Assembly: GCA_018127085.1 (NCBI GenBank)
Contig: CM030720.1
Span: forward strand, 558,001 to 622,000
DNA length: 64,000 nt
Direction of reading: 5' to 3'
Source: Pneumocystis sp. 'macacae'
Taxonomy: Eukaryota > Ascomycota > Pneumocystomycetes > Pneumocystales > Pneumocystaceae
Shown: positions 1 through 64,000 of the stretch, piece after piece
Numbering within the stretch: the stretch's first letter is position 1
How the letters are laid out: each line of letters begins with the position of its first letter
Position numbers and translations under genes: made by a program
The notes under the pieces: model-generated
What the model saw: the letters and a program-made list of their open reading frames with translations, nothing else
The model's database searches: none
What the model was told of the DNA's origin: nothing

Positions 1-132
1 AGGGAAAGTCTTGAAAGGGGTACTGCTGTATAAATATTATTATTTCAGGTTTTATTGGTTAGATGTTTAAAGATATATAAAAATTGTTTGTTACAACATA
101 AATGCATATATATATATCGAATATGGAGTATT

Positions 133-1104
133 TTATAAATATGTTTTCTGCGAATCTGTTGCTAATTTTTCAATATGTTGTATGCTTGCAATACCTTTAA
201 ATGTTTCATCATAAATGGATTGAATAATTGCATTTGCAACAGTTTCAACTTTTAAAGGCTTAACCCCTGCTGCGCCTATGAATGGTATTCTTTCATAAAA
301 TAATTCATTTACATTAGAGATCATATTAATAATGCAAGCAAGAGGCATAGAGATTGGTCGTTCTTTTGAATACATAAAACCTATACATTTTGGTGTCAAA
401 AAAGTCAGAGAAATATAAAAAAAGCACCTGGTCTTATTATAATAGGTCTTATATTCGGAAGCGAGTAAATATAATCCTCAGCCTCTCTCTTTGACTCAAT
501 ATATCTTTTAGGAATACCTGGAAATGCATCCGCAGCTGAAACATAAACGAAGGGCATGTTCATATTCATTTTTGATACTTCATTAGCTACTTGAATCGCT
601 TTTTATATATTCGTATAAGTCAAATATATGTTTTTTGTAAAATTACCGAAATCTCTATTTAACTTGTCATAACTTAAGTTTTCATCTTGAGATGGCTGAA
701 AAGTAAGAAATAAAGAATTTGTTGAAGATAGAAGATGTTTGTATTGTGATTCTAGTAGAATTCCTACAGAATAAATGACGGCAGAACTGTTTTTTATATG
801 ATCTTTAATCAGAAGTTCATCTTTTAAATCGCCTTTGCACCAATTCACACGTTTTAACCATTCCGAAACACCCGGGTTATGTTCTGCATACTCTGGCTTT
901 CCTTTTCGGCTTATTCCAAGTCAACTAAGACAGAATTGGTCTTTGATTTTCATTAAACCTTAATGATGTAACTTTCCAGCCTTTTTGGATAGCAGTTTTA
1001 CAAATATGTTTACCTTTAATGAATTAGAGATACATAATATATAGGGGTTTTGTTTTTTGACCTAAAAAACCTGTTCCTCCAAGTACTGTAAGACGATGAT
1101 TCAT
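133..1104 (-). CDS. COQ11: Coq11-type NAD(P)-binding protein of ubiquinone biosynthesis
   Basis: Atypical short-chain dehydrogenase related to yeast Coq11 (YLR290C) and to complex I subunit NDUFA9. The family is mitochondrial and associates with the coenzyme Q synthome. The start at 1104 gives MNHRLTVLGGTGFLG, a Rossmann dinucleotide loop (GGTGFLG), and the second exon continues it as KHICKTAIQKGW. Further on come SADAFPGIPKRYIESKREAE, which carries the YxxxK active-site motif (YIESK), then IIIRPG and FMYSKERPI. The protein ends in GIASIQHIEKLA, close to the end of yeast Coq11. At least four short introns are needed; one runs from the G of RPG near 435 to about 377. Identification rests on motif order across the whole length and is strong; exact splice sites are less certain. 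It diverges from the gene at 1223. Confidence 0.85.
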
Positions 1105-1222
1105 TTTTAATTTAAATTATTTTTTTCAATGATCGATCGATGTCAAAGTATTTTTAAAAAAATGCTTTAAAAAGGGAAAATAAGATATATAATCTAGGAA
1201 ATACAGTTATGAGGTTTTAGCA

Positions 1223-3188
1223 ATGGTGTTTATAGTTAATTTTTTTTTTTTTCGAAAAAAAATAGATAAGTTTTGTATAAGAAAATCAAGCATTAAACCA
1301 CAAAATCTTGGAAAGAGTATGTTGTATCCAGCAATTCGAAAACAATTGAAACTTTATAAAACAGTGGATTTGAATGCTCTTATCTATGGGTTGCAGGATT
1401 TCTCAAATGCTATGGATAGCCTTTTGCCAGAAAAAAAATTTAAAATGATTCGCAAATTACAAAGATTATATGAGAAACCTGTTGAAATGATCGTTTTGTC
1501 TCAAGGCTCATATAGATTAGAATATAAAAATCATTTTGAGAAAAAGAATTCTCGTTTTGTATGTATTTGGTTTTTTTAAATATTAAGTTAATCTTGCTTT
1601 AGTTGCTTGCACAAATGGCAAAATGTTTTGAAACATTTGATAAAGAAAGCATTCTCGAAATTTTGAATTTTTCTGTTTATTTAGGAAATGTTTCTGAAAC
1701 ACTAATACATTTTTATCTTTATAAAATATACTCTCTTAATAGAAGAAAAGAAGGTTTACTACTTTTACAAAGATTTTTAGAAACACTTATTAGTGTTGAT
1801 TTGAAAAGAAAACTAATGGGTATTTCGGCTATTAATATTGCAAAATTAGAAACTCAGTATTTGTATAAAGATATGGAAATATCATGTAAGTTTTTAACAA
1901 AGTCTTATATTTACTAAAATATTGATTAGTTGCTATGATGTTTGCAAAAAAATCTTTTTCCAAAGACATATATAATATGGTCAGAGTCTATATATTGAAA
2001 ATTTATTGCATACAAGGCAAAAGCCGAAAGGCCATACATATACTTGGCGAATTACTCAAAACCAATAGGATCCCGTCTTTTTCAATCATGAATATCCTAT
2101 TGAAAACTGTTTTAAATAAAAATGCATTTACTGACAATGTAAAAAGAGAGTCTGATCTTATGTTTTTCTACAATAAAATATTTTCTAATTTATCTCCAAA
2201 TTTTGAAACTATTAAAATTCTCGCAAACTCTTCTTTAACTTACAATGAATTCGCTAAATTATGGAGGCTTGTAATCAACCATCCTTATAAGAACAAAATA
2301 ATAGAAGGATGTCAAATTGAAATTGCACGGGCTTTTTTAAAGTTTGGTCGCAAGTCCCGGGAATTATCTAATCTCAGTCTCTATTTGAATGCAAATGTTA
2401 TGAATTTTCTTCAGTATCTCGCATTAAATGTCAAAATATACAAAAACACAATTATTTATCTAATTTTATGTTGTTCTTTATTTGATAATTTCGTTGGTCT
2501 TAGGCTATGCTTTGAAATCCTAAATCGACATCAGTGGAAATTATCTGCAAAACACTATGCCGCAATTTACAGGCAAACTTTTGACCTGAATTCCAGAAGC
2601 CCAAACGCTCAGAGACATCAATTCATCAAACATTTATGGATGCAAAATGAGCAAGAAGCCCTGGCTTCTCTCTCGAAAAAAGACGCCACCCAGCACTTTC
2701 TGGTCGAATATCTTCGATGCATGGGAAGCTTCAATGACCTGCACGAGATTTCCCGTCTCGCAAAAAAAGACTCCCCACTCAAAAAGGGATCCATCATCGG
2801 CTTTATAGAGGCATTCAATCTTGCAAACGCACACACAGAGAGCCTCCTACTACTCAAGTCGCCCACACTCAGAACAAACTTCGACCTCAATCTTGCAAGA
2901 TGCCTTTTCAACAATATCCAGACCACATCTGCATGGTGCCATGTTCTGCATGCTGTTTCTCTCCTGCTTGTCCGCAGCTGCATCATTCTTCCGCCGCATT
3001 TTTTCCTAGACATATGGCAAAAAGCCCCCCACCGCTTCAGAGCTCCCTCCACAACCCATCTGCTTACACACTACACCGCCTTCCTAAATACAGTCACACA
3101 CGACCTTCTTGCCCACACAGACATTCACTCCGCTCTCGCCCTCCTCGAGGCTGTCGACTGCTCTGTCTCTACAAATACAATCTGCTGA
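1223..3188 (+). CDS. Alpha-helical repeat (PPR-like) protein, possibly mitochondrial
   Basis: Three exons join in frame: 1223-1558, 1603-1885 and 1930-3188. The product is about 625 residues, rich in amphipathic helices with a pentatricopeptide/TPR feel, for example KAIHILGELLKTNRIPSFS and KLSAKHYAAIYRQTFD. The basic, aromatic N-terminus could be a mitochondrial presequence; a second possible start is Met at 1319. I do not recognise a specific orthologue; yeast Ccm1/Dmr1-type PPR proteins are the nearest kind I can suggest. Base composition changes sharply inside the last exon. Up to about 2580 it is AT-rich like the rest of the window, and from there to the stop it becomes increasingly GC-rich with no break in frame. 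It converges on TLG2, with 86 bases between the stops. Confidence 0.65.
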
Positions 3189-3274
3189 CCACCTGCCACT
3201 GTCCCTAACCCGGCCCTAGCCCTGCACCTGCAACCCTGACCTGCATTCTCCTAGCCCTTGCCCTATTCCGAACC

Positions 3275-5243
<1,969 letters not shown>

Positions 5244-5274
5244 AGGCTCTGTGCGGAGAAAGAGGGTCTTGGTC

Positions 5275-6758
5275 CTATGGAGAGTCTGGGGGGTGGGTGG
5301 CGTCGATGAGCTCGTCCTCGATGCTGAGGAGCCGGGCACGCTTGAGGTCGGCGACGATGGTTTCTGCGTGGTCGAGGGGCACAGAGGCAAGGACGCGGTT
5401 GATGTTGTCGAGGCAGCCGCTGTGGAGGGCGGCCTGGAGATCGGGGGAGAAGGCGTCGAAGATGCGGCGGGCAGCAGCGGTGTCTGGGTCGGGGGAGTCG
5501 GGGGGCGGGATGGAGATGGAGATGCGGGAGGCGGGGTCGACGGGGTGGAGCTGGATCTGCTCGACGGGGGTGGAGTCGCGCTCGAGGAGGATTTCGGCGG
5601 CGCGGACGCGGATGCGGGCGTAGGTCTGGGCGACGTCGTCGTTGAAGAGGGAGTGTGCAGCGTGGTTGGGGGCGGTGACGCTGGGGGGTGAGGGGGGAGG
5701 GGGGGAGGGGGGGGGATACCGCTGGAAAAAGAGGGAGACGCCGTCCTTGCCGAGCTGGCGGCAGTACTGGAGGAGGAGGCCCTGGTGGACAGACTGCCTG
5801 GCAAGAGTGTGGTTGCCGTGCATCTGGTGGTTGAAGGCGTCGATGAGGAGGCCGTCAGTCTCGCGGTCGTCGTCGACGATGTCGGGGTGGCGGCTGATGA
5901 AGTCGAGGAGGGCGTGGTAGTTGTTGGAGTCGAGGGCGGCAAACTGTCTGGCAGCAGGGGAGGGTTCTATGTGTTCAGAGGGGTCGTCGGGGGGGGAGCC
6001 TGGATTTTCTCCGAGAGCATGTTTGTTGAGGACCTCGTATGTCTGTATTTTTTTCCTTTCTTTCTTCGCAGGAGCCTTTGTTATAGACTAGAGAGTTAGA
6101 TAGAAATGAAGATGTGGGTACACACAGAGCTTTCGAAGCCGACGTGTATGTCGTCGGAGGTGATTTTGTCTTTGCCCTGCTGCTCGAGCTGCTGGAGGTC
6201 CTGGGTAGCCTTGGTGACCAGGGCCTGGAGCTTGTCGATGTTTTTTTCGAGCTCGGAGATGAAGAGTGTGCGGCGGGGATCGCCCTGGAGCGGGTCTAGG
6301 CGCTGTCTGACCTGTTCGACGAGGGTGCCGATGGAGACGTGGTGTTTGAGGGCGCCGTCTATGTCGGGGGTGTTTTCAAGCCTGATTTTGGCCAGGATGT
6401 CGTCGACAACGGTGTCAGGACACTGGTCTGTGGAGGTTTTGAGGGCCTCGATTATGCGGGAGATCTGCTCGATGAGGCCGGAGTTCATTTGGAGGCTGAA
6501 GGAGGCGTCCTGGATTGCTCTTTTGCGTGCCTGGCGCTTCTCGTGGATGTCCCGCTGCTTCCATCGGATAAACGAGCGTTTGTCGACATTTGGGTGGACT
6601 GTAGGGAGTTTTAGTTGTGTTTGGGGGGCAATGCTTGTCCAGACCTTCAATGTCGCTGTGGATGTGTGTTAGCTGGTCCGAGTGGGTCTGTATATATGTT
6701 ATCAGTACCTGTCATCGCTCAATTCCAGTTTGTCCCATTTGGAGTAGTCCAGCACCAT
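5275..6758 (-). CDS. CDC37: Hsp90 co-chaperone Cdc37
   Basis: Kinase-client adaptor for Hsp90. Exons on the minus strand are 6758-6709, 6655-6645, 6598-6126 and 6087-5275, giving 448 residues. The start MVLDYSKWDKLELSDD joins an 11-base exon and then VHPNVDKRSFIRWKQRDIHE, the signature N-terminal Cdc37 segment; the Ser in LSDDSDIE is the conserved CK2 target position. The middle domain includes YHALLDFISRHPDIV and LLLQYCRQLGKDG. The C-terminal part has VDPASRISISIPPPDSPDP and ends at 5275. A run of Pro and Ser (RYPPPSPPPPSPPS) sits where the DNA is an almost pure G tract on the plus strand. GC content falls from the 3' to the 5' end of the gene. The 5' region faces MDL1. Confidence 0.95.
5683..5715 (+). 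other. G-quadruplex-type poly-G tract inside CDC37
   Basis: Four runs of G (6, 6, 7 and 9 bases) are separated by one to three bases on the plus strand. They encode the Pro/Ser run of Cdc37 on the minus strand. This satisfies the usual G4 pattern of four G-runs with short loops. Confidence 0.8.
6645..6655 (-). other. 11-base microexon of CDC37
   Basis: Required to join LSDDS to VHPNVDK: the 11 bases encode DIE plus the flanking split codons. The preceding intron (6708-6656) and following intron (6644-6599) both have GT and AG ends. Confidence 0.8.
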
Positions 6759-7067
6759 TTTGAGTAGAAAAAAGAGTTCAGAAGCTGCAAAAAAGGTGTT
6801 ATTGAACGTATGTGTTTTCAATTGGAATACAGTAAAAAATCTGTGGAAAACAATAGTATTTGTGGGTGTTTTGCTGATATAGAGTATATCACTTTTTTCA
6901 AAGGGTTGGGAGAAGTCTCGACTGACGTGCTGAAAACCAGAAAAAAACAATTTTTTGATAAATAAATAGATAAAGCAGGATTGAAGACATTGGGTCGACT
7001 TTGGGTGTTTTTTGAGACACAAAGACCTTTTCCATGTTTTTTGCAGTCTTGGCGATAAAGCAAAACA

Positions 7068-9968
7068 ATGATTTTTAGGGAATTTAAAACATCATTTAGA
7101 CCTATAAGGAGGCAAAGTGAGATATTTGCTCGTTTTTTATATACACATGAGTATGTATTGGTGGATGCCGCTTGGAAATGGTTGTTTGATTGGAGAATCA
7201 GGAGACTATATACGTGTAAATGGGGTTCTTTGCGATGCAATAGATTCTGTTTTATAGAAAAAAGGCCCCTTTGTTTGATATTTGATTTACCGTCAAGATC
7301 TCCTTTTTTTTATCTTGGTTTTGAGAGAAGTATTTACTATGATCATGTGCGTTTGCACTGAAAAGATATATATTTGTAATTGTAACTAGAAAAATGGGAA
7401 AAATCATCAGGATATACAAAATACAGTCATCCGTTCGAGAATAATGTTTTCTGAATTAAAACGGTTTGTTGGGTTGCTTAAAGGCGAAACGAGAATGTTG
7501 TCGGGTAATTTCTAAGGGTATTTATAGTATCTTATCTCAACGTAATAGTTGCTATTGTTTTTCTCTTTTTCGGGTCTTCTGTTTCTATGTCTATGCCGTA
7601 TGCATACGAGTTTTTTGAGGAAAATCTTATTTATTAAAGATATGTTATTGGGAAGATTCTGGATTTTATGGTTCAACCATTTAAAGGCACTTTTTTTGGA
7701 ATTGAGCCTTTTTATTTTTATACAGGACTTGCTGCTGTTTTCCTAATCAGCGGAGCATCTAATTTTGGACGTACTCTTCTTTTGCGGATTATTAGTGAAA
7801 GAGTTATATCCAAACTACGATCACGTTTATATCAAAATACTATTAGACAAAATGTAGAATTTTTTAATGTTAATTCGTAAGATGTTTTTATTTTCAAAAG
7901 TTTTACTAATATAGTTTAAGGAGTGGAGACTTGATTTCACGTTTATCTTCAGGTAGAACATGTGTTTTTGTATTATTCTTTATTTTTTTCTTTAGATACA
8001 GCGATTGTTGCTAAAACTCTTACTCAAAACTTCTCTGATGGCTTAAAATCTTTAATCACTACAACTGCTGGACTTACAATGATGACATGGATATCAGTAA
8101 AATTAACTTCAGTCATGATGTTAATTATGCCGCCAATTGTTATCGGTTCAGTGAGTGTTATTACTTTGTTGGTTTTCATTAATTTTTAGGTCTTTTATGG
8201 GCGCTATATAAAAGCTTTATCGAAAAAAATCCAGAAAACTTTAGGGGATTTAACAAAAGTCTCCGAGAATCTTAGAAATATATATACAAGTAATTGAAAT
8301 CAATTTTTGATCGTTATTTCTAATGTGTATATAGTTAAAGCTTTTACAGGTATATTTTAGACATTTAAAATTATTGTTTATAAAGTAGGCGAAATACTTG
8401 AATTACGGTCTTATAATAATAAAATCCGAGAAGTTTTCCGATTAAATAAGAAGGATGTATGAGGGTCACACATATTATATACTTGTTATAACATAGATCC
8501 TAGGCATTTCTTAATAGTACATTTTTAGGATTAGTAAAATTTGAAAATTATTTTTATATAATATTAAAATCTTCAGATTGGGTTATCTGGGAACATGGTA
8601 GTGTTACTTATTCTTGCTTTTGGAGGACGCATGGTTAGTAATTCTGTTATAACTATCGGTGATCTTAGTTCCTTTTTGTTATATACGGCATATACAGGGA
8701 ATTCCATGATTGGGCTAAGTGGGTTTTATTCTGAATTTATTAAAGGATTAGGTGCATCATCTCGATTGTTTGAATTATTGGACAAAAAACCGTTTATAAA
8801 ATCCACAGGTCTAGCTTGTTTATATTTAAAATTAAAACTTATATTACGATACTAGGTATTCCTGTGACTAGTATTAAAGGACCTATTTATTTTAAAGATG
8901 GTGAATTGGATATTCTTGTTTTATCTAATATTGATTTTTAGTTTGTTTTGCATATCCTTCTTGTCCAGATATACCTATTTTTTCTAAATTATCATTTACA
9001 ATAGAGCAAGGTACAAATGTTGCAATTTGTGGTCCTAGCGGAGGAGGTAGTTAACATATTTGTTTTATTTTTAATTTTTTTCTGATAAAAGTAGGAAAAT
9101 CAACAATTGGTCTGCATTCCTGATTTTAAATGGTTAACTAAAATAATAACAGCATCACTTCTTCTAAGATTTTATGACGTAGACTCTGGAAAAATAACTA
9201 TTAATAATATAGATATTCGGGAATTTAATTTAAAACAATTTCGAAAGAAAATCGGTATTGTACCACAGAATCCTGTGCTTTTTTCTGGTACTATAAAAGA
9301 AAATATTGTTTATGGAAAACCGGATGCAACATTAGAAGAAATAATAAGAACAATAAAAAAATCGAACTCGAATTTTATTATGGACTTTCCTGATGGTATT
9401 AATACCTATATTGGAAATAACGGTGTGCAACTAAGGTAAATTTTGTTAATTATTTAATTATTTTAACTTTTAGTTAGTGGGGGGCAAAAACAAAGGTATG
9501 TTAATAATGAAATAATATATACTTGACTATATTTCCATAATTTAGGATTGCAATTGCTAGAGCATTGATTAGAAATCCTGAAATATTAATTTTAGACGAA
9601 GGTAGTTTTAATTTTTTTTTTTTTTCTAAAATATTAAGCTACATCTGCACTTGTACATATAATATAATGTGTTTTTGTGTTGATTATTTCTAGGATGGAA
9701 AATCTGAGGTTTTAGTTGATGAAGCATTACAAAATTTGATTCAGCAAGAAAATCTTACTTCAATAACTATTGGTAAATATAAACTCATATATTTCATTTG
9801 CTAATTTTTTTGTTTTAAGCTCATCGACTTGCTACAATTCAAAGAGCTGATAAAATTATTGTTTTAAATCAAAAAGATAAAGTAATTGAAGAAGGCACTT
9901 ATATGGAATTAAGTAAAAACATAAATTCTGCATTTACAAGATTGATGAAGTCTCAAATGTGTGGATAG
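7068..9968 (+). CDS. MDL1: Mitochondrial ABC half-transporter (Mdl1/ABCB10 type)
   Basis: Inner-membrane exporter with one transmembrane and one nucleotide-binding domain. I resolve 20 exons summing exactly to 693 codons (692 residues, close to yeast Mdl1). The first exon (7068-7346) is Arg/aromatic-rich, fits a mitochondrial presequence, and splices in frame to 7390. Membrane region: VAIVFLFFGSSVSMSMPY, then GLAAVFLISGASNF and ITTTAGLTMMTWISV. Nucleotide-binding domain: Walker A GPSGGGKST (split by an intron), Q-loop IVPQNPVLFSG, signature LSGGQKQR, Walker B ILILDEATSALD and H-loop AHRLATIQ. Exons at 8335-8349, 8504-8533, 9095-9109, 9478-9495 and 9639-9652 are only 14-30 bases, so simple ORF calling would fragment the gene. 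Motif completeness indicates a functional transporter. Confidence 0.93.
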
Positions 9969-10115
9969 GAACTTATGAAAGCGAATAGAATACTTAAAAA
10001 CTAAATTGTGCAATAAATTATACATAAAATAAAGATTGACTGTTATTTATATCAATATTTAGTTTTTAATGATAACTATGTAAACTATATTCCTATTTGA
10101 TATATACAGAAATTT

Positions 10116-10780
10116 TAAGCATTACTTGCACTTGGTGCGTTAGGATCTTTTTCAAGGCTTAATAATAATTCTTTGAATTTTAATATATTACTATTTTCTA
10201 GCCCTGACGATGTGTCGGATAGATTAAGAAGTCTCACAATGCGTTCCCACAGTGTTCCATGAGGTTCTTTATCTCTTTCTAATAGAAACTCTTCCTGTTT
10301 TTTTCTAATTAGAGTTTAGTTTTAAATGAATTGTCAATATGTATTTGCATGCCTTGCTTTTTGAATTCCTGCCTCTTTTTTTTTATTATATGTTTCATAA
10401 AAGCTTTCAATTGCATCTTTCGCTGCTTCTATTCTTTCATTTTTTTTCAATTGATTTTGTTCATCTCGTTTTCGAATATCTATTTCTCTTTGTTGTCTCC
10501 ATTTTCTAGATTTATTAGTTGTTTTTATCCATTAATAATAATATATCTACCGAAGAAAAGTAGGTTCCTCAACATATAATACTTCCATATCTGTATTTTC
10601 TGTTTTTGTTTGAGTATCACTTAAACACGTTTTTGAAGGTATTTCATCGTGTGCTTTAAATTGAGCCTAATATAAGATAAAATACGTTTAAAAAAGAATA
10701 TATTTATTTACTTTGTGCATATTTATTACTTTGTGGTGATTTCCCGCATCAAATTCCTCTAAAGATGGGAAATTAGACAT
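10116..10780 (-). CDS. CLC1: Clathrin light chain
   Basis: Regulatory chain of the clathrin triskelion. It starts at 10780 with MSNFPSLEEFDAGNHH. After an acidic middle (TENTDMEVLYVEEP) comes the heavy-chain-binding coiled coil: KWRQQREIDIRKRDEQNQLK, then IEAAKDAIESFYETYNKKKE. The C-terminus has GTLWERIVRLLNLSD and LKFKELLLSLEKDPNAPSA, which matches the family's TLWERV..LI and KQLLLSLK.DP.AP ends. Three introns are needed, one inside the coiled-coil region near 10330 and one near the first exon end; the first donor is ambiguous. It is convergent with MDL1 (about 150 bases between stops). Confidence 0.88.
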
Positions 10781-11174
10781 TGTGAATTTATATTTTTTGT
10801 AAATGGACTCTTATTAAAATTGTTTTTTTGTTTTTATATTTCAATATGATTTTTAAGGTAAAACAACATAAATAATTTTCTAATAATTTTATGTATAAGT
10901 TGTGTTTTTTTTATTCTTGCATGTAAAATGTTAATTTTTTCTAGATTTATTTTTTTATAGTATTTCAAGAATCGAATCTCTACTATTTAAAAAAAGAGAT
11001 ATTTAATTTTTGGTTATTTTTATATGAAGTTTATACAAAAGTACTATTAGAAAAGTGTATAGTATTTAAAAGCTGATATCATTTTTTATTAGTCGTTTTG
11101 TGTCTGAAAAAACTATTTTTAGCACCAGAAATTTGGTTTATAAATAATTGAAAAAAAAATTATATTTTCAATTA

Positions 11175-12464
11175 ATGGCAACACTTGATTTAATTCGTTC
11201 TAAGTTTGCGACGCTTAATAGTGGGTCTCAGGAAGAGATTACTAGTGTTTCTTCGTGTAAAATTGTGTCTTTTTGGGGAAGATTGGTGTAATTGTTCTAG
11301 GGGTTTTGTTCCACCGGAGAAGTGCAAAACAAATTGTCGAGACATGGATGCAAAGTTTACGTGATGGTAAATGTTTTTTATGCTATTTAATGCCTTTTTA
11401 TTTATTTTTCTAAGCGTCTGGCATGAGAAAATTAAATTTAATTTATTTGGCGAATGACGTAACACAACAATCTAAAGCCCGTAAACGTGAAGAATTTGTT
11501 AATGCATTTTCAACTGTTTGATCTCTTTCTTTGCTTTTTATACATTAACTTTATCCAAGGTTATTGCAGAAGCAATGGAAAATGCTTATTTGCATGGGAC
11601 TCAGGACGTTCAAAATCGTCTTAAACATGTTGCGAATGTTTGGGAACAAAGAAATATTTTTTCTGAAAATGTAATGATGGATGTTAATAAAAGATTAGAA
11701 CGTATGTTTTTTTAATATTTTTAAATTTAAAATAATGCTTAGTTGCTGAAAAAAGTGTAAAAAAATCATTGTCAGGTGGGAAAATAGGAGGAGTGTTAAA
11801 ATCATCTTTAGTTCCTGAATTGGTTGATTTTTTGTTAAAAATTTGTTTTTATTCTTACATTAAGTAGTCTAAACTTAATTTATTGTATCATAATCTTACT
11901 GCATCAATTTCATCTTCTTCGTTGTCGATTGGTTCTTCATTTAGTTTTTATGCACAACTTATGGAAACTGATGTTCCTCCTGTATCTCCATTATATGCTT
12001 CAAAGTTTTTTCAGTTATTAGAGTCTCTTAAGTTATCTTATAGTACTTCGAAAGCTGCTATTGTGGTGCGTGAAGATATTATTAAGCAATTAGAAATGCT
12101 TCTTAAAGAAAATAACTCTATGTTGGTTAAAGAAAATGAACAGCTTAATGAAATTCAAAAAAAAATGGATCATGTTGATAATATGAAACAAAAAATTGAG
12201 AAAATGGTAACAGATATGTTAGAAACTTCTGAAGATGAAAATTTTAAGCCTCCTACAGTACCTGAAAAAGAATTTTCTTCTGAAGATCAAACTATGTTAT
12301 ATGAACAACCTATTACATATGATATAACTAATGATGAAACGAAGAGTAATTTTGAAATTTCTAATTTAGAATCGATGTCAATTTTGCATTATTTAAAAAA
12401 TATTGAAAATAATTCTACACCTAAAGATACATCTGGTTCTGAGATGATAAATGATTTGATATAA
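11175..12464 (+). CDS. RTT103: CID-domain protein binding the RNA polymerase II CTD (Rtt103/Rhn1 type)
   Basis: Transcription-termination factor that reads phosphorylated Pol II CTD. Exons are 11175-11256, 11301-11366, 11415-11515, 11560-11701, 11743-11822 and 11868-12464, giving 355 residues. The CID domain spans roughly residues 1-130: VSSWVLFHRRSAKQIVETW, then RKLNLIYLANDVTQQSK and EEFVNAFSTVIAEAME, the helix pattern of Rtt103, Pcf11 and RPRD proteins. A C-terminal coiled coil follows (QLEMLLKENNSMLVKENEQL), as in the RPRD/Rtt103 dimerisation region, and the tail is acidic. It is divergent from CLC1. Confidence 0.88.
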
Positions 12465-13326
12465 TTAAAAATATAAATTATTAAATTTTTTTCTAAAATC
12501 CTTTAAAATTCATTGCTAACTTTTTTTATTTTTAGTTACTGTATTTTATAGATTATCTTCATATTTAAATGTAAATTTTGAAAGAATAAATATATTTCTT
12601 ATAGTTTTTAAATATTTATTTTATATTATAATATCATTATTTAAATTTTACTAGAAATATTTTAGTTGTGGATTTGAAAAAAATATTTTTTAAAATAATT
12701 TTGATCATATTTTTATTTAAATTTATAAGAATTATATGCAAAATAATATTTTGAAATTTTATTGAAATTTCTGATAAAAAATATTTTTTTTTATATTTAA
12801 TTTTGAAAATGATTTTGAAAAATTAAGATAAATTGATTTATTTTAAATAATTATTTTTAAAATAAATGCACTTTTTGTTCTTTTATAAATCTTTTTTTAA
12901 ATTATACTTCATTTTATAAATTTTAAAAAAACTAAACTATTACATAGCTTTTTCATTTAAGTATAAAAAAATTTATATTTGATATGGAATAATTTAAATT
13001 ATTATATATCTAATGGATTTATTTAAATCTTTTTTTTTTAAAAATATTTAACTTTGTTTTCAAAAAAAAATTATTATAAAAAATCATTAAAATTTTATTT
13101 TATTTTCATAATGTTATTAAATATATTATATGTCTACTTTATTTTTCTTTTTTATACATTTTTGTTTTAATACATAGATCTTTTTACAGCCTAGTTGATA
13201 TATGTATATATATTGTTTATTCTTGTATATTATCATGGATTCATTTATTATTCAATTGCAATTTTTCTACATTTATTTTTTGATGTTATATTCAGGCAGC
13301 GTTAGCAATTACATTTTTAAAAAAGT
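12465..13326. other. AT-rich intergenic DNA
   Basis: Long A/T runs and no supported coding or RNA gene. The stretch from 13235 is open in frame with MED20 exon 2, but the Mediator-like start at 13327 is preferred. Confidence 0.7.
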
Positions 13327-14054
13327 ATGGCAATTTCTGCGTAAGTTTATGTATTTTTAAAAAAAGAGAAATTAATGTTATTAAAGTGTTTATTTTTGTC
13401 ATGATATAGAAGTGTCTCTTATAGAGAATATAGAACAAAGATTGCTCTTATTTTTGGCACAGAATATAGGTAAATTTTAAAGCTTTTTTTTTCTAAGACT
13501 TAAATTACTTTATAGGATCCTGGTCTATGATATATAAGCTCTATACAAGACCTAAAAAACATCTTTATATGGTTTCTTTGTCCTTTTGTCCAGGAGTTAT
13601 TTTTTGTAAAACTCAACAAATATCAGTTGAGGTAGATGGTGATTTTGAACAGATGATCACAAAAACAAAGTTATGGAACATGAGACAAACATTTCAGGTT
13701 TTATATTTTATTTATATTTTAAACAATATTCATTTTTGATAGCTTAAAGGTGATGTTTATGAAGTCAATGATTTTATTGTTCGTATAGCAAGTACAGATA
13801 AAGGTCTAGTGATTAACGTAAATAATATCGTATTTAACTTAACGTATTTTTCTTAAATTTTTTAGATTGAATATGCAACATGTGATACGGCTGATCAAGG
13901 TCAGATAATAATACAAAACTTTCTAACTGAATGTCTTATTCCTACATTTAAAAATGATTGTATCCGCTTATCATATAATGAAGTTACTTCAGATGATTTG
14001 AAATCTAGCTTAACATCTGGTTTTCAATTTATAGATGTTTTGAAATTAGAATAA
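13327..14054 (+). CDS. MED20: Mediator complex subunit 20
   Basis: Head-module subunit of Mediator (Srb2/TRFP). Exons are 13327-13340, 13387-13469, 13516-13697, 13743-13817 and 13866-14054, giving 180 residues. The start reads MAISAVYFCHDIEVSLIEN, aligning with the MxVTxV start of the family; this needs the acceptor at 13386 rather than the nearer one at 13409. Later motifs are GSWSMIYKLY, LWNMRQTFQLKGDVYEVNDF, FIVRIASTDKGLVINIEYA and FLTECLIPTF, in the order of Med20's beta-barrel. The first exon is only 14 bases. Confidence 0.85.
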
Positions 14055-14800
14055 TATATTTTAAATAACTGGCAACAGGATATTATGTCTATTTTAAAAC
14101 TATTAATATATATATTTTTAACATATTTTCAAAAAACACTTAATATGTTTTTTTATAATTTTTTTATTAAATATGAAAATGAAATATTTGATTTTTTGAT
14201 AAACTTGTTGGAGTTTTTATTTTTTTTATATATTTATCTTATTTATGAAATGATTAAGTTCAGAATTTTATTCTTTATATAACAATATTAAAAGGATTTT
14301 ATATTTTAAAGTTAATATAAATTTCAAACATTTTTTAATATTTTTTCTAAATTAACATAAAACTACAGATATATATTATTTTTATTATATCATTTGATTT
14401 TTTGTATAAATTTTATTTTTAAATATATTTAAAAATAAGGTTAAAATATTTTTTATTGTATTTAGAATTAAATTTTTATTATAATTATATTTATATCTTA
14501 TATCAGATATAATATAATAATTAATTCGTAGTTTTACTCAAACAGTATGTATTAAAGTTCAAAATATTTATTTAATACTTTCTAACATTATTTAAATTGA
14601 TGAATATATTTTAAATACTTATCGAAATAATCTCGAGTTTTTAATTATTTTACATAATTTTTATTGAAATTAAAATATATTATTATATTTAAATTGTTTT
14701 ATCTAGTTTTGAATTGCTTATATATTTCTGGTATACTTTTCTTTTTTAAAATGTTTTTAAATTTAATCTTAGAATTAAACTTTGAAAAAATAAGTTCTTA
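14055..14800. other. AT-rich intergenic DNA
   Basis: Nothing recognisable. A 65-residue open frame at 14085-14282 is Phe/Leu/Ile-rich low complexity without homology or splice support. Confidence 0.7.
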
Positions 14801-15922
14801 ATGTCACGACATTCAAAAAGAAATACAAGTTTATCATTTTTTACAAATTGTATTGTTTTAAATGGGTAGATTTTTATATTTTTGACTTTTCTTTTTTTAG
14901 ATGAACGTTCTATATTAGATTATGGAACTAAAAAACAAAGACTTGAAAGTGACTCATTTCGCCAGTTTGACGCTTGTCATCTCTGTATGTCTCAAACTCG
15001 TGATACTGTTTCATGTCAGGAGAATGGTGATATTTTTTGTAGAGTCTGTATTATGGAAAATCTTTTATCTCAACGTAAAGAAATAAAAAAAATAGAAGAA
15101 GAAATAGAGAAAAAAAAACGTCAAGATGAAATTGAAGACAAAAGAATGGAGGAAATTGCAAAAAGACGTGCTATTAAGGATTTTGAGGCGCAACAAATGA
15201 TTGCTAACCTACATCATCAAAACACATATAATGATGAAGTTTTGCAAAAAAAAGAAATTAAAGAAATCTTTGAACTTGATAAAGAAGAGCTCTTAAAAAT
15301 TGCAAAGAATGATAGAGATAGGGAAAAGCTAAAATATATAAAAGAACAAGTAAGTTAAGACAAACTACTCTGAAGAAATATTAAATATATTGTAAGAAAA
15401 TGCAATCAATACCAAAAATGAATTCTTTTTGGATTCCATCACTGACTCCTTCTGTAAATGTTAAAGAGGCTATAAAGAAACGAAAAATGACACCTATTTG
15501 TCCTGCATCAAGTGCTAACAAGTCTCATAAAATATCATTGAAAACGTTGATTTCGGTCCATTTTACTGAAAATGATTTATCTGAAAACAAATACCCACAA
15601 AGAATTTGTCCAGCTTGTAAAAAAAAGCTTTCAAATATATCTGGAGCATATCGTAATTATTCACTTTTCAAGATGTTTTTTTAATTTGTTTATAGTCATG
15701 AAATTATGTGGTCATGTTATATGTACAGTATGTTTGGATCAGTTTGTTCGTGATTCTGGCGTTTGTTATGTATGCGAGACTAGTTTGTATCTAGAAGAAA
15801 AAAATGCTACAAAAGATACATCTAAACTATTAATTGTAGAACTCTCTAAAGAAGGGACTGGCTTTAGTGCCAAGAAAAACGCAATGGCTAAAAAAATTGA
15901 TGTAGCTTTTCAAGGAAGCTGA
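14801..15922 (+). CDS. NOSIP-type RING/U-box ubiquitin ligase
   Basis: Homologue of nitric-oxide-synthase-interacting protein, a nuclear E3 ligase associated with spliceosomes. Exons are 14801-14849, 14901-15349, 15397-15652 and 15696-15922, giving 326 residues. The N-terminus MSRHSKRNTSLSFFTNYERS leads to SILDYGTKKQRL and to the first half of the split U-box, CHLCMSQTRDTV..ENGDIFCRVCI. A charged coiled coil (about residues 75-160) follows, then NSFWIPSLTP, the NOSIP hallmark, CPACKKKLSN, and the second zinc-like half LCGHVICTVCLDQFV. The Cys residues that bind zinc in a RING are present in both halves, whereas animal NOSIP has lost several. Confidence 0.88.
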
Positions 15923-16164
15923 ACTCGATTTTTATATCTATGATTCCATAATATTATTATTATTATGCATCGCGTTTGCATGTTTGTGATTTTGGTTTGT
16001 ATATGATCTTAAAAATCTATTATTTTTATGTATTTATTATTCAAGATATAGATATAAAAATGTATATAGTGGGATGTCAAATATCGATTATCTGTATCAA
16101 TTAAATATATAATTTTCAAATAAACATATTTACATCTATTAGTATATCTTTATTTTGTGTATCT

Positions 16165-16683
16165 TCATACTATAATATACTTTTCATCTTTACTAGGTGT
16201 CTTTTTTTGAAGTAATATATCTGCATGGCTTGCTATATTGCTTGTATTAGTTTTTTCTTGTATCTTCTCTGATGCATGTCCGGTATCCTTTTCAATGTTT
16301 TTTGTATTTGTGTATTTATTAATTATATCAATTAAAAAGTCAAATTGATCAGTTGATTCAATTGCACTTTTCCTAAGAAAAATATAAATATCAATAATAT
16401 AGAAAGAAATTCTTATACATATGTAAAACTGTTATTTTTTTTGCCTGTTTGGCACGGGCTTGCTGTATTGTTGCATCTACAATTGATTGCATAAAAAGCT
16501 CTAAAGCTCTAGAAACAACTACTGGTGTAATCTGTGCTACTTTTCCTACTTCTTCGTCTAATATTCTATGTTTATTTTGGTTATTTTAGTATTATGAAAT
16601 TTACCTGCTTGCATTATTTTTTTAATTCTTGCAATAGGAAATTTTGACTTATAAAATGGTTTATTTGATGGCGGTGAAGTCAT
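16165..16683 (-). CDS. BUR6: NC2 alpha (Bur6/DRAP1) histone-fold transcription repressor
   Basis: Negative cofactor 2 alpha subunit, which pairs with NC2 beta and clamps TBP on promoters. It starts at 16683 with MTSPPSNKPFYKSKF. The histone fold reads FPIARIKKIMQ, then after an intron DEEVGKVAQITPVVVSRALE and FMQSIVDATIQQARAKQAKK, with KSAIESTDQFDFLIDII closing helix 3. This is the typical NC2 alpha order. A short polar tail ends at 16165 (SKDEKYIIV). Two introns are seen, each with GT/AG ends, near 16610-16566 and 16423-16375. It is convergent with the NOSIP-type gene. Confidence 0.9.
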
Positions 16684-17011
16684 TTTTTGTAGAAAAAACT
16701 TATAAATTTATTTAAAACAATGATACGATTTTTTTATACAAAAATGAATTTTTCAAAAATAACTATTTTAATGTTTTTAATGTTAATGTGTACGGATTCC
16801 GCTAACATGTGCCCCCAAACTTTTATAAATAAACCATAAAAAATTATATTCAATAAATAACTTCTTACTTTCTTTGTAATTTTAAGAAAATAGTAAATTA
16901 TTTTTTATATAGTTTTAAAGTGTTATTGAATATTTACTTTTACTTTTAAAGTTTTATTTTTATCTCGAAATGATATATTTTTTGAAAATATCCTAAGTTT
17001 ATTATTATAAG

Positions 17012-17203
17012 TTTGACAAATGATGATTGGTGTTTAAGGGATAGATTTGATATATTAGAAGCCTTTTGTTATAGATTTTCTCTAATTCTATAGAAACCCA
17101 TATTTTTGTGGTTTTTAAGGATTTCAAAAGTCTCTAAAGATCAATGTTCCAGGACAAAATGACTTACTATTAGTCATCTAGCTTGATCTAATCTGATGTC
17201 AAA
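17012..17203 (+). ncRNA. Candidate box C/D snoRNA
   Basis: TTTGACA (17012-17018) lies directly before box C ATGATGA (17020-17026). Box D CTGA (17193-17196) lies directly before TGTCAAA (17197-17203). The two 7-mers are perfect reverse complements, giving the terminal stem and kink-turn geometry of a C/D snoRNA about 190 bases long. Internal hairpins are visible: TATAGA..TCTATA near 17070-17095 and ATGACT..AGTCAT near 17158-17177. The interval is less AT-rich than its flanks and lies between genes. I cannot assign it to a known snoRNA, and the rRNA target is unknown. Confidence 0.55.
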
Positions 17204-18687
17204 CTATGTAAGTAATATATTATTGCATTATTGAGTAAATTATGAATAATCATATTAAAAATTGGTATAATTTTTTAAAAAAATATCTATTTATGAATAA
17301 AATAGGTATTTTGTAAATTTGGCAATTTAAATTTATAAACTATTTAAAAAAGACTAATTAAATAATTACATTATTAAAAAAATATTGTTTATTATATTAT
17401 ATTATGTTTTAATTAAATTTTTGTTAAAGTTAAGAAATCGTTTAAAATGATATTTTTAAAACAAATGAATTATTAGTATTTTAGAAATATTTATATTTAT
17501 CTTTTACTAGATCAATGTTGTATTTATTATTTTATATGCATTGTTTTTGTTATTTTTATATATTTTTAAAATTTATTGAATAATTTAAAATATAAAAATA
17601 CAAATTTTAAAAAATTTATGATTAATATCAAAAACATGCAAAAATAGATAAAGAATTAAATAAATATAATAAAACAATTAAAATACTATGAAATATCGTA
17701 CTAAATTCAATTTAATGGATTATCATATAGTATGTTTATAAAATTTTAAAAAATCGTATAATTCCTTATGATTTTTTAGACTATAAATTGAAAACTTATG
17801 TGAATTTTTGATAATTTTTCTGAAATAAGTAATATTTCACTAATTAGTATATATTTGAAAAAAATTACAATTTTTTATAATCTAGAATACTAATTATTTT
17901 AAAAATTATTACAATATTAATTTTTTAAATTAAAAAAATATAAAGATATATTTTTTTATAAAATTGAGAAATTATGCAGAAAATTAAAATTAGATTATAA
18001 TCTAGAATTTCAAAATGACACAATAATATTTATACAACTCATATAAAATTTTTTTATTATTGAAAATAAGTTATATAATGATTCTTTTAAATTTGAAAAA
18101 CTTAAAACAAATTTTAATATAGTTTAAAATTATACATAACAAAAATGATTAAAAATAAAACTATACAAAAATTGATCATATTTTTAAATTAGTTTTATTT
18201 AAAAAAAATTTAATTTATAAAAAGGTAAAACAATAAAATATTTCTATTCAAAGAAATATATATGAAATTAAAAATATTATCAAAAATACTTTTACAAAAT
18301 ATTTATAAATATTTCTTTTTTAATTCTAGATTTATATAACAAAATAAAATAATATTAAAAATCAGAAATATTTAAGTTTTATCTAAAAAAAAACTTATAA
18401 AATTATTATTTGTGAAAAAATAAAAATTTTTATATTTTATTATTGATCTCTAACTTATTTTTTCAAAAAAAAAAAAAAACGTATTTAAATATACCAAACA
18501 TTTTTTCTAGATTATATCAAGTGTATTATTTAAAAGACTAGAATAATGTTATAAACATGTTAAAATTCATTTGATATATTCATAAATTTTATTGGTATTT
18601 ATTCTATTTTTCTTAGTTTTACCAGATTTTAATTTGAATTTTTTGATAAAAATATTATTTAAAAAACTTTTTTTTATAAAACAGAAA
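17204..18687. other. AT-rich intergenic DNA
   Basis: Very AT-rich, with A and T homopolymer runs. No supported gene. The same holds for 16684-17011 on the other side of the snoRNA candidate. Confidence 0.7.
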
Positions 18688-19347
18688 ATGAAAAACCAGA
18701 AATTTGATATTCTTTACTTTTCTCAAAAATCAGGAGCACTTCAATTTGGCTCCTTTTCTTTGAAGTCAGGACGTCAGAGTCCATATTTTTTCAACAGTAG
18801 TTTTATGAATACATCTATTCTTTTAAATTTATTAGCAACAGCTTTTTCTCACATCATTTTGAATATGAAAGTTGAGTTTGATGTGATTTTTGGATTAGCA
18901 TATAAAGGAATTCCTTTAGGTGCAATTACAACAATAAAACTTTATGAACTTGACAAAACTAGGGCAAATATTGAATTTATATATCATCGTAAAGAAAAAA
19001 AGGATCATGGAGAAGGAGGTAATATTGTAGGCACGTCAATGAAGGGAAAGCGAGTACTAATATTGGATGACGTAATTACTGCAGGAACAGCAATTAAAGA
19101 AGCAATTGATATTATTGAAAAAGAAGGAGGGAAATTAGTTGGAATTATAGAAATATTAGACCGTCAAGAAAAGGGAAGTAATAGTCAAATTAGCACAGCT
19201 GAGTTATTGCGTAAAGAGTACCAAATTCCAGTAGAAGCAATTATTACGTCAAAAGATATTATAGATTATTCTAAAAAGATATTAAATGAAGAAAATACAA
19301 GGTCAATACAAGAATACTTAAAGAAATATGCAGCAACTACCATTTAA
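18688..19347 (+). CDS. URA5: Orotate phosphoribosyltransferase
   Basis: Converts orotate and PRPP to OMP in pyrimidine synthesis; cytosolic. Intronless, 219 residues from MKNQKFDILYF. The start at 18688 is chosen because GALQFGSFSLKSGRQSPYFF follows at the family's usual distance; the open frame continues upstream to 18592 but that part is Phe/Leu low complexity. Motifs: FGLAYKGIPLGA, the catalytic-loop region YHRKEKKDHGEGG, and the PRPP-binding motif VLILDDVITAGTA. The length is normal for fungal OPRT, and all active-site motifs are intact. Confidence 0.95.
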   Translation: MKNQKFDILYFSQKSGALQFGSFSLKSGRQSPYFFNSSFMNTSILLNLLATAFSHIILNMKVEFDVIFGLAYKGIPLGAITTIKLYELDKTRANIEFIYHRKEKKDHGEGGNIVGTSMKGKRVLILDDVITAGTAIKEAIDIIEKEGGKLVGIIEILDRQEKGSNSQISTAELLRKEYQIPVEAIITSKDIIDYSKKILNEENTRSIQEYLKKYAATTI

Positions 19348-19386
19348 TAAAATTTAATAAAATACAATGCATGCTATCCAAAATAA

Positions 19387-20493
19387 CTAACGCCTTTTGT
19401 ATATACATGATTTAAGTAATATACCATAATCTTTTTTGCTATCAATTTTATCAACTTTTTTAAAATACAAACACATAAACATTTTATTAGAAATATCCGT
19501 TTTAATAACTGAGAATCCAAGTGAAGTCAATGCAGTGCAAAACGCATTCCCTTTATTATCTGTAAATCGGGATTTAATTTCAACAATCCATAGTTCTCCA
19601 CTATTAAATTTAATATATAGTTTAGAAAAATAAAGAAAATACTTTATCTTTAAAATTCTCCATGCTTCTTTTAAAAAATCTATATAATTTGTTCCCATAA
19701 GACTTAAACAAAAAATAACTATATCAATTGTCGAATTAGCAAGAGGTAACTATTAAATTAGTCTTTATCAATATTTAAAAAAGAAACTTTATACAGTAGA
19801 TATATCACATGCAATAATAAGCGGGCTTTCTGATACAAGATCATAACTATATATTTTAATATTTGGCATATTTTTCATTGCTTTTGCTATTTTTGCATCA
19901 CCACATCCTAAATCAGCCACCTTAAGCATCAATTTTCTAGTTTTTTGCATATATAAATTCAGTTTTTCGATCATTAAGTCAACTGGATTTTTCGGCCAAG
20001 ATGATACTTGATTTTGAAATCCTATATGATACTATATTTATTGAGCGAAAATATTGTTTTTTTTTCTTTTTTAAAAATATACCTGTTTGTATATCTCCGG
20101 GTGCTTTTTAAAGAATTCCAGGGCTTCCTCTCCCGTGATATTGTATAAATATTCATTAATCATACGAAATTTTCCTCCTGAAAGCTTTAATTTCATTTTT
20201 TGTTGTAACTTTGTAAGTTGTTTATCTTTATTTTCTTTTCTACAAAATATATCATTTAACCCATCTGAATATGATAAAGGACCTTCAAAAATATATGAAT
20301 AATTTTGTTTCTGTGTATCTATTTTAATATTTTTTCCACACTTTTTCTCTAGTTTTTTGTTTTTAAACAACTTTAAATCACCATTATTAATAGAAATGCA
20401 TTCTTTGTGTCTTTTTTTAAGTATATTGTTTATTTTTCGTTTCTTGTTCCTTTTTTCTTTTTGTTTTTTATGATTCTTCAAATTTTGAAACAT
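19387..20493 (-). CDS. RRP8: Rrp8, 25S rRNA m1A methyltransferase
   Basis: Nucleolar SAM-dependent enzyme that methylates an adenine in large-subunit rRNA. It starts at 20493 with a Lys-rich basic N-terminus (nucleolar type). Then come LTKLQQKMKLKLSGGKFRMI and NEYLYNITGEEALEFFKKHP, the Rrp8 entry motif. The SAM site VADLGCGDAKIA and YSYDLVSESPLIIACDIS precede VIFCLSLMGTNYIDFLKEAW and GELWIVEIKSRFTD. About four short introns are needed; one near 19615-19660 interrupts RILKIN|GELWI. The stop is 40 bases from the convergent URA5 stop. Family identity is clear, and splice sites in the middle are approximate. Confidence 0.92.
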
Positions 20494-20802
20494 ATTTTGA
20501 ATTTTTAATTTAATTCATAAAAAACTTAAATAAAAATATGGTATTATTTATACACAAAACTAATTAATAATATTTAAAATTATATATTAAAATATATCTT
20601 TAATAAAACATTTCACGTTATTATTAAAAATAAAAAATTGATATTAATGCTATAATTTTTTTAAAAAAGTTATGAAAATATAAAAAAATGAACATAGAAA
20701 ATTACACTCTTAAACTTCAAAAATATCATATGAATCATACGATTTATATAAAAAAACTATATGAATTGAATTGTCGGTATAACATATTAATCTTCATTAA
20801 TT

Positions 20803-22067
20803 TCAAAATAAAAAATTTGCAGCAGCAGAAACGTCCCCATTTGCTGCTTCAAGTGCTTGTATTACTTCTTTTCTTGAAAATCCTAAAGACTCAAGTCGAC
20901 GGATATCTTTTTCGGAAAATTTTGATTCTTCATGTTTTAATTGAGTTGAAACACAACCACTTCCTTGAGTTGTTGAATGCTTTAAAATACTAGTACTTTT
21001 AGACTGTTTATCACAGGAACTTGGTTCAGGAACATAAATTGTGTTTACTTTGGCATTATCTGGAAGCTCAGCTTCTGATAAAAAAGGAATAGTGATATCG
21101 TTGATGATAAGAGCATTTTTTTTTAGATCTATACATGCTTGATGACTTCTAAGCATCTTAAAGATGTAAGTAAACGTAATTAAGAGAGAATTAGCTAACA
21201 TCAAGACCAAATAAAATATCAATATCCTTTCCCTGAAAAAAATCAGAAATATCAATAAATAGAATAACACCTACTTCTATAATTGTAAAGCTACATGCTA
21301 AAAATAGTGGCCCTACTTTAATTTGAGCACTATGAACACGTCCAATGATATTCGCCATGCCCACTCCTTTAGCTATACCAGAAAACCGTTTATCAATCAA
21401 ATGTATAATGCTTTAAATAACTAAATATATATTTATCTACATAACTTAAAACCTACCCACATGCTTTTGCGCATGACGGACTCACTAAATCAAATATTAA
21501 CTTTTTTAGAAAAAAATAAAAAAATATTACTTATAGTGTTTTGTGCTCCAGAATCAACAAATGCTTTTATTTTATGTTTATTAATTTCGACATTTATATA
21601 AAGCATTGTTACACAACCAAAGCTTTCAGGATGATATTCCATAGCATTCTCTAAATTTTCCATTACTGCTTCTTGACTAGAAACAGAATTATTTTATTTA
21701 GAAACAAAAAAATGATTCTACCGTATAATTTCCTCAATTCTTGCTTGTGCTTCAACATTTAATGGATTAGCGTTTAATGCACTCTAGAAACACATTAATC
21801 TTACAAAAATACTTTTAAAAAAAGAAAAAACACACAATCTCTTTTTGTCTCTCAAGTTCAAGGCTTTCCCTGCTTAAACACATACTCTGTATCATTTTCT
21901 TGAATGTTTCAGGATCATTAACAGCAGCATTTGCGAGCTCTGGATGTGTCTAAAATAATTTAAAAAACTACTAAAAAAAATCAACCAACTTGATGTATCA
22001 TCTCTAAAAAATGCGGTTCTAAAAGTAGCCGGAGCCTTAATATTTCTGGATCTAATGTATTCCACAT
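20803..22067 (-). CDS. DDI1: Ddi1/Mud1-type retropepsin-fold and UBA protein
   Basis: Ubiquitin-dependent aspartic protease/shuttle. The first in-frame Met is at 22067 ([18 protein letters not shown]), followed by a helical region ([18 protein letters not shown]). The dimeric aspartyl-protease domain has [20 protein letters not shown], with catalytic DSGA, then [20 protein letters not shown] and DIDILFGLD. The C-terminal UBA is [20 protein letters not shown] ending AAANFLF. Roughly six short introns. No N-terminal ubiquitin-like domain is present, and only about 125 bases separate this start from the divergent SNU23 start, so there is little room for one. The 309-base gap before RRP8 (20494-20802) is AT-rich and empty. 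Confidence 0.88.
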
Positions 22068-22192
22068 CCAATTATGTTTTTGTATATTGTATTATTTTCA
22101 ATATTCGAAACTGGGGTATGAAACGTTATAATAAATAAATTATTATTATCAAAATTAAGGAAAATAAAAAATAATTTCAGATTTTTGAAGAA

Positions 22193-22965
22193 ATGACAAA
22201 TAATGGAATATATAAAGGTTCTACAGAACCTAATTTTCGGAAAACATGGGTATGGTTTGATTTATTTTTTATAAAAACAACCGTTTTAAAAAATAAATTA
22301 ATTAATGAAATAGGATTTAGCTGAATATGCGCAAAAAGCAGCAGATAGAGAAGCGGAAGAGAAGAAGAGTGCTAAAATAAGATGGGAAAAGAAACATGGG
22401 AAGTTTAAACGTGAACCGACACCTCCGGATGTCAAAATTGTTGAAGCAAGAGACAAATTAAATCTTGAAGAGAATTTAAACAAAACAGTACTTGTTCCAT
22501 ATGGAGCGTCTATAGGACGACGTGGGAAGGGTGCTGGATATTATTGTGAAGTCTGCGATGAGACTTATAAAGATTCAAATAGTTGGATTGATCATTTAAA
22601 CAGCAAACAACGTATCACTCTTGTTTTAATTAGTTTATACACTGATATCTTTTTCATCTTTAGACTTAAGAGCAACTAATCAAACATTACGACAAGATCG
22701 AGCGACACTTGATGATGTAAGGAAAAGACTTATATGGTTAAAACAAAAGATTGTGGACGAAAAAAAACATGTAGAATTTAGTTTAAGTCAAAGGATTTCT
22801 GAAAGACAAGCTATTGAAGAAGAAGAACGTAGAGAAAAGAAAGAAAAGAAAAAAATCAGATTGAAAGAAAAACAATTAAATATAAAAAAAGATTTAGTAC
22901 CAGTAGAAAATGATACAATTGCTCAAATGATGGGATTTAGAAATTTTGGATCCACAAAGGCCTAA
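22193..22965 (+). CDS. SNU23: Snu23/ZMAT2, U4/U6.U5 tri-snRNP zinc-finger protein
   Basis: Spliceosomal B-complex protein. Exons are 22193-22249, 22314-22611 and 22664-22965, giving 218 residues. The N-terminus MTNNGIYKGSTEPNFRKTWD resembles ZMAT2, followed by AEYAQKAADREAEEKK. The single matrin-type C2H2 finger reads YYCEVCDETYKDSNSWIDH and then LNSKQHLRAT, with the last intron inside KQ|H. A basic coiled coil follows, ending PVENDTIAQMMGFRNFGSTK, the family's C-terminal MMGF motif. It is divergent from DDI1. Confidence 0.93.
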
Positions 22966-24278
22966 TTATTGTAAATGTGTTTACATAATGTTTATTAGTT
23001 AAAAATAATACTAGTTATTCTGCACTTACTGAGTCATGGTATCTCATTCTGTATATTATACATATATAACTTAAAATAATGAATATTTATTAGATTAATT
23101 CAAAATATTTATTTTTAATAAGAGACAAAATAGGTCTATAGATGAATAACAAAAGATATATAATAAAAATGGACTTGGTATATTTTAGAAGACGAATTCC
23201 TAGAAAATTTAACTGCATATCTTTCCTAAAAGATATTTTTGTTTTCAATGTTTAAATAGATTTAAATATGTTTATTAAATGATGGTATTTTTTTCATTTC
23301 TACTATTATTTATATTTACTATTAGATATTTATTCAAAAAAAGATATAATAACGTATTAAAGAAATAATATGTAACATTTACATAAAGATTTGTATTTTA
23401 TAGGATATTTGAAAATATTACTAATTTTTAATTAACATGTATTAATTATAATGATAATTTTTTTTAACATTTTTCCAAATTTAAAACGCTAAACTAAATT
23501 TTTATTTACTTATACATTTTTTATAGTGTTAGTTTCATGTTTACTATGATGTTTATCTTAAAATTTGTATTTATTATAAATATTAAAAAAAAAATAAAAA
23601 TATAAAAATGAAAAACCATTATTTAAAATAATACTAGATATCATGATATCCTAAAAATTATCTATTAGTATAATTAAATATTTAGAAAGATAAAACTTTA
23701 ATTTCAATTTATGAAGTTATTACCAATATTTAATTTAAAATATATTATCTTTTAAAAAAATATTTTCTAAATAATTAAACAAATAAACAGATTCTATCTG
23801 ATATATTTTACATAAATTAATTTAAATCAATTTTTATTAAAAAATTTAAATCATAGAAAAACCAATTTATAAATAAATAATTTTAATAAAGAGAAACAAG
23901 ACAATTAAATTATAGGTAAACATTAAACTACAAATATTTTAAATTAAAAATATTTAATAATTAATTTTTAATAGATCATTTTTTAAAAAGAAAATGAATA
24001 TAAATACATATTTGAGTATTTAATTATTTATTTATTAATATAAAAATTTTTTGTTAAAAATAAATCTTACTATATTAAGAAAATTTATAACGTTTAAGTT
24101 CCAATTTATTATAAAAAATTATAAAAATGCTATCATCAAAATCATGATTTAAACTCTTTTTTATGATACTTCTCATTTTAATACAATCTATTTATCTATT
24201 ATTCTTAAAAATAAATCTTAACAAATTTATCTTTTATTTGTTTTTACCATTTATTTAGATATTAACAATTTATTTCTC
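22966..24278. other. AT-rich intergenic DNA
   Basis: About 1.3 kb of A/T-rich sequence with no supported gene or clear RNA structure. Confidence 0.7.
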
Positions 24279-25769
24279 ATGGAAAATAAATCCACAGAAA
24301 AAGAAAAAAGAGAGAAGATTCAAAAAGAGAAAATTTTGAATGAAATAGCTGTTATTGCAGGTATAAATATCCAAAAAAGTAATTTTTTTGATCAAAAATA
24401 ACAAGAAACAGGTGCAATTAATCGTCATAAATACAAACGAGGTATATTAGAAAATAAAGACAAAAAACGTCTAATTAAGGAAAATTGATAGAAGAAACAG
24501 AATCAAAAAATGCAAATGATTTATCATTTAAACCATATCATTATCCAAGGAACCCCAAACATCGATCAAGACATATGTCTTTAGTAGTTAGTACAGGGCA
24601 TAATAATACAAATATAAATGATAGCACCAACTCAGCGTCTTCTGGATGGATACAAAAAAAAGATAGACATATTCAGCTGATTAATGCCAGTATCTATGAT
24701 AGCACAGCAAAAAAACGAGCCAAAGCAATTGAAGAAACACGTTTGAAAAAAATGAAACGGAAAGAACTTTTAAAAAAAGAAAAGCTGAAGAGCTTTATGG
24801 AAAAAGATGTAAAAGAGTTAGTAATTAATGGTGTTAAATTTCATGTGAAAGAAAATGGAAACAAACTTATTCGAACTAAAGGTATATATTTTTTATAATA
24901 TATTTATTATTAGCCTATAAAAAAGATAATGATCCATCCTTGAAAACATTGAAGAAAACGTTTGTTTCGGGTTCTGTTTTTTGGAGAAGCAAAAATGGAA
25001 ATTTATGGAGTGCATCTCTTGTAAAATCAAATATTAGGTATTTTTAAAGACAACTTTTATCTCATATTTATTGTATAGAAAAAATAAACTACCAGTAAAG
25101 AAAATTGAAAAACATTGCCAATATTATACGCGATTAGGTATTTTAATTCATTTTAGTTCTATTAAATTATCAAAAACTGAAATTAACAATAATTTAGGTA
25201 AATGTTTACAAGGCAGATCCTGTCCTTATAAACACGATCCAAATCATGTAGCAATATGTCCATTATTTATGAAAGGGAAATGTCAGAATAAAAATTCATG
25301 TGATTTATCTCATGAACCAACACCACATCGTGTTTCTACATGTTTGCACTTTTTGCGTGGCCAGTGTTCAAATACTAACTGTTTGTATGCTCATGTTAGA
25401 GTCAATCCATCTGCTCCTATTTGTAGAGCATTCGCAATAGATGGCTATTGTGAAAAGGGTATAGAATGTCGAGAAAAACACTTACGAGAATGCCCTGATT
25501 TTTCTGAAAAGGGCACATGTTTAATAAAGAATTGTAGACTTCCCCATATTGAAAGGGCTGCACGTAAGCGCAAAGAATGTTCTTTAATTATTAGCGATGA
25601 TGAGTCATCTATATGTTTTGAATCTTATGATTTAATTTCAAATACCAACATTCAATCTACAAAGGATTCAAGTGATGATAATATTTCATTAGATAAATTT
25701 GATTCAGATTCTTTTAGTACTCCGGATTCTTCTGTGATTAATACTGATCAAGATTTCATTCGTTTATAG
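24279..25769 (+). CDS. ZC3H3-like protein with five CCCH zinc fingers
   Basis: Related to animal ZC3H3/Smicl, which link 3'-end processing and mRNA export. The start MENKSTEKEKREKIQKEK begins a basic region. After three short introns comes VKELVINGVKFHVKENGNKL, then KHCQYYTRLGKCLQGRSCPY. Five tandem CCCH fingers follow in roughly the last 230 residues: C..GKCLQGRSCPYKH, CPLFMKGKCQNKNSCDLSH, CLHFLRGQCSNTNCLYAH, CRAFAIDGYCEKGIECREKH and CPDFSEKGTCLIKNCRLPH. The spacing matches ZC3H3. The C-terminus is acidic and Ser/Asp-rich. About six exons; the 5' junctions are approximate. Confidence 0.88.
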
Positions 25770-27357
25770 CTTTTAGATTCTATATAGTACATTTTCAAAT
25801 GCCTTGGAGTATTTTAATTTTTAAAGTTATTCTCAAATTTAAAGATTTAATATTTATTTTTATTTTGATTCTATAAACAGGGTTTATTTATATTTTTAAT
25901 ACTCCAAATATAATAATAATCAATATATTTAGTAAAAAATGTTTTTATGATTATAAGGGTTTTCGAAGAAACAACAATTATCGTTATATATTAGATTATA
26001 AATCTTTTACTTTTTGGGTTTTAATGTTATAGCTGACAATTATTAAAAAGTTTAGAATAAAAAATACTTTGAATATACATATTATTAAAGCGAACACTCT
26101 ATATAATTGTAATGAATTTGTTTAGTTATATATTATTGAATAGTCTACGCTTTTATATCTTCATTGGATTCTTTGATATGACAACAATAGAATTGTATAC
26201 TTTTAATAGAAAATGATTGAATATTTTATTTTTTTAATTTGTTTTCTAAAGTTTGTATTTTTCAATTCCTTTACAGACAAATTTCAAGAAAATTATAATA
26301 GTATAAAAATCATAAAACTATAAAAGTTATAATCCTCAAATTTTTAATTTTTAAAGAACTAAGTTTATAAAGAATTACATATGTTAAAAATTATATAAAA
26401 TAATTCAGTTTTTTTAATACTTTTTAATGTTAAAAAATATTATTTTGGAAAACTAAATTCCTTTTTATTAATAAAAAAAACTTTAATTAAATAAATTTAA
26501 TTTCTTTAAATTTAAAGATATTTTATTTTTTTTACATTTATTCAACATTCGTTATTTTTTAAAAAATATTATCTACTAAATAAATAATCGTTTTTCTTTC
26601 AAATTTAATAAAATATAAAATATTTCGAAGTAACTCCATTAGATTATAGTTTAATATTTAAAACATTTTTAAACCATTCTTTTTTTTAAACTTTTTGTAA
26701 AATTATTGACTTTTATTGTAAATTTAAAATTTAAATCAATAGATTTAAAGTGTATTTTATCTGTATTAAAAGACAATAATTATAAATATTTAACTTTTAT
26801 AAAAATATTTCATTTAAAAATAATTAACAGTTGAATTTAAATTCAAAGAGTTATAAATTATTAAAAAAGAATAATATAAATTTTTAGATATAGTATATTT
26901 TTATTATGAACCATTTTTAGATTAATAAAAAATTAAACTGTTTTACAAAAACATAATTACTAATAAAAATAATTTAATTCCTTATAAGAATAACATATAT
27001 TAATTAAAATTATGTGAAAAAATTATATAATGTCATAAATAATAAAATATTCTAATAATATTCAAATATTTTAAAACTATGAAATATTCAAAGCAACGAA
27101 AGCATATTTGAGAACAATAAAAAATATTTAAAAGCATACAAATTATTTTAATATTTTTACAACTTTTTAAAAATAAAAAAGATAAATTTTTTAAAATTCA
27201 TTTATTATTTTTTAAAATAAAAAATAGTACTAACACAATAATATTGAAAAAATTATATCCAATAAACATTGCTTCTATTTATAAATTGATTAAAAAAATG
27301 AAATCAAAAATATAAACCCTAGTTTTTTCTTCTAACGAAATAGAAAAATACCCTTTG
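25770..27357. other. AT-rich intergenic DNA
   Basis: About 1.6 kb with long A/T runs. No open frame with family support and no RNA motif that I could find. Confidence 0.7.
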
Positions 27358-28083
27358 ATGACATTAAAATCAACTCAGGTTTTCTCATTCACGCCCTCAG
27401 AAATTGCATTCATTGCAGAATCATCTCTAATTGAAATTATTCCGCGGCAAACAATGGATACACTACCGTTAATCGGTGTATGAGTGTTTTCGATATTTTG
27501 CATTTTTAACCCATTTTAAAGGAAATTATTCCTCAATTCAGACCTCCACAAAGAGTGACAGTACCTTTGTGGATGGCTGTTTTTTTAAAACGTCAAAGAC
27601 GAGCTAATATTTTGCCTCCTTCATGGTTATCTCAAGAGGCATTACAAGATTTTCTTGATGCAGAAAATAAACCGGGAAATGGTTTTTCATCGCTACCTCT
27701 CCATTGGCTCGAAATATCAAGTATTTTACTTGAAATGTCCTAAGAGAAATTATATTTCAGTATTCAAATTAATATCAAATTAGTGCTTCTGATGATATGG
27801 ATCAACCGAATCTGATCCGCCGTCTTTTACGTGATTTAAGAGAAACAAGACAAGGAAAAACAAGACAAGGACTTTCTTCTTTAAATGAAACACATCTTCA
27901 AATGGATAATTTAGGCTCTATGGAAATTAATGAAATCCGACCTTTCTTTACAAAGTAGAATAAACAGTAAGCAAACAATACGAACTCATATATATTAGAT
28001 CAATGGATCAAATGCGGCGACTTAATGCACTAAGCGTAGACAATGATGATATGATAAATGAAATGGACAGACAGGACGAATAA
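27358..28083 (+). CDS. PSF2: GINS complex subunit Psf2
   Basis: Subunit of the GINS tetramer in the CMG replicative helicase. The start is at 27358; [20 protein letters not shown] is the GINS B-domain signature. It continues [14 protein letters not shown], then after an intron [20 protein letters not shown] and [16 protein letters not shown]. After a second intron come [35 protein letters not shown] and, past a third intron, [12 protein letters not shown]. All are typical of Psf2. The length, about 190-195 residues, is normal. It is convergent with the RGS gene. Confidence 0.92.
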
Positions 28084-28382
28084 ACAAAATAAGAATATTT
28101 TAACCGTTTCCAGATGATATGAATATGAATTGTATATTAAAAATGATAATATATAAAGCACCTGTATCTAAAAACAACACCTAGAATAGAAATGATGAAA
28201 GAATGATAACTCGTTTAATATTTAAATATAACGCCTGAAAATTAAGATATTTGTGGTATAGGATGAGCTAATAAAAATGGTTTTGTCAATTTTTGAAATT
28301 TATTATTATTTTTTGACTGAGTAGCAGATTGAAGGAATTTCGGAACAGAATCCTACACGACTTAAAAATAAATAAAAATGAT

Positions 28383-30343
28383 TCATTGACTCACTCTTGC
28401 CATGAGTCTAAATATTTGTTTTTGTGCTTTGTTAAAAAGATCAACAACTGAATCCAAGGTCTTTTTCATAGTTTCTTCATCACTTAATACAATTGTTGTC
28501 ATAAAATCTGCTAAACTTTGTCTTAGTATATAATCAAGGTTAAGTTCACAAGGTGATCCCTCTGCAAGAAAAGCATTATACATCTCTATTAAACTATCAA
28601 CATGCAAATAAGTTTAAAATATTTTTACCATAGGCTTTTGTTAAAGCTTCATGAATAGACACTGAATTTGCAGCATGCTCAGCAAGCTGAAAAAATTCGA
28701 TCGATTCTAAATAGAAAGAAAGGTTTTCTTCACAGTAATTTTCCTGCAAAAATACCCGAAATTGAAAACGCAATGCTGGATCTTTTAAAATAGTATAAAG
28801 ACGCTTATGATTTGTTTCATTGTTTAAAAGATTTGTAGTAGCATCATAAATATTTTCTTTTTGAAAAACTAAATCAACATCAACTTTTTGTAATGTTTGA
28901 GATTGGAGATTTTTGGTATTAATTTGCTTTTTGCGATTATTTCCAATAGAAAAGAATTTTTGTTTAGAAGATGCATTTAAGGAACTATTAAGATTATTCC
29001 AGCCCGATATTGAAAGTCCCTTCTCCGTAAGCATATAAATATCATTTTTAGATGAACCGAATTTAAAATTATCACTCTTGGAAAGCAATTCAGTATTTTC
29101 GCGAATAATTAGATTATAATTAACAAAAATAGTAGCAATTTCAATTGCTTCTCCATATGTCATAGTCGTACAGCATCTCATAAGCCATAAAAACGCACTT
29201 AACCCATTAAAACAATAACGAGAAGACTCAAGAAATTTTTGTTCAATAATGCGAACACCAACACAACCGTCAACATAATCATCAGCAGAATCTGGTATAT
29301 TTGATGAAACAAAATTTGGCTTTGAACCAACGAAATAACGAAATATAACTTCAGTCATAAAAGCATCTTGCAGTATCATATCAGTTTTAACATCACGTTC
29401 AATAATCACTAACTGCATTGTATTATACTGCGAAGCAAGAAGTTCATTAATAATGCTTATATCTACACCATTACGCTTAACAAACCGTGATAAAATAGTA
29501 ATGCCTTTTGGTGTCAATTTCCAAAGGGCTTTATCTTTGAATATTGTAAGATTCCTTTCACTAATTGACTCGATAAAATGAGAAAGAATAAACCATTGAC
29601 ATAATGATTTTGCTACATCAGATGTCATACTAAATGTAGTAGTGCTTGTAGTAACCACAATTTTCGATGAATCCTAAAATTCGAAATTAGTCACTAAATA
29701 TGCTAAAAGACAAGCATTCAAAAGTGGCTGGTTTAAAATTTACCACATAATATTGAAATACCATATTAAAACCTGGTTTAATAAAGGAACTGGAAGAAGA
29801 GAAAACATTAATCAAATATAAAGAGTTTCTACCCATTTCTACTTCACTTCCACCCCCTAAATGGATTCAGATCCATCTGAAACCCCCTAAACAAATTGAT
29901 GCCCATCAACTACCATATTAGCATCATATTTCGTACCTTAACATCCGGTGACCGTGTCGAATGAGTCAATTTTAAATATCGAAGATTAATTAACGCTTCT
30001 TCTGTCGTAAAAGAAAATGGATATGAACGAAAATGTGCTCTGTGAGTACTAAGAGGGAGACTAACAATAAGCGTCGAAAACAAGTCTTTATAGTCCTGTA
30101 CTACATTAGATATGGACTTAACACTCATTCTGCACCCAAAACCTGAGTAAAAGGGCGACCATCAGTAGTCATCCGCATCAGACGCGTAGATGCTTGATGC
30201 ATTTTGCCTGGTCCAAAGTAGCACTCTGCAATAGTTGACTGAAACCTATTTACCCCTATCTTCCCCTCTATATTTTCCCAGATGCTAGCTATATATGCTG
30301 ATGCACCAACTATATGCGAAGAAACTTTATGTATATTTGCCAC
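28383..30343 (-). CDS. RGS protein with DEP domains (FlbA/Sst2/Rgs1 type)
   Basis: GTPase-activating regulator of a heterotrimeric G-protein alpha subunit, plasma-membrane acting. N-terminal MANIHKVSS leads to LMRMTTDGRPFTQ, then after an intron DYKDLFSTLIVSLPLSTHRA and YPFSFTTEEALINLRYLKL. A longer intron of about 250 bases (about 29936-29675) precedes DSSKIVVTTSTTTFSM, followed by the two DEP-like regions (LCQWFILSHFIESI and FLWLMRCCTTMTYGEA). The RGS domain has LYTILKDPALRFQFRVFLQ, NYCEENLSFYLESIEFF and DYILRQSLADFM. This order is that of Aspergillus FlbA and yeast Sst2. The 5' end could extend further. It converges on PSF2; the 299-base gap is AT-rich. Confidence 0.9.
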
Positions 30344-30532
30344 TGCTTTATATATATGTATTTAAATTATGTTTTTTTTTTCTTTTTGAATTTTTAATGT
30401 AGATACGCCTAAATGCTACTCTGCAGAATAAATTAACTATATGTATGCAAACCCAGATAAATATGAAGCACCAAAATATATACACCGAAATATATGCACT
30501 CCAATATGTTTTATATGCACGTCAAATATATT

Positions 30533-30797
30533 TTATATGCGTTTTAATATGTTTATGTCTTGGGTATTATTTACGTATACTAAACACACAATACAGCCCC
30601 TCTCAGCTGCCTTGTATATGTATTTTAATTAATATCAATTCTATGTCTTTATCTCTGTATACACGTTTAATAAAAATAATAACCCCGTCTAAACACGTAA
30701 TAGAGAATTATCAGATTGCTCGAATGATACTGTAATCTCCAGTTAAATTTCGTATATTTCCATAAAATGAAATAGCATCTGCTTCTGTATAAACCAT
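30533..30797 (-). CDS. Possible small spliced gene of unknown function
   Basis: Three exons (30797-30731, 30688-30663 and 30610-30533) with GT/AG introns of 42 and 52 bases keep one frame for 56 residues: MVYTEADAISFYGNIRNL, then TGDYNGVIIFIKR and AAERGCIVCLVYVNN. Skipping the second intron also stays open and gives a stop at 30603. The intron sizes match real introns in the window, but no homologue is recognised, so this may be chance. It lies in the 750-base gap between RGS and CDC45, about 100 bases downstream of a GGCGCC-rich element that could be its promoter. Confidence 0.3.
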
Positions 30798-30882
30798 TTA
30801 CGCCACAATTAACAATTCCGATAATTTTATTATGTTTCTTTGTTGAAGAGAGCCGAGCGCTGATTATCGAAAGATAATGGAA

Positions 30883-30911
30883 TTGGCGCTAGAGTTTCGT
30901 GGCGCCAAAAA
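30883..30911 (-). promoter_or_regulatory. E2F/SBF-like cell-cycle element
   Basis: On the minus strand TTTTTGGCGCC (30911-30901) overlaps CACGAAA (30901-30895) and is followed by AGCGCCAA (30890-30883). The first resembles the E2F consensus TTTSSCGC, the second the yeast SCB core, and the two GGCGC arms form an inverted pair. It is conspicuous in AT-rich DNA. The function is inferred only. Confidence 0.4.
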
Positions 30912-31096
30912 TTGAAATTTAAAATAGAAACTGACATATAATAATAATATGAATAAGTATTTTGATAAGAAAATAGATAAACACTTGCTTTTAGCTAAAA
31001 ATAAAAACATTATTAAAAGAAATATACCTACCTTTGTTTAGCATATTAGGTCAGGTTATACAATTTAGGGTTAGTGTAGAAAAATACAAATATAGA

Positions 31097-33360
31097 TTAA
31101 AGCATTGCTTTAGTACTAAGAAGCTCAAGAAACCCTACAAGATCAGATTTAAAGACCTCAACACAATATGCATCAAAAGTATCCATTCTAAGACGAGCGG
31201 AGCTTGCTTGGGCAAGTTGAGAAAAAACAAGACCAAAGCGGTTTCTACCACAGGAGGTGTTGTCTATATAATCTAAAGGAGATGACGTAGAAACAGAAGT
31301 TCCGAGTAAAAGATAAGCATTGGTGCGTTCATTGAGAGATGCAATAACGAAAGGAAGATGCCGTGTTCGACCCTGTTCACGCTCTTGTTCCTGTTTTCAT
31401 TATAAATACTTTATAAACTATATGAACAACAGATATATACGTTAATTGCATCCGAGATCCAAAGCGCTAATTTTGAAAGAGTAAAGGGATGTGTAAAAAT
31501 ATGAAGATCAGGCCCTTCTTTTAAAATAGCAATTCGAAAAGCCTTTAAATGCCTAATTGCACGTTTATCTATTAATGATGTACCAGTACGCACAATTGCT
31601 TTTTGCAACTCCATGGCTACTTTTAATGATGAACATAAAGCATCAATACTATCAGTAATAAGCTTGAATAGTAGTACTTGAAAAACCTTACTTATCCAAT
31701 GCATCAAAAGCATCGTAGAAATAACTTAACCAAAGATCCCGCAGAGGATTCTCTTGTTTGTCATCACAATCTTTTTCAGATGACATCCTATTTTTATTAA
31801 ATTCATATTCCCCATTTTGATATTTTCCTGTTTCCAAAAGAGCACCAAGTCCATAGCTTACATCACTGGCACTTAACGTGCATTTAAAACCAAATGTTCG
31901 AACAAAACTTGGAAACACCAAATTATTTAATCCGTATAAAGGTGCAAATTTATCTAGCTTTTCTCGAAGATTTTTCTTTAAATCCATATCCATATGCGTA
32001 TATATTTGATGACATTGATTTAAAGAAATTCCCATTTTTGCAAATAATTTATGCAATCTTTTTTTACCATATTCAGACCAAACTTTCAATTTACTCCCTA
32101 AATAAAACGAATGAAGCATGGAGTCGTATAAACTCCAATGCCGAAATAACATAAAACGAAACTCTTCTTTGGCTTTAATTGAAGAATCATCTGCTGTTTT
32201 CCCATTTGTTCTTTCTATATTTGCAGTATTAGAAATAGGCAAAGGATTCATGCGGTTAACTTCATCCTTAAATAACGAGTATAACTGTAAATATTTACTA
32301 TAACTCATCCTTCTATGCATTTCTTGGTTTGTTAAACCTATAACAGCAAGCCAAAGCAGCTCATTATCTTCTTTTCCTATATCAGAAGCAAGAGAATAGA
32401 TTTGACTAGATATACACTCTCCAAACCATGTACCAGAATCATAGTAATCGGAAATAATTTTTTGATATTTATTATATTTCTCTCGTGTTGTCTTTCGCGA
32501 ATTATATTCTATAGAATGAGATAAGGAAAGTTGTGTAGACTACAAGAATTAGATATTTTTAAACAAAAAAATACATAGATACATATAAACGCTTTTCTTC
32601 ATCCTCAATACCTTCAAATGACTCCAAATTTTCAAGTTTATCATCTATAAGTAACAATTTGTGCTTTTTTTTATTTAACTTTTTTTCAAAATTTTCATTT
32701 TCAGAAAAACTTTCCTTTTCATCAATTAAAATACTATTATTACTGCTGTCTTCTGATTCTAAATTACCCATCTTAAAATACTTAATAAACTATGACAAAT
32801 ATAGCTATTACTAAACCTCAACTAATGCATCATATGCTTTACGCTCTTCATATAACTTTTCTTCAATGTCACCGTCATCAAAAACAAAAATATTAGTATT
32901 CGAAAATGCATTATCTAAGTTCCAGGGACGATGAGAATCAATAACATATATACTAACATGATCTTGAGGTGTAAGATATTGATATAAATCAATTAAAGCG
33001 CCGCAGTTCAATAATATAAGAAACTTCAACTAGAACTAGTAATTAAAAAAAATTATGTAAATCAGTAAAAATCACACATTCTCATTATTTAAAACTACTG
33101 TTTGATTTATATTCATTAAATCTTGATAACCTGATATTGGTTGAATTTTATGAGAAATAAAGTCATGTTTCATTAAAGTCTAATTTTGTATTATAAATTC
33201 CTCTAAAAACTACAAACAAACCACTCACTGATAACATTTTACATGCACAAAGTGCATCAACATCAAGAGCAACAAAAATTAAAACGGTACATGATCCTGA
33301 TAACGAAGCCATTTTAATTCGCGAGTATGCATCAGCATAGTTCGATCTTCTTACAAACAT
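31097..33360 (-). CDS. CDC45: Replication initiation factor Cdc45
   Basis: CMG helicase component, an inactive relative of DHH/RecJ phosphoesterases. It starts at 33360 with MFVRRSNYADAYSRIKMAS; then SCTVLIFVALDVDALCACKM replaces the catalytic DHH region, as usual in Cdc45. Further on come VSIYVIDSHRPWNLDN, an acidic linker (around 32560-32830) and SYSKYLQLYSLFKDEVNRM. The C-terminal half has QCHQIYTHMDMDLKKNLREK, KFAPLYGLNNLVFPSFVRTF and VSYGLGALLE, and ends DLVGFLELLSTKAML. About eight exons. It sits downstream of ORC4 on the same strand with 357 bases between. Confidence 0.93.
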
Positions 33361-33522
33361 TCGTTAATACATATTCTATTTTACTACAGTTATTTCAATT
33401 ATATTCTATTTCACGTTTTAATTAAAATACCTTATATTCATCTGTTTAATTTAAAAAAATAGTAATCAAAATAAACAAAACTTCTTAAAAACTACCAAAA
33501 ACTAAAAACCCTTATGCTTTAA

Positions 33523-33612
33523 ACGCGATCTCTAACTACCTTTTACTTAAATTAATATTTTAACGTTATAACGCATATCATTAATGAAAAAAAAAAAACA
33601 GTGTCACGTGAC
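33523..33612. promoter_or_regulatory. MCB-like core and CACGTG palindrome upstream of CDC45
   Basis: In the 357-base gap between CDC45 and ORC4, ACGCG (33523-33527) is an MCB core about 165 bases upstream of the CDC45 start. GTCACGTGAC (33603-33612) is a perfect 10-base palindrome of the Cbf1/bHLH type. Regulation by them is inferred. Confidence 0.35.
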
Positions 33613-33717
33613 CATATATTAATTTTTTTAATATTTTAATAAAATAAATTCCAAAATGTAAAATAAAGTACATAGATTAATGCAAATATTTTTTGTATTT
33701 AAGTAATATATTACTTC

Positions 33718-36160
33718 TTAAGCAACAACCTCTTTAGACCATCTTTTTAAAATAGTTGGTATTGTTTTTACTTTGTCTATATAAGAAATAAGATCAATAA
33801 GCGCAATTTCAATGTGATACATTCGATATTCACGATCCAAACCACCTAAACATTTTGAAAAGGTAGTATCACAAGGTTGAATGAAATTGAGATCACATAA
33901 TTTTTCCCAAGCATCAAGAAGAATATCTCTTTCCCAAAGTCTAATCGATGAATTTTTAACAATAGAATAAGTAGATGATGATGCGGATTTTGTAACAAGA
34001 TCGTGATATTCTTTATATACCATATTAAAGTTAAAAGCATTAGTGTCTCGTGCATCAATTTTTGCAGCACATATTAATAACGAAAATTGTAATAATGAAA
34101 TTCCTAGAAAAATTTAAATAATTCATAGAAACAATAAGATATTTACCATTCAAAAGTTCAGTTTTTTTAAGTGGATGGAAAAGATTTTGAGAAAAAAACA
34201 TAGTTTCTTGCAACTTAAATGATGATATAGACAATGTTGTTATAGGTATTATACAACGTAAATAAAATTCCCTAACATCTTTAGAAGTCACAAATATTCC
34301 TTCTACAAGCTTATAAACCATATTTCCTTCTTCAAATAAGTCCTATAAACAACATTAAACCCAAAAATACAATATTACTACTCATACATCAACATGTCTA
34401 TTCCATTCCTTAATAAATTGTAATTCTTTTTCTTTTAAAAACTTTTCAGACAAAAATTCATAATCAATAATTAAACCAGCACGACAAATTTTAATAAATA
34501 ATTCAATATTATCAGGGTATTTAATTTGAATTATTCTATGACTAAATCTACTTTTAACTCTTTTTTCAAGAGATTCCACAGAATCCTTTAAAAGTAAGTT
34601 ACAAAAACAAACAAAAAAAGATTATACTAATGTAGATGTTAATCCAATAACTGCTATAGGTGCCTTTTTGGTTTGAGATATATCAAATAAATTATATAAA
34701 AGAGTTTGACGATAATGTTGCGTAAAAAAGTTAAAATTATCTAATATAAAAATTACAGAAACAAAATTTATATTATTTGATAATAAAGCACCACAGTATG
34801 CATCGGATCCTTCAAAAAAATTGTCATCATTGATAAGATCAAGTTCTTTAGGATGCGATAAAATAGTCAGAATTTTGAACAAATTATCTGAAAAACTGCA
34901 CTAATAAAAATTAATATAAAATAAAAGTTTAAATAAAACTAAATATAACATTTTCCTGAACATCTAAATTCATTTCTACATTTAATTGCCTTGCAATTTC
35001 TCTTAATGCAAGTTTATCATCTGTTTGAATTAGTCCATTTAGTCGTACAACGAAAAAATGTGAAGAGAATTCGCTTAAATTAGCAATTGCTGTATCAAGA
35101 ATATTGGATTTTCCAGAAGATTTTGGCCCAATAATTAGACAAGAATTACTTTCTCCCATATTAATAGTTTGATAAAGCAATTCACGTAATTTCTTATATT
35201 CTGATTCCAATCCAATAATTGGCACATATTTTCTCCCAGTAAGTTTTTCTAAAATATGATTTTTAAAATCATTAATAATCGATTTATTTTCCAACGTATT
35301 TTCTCTTTCTTTATATTCATAACTAATTTCTTCTTTATAAGAATTTTCGGAACATTCAGAAACGTTCTCGACTGCAATTAAATCCTTTTCTGTACTACAA
35401 TCAATAGAATCTAATTCTATAATATTATCAAAGCTAAAAATCATTAATTATAAAAATAATAATACTATAATTACTTCTCTATTAATGTCTTTCCATTGAT
35501 GGCATTTGATAACTTTACACGTTTCCTTTTTGTTTTTAGAACACCTGTATTTATAAAAGGTGATATCAAAGGATCATCTGAAACCATATCAATAGAATTA
35601 TATTTTTTTTTAGAAAATTCATTAACCAAATTCGAAGAATATAATTTATTTTGTCTCTCATATATACCATCTGACAATTCAACTTCTATACAATCACCAA
35701 TACTAGTATTTTCTGAATGAGATGTTTCCTGAGAGAAAGTATTTATCTTTTTTTTTCTTTTTCCAGTCACCTCAGATACCTCTATATTTAAAAAATCAAA
35801 TGTATCGCAATCATCATCTTTTCTTTCGTGTTTATTTAAAGTCCTTACACGTTTTTTTATAACATTTCTTTTATCTTTATATTTTTCATAAGAATTCTGT
35901 TTTTTTAGTACTGTAAACTGATCCGCTGTTAGCTCATCTTCCTCGCTATATAAAGAAGAATTTCTTATATCCTCTTGCATAAATTTGTTACTATATCTTG
36001 TATTTTTCTGAATTTCGTAATGGTATCCTGAAGATTGTTTAATCGGTGTTTTTTCTATCTCTTGCTTTCTCTTTCTTCCTTCCTGTTTCCATTCTTCAGA
36101 AAAAGTAACTAAACTTCCATTTTGTTTATTTAAAGAGGAAAAATATGAATGTTTTTTCAT
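33718..36160 (-). CDS. ORC4: Origin recognition complex subunit Orc4
   Basis: AAA+ subunit of ORC. The start at 36160 opens a Lys/Ser-rich N-terminal extension of about 230 residues; an intron near 35470-35425 then leads to a short acidic stretch. The AAA+ core: [18 protein letters not shown], Walker [33 protein letters not shown] (a clear Orc4 motif), Walker [12 protein letters not shown], then [20 protein letters not shown] and [18 protein letters not shown]. The C-terminal winged helix ends [10 protein letters not shown]. Walker B carries Asn where the catalytic Glu usually sits. Basic clusters such as GRKRKQE and GKRKKK occur, but the RGRP AT-hooks famous in fission-yeast Orc4 are not seen. 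About six introns. Confidence 0.92.
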
Positions 36161-36970
36161 AATTGCTTTGTAGACTTGATGGCATTATTATTACCATCTT
36201 TTTTTTTTAATATATTACCAAATATTTCAAATATATGTCATAATTCTTTAAAACCTTATTTAAATTATATTAATTGAAGTATTTATTTTAAGCATAATTG
36301 ACTTATTTTTTTTAAATTAAAATCCGAAATATTAATTCATACGTCATCAAAAAATATAAAAATATTTAAATTAAACAGAAAAGTTGACTAGTATTTTTAT
36401 TTAGATTATCAAAAACATTTTTATATTAATACGATTATATTTTTAAAGAATTTTATAACTGCTTTTTTCACTTTTAACATAATTTAAAATCATATAAATG
36501 GGTTGATCTTATGAATTATATAATATTGTTCGTCCATTTTTATTATGAAATTTTATAACAATTATTAAGAAATTGGTTTCTTTTTTTTAAATATTATATA
36601 TATTTTTTTAATATTATAGAATTATGAAATAATTTAACTATATTTTCAATTTCAACTATTTCTAGAACAATTTTTAAAAGTTTTTTTTTAAAAATCATAA
36701 AAAAATTCATAAGTACAAAAACACTCATAACCAGAAATTATTAGATAAAAATGGATACTATGGCATACTCAACATAAACAAACCATTTTAAAAATAAATA
36801 ATGTATTAATAGATCGATTTCGACATCCTTTTGTATCTTTAAATAATTATATTAATCTTTTATTATCCTATTAATATATACAAAATTAAGTTAATATTTT
36901 AAATCTTACAAAATTATATCATTTTTGCAGTAATTATATTTAAGAATGATTCAGTAAAAATAAGTATTTT
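36161..36970. other. AT-rich intergenic DNA
   Basis: No supported gene; long T and A runs. It presumably holds the ORC4 promoter and the RPB4 3' end. Confidence 0.65.
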
Positions 36971-37575
36971 TTAATTTTGAAAACGACGTAAATTCGACAA
37001 TTCATCTAAAAGAGTTTGAAGTGCTTCATCAGATTTCTTGTCTGCGAGAGACGGAACAAGAGTGCGTGCTTCTTCTGCTTCTTCACAGCAAAGAGTTCCA
37101 AGTTGTGCTGTTTCAAAAGAATGCAAGTCTGGATCACCTCGCAGAACTCTAAAAGCTACGTTATAAAAAGAAAAAGGAACTAAAATAACCTTTCTGCAGC
37201 ATGAACAGACTCCTGTGTTTTAAATCTTGCAAAGATATTAAGATAATCTTTGGTTTTTCTCATAACACTGGAAACAATTTATTTATCAATAATAGTTCGT
37301 ATAAGAAAAACGCAAGAAATATACTCTGTCATAACGACTTCATCACCAAACTCCCTCTGACGCTGAGAAAGAACCGCTTCCAAGATAATTTTTGCTTCGC
37401 TTACAGATAAACATGTTGCATTAGTAAATTCTATAAAAAATCATTTTACAATCCTTTTTCCCTAAAAAAAAGATTCTAAATCATAAGTACCTTCTCCTAA
37501 CTGCAGGCGAGATGCATCTTCTTCTCCTATTCGTGTTCTATGGCGTACTCGATGCCTTCGTGTAGCTATTGGCAT
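36971..37575 (-). CDS. RPB4: RNA polymerase II subunit Rpb4
   Basis: Forms the Rpb4/7 stalk. It starts at 37575 with [20 protein letters not shown], then [30 protein letters not shown] and [16 protein letters not shown]. After an intron come [30 protein letters not shown] and the HRDC-like end [34 protein letters not shown]. Three or four introns, one near 37493-37434. The length is ordinary for fungi that lack the long yeast insert. The 301-base gap to TRS23 (37576-37876), shared by divergent promoters, is AT-rich. Confidence 0.93.
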
Positions 37576-37876
37576 TACACTTAAGTTTTAAATTTTCGAT
37601 TAACCTCATGAAAAATATACATAGAAAAAAATCTTTCTCTATAACGAAAAAAGACGAAAAATAACAGCACATTTTGAAAGAAACAGTGTTCTCTGCATTA
37701 GTTCTTAGATATTTTTAAAATTTTAGTGTTTTTCAAAACTTTATTTGAACAAAAACGGTTTAAAAACAAGAAAACAAGATATTAAAAAGATATTATCAAT
37801 AAACTTAACAAGGTTAATATTTTAAAGAGAAATAAAAATAAATAAAATTTTAAAAATAAAATGAACAGATTTAAAT

Positions 37877-38372
37877 ATGATTTTTTCGCTTTATATTATT
37901 AATAAAGCAGGAGGCCTCATCTATCAAAAAGATTTTAATGAAGGGCTTTTACAGCTTAGTTCTAATGATTATCTTATTCTTGCAGGAATTTTTCATGGGT
38001 AAATGACTCTAAACCAACCTTTTATATCTAAAAACTCTTCTTAGAATACATGCGATTACTGCTAAAATATCACCATTAACAGGCTTAAGTGGACTTGAGG
38101 TTTTAGAAACTGATACCTTTTATCTCCAATGTTTTCAAACACTTACTGGTATTAAGGGTTGAGTATTTTTTATATTTTGTTTTAATTTTTTAGGGATAAA
38201 GTTTTTACTTATTACAGAACCCCATCAAATCAACGTAGATATACTTATGCGAAAAGTCTATGAATTGTATGCAGATTTTGTGATGAAGAACCCTTTCTAC
38301 CAAATTGAAATGCCAATACGTTGCGATCTTTTTGACATCAATGTTACAAATATGCTTAAATATATTTTATAA
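37877..38372 (+). CDS. TRS23: TRAPP complex subunit Trs23 (TRAPPC4)
   Basis: Core subunit of the TRAPP Rab-GEF acting in ER-Golgi traffic. [20 protein letters not shown] is the longin-like start; [20 protein letters not shown] follows an intron; [19 protein letters not shown] spans the second. The end, [20 protein letters not shown] and [10 protein letters not shown], is the Sybindin/TRAPPC4 signature. Three exons, about 130 residues, a normal length for this compact subunit. Confidence 0.92.
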
Positions 38373-38531
38373 TTCGTATTTCTTAATATTTCTTTAATAT
38401 TTTAACTGGTAGTTTATAAAAAGAGATCACATTATACATATTGACTTTCAAAATACTTATTATATCTATTATATATTATTATTTAAAATCTTTATGTAAA
38501 AAACGATTAAATCTATTATTTTATTAAAAAT

Positions 38532-40178
38532 ATGAAAGATAAAAACCAAAATGATTTATTAAGACCTCCAGTTAAACGGTCTATGGATGTTTTAGATAAG
38601 AATTTTTTCAAAAAATCTATTCTTTTAAGTGCAGCTATTGTGCCTTTAAGTTTAATTGCATCTTTTCGCAAAATATGTTCAGCGTATTTTTGTCTTTATT
38701 TGCTATACCATCTTAATATTTAAAGAGATATTTTAAAAAATAATGTTTCCATTATTCCTATGGATTCTTTGTTTAAAAAAATCCTTTTAAAACCTAAAAT
38801 TTCTCCATATGGTATGTTTAATTTTTTTTTACTTAAATATTAAGAACTTTGAACTTAGATATATCAAGATTAACGAAAAAATCTTTAGAATTTATAGAAA
38901 AACACAAAATCTCTATTATTCCATATGTTTTGGAACTAAATTACGATTTTTGGAATTCAAGTAAGATAAGATTTTCAATAATATAATTAATATATTTTAT
39001 AAAAAGATGATATCTTAAGTTCAATTCTCCCTGAAAATCTTCTAAGCGATATTCCTTGTAGTTTTACGCAAGTAGGACATATTGGTAGGATAATAATTAG
39101 ATAAAATATTACTAAAAAATAAAGCACATATGAATATTTGTGAAGACTATCTTCCATATAAAAAAATAATAGGTGAAGTTATCCTTAGCAAAAATAAAGG
39201 CATACGAACAGTTGTAAACAAAGTAGATATAATCGATACTGCTTTTCGAAATTTTAAAATGGAAGTGTTGGCAGGTGAAAATGATTTTTTTGTTGAACAT
39301 AATGAATCGGATTGCCATTTTAAGTTTGATTTTTCAAAAGTATACTGGAACTCAAGGCTTAGTAATGAACACTATCGATTGGTTCAACTATTTCAAAAAG
39401 GAGATGCAATTTGCGATGTATTTGCTGGAGTAGGGCCATTTTCTATTCCTGCAGGAAAAAAAGGTGTTATTGTTTTCTCAAACGATTTGAATCCAGATAG
39501 TTATAAAAGCATGAAAGAAAATATATCTCTAAATAAGGTTTATATAAATTTTAAAAACTATTTTACTAAATTGTAAGGTTGACTTATTTGTAAAAGCATA
39601 TTGTAAAGATGGGCGCCAATTTATCCGAGATTCAGTTCATGAATTAATAGAATTCTCAAAACAAAAGACTATTAATTTTTCCAATGGAAAAAATTCTAAA
39701 TCTCAAAAATTTCCCAAATTTGAAAACATTTTAATACCCCAAGTATTTAAACATTTTATTATGAATTTACCTGAAAGATCTATTGATTTCTTAGGTATTT
39801 TAAAAACATTTTTACATTGTCTTACTAATTTAATAGATGCTTTTAAAGGAATTTATTCTGGATATAAACATTTGTTTCTTTCTACTGAAAATTCACTTCC
39901 TATTATTCATGTCTATTGTTTTTCAAAACTATATCCCCCTAACGACTTAATTCCAGTATGTTATTGCTGTTCTTTATATAAAAAATACTTATTTTTCAGA
40001 GATTAAGTGCATCCCTTGGAATACAATTACTTAGGAATAATGTGAACATTCATTACATTAGAAAAGTTTCCCCTAAAAAAGTAATAATTATATTCATTTT
40101 TGTAAAATAACATATATTTAGTCGATGTATTGTTGCTCATTTAAATTCCCTGAAGAAGTTGCATTTAAGTCTATTTGA
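38532..40178 (+). CDS. TRM5: tRNA (guanine-37-N1)-methyltransferase Trm5
   Basis: SAM-dependent enzyme making m1G37, acting in cytosol and mitochondria. The start MKDKNQNDLLRPPVKRSMDV matches the Trm5 opening LxPPxxxxMxxLD. Then come FTQVGHIAHMNICEDYLPYK and KIIGEVILSKNKGIRTVVNK, the D2 region NSRLSNEHYRLVQLFQKGD, SAM motif I ICDVFAGVGPFSIPAGKKG and FSNDLNPDSY. The catalytic-loop region is NLPERSIDFL. The last exon, after an intron near 40080-40122, reads SMYCCSFKFPEEVAFKSI, matching the Trm5 end. About seven exons, several very short; middle junctions are approximate. Confidence 0.92.
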
Positions 40179-40737
40179 AAATATTTCCTTTATGTTCTTG
40201 TATATCTTATAAATTCTTTATTTTTGATTAAGTTGTTTAGATTATTCTGATTTCTAGTGACAACTTAAAAATAAGGTTTTTTCATTTATTTTACTAGGTT
40301 ATCAGTAAATTAATTTTATATAGAATATTAGGCATAATAAATTAATAGAACTTAGCTGTTTTTATTGATTCTAATATTATTTTTTAGACTTTTTACAAAT
40401 TCTAGTATAACTAATAAAACATATTTTTTAATTTAATTTTCGCGGATTATCATATTATATAATTAGAACATATTAATTAACTGGTTTTCGTTTTTGAAAC
40501 TAACTTATGTTCAATTCCTATTTAAAACCAATTTTTTAATTTATTTTTATAAATTATAAAAACCCATACTCTTATTAACATAATCCATTAATAAGATCAT
40601 AATGTTTTTCATTCCTCCTATGCAAAATAATGCTGCTTTTTTCATAAATAATATTAATTCTATTGTGAATAATACTGATTATATTATCAATAATACTAGT
40701 CTTGTTATAGATAGTATTGACATTACCAAAAACATAA
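40179..40737. other. AT-rich intergenic DNA with a 9-base-pair hairpin
   Basis: TTAAGTTGT (40228-40236) and ACAACTTAA (40260-40268) form a stem around a 23-base loop, 50 bases after the TRM5 stop, possibly in its 3' UTR. From 40625 to 40735 irregular AATAATACT-like words recur. No gene is seen. Confidence 0.5.
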
Positions 40738-41271
40738 CTATTCATTAAGTTTCTTCGAAAAAGTATCTGTTTTTAAGAATTCACCTATACTTCTCTGACT
40801 TTTTTGAATTGTCATTATCTCTAATTTCGAATTTAACTTTACGTTATCACTACTAACGAATCGACCACTTGGACCGCGTGGTCGACGCACTGCATGTCTA
40901 TGCCGACTTTCATGCAAATATGGTTTACTTAAAAGCTCCTCAAGAGCCCCTTGAAAATGTTTTTTTGCCTGTCGGCGTTTCAAAATACGATGATATTGCT
41001 TTGCATTGACAGGAAACGGCATTGAACAGTTTGAAGAATCTACTTTCAACTTTAATAATTCATTCTGCCATCTTTCATGTGAATCTATAGCATATATTGG
41101 TTTTTTTTGAGACATAAACTCTGTGTATTGACTATCCTTTATATTGGATTGTGGAGGAACCATATAAACATTAGAAAACCCTAAAATAGAGTCAGTTTTG
41201 CACTGATTCTGTTCATCATCATCTTTATGTCCTCTATCTTTATATTGATAATTATTTATCTCTATATCCAT
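40738..41271 (-). CDS. HAP2: CCAAT-binding factor subunit Hap2 (NF-YA)
   Basis: Single exon, 177 residues. The conserved core near residues 85-140 has the Hap3/Hap5-binding helix [19 protein letters not shown]. After a 12-residue linker comes the DNA-binding part [19 protein letters not shown], then SGRF. All His and Arg positions that touch CCAAT are present. The flanks are polar with no clear Gln-rich activation domain, consistent with a yeast-like Hap2 whose activation function is supplied by Hap4. The short basic protein should be nuclear. Confidence 0.93.
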
Positions 41272-41784
41272 TTTCTGCTCAGTTTATCGGTGATTGAAAT
41301 GTCAAAAGATACACGTTGAAATATAACGATAATATATATAATATGAATATATAAGAAACATATTTTTTAATTTTTAATAATCCAAATACCAAAAATGCAA
41401 CCTATATTTATTTGAAAAACCTTTTTTTAATAATGATCAGAAAATAGATATACCAATACCGAATAATATATAATTTTAAAATAATGTTAGATAATATAAA
41501 AATAATACACGTATTAAACATAGAGAGCTTCTAGGTTCTGAAGAACAATTTTGTTATATATTTTTCTTAAAGATTGATAAATACTAAAAATTAGTAAACA
41601 CCGATAAACAATATTCTAAATCTTAATTCAATAAAAACTTAATTATATCTACAATATGTAAGTTTCTTAACGAAATTAATTCTTGAAGCTTGATTTTATC
41701 TACATTGCATATGGATAATTCATAAAAGCTGCATCAGACGAGATCATAATATAGATTTTAAAAATTCCTTTCAATTTTCTAAAT
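41272..41784. other. AT-rich intergenic DNA
   Basis: Nothing supported. It contains short A/T runs and no open frame of note. Confidence 0.65.
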
Positions 41785-42118
41785 TTATTTTATAATGTAT
41801 GATACGTTTTCTTTATTTTCTGATGCTGCATGTCTTGCATAAAGTTCTCGTAAAGTCATATTCCGCATGGCTCTTGGAACACGATTAAGACGCATCTCTC
41901 CACATAAAAGAACAGTATTTTGAAGCAACAAAGAATAGGACTCAATTTTCTGTAGTCTTTGATTCACTAAGGAGAATATCATAAGCTTCTATGTATTTTT
42001 AACCATGTTCTATTAACTCACATTCTAAATCTAAATTTTTTAATAATTCTTCTTTTTTTAAACGTTTTTTTAAGAAACTTTCAGAAATATATGTATCTTC
42101 ATGTTTTTTATAGTTCAT
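41785..42118 (-). CDS. NBL1: Borealin-like Nbl1, chromosomal passenger complex subunit
   Basis: Small helical protein of about 90 residues bridging Survivin/Bir1 and INCENP. It starts at 42118: MNYKKHEDTYISESFLKKRL, then KKEELLKNLDLE. An intron of about 55 bases with a TTAG end leads to LNQRLQKIESYSLLLQNTVL and to EMRLNRVPRAMRNMTLREL. That last stretch is the Borealin N-domain signature (RxPkxxRxMxLxdl). The tail is YARHAASENKENVSYIIK, and its ENKEN could act as a short KEN-type degron. Only the N-terminal borealin domain exists, as in yeast Nbl1. Confidence 0.82.
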
Positions 42119-42266
42119 TATTTTCTACAAATATAATATTTTCCTTTTTTAATATGTTTTTTAATTATTAATTATATATGTTATTTTTGAGTGAAGATCG
42201 AGACGTCTCCTCTACTTAATATACAAATATACAAATATACGAATATTAGAAAAAAAAATAAAAATT

Positions 42267-43313
42267 ATGACATTAGAAGCGACCATGATTGTGTAATTAT
42301 TGAATTTTCATAATATTAAATTTTTATAATTATTAAATTTTAGTATGGATAATAGTGAATTTGCACGGAATGGAGATTATTTGCCTACTCGACTTGGTTC
42401 TCAAAAAGACGCAATAAATCTGATTTTTTCCTCTAAAATGAGAGCACATCCAGAGAATCTAATAGGACTTATGTCCATGGGAGGAAAAGGGTATAAAATT
42501 TACTTTTTTGTTTCAAAATAACGGGATTTTAAGTCCGGAGATTTTGGTTACATTAACACAAGATTATGGCAAATTTCTTGCCGCTATGCATGAATCAAAA
42601 GTTGGAGGAAATTGCCACATTTACACTGGAATTAAAGTCGCCCATGTATGTATTTTCTGCTCTTTAGATGTTTTTTTTTATGTATATTAGCTTGCACTTA
42701 AACATCGACCTGAAAAACGGCAAAAACAAAGAATTATCGTCTTTATTGGATCACCTATTCTTGAAGATGAAAAAGCACTGGTTGCATTGGCGAGGAAGAT
42801 GAAAAAAAATAATGTAGCAGTTGATTTTATTAATTTTGGTGAAATATACGAAGAAAATACTTCTAAACTCACTGCATTCATTGAAGCTATTAATAATGAT
42901 GACAATTCGTCTGTCATATTCATTTTTTTACACTTTTAATATATTCAGGCATCTCACAACAATCCTTCCTGGTCCTTATTCATTGTCTGATCAACTTTTA
43001 CATTCTCCTGTAATTACGAACGATCGAACCTCAATTCATGGTGTTTCAAATACTCAAGGATTTTCTGGCGAGAACTTTGATTTTGGAGTAGATCCAAATC
43101 TCGATCCCGAACTTGCACTTGCTCTCCAAATGTCTCTTCAGGAAGAACAAGCTCGTCAAGAAGTCATTTTTTTTATCTCTAATTATTTTTACTAAAATAA
43201 TTCAGGCGCAAGAAGGAAAATCGCGTAAAAATGATGCAAATGATTCTGATAATTATTCTCAAGATCAGAAATATGAAAATACAGAAACAGAGAAAATGGA
43301 TATTGAAAAATAG
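42267..43313 (+). CDS. RPN10: 26S proteasome ubiquitin receptor Rpn10
   Basis: VWA domain plus UIM. Exon 1 (MTLEATMIV, 42267-42292) splices to MDNSEFARNGDYLPTR. Next come LIGLMSMGGKGPEILVTLTQ, HIYTGIKVAH and QRIIVFIGSPILEDEKALVA, then VDFINFGEIYEEN, completing the VWA fold. The single UIM is DPELALALQMSLQEEQARQE near residue 230. A charged tail follows (TETEKMDIEK). Seven or so exons with introns of about 40-55 bases. The 43314-43612 gap to the next gene is AT-rich apart from a TGACAC..GTGTCA inverted pair at 43473-43514. Confidence 0.93.
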
Positions 43314-43612
43314 TATTATTTTGATACGATTTCCTAGTATATGAAAATATTGACATATTCTTTTCTCCTCTTCGTAATAATCAATATTAATACACATTCT
43401 TTATGCTTCTATATTTCCGTTTGTTTTTATTTACTTGTACTTTATATTGCTTTATTAACTTCTCATAAATTTTGACACTTCCCCATCAGACCTTTTCTCG
43501 AATCGGACGTGTCAGATTTGTCTGGAAATTAAAAATTAAATGGAGCTTAAAAAAAAGGTAAACAATACTAAATATCATTTAATACGATCTGAAATCACTA
43601 CAATTAGCGATT

Positions 43613-45980
43613 ATGTCTTTTGAACGGACAAATTCAATAGAATATCAAGAACGTTCTATGTGGAGTTTATTTCAAAGAAAACATGGAAAACGAAGGGAAA
43701 TATCCCCCCAAAACAACATTTCTTCAATTAAATGTATTGTCGATGGTACTAATCCACCAAATCCTGCAATCCGCCCTCTTTTAGTACGTCCACAAGCTCG
43801 TGATGAATCTGGTGTTATATCTAAAGAGAAGATAAAATGTAATGTAGAAGGAATGAATATAAACACGTCAAGATGCAATACACTTAGAAGTAATATGAAT
43901 AGCACATTTATTCTTAATGAGACTAAAGACGATGAATATATTAAGTGGAAGAATTTTATTTTTGCATATGCACAAGTATGTCTGGTTTACCCAAAAGAAT
44001 TGGGATCTTATAACAATCTTAGGATGCATATGATTTATCAAATCCTCCGTGTCCACCAACAAAACTTAGAATGCGTTACTTTGTTCCACCACGTCCATTT
44101 AATGAAACAGAGCGTGTTGCTGTATATTACGAGAATGTTTTTAAGAGTATAACAAATTGTAGGCTCTTCGACGTTATGATATTCTTCCAAAATATAATAA
44201 TAGTGCTCGAAGATCTCATTATTCATCAGTATCCAATTTGTCAAATTGTAAAAATGAAGATATAGAACGACTCCAAAGGCTTGTTGTTGCTGCACTTGAC
44301 TTTTTTTCAACATCTATTGCTTTAATATCACTGATAGACGAAAACAGATGCTATTTTAAATGTGAAGTCGGATTAAATATGTCTGATATTGACAGAGATA
44401 TTACATTTTGCACTCATACTTTGCTTAGCAGTGAGCCTGTTGTAATTCTTGATGCATCTAAAGATTGGAGATTTAAGGGTAAGATCTATTTCTTTTCTTT
44501 TTAGATTTTATTTTTTTAGGAAATCCACTTGTAATTGATCCACCTTATCTTCGTTTCTATGCAGGTGCTTCCATTATTACTCCGGTATTTATATTTTATA
44601 AATTTTTTATTTTATACTTATTTAAAACAAGGACGGATATCCTATAGGAACTATTTCCGTTATAGATTCCAATGCTAGACTATTTTTTAATCCTCAAGAT
44701 ATCCGTCGTCTTTCTCAATTTGCACGTATGGCTATGGATGAAATTGAGCATTTATCACATGTTGTTAAACACAAAAGTTCTCTTGAGGCTAATACTCAGG
44801 GATTTTCATTGAAGTCTTCTCCTGGCTTCTCAGATATTGATTCTGCTTCTACAATAAACGAATATCAAATAGCATTGAATGTCAAAGATAATATAGGTAA
44901 TTCAATCCAAAAATCTATTCCTGAATCCGTTTTTCAGGATATAGATACAACATCAGAAGTCAAGTTAAATCAAAATATTGGAAAAGATTATTCTTATCTT
45001 CAAGCAAGAAAAGTATGCGATTTTGAAAATTTCTCTACTTTTCCTATGAAAATGTTAGATTCAAAGATCGATGATAAACAACAAAGTAAAAATAATTCTA
45101 AATTTAGCCTCCAAAGTTCTCCATTGTCACAAATAAAATCCAATAAAGAACAAAAACCTGGATTACATTCTACTCTGGTATTTGATGGTAAAGCTAATTT
45201 TTCACAAAATTCTCTAAATACAATGAAAAACGGGGCATATGAAAATAATTATGTTGAATCTAAACATGTTTTATCAAATGTAGATAAAAAGGAAAATTTG
45301 CAAGTCTTAAAAAGTTTAGAGCTAACACCACCTTCTACTCCAGTTAATTCGAAAACTAATTTTATTAATCATGCAGATAAAAATAATTTATCAAAAGAAG
45401 ATTCTATGGTTAATTTACAGGCATGCTCTTTTACATCTCAACCATCTGTTTTTGCTACTCATGTTATAGCTTGTACTTTGGGACTTGACTTGGTTTATAT
45501 TGTTCAAATTTCACCCGACAATTCTGCATCTTTAGACTCCCAGAAAAACAAAAATACTCATAATTCAGTTTCTTTAGATATTGTAGCTAGTTGTGGTTTA
45601 CCATATCCTCCTCCTGTTTTAGACCCCGTATTACATCTACGTGCATTAAGATCAGAGAGTGGTCTTATTTATCGGAATCCGTTTCATTTAGATGAAGATT
45701 GTACTGATTATAGAATTGGCATTTTAGTGCCTTTATGGAGGAATGATATAAATGGATCTAGTACAGAAAATTCTATAAAAGATTTGTATGCTAAAAGTTG
45801 TTCTGGTGTTGTTCTAGCTGGTTTTTCTAAAAATGTATTTTTTTTATTAATAAAAGAAATTAATTAATTACTTTATAGGAACGTAAAGATAAAGGATTTT
45901 CTCCTAATGAAGTTCAATATCTTCGAAGATTTGGCGGTGTTTTAGAGAAAGTACTTAAATCATCAAATATTAAACAATAA
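43613..45980 (+). CDS. GAF-domain protein of unknown function
   Basis: About 700 residues. A polar N-terminus (MSFERTNSIEYQERSMWSLF) leads to DLSNPPCPPTKLRMRYFVPP and ERVAALRRYDILPK. A GAF domain of the type found in fungal sensor proteins follows: LQRLVVAALDFFSTSIALIS, LIDENRCYFKCEVGL, ITFCTHTLLSSEPVVILDAS, FYAGASIITPDGYPIGTISV. A long Ser-rich linker follows, then a second conserved block: VASCGLPYPPPVLDPVLHLR, RSESGLIYRNPF and IGILVPLWRND, perhaps another degenerate GAF. The donor at GTATAT (intron 41 bases) is preferred over a 26-base alternative because it restores ERVAALRRY. Ligand and partner are unknown. Confidence 0.75.
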
Positions 45981-46116
45981 AAACGATATTTTGCGTTAAC
46001 GTATAACATTTTTGAAAATAATAATTTTTTTTAATAATATTTTAGTTCATTGGTGCATGATTTTTTATTATATTTTTATAAATGAGTAAAATATATACAA
46101 TTCTTTTATAAATAAA

Positions 46117-48138
46117 TTATTTAAGCGTAATAAAACTAATACCCCGACGAGCTTTATTAGTAGCTAAAGCGAGTTTTTCATTATCATTATCGTCCCATCT
46201 ATTTTCGCATTCATCCCATTTTTTAGTCTTGAATTCCATGTTAAATGCACTTTTTTTAGAATTAAATTTCAACATTTCTCTTGGATCTCCTGTACCACTA
46301 TATACTAATAATATCGTGCACTTTGGTAAACTTGCATATAATTTATATATTCTTTCATCAAGATTTTTAAATGCATTATCTATCGATTCTATATTCTCTG
46401 TTACATTTTTCGACCATCCTAAACTATATTCTAATTCTCTAAATCTTGCCCATATAAAGTCATGAGAATTAATATTTTTTAAAATTCCTTCAAGAATTTC
46501 ATCATCTGACGAACATGAAACAAAAGTTTTCAAACCTCCGTACCATTGTCCTGGACCACCATAGTCTACAATAGCAAAATTTTTTGTCTCATCAACCCTT
46601 TCTAACTTTGAAAAAATAGACTCATTATCTATATTAAACATCCCAAACTCTGGACCGTTTTTTAATTTTAATTTAAGTAAATCTATACAAGTTAAAGCAT
46701 CCTCAATAGAGTCATGTCCCAAGGCGTTTTTTTGTATTTCTCTTTTTAGCCATTTATGAGCTAACCATTTTAGACCAGGTTTATAGGGAGGTCCCCTAGT
46801 ATGTTGAAAAATAAAAGACGTATCAATAATATAAGGATGAGCGAATTTTAAAGATCGAAAATCCCATTCAAGTGAATGACCAACAATAATAGTATTTTTG
46901 TCAATTATTTTCAACAACATTTCTTGAACATCTGTTATCTTTGTTGTTATATTAGATAGCTTTTCTTCTGTTATTCCAGAATATCTAAATATATTAAAAT
47001 ACTAATCTCAAAACCATTAATTAATTCTCACTGAGTTAAATAGTCAATGATTTGAGAGCCCGGCTTAACGAGTTCGTCATAAACAGTTTGACAATCCCAA
47101 TTAACAAGAGTTACTCTAGTTAATTCTGGTCCATTTTCCGTTTTACACATTTCACAATCTAAAGCTAATATTTTTTTTTTTTTAAAATCAGAGATATCCT
47201 TAGAATCCTTTGGAATATATGTCTCTTTCCAGTCACTAGGCAAAGGCTTTGAGTCAGGAAAAATGCTATGTAAAGGATAATTTCTTTCAACAAGTTCAGA
47301 ATAAGACATTAAATAATCTTCCGGCGACTTATTCTGAATTTTATTTTTCAATTTTTCGCTTTGGGCAATTTTCTCTGCATTTGATAAAGGGCATTGGAGA
47401 AATGAAGAAATTGGAGAATGTATCCTATATTTTTCTCCAGGTGTACGAGTAGGAATAACATGTGAAAAAATCTGTTTAAACGCTTGTAGCTTATCTGGAC
47501 AACATTGTTCTAATAGAACAGGTGAGTTTGTAAGGATTGGACCTGTATCAAGATTAAAAAGTGTAGGATCTAATCCAGGTATAAGTAGAACAATAATTTT
47601 TTTAATAGAAGATTTATTCTAAATAAATTATAAATATTTCACAACAAAATATAAACACTACCGTAGCAACAATCCATGATGGTGCTGACATATTTCCAAA
47701 AATCCATAAAACAACATCTCTTAAGTCCTTAATAAATAAGTCATTAGTTTTTATAAATAAAACAATATATACCCCAATCCCAACATATTTTTCTGGAAAT
47801 CTGTTTATTATTTTTATAGTAGGGTACTTTTTCTAGATGCATTTTACAAAATAATTATTATTTAATTTGTATGAATTACTTTTTCTGATCCTTTTTTTGT
47901 TCGTTTTCCATTTATCACATTTCTAAAATCCGTCTCTATATTATTATCGTCGTCTTTTAAGATACTAAAAGGGTTAGAATTCTTTATATTCTTAAAAATA
48001 GTTTGATTTTTGTCAAGATTCTTTAATTTATAATTTTTTCGCTTTCTTTTTTCTGATAATTTTTGATGCTTTTCTTAAATAAGAAACTTTTCTAAAAAAC
48101 TCATTAAAAAGTACCTCTATGACATCCTTTTTATCCAT
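46117..48138 (-). CDS. REX1: RNA exonuclease Rex1 (Rnh70), DEDDh family
   Basis: 3'-5' exonuclease trimming 5S rRNA, 5.8S rRNA and tRNA precursors; nuclear. It starts at 48138 with MDKKDVIE and a Lys-rich stretch. A conserved N-terminal part follows: NRFPEKYVGIG, LRDVVLWIFGNMSAPSWIVA and KIIVLLIPGLDP. The catalytic domain has ExoI ILALDCEMCKTENG, VKPGSQIIDYLTQ, YSGITEEKL, ExoII IIVGHSLEWDFRSLKFAHP and ExoIII GHDSIEDALTCIDLLKLKL, giving the D-E-D-H-D set. The C-terminus KARRGISFITLK is basic. About six exons. It shares a 521-base divergent gap with RIM15. Confidence 0.9.
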
Positions 48139-48659
48139 ATTACCCTCTGTTTTATTTATTTTTTATTTAAACATCCAAAAAAATTATTAACTTACTATTT
48201 ATAAATTCTTTAAAAATAATATAAATTTAAGTAATAGAGTTTTCATTTAAGAATTATTAAGAAGTTCGTATATAAATAAAAACTAATTTAAAATATTTAA
48301 TTTCAATTTTTTATTTTTTATCAATTTTAAAAATTGTTTTTTAGGTTTGACCGATGTCAAGACACAAAATTTTAAATATGAATATAGCAAATTAGAAGGT
48401 CTAAATGTTGAGTGTTTTTACACAAGCTTAAATGTCTTATTGGGGTGGTATAATAATTCTCATACTTGGTTAAAAATTTTCGAATTTGACTTAAAAACTT
48501 AAGATATTAAGAAAAAAAGATTTTAAAAAATATTTTCGAATATTAAAATTGAGGAATGATATTCAGGTTTTACTCGATAGCGCTCATTTCTAGCATTTTT
48601 TGTGTTTTATGAAAGGTTCTGAGTTTTTCGTTAAAGTTTTTTTTATGCTTTAAAAAGAA
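48139..48659. other. Divergent promoter region between REX1 and RIM15
   Basis: 521 bases, slightly less AT-rich than other gaps around 48345-48480 and 48545-48640. No open frame or RNA motif could be assigned. Confidence 0.5.
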
Positions 48660-51600
48660 ATGATGGAAGAATATGATCTTGAGCAAACAGTTAGAGAAAA
48701 CCAGCGTATCAATATACTTATAGAGCTTTCTCTCGATGGAAAACTTAAGTGGCTAAGCCCTTCATGGAAGGATATTGTTGGGTATATATTTTTTTATTAA
48801 AATATTTTGAATAGTTAAGATATCTAGGATTGATTCAAAGCAAGCTCTTGGAAGACCTATATCTGATTTTTTAGTCGGAGATGATAATGTATTTTCGCGT
48901 GCTATTAATGTACTGTTGGAGGACGATTCGCATATTTTCAGAATTTATTTTAATGTTGTTACCAATTTATCACCTATTGATGAAATTGAAAGGGATATTT
49001 CTTTTATTTCCAATAATGAAGAAACTGCATCTTTTAAAAATAAAAATGAAGTTTCCTCCCGTAAAAAATTAACAGGGGTTCTTGAAATGGAAGGCCATGG
49101 TATACTTATTCGTGATAGATTTACATCGAATGCTATACATGTAAGTTGTTTTATTAAATAAAATTATCTTTTTTATATTTATTTTAGACAATGTGGATAG
49201 CACGTCCTGTTATAGATATTGAATCTATAGTAGTAAATTTTGATGAAGGACTTATTAAAACCCTTGGATTTGGCTCTCATGTTTTGTCTCATTTTTTAGA
49301 AGCATTAGCAAATGGAAATCCCCAGAAAACAACATTACTTCCAGTTCTTTGTAGAATATGTGAACGCCAGATACAACCCTGGTTTTTTGAGAAACATACA
49401 GAATTGTGTACTGTACTTCATCGGACGGAATCTATTGTTCAAGAATGTCAGGATATTCTTCAAGATCATCGAAAAATTCTTGAGAATATTCTTAATCTTA
49501 TTAAAGAAAATAAGAATGATTCAAAAATTATTCTTGAATATAAAAATTATCCTATAAAATCTATACCAATAATCAATATTTTATCAAAAACTTCAGACTC
49601 CTTTTATTCACATGATACTTATATTTCACAAATACGTCTTTTAGAGATGCTTATAGATTACTGTGAAATTGCATTGAAAATAAATTTACCGGCAGTAAAA
49701 AATGAATTTGCAGATATTCCTATAGATGAAATTCGTGTTCAATCTCCAGAGTCTCAGAAACGCATATCATTGATATATAATTGGTGTCCTCCTAATGTTG
49801 AAGATATGGGTTTATATCATCTTTGTAAAGATACTAAAACATATATATCAGCCAAAGTTGATGCAGTATTACGTGTACAAAATATTATTCAGTATTCTGA
49901 AAGAATTCGTCAAGAACTTGACACTCAAGTTCAAAATATTATTGATGAGACTATACAGAAATTAGAAGAAGAAGTAATTTTGCCATCTGAAGAATCTGAA
50001 TGTGAAACCGAAATATCTTTTCGACAAAAATATTATAATACAACAGGCGATTTTCTAGAGTCTTTGAAATCTTCATCAATGGAAAGAGAAAACAATGCCT
50101 CATTATTAACTATTCCTAAAGAATCACCAACTTTAAGAAATTTCAATTTGCAAAAAAGTTCTGAATTAAATACTATTGATAATAAGAATTATCTAAGACT
50201 TTCAGTAGTAAAAAATTCACCACCTTTACTTACTTGTGATGACGTATCTTTACCGCTAGATCTTAAAAAAAAAAGTGGAATATATGGATCACCAAGACGT
50301 AAACCTTCTCCTGTCCGATATGTTTCATCTCATAGACAAATTTCGCCACATAGGAATATATCGCCATCAAGAAGAGTTTCTTCTCTTAGTTCATCACCAT
50401 TAAAATTTCACAGACATCATTCATCTATATGTGACTTAACTCCTATTACATCTCCATTATTGTCATGTTCAGATTTTTCTCCTTTATGTGATCAGGTTAC
50501 AAATTTTTATCAACGTTATTGTTCTTATACATCTGATATAACTAACCGAATACCGCCACTATCACCAAAAATTGCATCAATAACACCTACAGTCCGGACT
50601 ATTCCTTCAATTAAAGACTTTGAAATTATTAAACCAATTAGTAAAGGTGCATTTGGTAGTGTTTATTTGTCTAAAAAAAAAGCTACTGGTGATTATTATG
50701 CTATTAAAGTCCTTAAAAAAGCCGATATGATAGCTAAAAATCAAGTAGTGAACGTACGTGCAGAACGTGCAATTCTTATGGCTCAAGGGGAATCACCATT
50801 TATTGTTAAACTTTTTTTTACTTTTCAAAGCAAAGATTATCTCTATTTAGTTATGGAATACTTGAATGGTGGTGATTGTGCGGCTCTTATAAAAGCGTTA
50901 GGAAGTCTTTCGGAAGATTGGGCTAGGAAATATATTGCAGAAGTTGTTCTTGGATTAGAGTTTTTGCATAACAAGGGCATCGTTCATAGGTAACTAGCAA
51001 GTAAAGTAACTGTTTATTATAAATTTATGTTTTTTTAGAGATCTTAAACCCGATAACCTTCTTATTGATCAACGAGGCCATTTAAAATTAACTGATTTTG
51101 GTTTATCAAGAATAGGTTTAATAAGACGACAACATAATGTTAACGATATTTCTAATGAATCTATCCTTGAACCTTTTGCTCTTCATTTATCAAGTTCTTC
51201 TCGTTCTACATCTTGTGATTATGGAAATCAATCGTTTTTTTCTGCGAGTTTACTATCATTAGAATCTTCATTTCAAAATACAAATATATTAAGCTCTACA
51301 AATTTAAAAAAAAGCGATTCACATATTTCTGAAGACCATAGTGATTTCGGTTTAAAAACTGAAGGAGATATATATAATATATCTAATTCATTCACCAAGT
51401 TCAATTTAGAAGAACATAAAAAGAATTTTCTTGAAGAAGATACTACAAGTTTTATTAGTAGCACTTCGAGTAGTTTTGGAACGTCTAATTTTCATTCAAA
51501 TATTACTGTTCCTGTAACAGGTCTTGGAAATCAACATTTTTTAAGTCTTTTTAATCCAAATGATACAACAAGAAAGTTTGTTGGAACTCCAGATTATCTT

Positions 51601-53413
51601 TCTCCGGAAACTATTAATGGTAAAGACGAAGATGACTCTGGTGATTGGGTAATGATTTAAAATGTTTATGAGTTTTTGTTTAACATAAAATTAGTGGTCC
51701 TTAGGATGCATTCTTTTTGAATTTCTTTACGGTTATCCGCCATTTCATGGAAATACACCTGAAGAAGTATTTGAAAATATCCTTTCTAGAAAAATAGATT
51801 GGCCAGAAACAGATGATATTATAGTTTCAAATGATGCAAAGGATTTAATGAATCGACTTATGTGTTTGGACCGGTCTCAAAGACTAGGATCTAAAGGTCC
51901 AGATGAAGTTAAGCGCCATCCTTTCTTTTCTACTATAAACTGGAATACATTACTTGAAGATGATACCTCTTTTGTTCCTGTACCTCTAGATCCGGAGAAT
52001 ACTGAATATTTTGATACTCGTGGTGCAGTGCTTGAGAAATTTGATGATGATGTAGAAATTTCTAATATTCAAATTGATAAAAGCATGCCTGATTCATTAG
52101 AAACAGCTTTTCAGTGTGATTCCAATATAAAAAATGAGTCAGTGTCTAAGAATTTATCTTCATATCCTCAAAATCCTATCTCGAATACTCAAAAACCAAA
52201 TGAAGCATCTAGAACCGATGATTTTGGCACATTTTTGTTTAAAAATTTAGAAGTTCTTGAAAAGGCGAATAAAGATGTTATTCAAAGATTACGTTCGGAA
52301 CATTCGCTACAAGCTCCACCTATTGCTTTGTATGTCGATACAGATTACCAAAAACATCGTCATAGATCAATTTCTACTATTATCCCTAAGGAATCTTCAT
52401 CAACATCGCCAGCATCATCAACTTCTATATTCTCTACATCTCCTAATTCTTTGATGACAAAAGTATCTCTTATTTCGTCATTTCCTGCTTCACCACTTAA
52501 TTCGTTTTCATCTTTTGCTAAAGCTAGGAAACGTTTTTCTGCAAATATACCAATTTTAATGCTAAGAGATGAACATCCGAAAATCCTTAAACATACTAGG
52601 AATTCTTCATCTTCAAATATTGATGACTCGTTGTTTAATAAAGTAATTTTAAAAAACAGCACTACACGTCGTCGAAGTACAATGCCTCCAAAAATGAGGC
52701 CGTTTATTGTGAAAGGTCAGTCTGACAATACTTTTTTTTCGGATCCGTGTAGTACTACTAAAGGCAGTCAAGTAAATGAATTTTGGTCTTCTTCATCTGA
52801 TAATGAGGAAATGAGAAACAGTACACTTTTGAGAATACAAAGAAGACGTCCACATTTTAAACGACTTTCTGTATCTTTTTTGAATAATACTTTTACTAAG
52901 CCGTTAGATGTATTAGGTAACACTTTTAAGAATATTTGTTTATTTAATACTGATATTCTGAAGTATGCGAAAATAATCCTGTATCTAAGAAACTTTTAGA
53001 AACAATTTTAGAAAAACTTGGTTGTCGCATTGTTAGCGTGTCGGATGGAACAGAGGCTATTAGTTATACTAATGGCGATGTAAAGTGTATGTATTCATAT
53101 TTATATTTCTATTTTCATCTAATTTCTCTAGTTGATGTAATTTTTACTGGTATAATTATGCCGAGATGTATTTTTTTATCTTTCATAAAATAAACATTAA
53201 TTTATTGTAGTATCTGGTATCGATTTAGCTAAAATGATTGTCGAAAGTGAAAGTATTAATAGCACTACGCCAATTATAGCAATGCCTTCATTGATGGATA
53301 ATATTTCAAGACCTAATTATTTTGTTTCGCAACTAGAAAAGCCTCTCACCTTAACATCTGTGAAAAATGAACTGGAAAGGATTTGCAACTGGAAATATCA
53401 AGAAAGCTCTTAA
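48660..53413 (+). CDS. RIM15: Rim15/Cek1-type protein kinase with PAS-like, zinc-binding and receiver domains
   Basis: Greatwall-related AGC kinase controlling quiescence downstream of nutrient signals. Order: PAS-like segment ([20 protein letters not shown]), C2HC motif [18 protein letters not shown], helical region, Ser/Pro-rich linker. The kinase domain follows: [31 protein letters not shown], the catalytic loop [10 protein letters not shown] across an intron, DFGLS. A long Ser-rich insert of about 150 residues sits between DFG and [13 protein letters not shown], typical of Greatwall/Rim15. The C-terminal receiver ([39 protein letters not shown]) lacks the phospho-acceptor Asp. About ten exons. 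Confidence 0.92.
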
Positions 53414-53597
53414 TTATTTTTATCAATTCTGATTCCTTTAAACATTTATAGATTCCTTTTAAATAATATATATGATTTTGCCTTTCCCCTTTTTTATATT
53501 AATTAACTTGTATTCTTTATATTCATTTATCTTATCTGTTCTTTTGCTTTTTTTATTTATCTTGCTTAAAATTTCCTTTCGATAGCCAATCTAACAA

Positions 53598-55507
53598 ATG
53601 ACTACTTTTAAGCTTCCTCTACTACGTAAACCCTTTGATCCATGGGGACCATTAGATACAATAGAAATTGATGAAGATATTCTTTATGCACCCTTCAGTA
53701 AGAGTGATAAATTGGGTAAAACTGCAGATTGGACATTAGATCCTTTAAGAGATGCTCGTGAACAACGACAACGACAATATGGACGATATAGAGGTAAAGC
53801 ACAGATATTATGTATTTTTACAAAAGTTCTTAATAAATATCTTCATTTTAGAACAATATCAGACATATGGGGCAGGAGTAGCATCTATTTTTGCATATCA
53901 ACATTCAGAAGATGAAAGTACATTTTCTATTGTAGACAACCGAACAGGAACAAAAACACGCCTTGGTAGCCGTTCAGGGTCTTTATTACGTGGTCGTGGA
54001 AGAGGAAGTTTACTACGGAGTCTAGGAAGAGGAAATCATTTTGGTAGGACAATTACAAGAGGATATTCAGATCCAGGAAGAAGTGTTCGTAATGGGTTTC
54101 AAACATCTAGAACAGCAAAACGGGTTGGATGGAAGGAGTACGATAAACCTCAACGACTTCGTGATGCCAGTGTGACAATTAGACATGACTGGCAATTATT
54201 AGAAGAAATTGAATTTAATCGATTATCAAAACTTAGTTATGAAATGGATGATGGTATAGATTTGGAAACATATGGGTTTTTACGTTATTATGATAAATCA
54301 TATGACAAGATTTCAACGAAAGCAGAGCGTTCTCTTCAGGTTATTGATGGTGTACATTATAATCCGACTACAACAGATGATCCGGTAATTCAAAAATTAG
54401 CTATGAATAATGAAGCACGTGTGTTTATTATTGATTCTATACTTAGCCTTCTTATGTGTTCTCTTCGTTCTGTTTACTCTTGGGATATTATTGTAATTCG
54501 TGAAAGTGATAAACTATTTTTTGATAAAAGAGAGGGCGGGCCGTTTGATTATGTAACAGTGAATGAAAATGCAGTAGAGCCTCCATTAGAGGCAATTGAG
54601 GGTCAAAAAGAGACGATAAATACTCCTGCACAGTTATCTTTAGAAGCAACTTATATTAATCAAAACTTTTCACAGCAAGCCTTAAAAGGGCCTGATTCTG
54701 AAAAATATCTATTTTCTAATCCTAATCCGTTTTATAATCCTGAAGAAGAAACTGAAGTTCTTGCACCTCGTGGATATAAATATAGAAAGTTTGATTTAGG
54801 TATTTCTAGAGATGGACCTGTTACTCTTATTTGTCGTACTGAGATTGATGCAATTGTAAAAAATCATTCTGGAGAGGATTTTTTTTGTTCAATTAAAGCA
54901 CTTAATGAATTTGATCCTCGAGCTCAGGGTGCAGGAGGTTCACTAGATTGGAGATCAAAGCTTGATACTCAACGAGGAGCAGTTGTTGCAACTGAAATGA
55001 AAAATAATAGCTGCAAACTTGCTAGATGGGCAATACAGTGTATTCTTTCAGGTTCTCAGCTAATGAAGCTTGGGTTTAATTTTTATAAGAAATATCATTA
55101 TATATTAATATTTTTAGATATGTAAGTCGAGTTAATCCACGAGATGTACAACGTCATGTTATTTTAGGTGTAGCTGGATATAAACCTAAAGAGTTTATTT
55201 TACAGATGAATTTAAGTCTTTCAAACGCATGGGGAGTTGTACGTACAATTATTGATTTATGTTTGAGTATGCCTGAAGGAAAATACGTTCTTGTTAAGGT
55301 AAAGCAGTTTGTTTTTTATTTTTTTTATTTATTTTCAAAAGGACCCAAATAAAAGCATTATACGTTTATATAGTAACTTTTACAATATATACATATATAT
55401 ACATATAACTAACATATTTAATAGAAGTTCCATCTTCAACATTTGAAGAAACTAATGATCCTAATTTAGACGACCCACTTGTTTTTACTGATATAAATGA
55501 TGAATGA
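53598..55507 (+). CDS. Translation initiation factor eIF3 subunit D
   Basis: eIF3d (fission-yeast Moe1), a cap-binding eIF3 subunit. The start [20 protein letters not shown] matches LPxxxxNxxGWGP in position. Then come [20 protein letters not shown], an RGRG-rich patch ([20 protein letters not shown]), [20 protein letters not shown] and [20 protein letters not shown]. The cap-binding fold continues [60 protein letters not shown] and [20 protein letters not shown]. The acidic tail [13 protein letters not shown] follows two short exons. Five or so exons, about 560 residues, complete. Confidence 0.94.
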
Positions 55508-55677
55508 AGTTTTTAAATAGTTTTTCTTTTTAATAAATTATGTATTTTAGTTTTTATAAAAATGTTATACATTTTCTATTATATTTTTTGTCATCGTTTT
55601 ATTAACCGTTTATTTTTTTAAACATTTTTATCATTAATAAATTTATTTTTAAAAAAAATTAAAAATATACATAAATA

Positions 55678-57857
55678 ATGTCTTCTTTAGACTATTACCG
55701 TCCTTCTTATGATCATTTGGATGATCGTAAAAGACGTTTAACAGACAGAGATGAATACGGTAGTTTAATTGCCTATTTTTATTTAAAACTAATATTTAAT
55801 AGATGATAGAAATCTACGGTCTAAATATGTTTATAGGGATTCTAACAGACGCCATAACAATGATCGTGTTCGTAGTAAGGATTCTGATGAATATATATAC
55901 CGATATGATTTTTCACGAGATCATTGTAAGTTTTATTTCAGTCAAAGAATTATTAAGTGTTTTATTAGCATCTTATAAAAGGTTTTAGAAATATTGGATC
56001 TATACAGTATATATTTATTGAAAATTAGAGCGGATCCATATACACTAAATTATTTAGTTTCATTTTCTGCTTTTAACGAATGGTATAAATCAACAAATAC
56101 ATCTACCGATATTATAGAAGATGAGATGTTTCAAAAATATGAAATATATAAAAAGGATCTCTATGCAAGACTTGCTAAGCCTTTTGTTTATGAACATATG
56201 GACTCACCATGGTTTAAAGAAAAATATTTGCCTGAATCTCGACAATTTATATATGAAAAAATTGTTGAAATCAAGAAATCAGCTCGAAATACCTTTATAA
56301 ACATGCTAAATAGTGGAAAGCTCAATGAATTTACTATAGATAGTAATGAATCTGAATTAGATCATGAGCCAATATTAATAGAAAATATGATTCATATTTT
56401 TGAAGAAAGTTTTGATGATAATTTAAAAACGTATAATAATGTTCTTTTAATTAAAAATATCACACCAAATGTTAGTTATACGGATCTTACTATGGTAAAC
56501 TTTGTTTTTTTTTTTAGATTGTTAAAGTTAATTTTAAAAGCTATTATCTGAATATCCTATTGTAAAAAATATTATATTATCAAATCCTAATCCTTTTCGT
56601 AATTTTTTGAGAGAGGCTTATGTTGAATTAAGTGATACAAATGGTGTTGAAAACTTAATTCAGGCTATCCAGAGTCAGAAACCTAACGAAAAGGCTGGTC
56701 CAATTACTGTTGTATTTTACAGTTCATCATCTTGTCCAAGAAAAATATTATTGCCCCCTCTTATGAATACACCAAAAAACCTTTCTGAGGATTTAGAGTT
56801 TGCTATTCAGGCAGTTAAGAAATTAGATAAAAAGATAGACGAAAATTTAGATTTTACTGACGAAATTAAAGATTATATGGCTTCTGTTTTTTTAAATTCA
56901 TCAGAAAATTTAAATGATAATCTTTATATGGTAATTTCGATATATTTAATAACTTTCTAATATATTTTATAGACAAAAAAAACTTTAGATTTTTTAGTAG
57001 AATATTTGCGTAATGTTCATTTCTTTCATTTTTATACTGTTAATGAATATGATTCGATTTATGAACTTAAAAAGCAGTTTCCAGGACAGTTTGTTAGATT
57101 ATCTAATCGCCAAAATGATCCTCAGTTTTCTTTTAAACAAGGTAACAGATTTTTAAATTGTATTGTTAATAATTTTTTAGAGTTATGGAGAACAAAATTT
57201 GTTGAAAAAATAAAATTTTTTTTGGAGCCAGATAAAGTAGATCTTGTAAAACTTGGAGCTAAACCTTTTGATGAAGCAGTGGAGTTTAAAATCGAATCAC
57301 ACATTAGACAAGAAGATGAAAAGAGATTTCGTTGTTCGGTTAATGATTGTAAAAAACTTTTTAAAGGTCCTGAATTTGTTAAAAAACATATTGAAAAACG
57401 ACATTCAGAATGGTTAAATGAAGCAAAAAAAGAAGTTAGTTTAGAATTCATTATGCATATAATCTAACATTGTTAGTTTACCCTTTTAAATAATTATGTT
57501 TTAGATGTATCTCGTGTGCTCCCTGTTGAAGCATATCCATATTTTTACCCAAATTTCCAAAAACATTCTTATGATAAGAATGTTTCGCATGTTATATCTA
57601 AAAATAACTTAGAATTTTTTGAAAAATCATCATCACAGTTACTCGCTCCTGGATCTTCATATTCTCAGTCTTTTTCATCTGAAAAAATAAATATGAATTA
57701 TGATCAAGATATAAATAATAAAAGATCTTTGTCAGGAAAAGGTCAGTATAATAAATCTAAAACTTTTAGCGAATACAAAGGAAGGGGAGATATATTATCA
57801 AAAAACTATAGAGACCTTGATAGTGTTGTAGACGAAACACCTGATTTAAATTATTAG
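55678..57857 (+). CDS. ARS2/Serrate zinc-finger protein (Pir2-like)
   Basis: Cap-binding-complex partner directing nuclear RNA fates; fission-yeast Pir2 is the likely counterpart. The N-terminus is Arg/Asp/Tyr-rich (MSSLDYYRPSYDHLDDRKRR) over several short exons. The conserved core begins FSAFNEWYKSTN and continues AKPFVYEHMDSPWFKEKYLP and KNIILSNPNPFRNFLREAYV (RRM-like segment). Next come TKKTLDFLVEYLRNVHFFHF, YTVNEYDSIYEL and the C2H2 finger RFRCSVNDCKKLFKGPEFVK followed by KHIEKRH. Then LPVEAYPYFYPNF, a polar tail and the end ETPDLNY. The domain order matches ARS2. Confidence 0.9.
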
Positions 57858-58091
57858 ATACTAAATTTTTCTGTTATATAGCAAAATATTTATTCAGATT
57901 TTAATCATCATGCATACTAATAAATTTTGTTTATAAAAAATATATTAAAAAGCAAATTTAATTAGTACTATAGAACAATAGGAAATATTTGTAATTTTAT
58001 TAATTAATTATTGTAAATACCTTATAGAACTTAATACAATTGCTATAGCAAAAAATATTTCCAATATTTGAATTATATTCACAATACTATT

Positions 58092-59513
58092 TTATTCTTC
58101 ACCAAAGGACCATTTTGCATTAATATCCCGTTCTAATCTAGTAATAGTATCAGTTTTTTTAATATTTGTGCTCTGCTTTTGAATCTCTTCCGATGATAGA
58201 TAATCAAATATAGAACAATGTATTTGGGTATATTTTTTATCTTGTACTATATTAGTAGATATTTTTTGAACTGGACTATCATCAGAAAATGAAAAATGAG
58301 TTTGTTCTGCATGAAAAAATCTATTATTTGGTAAAATAGGGATTTTTCGACCAAATTCTGCATCTTCTAATGTTTGATTAGAAATATTTTGTATAGGTTT
58401 GTGAATAGGTGTTTGTTCATTTTCATTCCAATTATTTACCATACAGCGTAAAGTTGTACCCTTTTTTGCCTTAGCTAATATAGCTCTTCTCTCTTCTTCA
58501 AGTTCTTTTTCAGTTGGTGTACTGAATTCAAAGTGTGTATATTTTGGATCTTTTTTTGGAATAACCTCGCATTTTTGTTGAAAGTTTGATTCGCTTAACA
58601 TAATGTCTTCAACTTTGGACACAATAGTATTATTTTTTTGATCATTTTTGTAAAGTTTGACAGATGTAGGCGTATCTTTCGTAACAAAAAGATCTTCATA
58701 AGGACGCAGAGAAGGTTTAGCTGATGAACGAGGTTGAACAGGGACCTGATGAAACTCCCTTGGAGGTTCTTCATGAGGTTCAAAAATTGATAATCTTTTC
58801 GACGGATTTTGCTGAAACGATAAATTAATTTTTTGGTGAAATAAAAATAAAATACCTGATTTTTTTTAGAAGGCAAACTATTATTATTTTCTATAAAAGA
58901 TAAGTTTAAAAGACACCCAATTATAATACTTGTACCTTTGTTCCTCATATAATAACATTGCTCTTTCCCCGTTTTAATAGGCCAAGTTTGTCTATGACTA
59001 ATTATTTCAAGTTCTTTAAGAACTATTGATTGATCCCAAAAAACACGAATATGTGATATCTTTTCATCCTCATCGATTTCCATAATATATATCTGGGATA
59101 TGTCAGATTCAAGTTGTTATTATGAAATTAGTAAATACAAGTGGAAGATGAATTTTGCGATCAATGTAAAAATTGTCATCAAGTCCAGGAACAAGCCATG
59201 CTGGACCGTTAATAAATTGTATTTCTGAAAACACTTCAGAAATTAAACCCCTTTCTGCAATATGTAAATTAATTATTTCTTCTTTTGATTTAATTTGATT
59301 TTGATATTCGGTAAGCTGTAATAACACATTTTTACTCCCAAAAAAACTTATACACGTTGTTACATATGTTAAAATACATTTATTTGAAAATATTGATTCT
59401 GTAGGATGTCTAAAGAATGCTTCATATACTTTTAAAATGGATTCTTTTTTTAATTGTTCCATAGGGTTTTGTTGATATTTACGTTTCGTAGATCGATATT
59501 TTAGATAAATCAA
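58092..59513 (-). CDS. NTF2-like fold protein of unknown function with disordered tail
   Basis: Likely start MEQLKKESILKVYEAFFRHP at 59462; the frame also opens at 59513. The first part looks like the NTF2-like family: LLQLTEYQNQIKSKEEIINL, GPAWLVPGLDDNFYIDRKIH, then after an intron YIMEIDEDEKISHIRVFWDQ and WPIKTGKEQ. The second half is disordered with repeated short motifs of the form FEP..EEPPREFHQ, RPYEDLFVT and KYTHFEFSTPTE, which resemble docking motifs in fungal homologues. The end is DINAKWSFGEE. About four exons. I cannot name its role; nuclear or cytosolic location is unclear. Confidence 0.75.
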
Positions 59514-60327
59514 GTATCGTTATTACAGAAAAAATAGGTATTTTTATTTTTAATGTTCTTTAATATAATATAATATATATAAATCTCTAGTTATTTTTTT
59601 TACTTTTTTATTATGGAATAAGATATTTTTGTATTTTTAAAAATATTTTTAGTTGCAGTTTTTTTAAATTTGTTTTAGGAATTTATTAAATGATATAAAT
59701 ATTTAATTTAAAATTGATAACAAAAATTAAAACTTTTAAGAACTAAAGGGTATTATTTCTGTGGAATTACTTTAAATAATACATTTTAATTTTTTTTAAT
59801 TTTATAAATAAAACAAAAATAAATCTAACTATATTAATTTAGAAATAATAAGGATTATCAATTCAGTAACTAAGGGTTTAATACTTTAATTATTTTAAAA
59901 TATGTATACTATGGATTTTATTTTTCTGTATAAAATTATAATATATATGAAAAAATAAAACATCATAGTACTATTTTTATTATTTGATATCAAATATATG
60001 TAAGGCACTTAAAGCTTATATAATTATTAAAATAGAAAATACACTTATGTTAATTTTAAATAAAATGTTCGTATTAATATATTTGACACAAACATATTTT
60101 AAGATGTGAATAAATAAGTATTCCATAGATGTTTTGAAAAATAATGAATAAGGAATTATCTTTAAAAATATACTATACACTTTAAGTCTTATAAAAGTTC
60201 TTAGAACTAACTTTTAATCAGAAATTAAGATTCTAAGATAAATGATATATAGTAATAATAATATCAATAACTGAATCGTAATTACATGAATGTTTTATTT
60301 ACTATTAATAAAATTATTACTTCGTGA
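59514..60327. other. AT-rich intergenic DNA
   Basis: About 0.8 kb with no supported gene. Confidence 0.65.
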
Positions 60328-60772
60328 TTATCGTTCATTTTTTTGACTTTGGATTTGAGCTTCTATAAAAAAATTAGTTAGAAAATATAACTAAGTATTA
60401 TTTATATACCTCTACGAGTTGCATCCTCAAGAAGAGATGTGTCAACATTTTCAGAAGGTAAGTGAACATATCTAACAACACTTCCTCTAATAAACATATT
60501 TTTTACAGGACTCTATTATTTGTTAATTGTTAGAAATAAATTTAAAATAATGAAATTTGCCAAATGTGGATATTTTAACTCTTCTAAAACTTGACAATCA
60601 TCAATGCGTAGATTTAAGAATTGATCACAAGATTTTAGAATACCTTTGATAGATAAATCATTTTTTAATTCAACAACTACTTGTGTATCAATCTATAAAT
60701 AAAAATGAGCTTTGAATATTGTATATTTTTAAGAGTTTATACGAGTGTTTTAAAAAATGAGTAAAAAAGCAT
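60328..60772 (-). CDS. LSM2: U6 snRNA-associated Sm-like protein Lsm2
   Basis: Subunit of the Lsm1-7 and Lsm2-8 rings. It starts at 60772: MLFYSFFKTL, spliced through a 46-base intron to IDTQVVVELKNDLSIKGILK. Then come SCDQFLNLRIDDCQVLEE and, after another intron, SPVKNMFIRGSVVRYVHLPS, the Sm1 and Sm2 motifs. The end is DTSLLEDATRREAQIQSQKN. Four exons, about 95 residues, normal size. Confidence 0.93.
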
Positions 60773-61369
60773 CCTCAAAAGTTAATCTTTTCTATTTTTT
60801 TATAAAAAGAAAGGTTTGTGTCTAACGATTTACTAAAAAAAGAATAACTCAATTATAAATAATTTTTAGGCTTAAAACGATATTTTTTAATAAGTTTTAT
60901 TTAAAATATTTATTAAAATATTTATTAAAATATTTAAAAATGTTTTTTACAAGTATTTTTATTTGTTGATCTTAAACTAATTACTTTGTAAAAAAGTCTA
61001 TAATGCAATATTAATAGAATATAATGTTTTTGAATATAATATTTTAGTTTTTGTTTTCCTACTGGACAATTTGCAAGTGTTTATAAAAACATCAAAAATC
61101 ATATGATTTATTTTCTTATTAAATATAGTGTATTCGCATTTATCACTCCTATAAAAAATATGAAAGTACAAGCGTTAAATAAAAAAATAATAGAATTTTT
61201 GGTCTACTTTTTTATACTAGAATTGCAAAATATACTTTATAATTATAAATATTAATTGAGTACTTATGTTTAAAAATGCTTAAAAATTTTAAAACATGAT
61301 ATTTAATCATAATTCATCTAAAAACAATAAAATATTAGTTTTTTGAAATATAGAAAATTTAAATACTAT
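60773..61369. other. AT-rich intergenic DNA
   Basis: About 0.6 kb, no recognisable feature. Confidence 0.65.
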
Positions 61370-61759
61370 TTATAAAAATATCTTCTCTGTAAGTACTTCT
61401 TTTAATTGACCGAGTTCGTTCGCGTTTTCTATATCATCAATATTCTAAAAGATAAATTAACATCCTAAAATTATAAAATAAAAAGCTCATTACGCCAATA
61501 ATTTTTCCTTGCTTCACAACTGCTGGAAGAGATTTTCCCTGGCTACATCGATACCAAAGCTCTTTTGCTTTTGGATTTGTTGCTAAATCAACTATTTCAA
61601 AGGGAAGCTGTGTCGTCTCCAAAAGAAATTGAAGACGCGATGTATTGCTTTGAATCTATTCAGTGTTATATAATACAAAGTAATTGCAAAAAATACAAAT
61701 AATGATGTTGATGAAAATGATGTATATAGTTGCAATTTCGTTTTTTCTGGATTATCCAT
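61370..61759 (-). CDS. SH3BGR/glutaredoxin-like thioredoxin-fold protein
   Basis: About 85 residues in three exons. MDNPEKTKLQLYTSFSSTSL (start 61759) joins IQSNTSRLQFLLETTQLPFE, then IVDLATNPKAKELWYRCSQG, SLPAVVKQGKIIG and, after the last intron, NIDDIENANELGQLKEVLTE. The pattern (strand, helix, strand IVDLA, LPAVV cis-Pro-like strand, helix) is the SH3BGR/glutaredoxin fold without a CxxC redox site, so a redox enzyme role is unlikely. An upstream 28-residue frame (MTKDNINRKELF..) ends just before this start and might be a further 5' exon or a uORF. Confidence 0.72.
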
Positions 61760-61924
61760 TATTTTTTCAATTTTTCTTTATTTTCCTCTAAACTAATTAA
61801 TATATTTTTAAATAATTCTTTTCTATTTATATTGTCTTTAGTCATCCTGTTTTTTATTAATAAATATATTTAATAATCATTTTTATGAAATACTATTTAT
61901 ATTTTTTTTTAAGAGTCGGTCTCC

Positions 61925-61997
61925 AGCGACGTGGGGAAACGGCTAACCCGTTGGGCTCATAACCCAAAGATAGTACGATCGACACGTACCGTCGCTA
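61925..61997 (+). tRNA. Initiator tRNA-Met (CAT)
   Basis: 73 bases. Acceptor stem AGCGACG/CGTCGCT with discriminator A, D-stem GGG/CCC, anticodon arm TTGGG-CTCATAA-CCCAA, variable AGATA, T arm GTACG-ATCGACA-CGTAC. All stems pair perfectly. The first base pair A1:U72 and a T loop beginning A54 with A60 (AUCGACA instead of TTCRANY) mark a eukaryotic initiator. No intron. The window shows no upstream tRNA, unlike the tRNA-Ser/initiator pairs of fission yeast. Confidence 0.95.
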
Positions 61998-62190
61998 GGT
62001 TCGAGGCGGGGTTTATACTCTTAGTCTCTATGAACTAAGAAGTGTTACTACCCAGAAGTGTTAATATTAATATCAGCTTGTAAGATGGATATTAAGCGGA
62101 TTAATAATATAAAATGATGAATTACTTCGAGTCAAATTTAGTCATCGGTAAGCTGATAAGATAAGAGGGCTTTTGTTAGGCTTTTTATTA
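61998..62190 (+). ncRNA. Structured stretch downstream of the initiator tRNA, possible co-transcript
   Basis: No run of four or more T follows the tRNA until TTTT near 62175 and TTTTT near 62183. Before that lie hairpins CTTAGT..ACTAAG (62020-62039) and TTAATATC..GATATTAA (62067-62095), GATGA..TCATC (62116-62145) and a direct repeat of AGAAGTGTTA (62038-62047 and 62054-62063). Pol III could read through, giving a tRNA-linked RNA. Identity unknown; this is inference. Confidence 0.3.
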
Positions 62191-62376
62191 GATATAAAAA
62201 TAAATAGAAAATTAGTTAAAAATAAAAATGCAGAAATATCAATTGAGTTTGAATATATGAACTAATTTTAAAAATATGGATTGATTTCAATCATATGTTA
62301 CCTAAAAGAACATGATTTAAAAAATTAAATATTCAAAAATTTAATCACTTAAAGTTTTTTAAAAAAATGCTAGCCT

Positions 62377-63557
62377 TTAAGGAGCAGGAAGAGGTAAAGG
62401 CGAGGGAGAAGTGCAAGGCGATGAAGAAGAAGATGTGACGGGAGGTAATGATGGTGAAGATGGTGACGAAGAAGGCTGGTATGTATGAACTATTTGACGA
62501 AATGTTTGAATGATGGTGCCAGGATGGGATGCCTATAGAAAAGAAATAAACAAAACAAAAAAATAAAAAGAATCAAACTTGAAAAATGCTAGTACCAGCG
62601 ACAATGACATTAGCACCTATATTTTTTAAAAAACTAGAGAATAAATAATAATAGACTAAAAGTTTACCGGCTTCCGCAGCAAGAGCAATTGTATTTTCAG
62701 TAAGACCACCATCAACTTCAAGGTTGAGATCAGGATATTGATGCCGAAGAGTACGTATTTTAGAGATACAAGATGGTATAAACTATTAGAAGCTTGTTAT
62801 AATAAAACCGAATGAATGAAAATGTTTACTAATTGTCCACCAAAGCCTGGTTCTACTAAAGAATAATTAGACAGAGAAAATAATTTTTTCTAGAAAAAAA
62901 CCTGTCATTATTAATACCATGTCTAAACGATCTATAAAAGGAAACAAAACAGAGACTGGTGTTTGAGGTTTAATAGCAATGCCTGCCTTCATTCCTGTTT
63001 TATGTATAGTATCTATAAGTGTTGATGGATCATCTAAGGGCATTATTATGTTATCCTTTATATGAAAATATTAGAACCTGTTGCTTCATAGTGAAAACAA
63101 TATATGTCTCCTCCTGCTTCTGCAAAATTATAAACCCATTGCTCTGGTTTTGATACCTAGTACGTAGTTTAATTGGATTTCAACAGAAACCTTATGTACC
63201 ATCATATGACAATCAAAAACAATGTCATGTTTAGGAATAGCTTTACGTAAGCATTTAACTACGGGTGCTCCAATAGTAATATTTGGAACAAAATGACCAT
63301 CCATAATATCAAGATGCAGCCAGTCTGCATCTAAAATTTTTAAGTAGTAACTTAAATGATAAATGATTGAGTTTTACTGTTTTTTATCATCTATGTAAAT
63401 TATGAATAATGTTTAGAATTGGAAAAATAATACTTACTCTGACTCCTTCTTCTGCTAAACGCGAAAAGTCTCCTAGTTAAACAGGTAATAAACAAAATTG
63501 TAAATTAATAATATAATTACCCGCTAAAATACTAGGAGCAATAATTGCTCTGGGCAT
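62377..63557 (-). CDS. RPE1: Ribulose-5-phosphate 3-epimerase
   Basis: TIM-barrel enzyme of the pentose phosphate pathway interconverting ribulose-5-P and xylulose-5-P. It starts at 63557: [20 protein letters not shown], with many short exons. [20 protein letters not shown] has the metal-ligand HxDxMDG, then [20 protein letters not shown] with [53 protein letters not shown] and [12 protein letters not shown]. All catalytic His/Asp positions are present. Beyond the usual end (QIVHTYQ) there is an extra tail of about 30 residues made almost only of Ser and Pro, to the stop at 62377. Confidence 0.93.
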
Positions 63558-64000
63558 TGTAATTAAAGTTTCTAGTTAGGAATTGATTTCGATAATTATA
63601 ATTTAGAAAAAATTAGATCTTACAAATTAAAAAAATGCAATTTTAAAGTATCTTCTAAAATATATCTAAATAGTAAATTTTTATTATTTTTTTATTTTTC
63701 AAGCTTAATATAATTATATAGAATAAAATTTTTAAGAATTTAGAATATGTTATATCTAAAAAAATTCTATAAAAAATAAAATATTTGAAGTCTATAATAG
63801 ATTTGTAGTTTTTTTATTATATTCTTTGAATAAATTGTACTTAAAATAAAAATAATATTTTGGTAAAATTTTAGATAATTATTTTGTAATTTTAATCATT
63901 TTTTTTAAAAAATTAAATTTTTAATGTTGATTTTCAATATTTAATAAATACTTAAAAAATAAATTTTACATTTTAAATTTTTAAAATTTATATTTTTGTA
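63558..64000. other. AT-rich intergenic DNA at window end
   Basis: Nothing recognisable in this extremely A/T-rich stretch, which is presumably the RPE1 promoter side. Confidence 0.65.

What the first reader, a model, noticed from the sequence alone, without database searches (positions are those of the whole stretch)
2600..6760. A GC-rich island with edges inside genes in an AT-rich genome
Composition swings from strongly AT to strongly GC and back over about 4 kb. It spans four genes on both strands and includes introns and intergenic bases. The shift starts inside the last exon of the PPR-like gene and ends inside CDC37, whose 3' part is far richer than its 5' part. Ordinary fungal genes (TLG2, CMD1, CDC37) are intact, yet their proteins are skewed to Ala, Gly, Arg and Pro. 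A graded peak fits GC-biased gene conversion at a long-lived recombination hotspot better than transfer. I know of no described island like this around calmodulin.
Basis: partly seen in the sequence, partly recalled or inferred. Interest (0 to 1): 0.85.

Follow-up and report, generated by a model that had tools for sequence, protein, structure and literature searches.

The report
GC islands flanking presumed recombination breaks
The DNA of a macaque lung fungus carries dozens of small GC-rich islands in which an excess of C turns into an excess of G near the middle, which looks like the worn-in mark of chromosome breaks that happen at the same places generation after generation.

Summary
The island is real: 200-base windows of 44-71% GC from 2601 to 6800, against about 26% in the rest of the window. 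It is not peculiar to calmodulin. The genome, Pneumocystis sp. 'macacae', has 45 places with strong evidence of such islands; I read 19 in full. All 19 are 2.7-6.1 kb at 58-66% GC, and in all 19 GC skew is more negative left of the middle than right of it. The skew follows position, not transcription: genes read away from and towards the centre have opposite coding-strand skews. Mean AT skew is zero. Proteins are dragged along: GARP/FYMINK 1.32 for Cdc37 against 0.50-0.65 in six sister species, and 2.74 for Rrn3 against 0.36 and 0.38 in two. Best reading: meiotic double-strand-break hotspots with strong GC-biased gene conversion that favours C on the 3'-ended strand; the window island arose after the split from P. 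jirovecii. No recombination or polymorphism data were available. An 11-bp minisatellite forms arrays in 12 of the 19 islands.

The parts
2600..6800 (.). GC-rich island (44-71% GC per 200 bases); core at or above 50% GC is 2941-6610
4564..4564 (.). point where GC skew changes sign (minimum of cumulative G-C in the core), between the start codons of the divergent genes TLG2 (4537, minus) and CMD1 (4565, plus)
   Evidence: skew of the halves -0.27 and +0.36
2600..4563 (.). left arm, C-rich on the plus strand
4565..6800 (.). right arm, G-rich on the plus strand
   Evidence: coding-strand third-position skew -0.53
3512..3859 (-). TLG2 (Qa-SNARE) second exon, at least this part
   Evidence: match to Tlg2 of 6xm1/6xmd
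3887..4226 (+). 11-bp minisatellite (YGCATAYA plus 3 bases), 21 core units, between the two TLG2 exons
4229..4537 (-). TLG2 first exon
   Evidence: match to Tlg2 of 6xm1/6xmd; GC3 0.87
4565..5243 (+). CMD1 (calmodulin), three GC-rich introns (4761-4792, 4997-5151, 5187-5225; the acceptor at 5151 is read from the sequence; one search used 5147, which breaks the frame)
   Evidence: EF hands; introns
5275..6758 (-). CDC37; my spliced frame is identical to the public protein PMAC_000219
   Evidence: Pfam, splice, identity
5681..5719 (-). likely 39-nt C-rich intron of CDC37 (29 C) that the public protein, and my spliced frame, read as about YPPPSPPPPSPPS
   Evidence: the splice reading is inference from the alignment

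Best explanation
The island is one of dozens of places in the P. macacae genome where meiotic double-strand breaks are made at the same spot over evolutionary time. Around each break the 5' ends are cut back, so the 3'-ended single strand is the plus strand on the left and the minus strand on the right. In the heteroduplex formed by that strand, repair keeps G or C over A or T, and keeps C on the 3'-ended strand most strongly. Fixation bias then drives about 2 kb on each side towards 65% GC, C-rich left and G-rich right, regardless of coding function. Shown here: the islands, a lower bound of their number, the skew reversal, its independence of transcription, zero mean AT skew, and a lineage-specific protein shift in the two island genes compared. 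Inferred: that the central event is a Spo11 break and that the bias acts in repair rather than in mutation.
For: Right-minus-left skew is positive in 19 of 19 islands (mean 0.58, minimum 0.18; 102 overlapping control windows from the rest of this window have mean -0.004, SD 0.104, maximum 0.31). Mean GC half-height lies at -1.9 and +2.0 kb; in human hotspots resection gives 2-4 kb of single-stranded DNA per break and strand-asymmetric mutation in the flanking 2 kb (PMC7615360, passages), and in mouse the single strands lie on Watson left and Crick right (PMC7447979, passages). Mean coding-strand third-position skew is +0.44 for pieces transcribed away from the centre and -0.445 for pieces transcribed towards it. 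Places not fetched: in 8 of 8 run clusters with both kinds, C-runs lie left of G-runs (5-kb linking). Composition of the 3'-ended strand: A 0.200, C 0.388, G 0.213, T 0.199; AT skew 0.001 (-0.029 to 0.029); a transition-only mutation bias fitted to C and G would give 0.44. Cdc37 replacements raise against lower GC potential 23 to 4 in macacae and 1 to 4 in jirovecii. A Spo11-type domain is present. In the window the flip lies between two divergent start codons with 27 bases between them.
Against: No recombination, break or polymorphism data. A mutational bias towards C on the single strand that uses transitions and transversions equally would also give zero AT skew. AT skew is zero only on average: single island halves range from -0.14 to +0.25. 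L030 has its flip 1.3 kb from the GC midpoint and a left half at +0.01. With 6-kb linking, one more unfetched cluster (C2:69.6-75.9 kb) has the reverse order. In seven islands (L022, L025, L027, L028, L029, L032, L033) the flip lies inside a Pfam-matched stop-to-stop frame, not clearly at a promoter. The calmodulin exons themselves have only weak third-position skew (+0.07 to +0.09). Promoter-like hotspots are described as evolutionarily stable (abstract start of PMC11703093, listing), yet the Cdc37 island is not seen in P. jirovecii.
Confidence: 0.72

Rival explanations
1. Break-associated mutation rather than biased repair: error-prone synthesis on the resected single strand at the same hotspots adds C (G on the new strand), and composition drifts to 65% GC without fixation bias.
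For: Meiotic breaks are mutagenic with strand asymmetry in the flanking 2 kb (PMC7615360, passages). Cdc37 shows 44 lineage-specific replacements in macacae against 7 in jirovecii.
Against: Mean AT skew is zero, where transition-only mutation would give 0.44. The passages read describe C>N and A>N changes on the forward strand, which would not obviously build C.
Confidence: 0.14
2. Replication origins: each island is a strong fixed origin, and leading-strand bias makes G rise to the right and C to the left.
For: The sign of the reversal is that of a bidirectional origin as known from bacteria (recalled). The pattern is transcription-independent.
Against: Mean skew returns to about zero within 3-3.5 kb of the centre instead of extending over a replicon. 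Origins are not known to raise GC from 30 to 65% (recalled). 45 strong places in 8.3 Mb is few for a yeast-like genome (a lower bound; origin density recalled).
Confidence: 0.07
3. Kinetochore or other chromatin-bound sites: the islands are extra Mis12-binding places, and binding or breakage there shapes composition.
For: Mis12 ChIP-seq in P. macacae gave about 4-6 peaks per chromosome, tending to lie in GC-rich regions, which the authors could not explain (PMC10327204, passage). My union count is 67 clusters in a genome of 19 contigs.
Against: The authors allow that the peaks may be artefacts. CENP-A regions of P. murina and P. carinii are on average 3.9% poorer in GC. Binding alone does not explain a strand skew that reverses. 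I could not compare coordinates.
Confidence: 0.04
4. Promoter CpG islands with R-loops: G-rich transcribed regions diverging from a shared promoter.
For: In the window the flip lies between divergent genes.
Against: Genes transcribed towards the centre have the opposite coding-strand skew (17 of 19 pieces fit the positional sign). The sign flips inside UCH, RRN3 and Usp, and more weakly inside MMM1/PH and AAR2. CpG observed/expected is 0.84 in islands and in flanks.
Confidence: 0.01
5. Horizontal transfer, contamination or an assembly join.
For: Composition changes within genes over a few hundred bases.
Against: Cdc37 is nearest to P. jirovecii and other Pneumocystis over its whole length. 19 of 19 islands read share one two-armed form and hold ordinary conserved genes.
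Confidence: 0.02

Closest known systems
Mouse meiotic DSB hotspots (Smagulova et al. 2011, Nature; recalled, not held)
   Same: A nucleotide skew that changes polarity at the hotspot centre (as I recall its abstract).
   Different: There the skew is an average over thousands of PRDM9-directed, short-lived sites (recalled); here it is plain in single loci, with GC raised by more than 30 points, in a fungus.
Human hotspot mutagenesis (PMC7615360, passages read)
   Same: Strand-asymmetric change in about 2 kb on each side of the break.
   Different: Described as new and very rare mutations, not as a base-composition landscape; the changes named (C>N, A>N on the forward strand) are not gain of C.
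Gerbil runaway-GC regions (PMC7403616, passages read)
   Same: Extreme weak-to-strong change attributed to GC-biased gene conversion, with altered protein sequences.
   Different: Clusters called in 1-Mb windows; 'GC skew' there means GC-rich evolution, and no strand reversal was in the passages I saw.
Mis12 ChIP peaks of P. macacae (PMC10327204, passages and section 13 read)
   Same: Same species, about 4-6 GC-rich places per chromosome.
   Different: Reported briefly as possibly artefacts; no strand-skew or recombination analysis in the passages read (GC skew and recombination: 0 occurrences).

Membership tests
Meiotic DSB hotspot with GC-biased gene conversion | Local GC rise in coding and non-coding DNA alike | tested here: met
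Meiotic DSB hotspot with GC-biased gene conversion | Strand skew that reverses at the centre, over a width like resection tracts | tested here: met
   19 of 19 islands right-minus-left positive; half-height at -1.9/+2.0 kb; 8 of 8 held-out clusters with 5-kb linking, 8 of 9 with 6-kb linking
Meiotic DSB hotspot with GC-biased gene conversion | Polarised weak-to-strong substitution bias | tested here: met
   at protein level only, one gene: 23 to 4 in Cdc37; Rrn3 composition agrees
Meiotic DSB hotspot with GC-biased gene conversion | Spo11 present | tested here: met
   PF04406 (TP6A_N) at C12:219969-220082, E 4.0e-13, and C12:219853-219936, E 3.2e-4
Meiotic DSB hotspot with GC-biased gene conversion | Measured breaks or crossovers at the site | not testable with these tools
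   no reads, crosses or ChIP data held
Meiotic DSB hotspot with GC-biased gene conversion | Shared cis determinant at the centre | tested here: inconclusive
   11-bp minisatellite arrays in 12 of 19 islands, mostly 0.3-1.5 kb off the flip; k-mers near the flip not specific
Replication origin | Skew extends over the replicon | tested here: not met
   mean skew about zero beyond 3-3.5 kb (flanks of 6 kb at most)
R-loop / CpG-island promoter | Skew follows transcription | tested here: not met
Pneumocystis centromere | One per chromosome, not GC-rich | tested here: not met
   several places on most contigs, GC-rich; yardstick from P. murina and P. carinii in PMC10327204
Horizontally acquired segment | Genes place outside the lineage | tested here: not met
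   Cdc37 ranking and alignment; no tree was built, and Tlg2 and calmodulin were not placed

The most novel reading that the evidence does not exclude
The static genome of a fungus without reliable culture records its own break map: each island is a strand-resolved fossil of resection and heteroduplex repair, showing that GC-biased gene conversion is itself strand-specific (C on the 3'-ended strand favoured, scaled bias about 1.5, over G, about 0.9). The hotspots switched on in the macaque lineage, perhaps with the spread of an 11-bp minisatellite.
Probability: 0.45. Interest if true: 0.92.

Novelty: new variant of a known kind. Interest (0 to 1): 0.82.

Why it matters
GC-biased gene conversion is usually inferred statistically from weak averages. 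Here single loci show what looks like it at great strength, with a strand signature that points to the repair step. It would give a break map for an organism that cannot readily be cultured or crossed. It also warns that proteins in these islands (Cdc37 and Rrn3 were compared) look fast-evolving and compositionally odd for a non-adaptive reason, which can mislead host-adaptation scans, gene prediction and ChIP-seq.

Tried and rejected
Transcription, CpG-island and R-loop readings were rejected by the orientation test. Centromeres were rejected by number and GC. A mobile element was considered because all-against-all BLAST linked many islands; the shared sequence looked at turned out to be the 11-bp minisatellite, and 7 of 19 islands lack a tandem array of it. 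A motif at the flip was sought by k-mer counts; the top words were GC-rich and not specific enough to claim. A T:G-glycosylase route was looked at: UDG-superfamily matches exist at two places, but the family search cannot tell TDG from UNG. Purely mutational transition bias fits poorly.

Rows dropped or flawed: the TLG2 piece was read out of frame; one search repeats it in frame (third-position skew +0.47), with the same sign. One frame (second SQS_PSY) is 0.1 bit under its Pfam cut-off, and the PPR-like frame has no family match. Two weak Pfam matches (SUZ12-like zinc domain, PHD) were left out of the orientation count because they fall under their cut-offs. In one search the CMD1 C-terminus is mis-spliced by 4 bases. 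The Cdc37 ratio of 1.32 includes the 13 residues that I take for an unspliced intron; without them it is about 1.2 by my arithmetic.
Full report
Observation. In 200-base windows GC is 23-37% up to base 2600, 44-71% from 2601 to 6800, and 24-35% from 6801 to 9000; in 1-kb windows from 7 kb on it is 14-35%. The core at or above 50% GC is 2941-6610 at 61% GC; no 3670-bp stretch of the window starting after base 7000 exceeds 33%. Calmodulin introns are 66-73% GC. Tlg2 is confirmed by solved Tlg2 chains for two exons, calmodulin by EF hands, Cdc37 by three Pfam domains. The spliced Cdc37 is identical over 444 residues to PMAC_000219 of Pneumocystis sp. 'macacae', on a contig of 659,618 bases, the length of C1 here. 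G000 has 19 contigs, while the assembly paper gives 16 scaffolds (PMC7940399, passage). The PPR-like frame has no family match.

Genome-wide. A search for runs of 16 G/C bases gave 235 hits per strand. Lists of maximal runs of exactly 15, exactly 16 and 18 or more, of 16 or more up to C12, of C8 runs and of minisatellite triplets were joined by hand, leaving out homopolymers and runs near contig ends. This gives 67 clusters, 41 with a G/C run of at least 15 (the window counted among them), 45 counted as strong because they have such a run or two kinds of evidence. The window island has no run above 11, so run-based counts are lower bounds; the C7 list (C1 to part of C5 only) shows a few further clusters that are not counted.

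Form. I fetched 20 stretches of 10 kb: one contig end, and 19 stretches around G/C-run places on C1 to C9, two of them contiguous, giving 18 islands; with the window, 19. They were chosen by G/C runs, not by skew. All 19 are 2650-6109 bp at 58-66% GC. With halves set by the GC midpoint, the left half is C-rich in 18 of 19 (the exception, L030, is +0.01 with its flip 1.3 kb off centre) and the right half is G-rich in 19 of 19; flips average 42 bp from the midpoint with SD 431. Right-minus-left skew is positive in 19 of 19 (minimum 0.18, mean 0.58), while 102 overlapping windows from the rest of the window have SD 0.104 and maximum 0.31. As a check on places not fetched, C-runs lie left of G-runs in 8 of 8 clusters holding both kinds; the other 25 of 33 unfetched clusters hold one kind only, and with 6-kb linking it is 8 of 9. 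In fetched places it is 7 of 7 clusters with both kinds, of 17.

Not transcription. Of 60 reading frames given to Pfam, 38 with usable matches plus three window frames were split at the GC midpoint; 46 pieces of at least 50 codons remained. Pieces transcribed away from the centre fit the positional sign in 27 of 27 (mean third-position skew +0.44), pieces transcribed towards it in 17 of 19 (mean -0.445); the two misfits lie between GC midpoint and skew flip. One of the 27 (TLG2) was out of frame and was redone. The sign flips inside single frames that span the centre: UCH (L027, +0.28 to -0.28), RRN3 (L028, -0.37 to +0.23) and Usp (L022, -0.12 to +0.17), and weakly in MMM1/PH (L033, +0.04 to -0.59) and AAR2 (L032, +0.05 to -0.36). 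The genes are ordinary: a core histone, squalene synthase, adenylosuccinate synthetase, RRN3, CDC20, separase and the like.

Mechanism. On the strand whose 3' end points to the centre, the arms (0.3-2 kb from the midpoint) hold A 0.200, C 0.388, G 0.213, T 0.199; GC skew is -0.293 (-0.329 to -0.255) and AT skew 0.001 (-0.029 to 0.029), though single halves vary from -0.14 to +0.25 in AT skew. A transition-only mutation bias fitted to C and G predicts AT skew 0.44, whereas a fixation bias (C 1.51, G 0.91, scaled) predicts zero. The half-height width, -1.9 to +2.0 kb, fits single-strand tracts of meiotic breaks (PMC7615360, passages; PMC7447979, passages). A Spo11-type domain is present. In the window the flip, 4564, lies between the start codons of TLG2 (4537) and CMD1 (4565); in seven other islands it lies inside a Pfam-matched frame. 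That the centre is a Spo11 break is inference.

Age. GARP/FYMINK for Cdc37 is 1.32 in macacae and 0.65, 0.53, 0.50, 0.55, 0.52 and 0.63 in jirovecii, canis, murina, carinii, wakefieldiae and oryctolagi, 0.47 and 0.46 in two unnamed relatives, and 1.09 and 1.03 in the outside fungi Saitoella and Protomyces, so the value is unusual for the genus, not for fungi. At sites where at least four of five outgroup Pneumocystis agree, macacae alone differs at 44 and jirovecii alone at 7; replacements raising GC potential against lowering it are 23 to 4 and 1 to 4. Rrn3, from another island, has 2.74 against 0.36 (murina), 0.38 (carinii), 0.38 and 0.55 (two unnamed) and 0.91 (Neolecta), with 41% identity to murina and carinii; no protein named as P. 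jirovecii Rrn3 was in the list. A control kinase frame of the window has 0.55 against 0.63 (unnamed) and 0.68 (P. canis). The P. jirovecii split is put at about 62 million years (PMC7940399, passages). I built no tree.

Minisatellite. An 11-bp unit, YGCATAYA plus three bases, forms tandem arrays in 12 of 19 islands. Three consecutive units occur 102 times in the genome, none with the pattern reversed (the list of places is cut). Of 35 clusters, 23 coincide with other island evidence. Arrays lie mostly 0.3-1.5 kb from the flip, on either side, so they do not mark the break itself; they may be by-products of template switching or a local determinant (inference).

Literature. PMC10327204 (passages and one section) says Mis12 peaks in P. 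macacae, about 4-6 per chromosome, tend to occur in GC-rich regions, unexplained. Six searches naming Pneumocystis (listings only, 25 of 45 shown and 10 of 221) showed no title or abstract start describing these islands; PMC7940399 and PMC4764891 were searched by term only. The library lacks most subscription journals. The mouse hotspot skew (Smagulova 2011) is recalled.

Noticed in passing
window 5681-5719 (minus): The public Cdc37 protein of P. macacae appears to read a 39-nt C-rich intron (GT...AG, 29 C) as about YPPPSPPPPSPPS inside a block conserved in the other Pneumocystis species; gene models in the islands may often be wrong (the public RRN3 is 347 aa against 592 and 624 aa in P. murina and P. 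carinii).
   Followed up: partly
L017 (C1:1-10000): Contig end with GC 30-60% and a C excess on the plus strand (skew about -0.8 to -0.1 per 400 bases) over the whole 10 kb; by my reading the polarity is opposite to that of an island arm beside a break at the chromosome end.
   Followed up: no
C2:14234, C5:13245, C6:520751, C10:17583, C13:16012, C14:19666: Pure runs of 15 or more G (or C) at about 13-20 kb from contig ends, in an AT-rich genome; a few more lie elsewhere (C10:306591, C12:166683, C12:445201).
   Followed up: no
C3:306, C4:553169, C8:480287, C10:472864, C13:6509, C15:374631, C16:10593 and 338686: One identical G/C word recurs, in either orientation, near contig ends where the contig length or start is known; probably a shared subtelomeric repeat.
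   Followed up: no
C2:297454, C3:309512, C3:348687, C4:250629, C9:97076, C10:257464, C11:265873, C12:291493, C14:248153, C15:145689, C15:256577, C16:173478: Twelve places with the 11-bp minisatellite but without the other island evidence I listed; they could be weaker, younger or dead islands.
   Followed up: no
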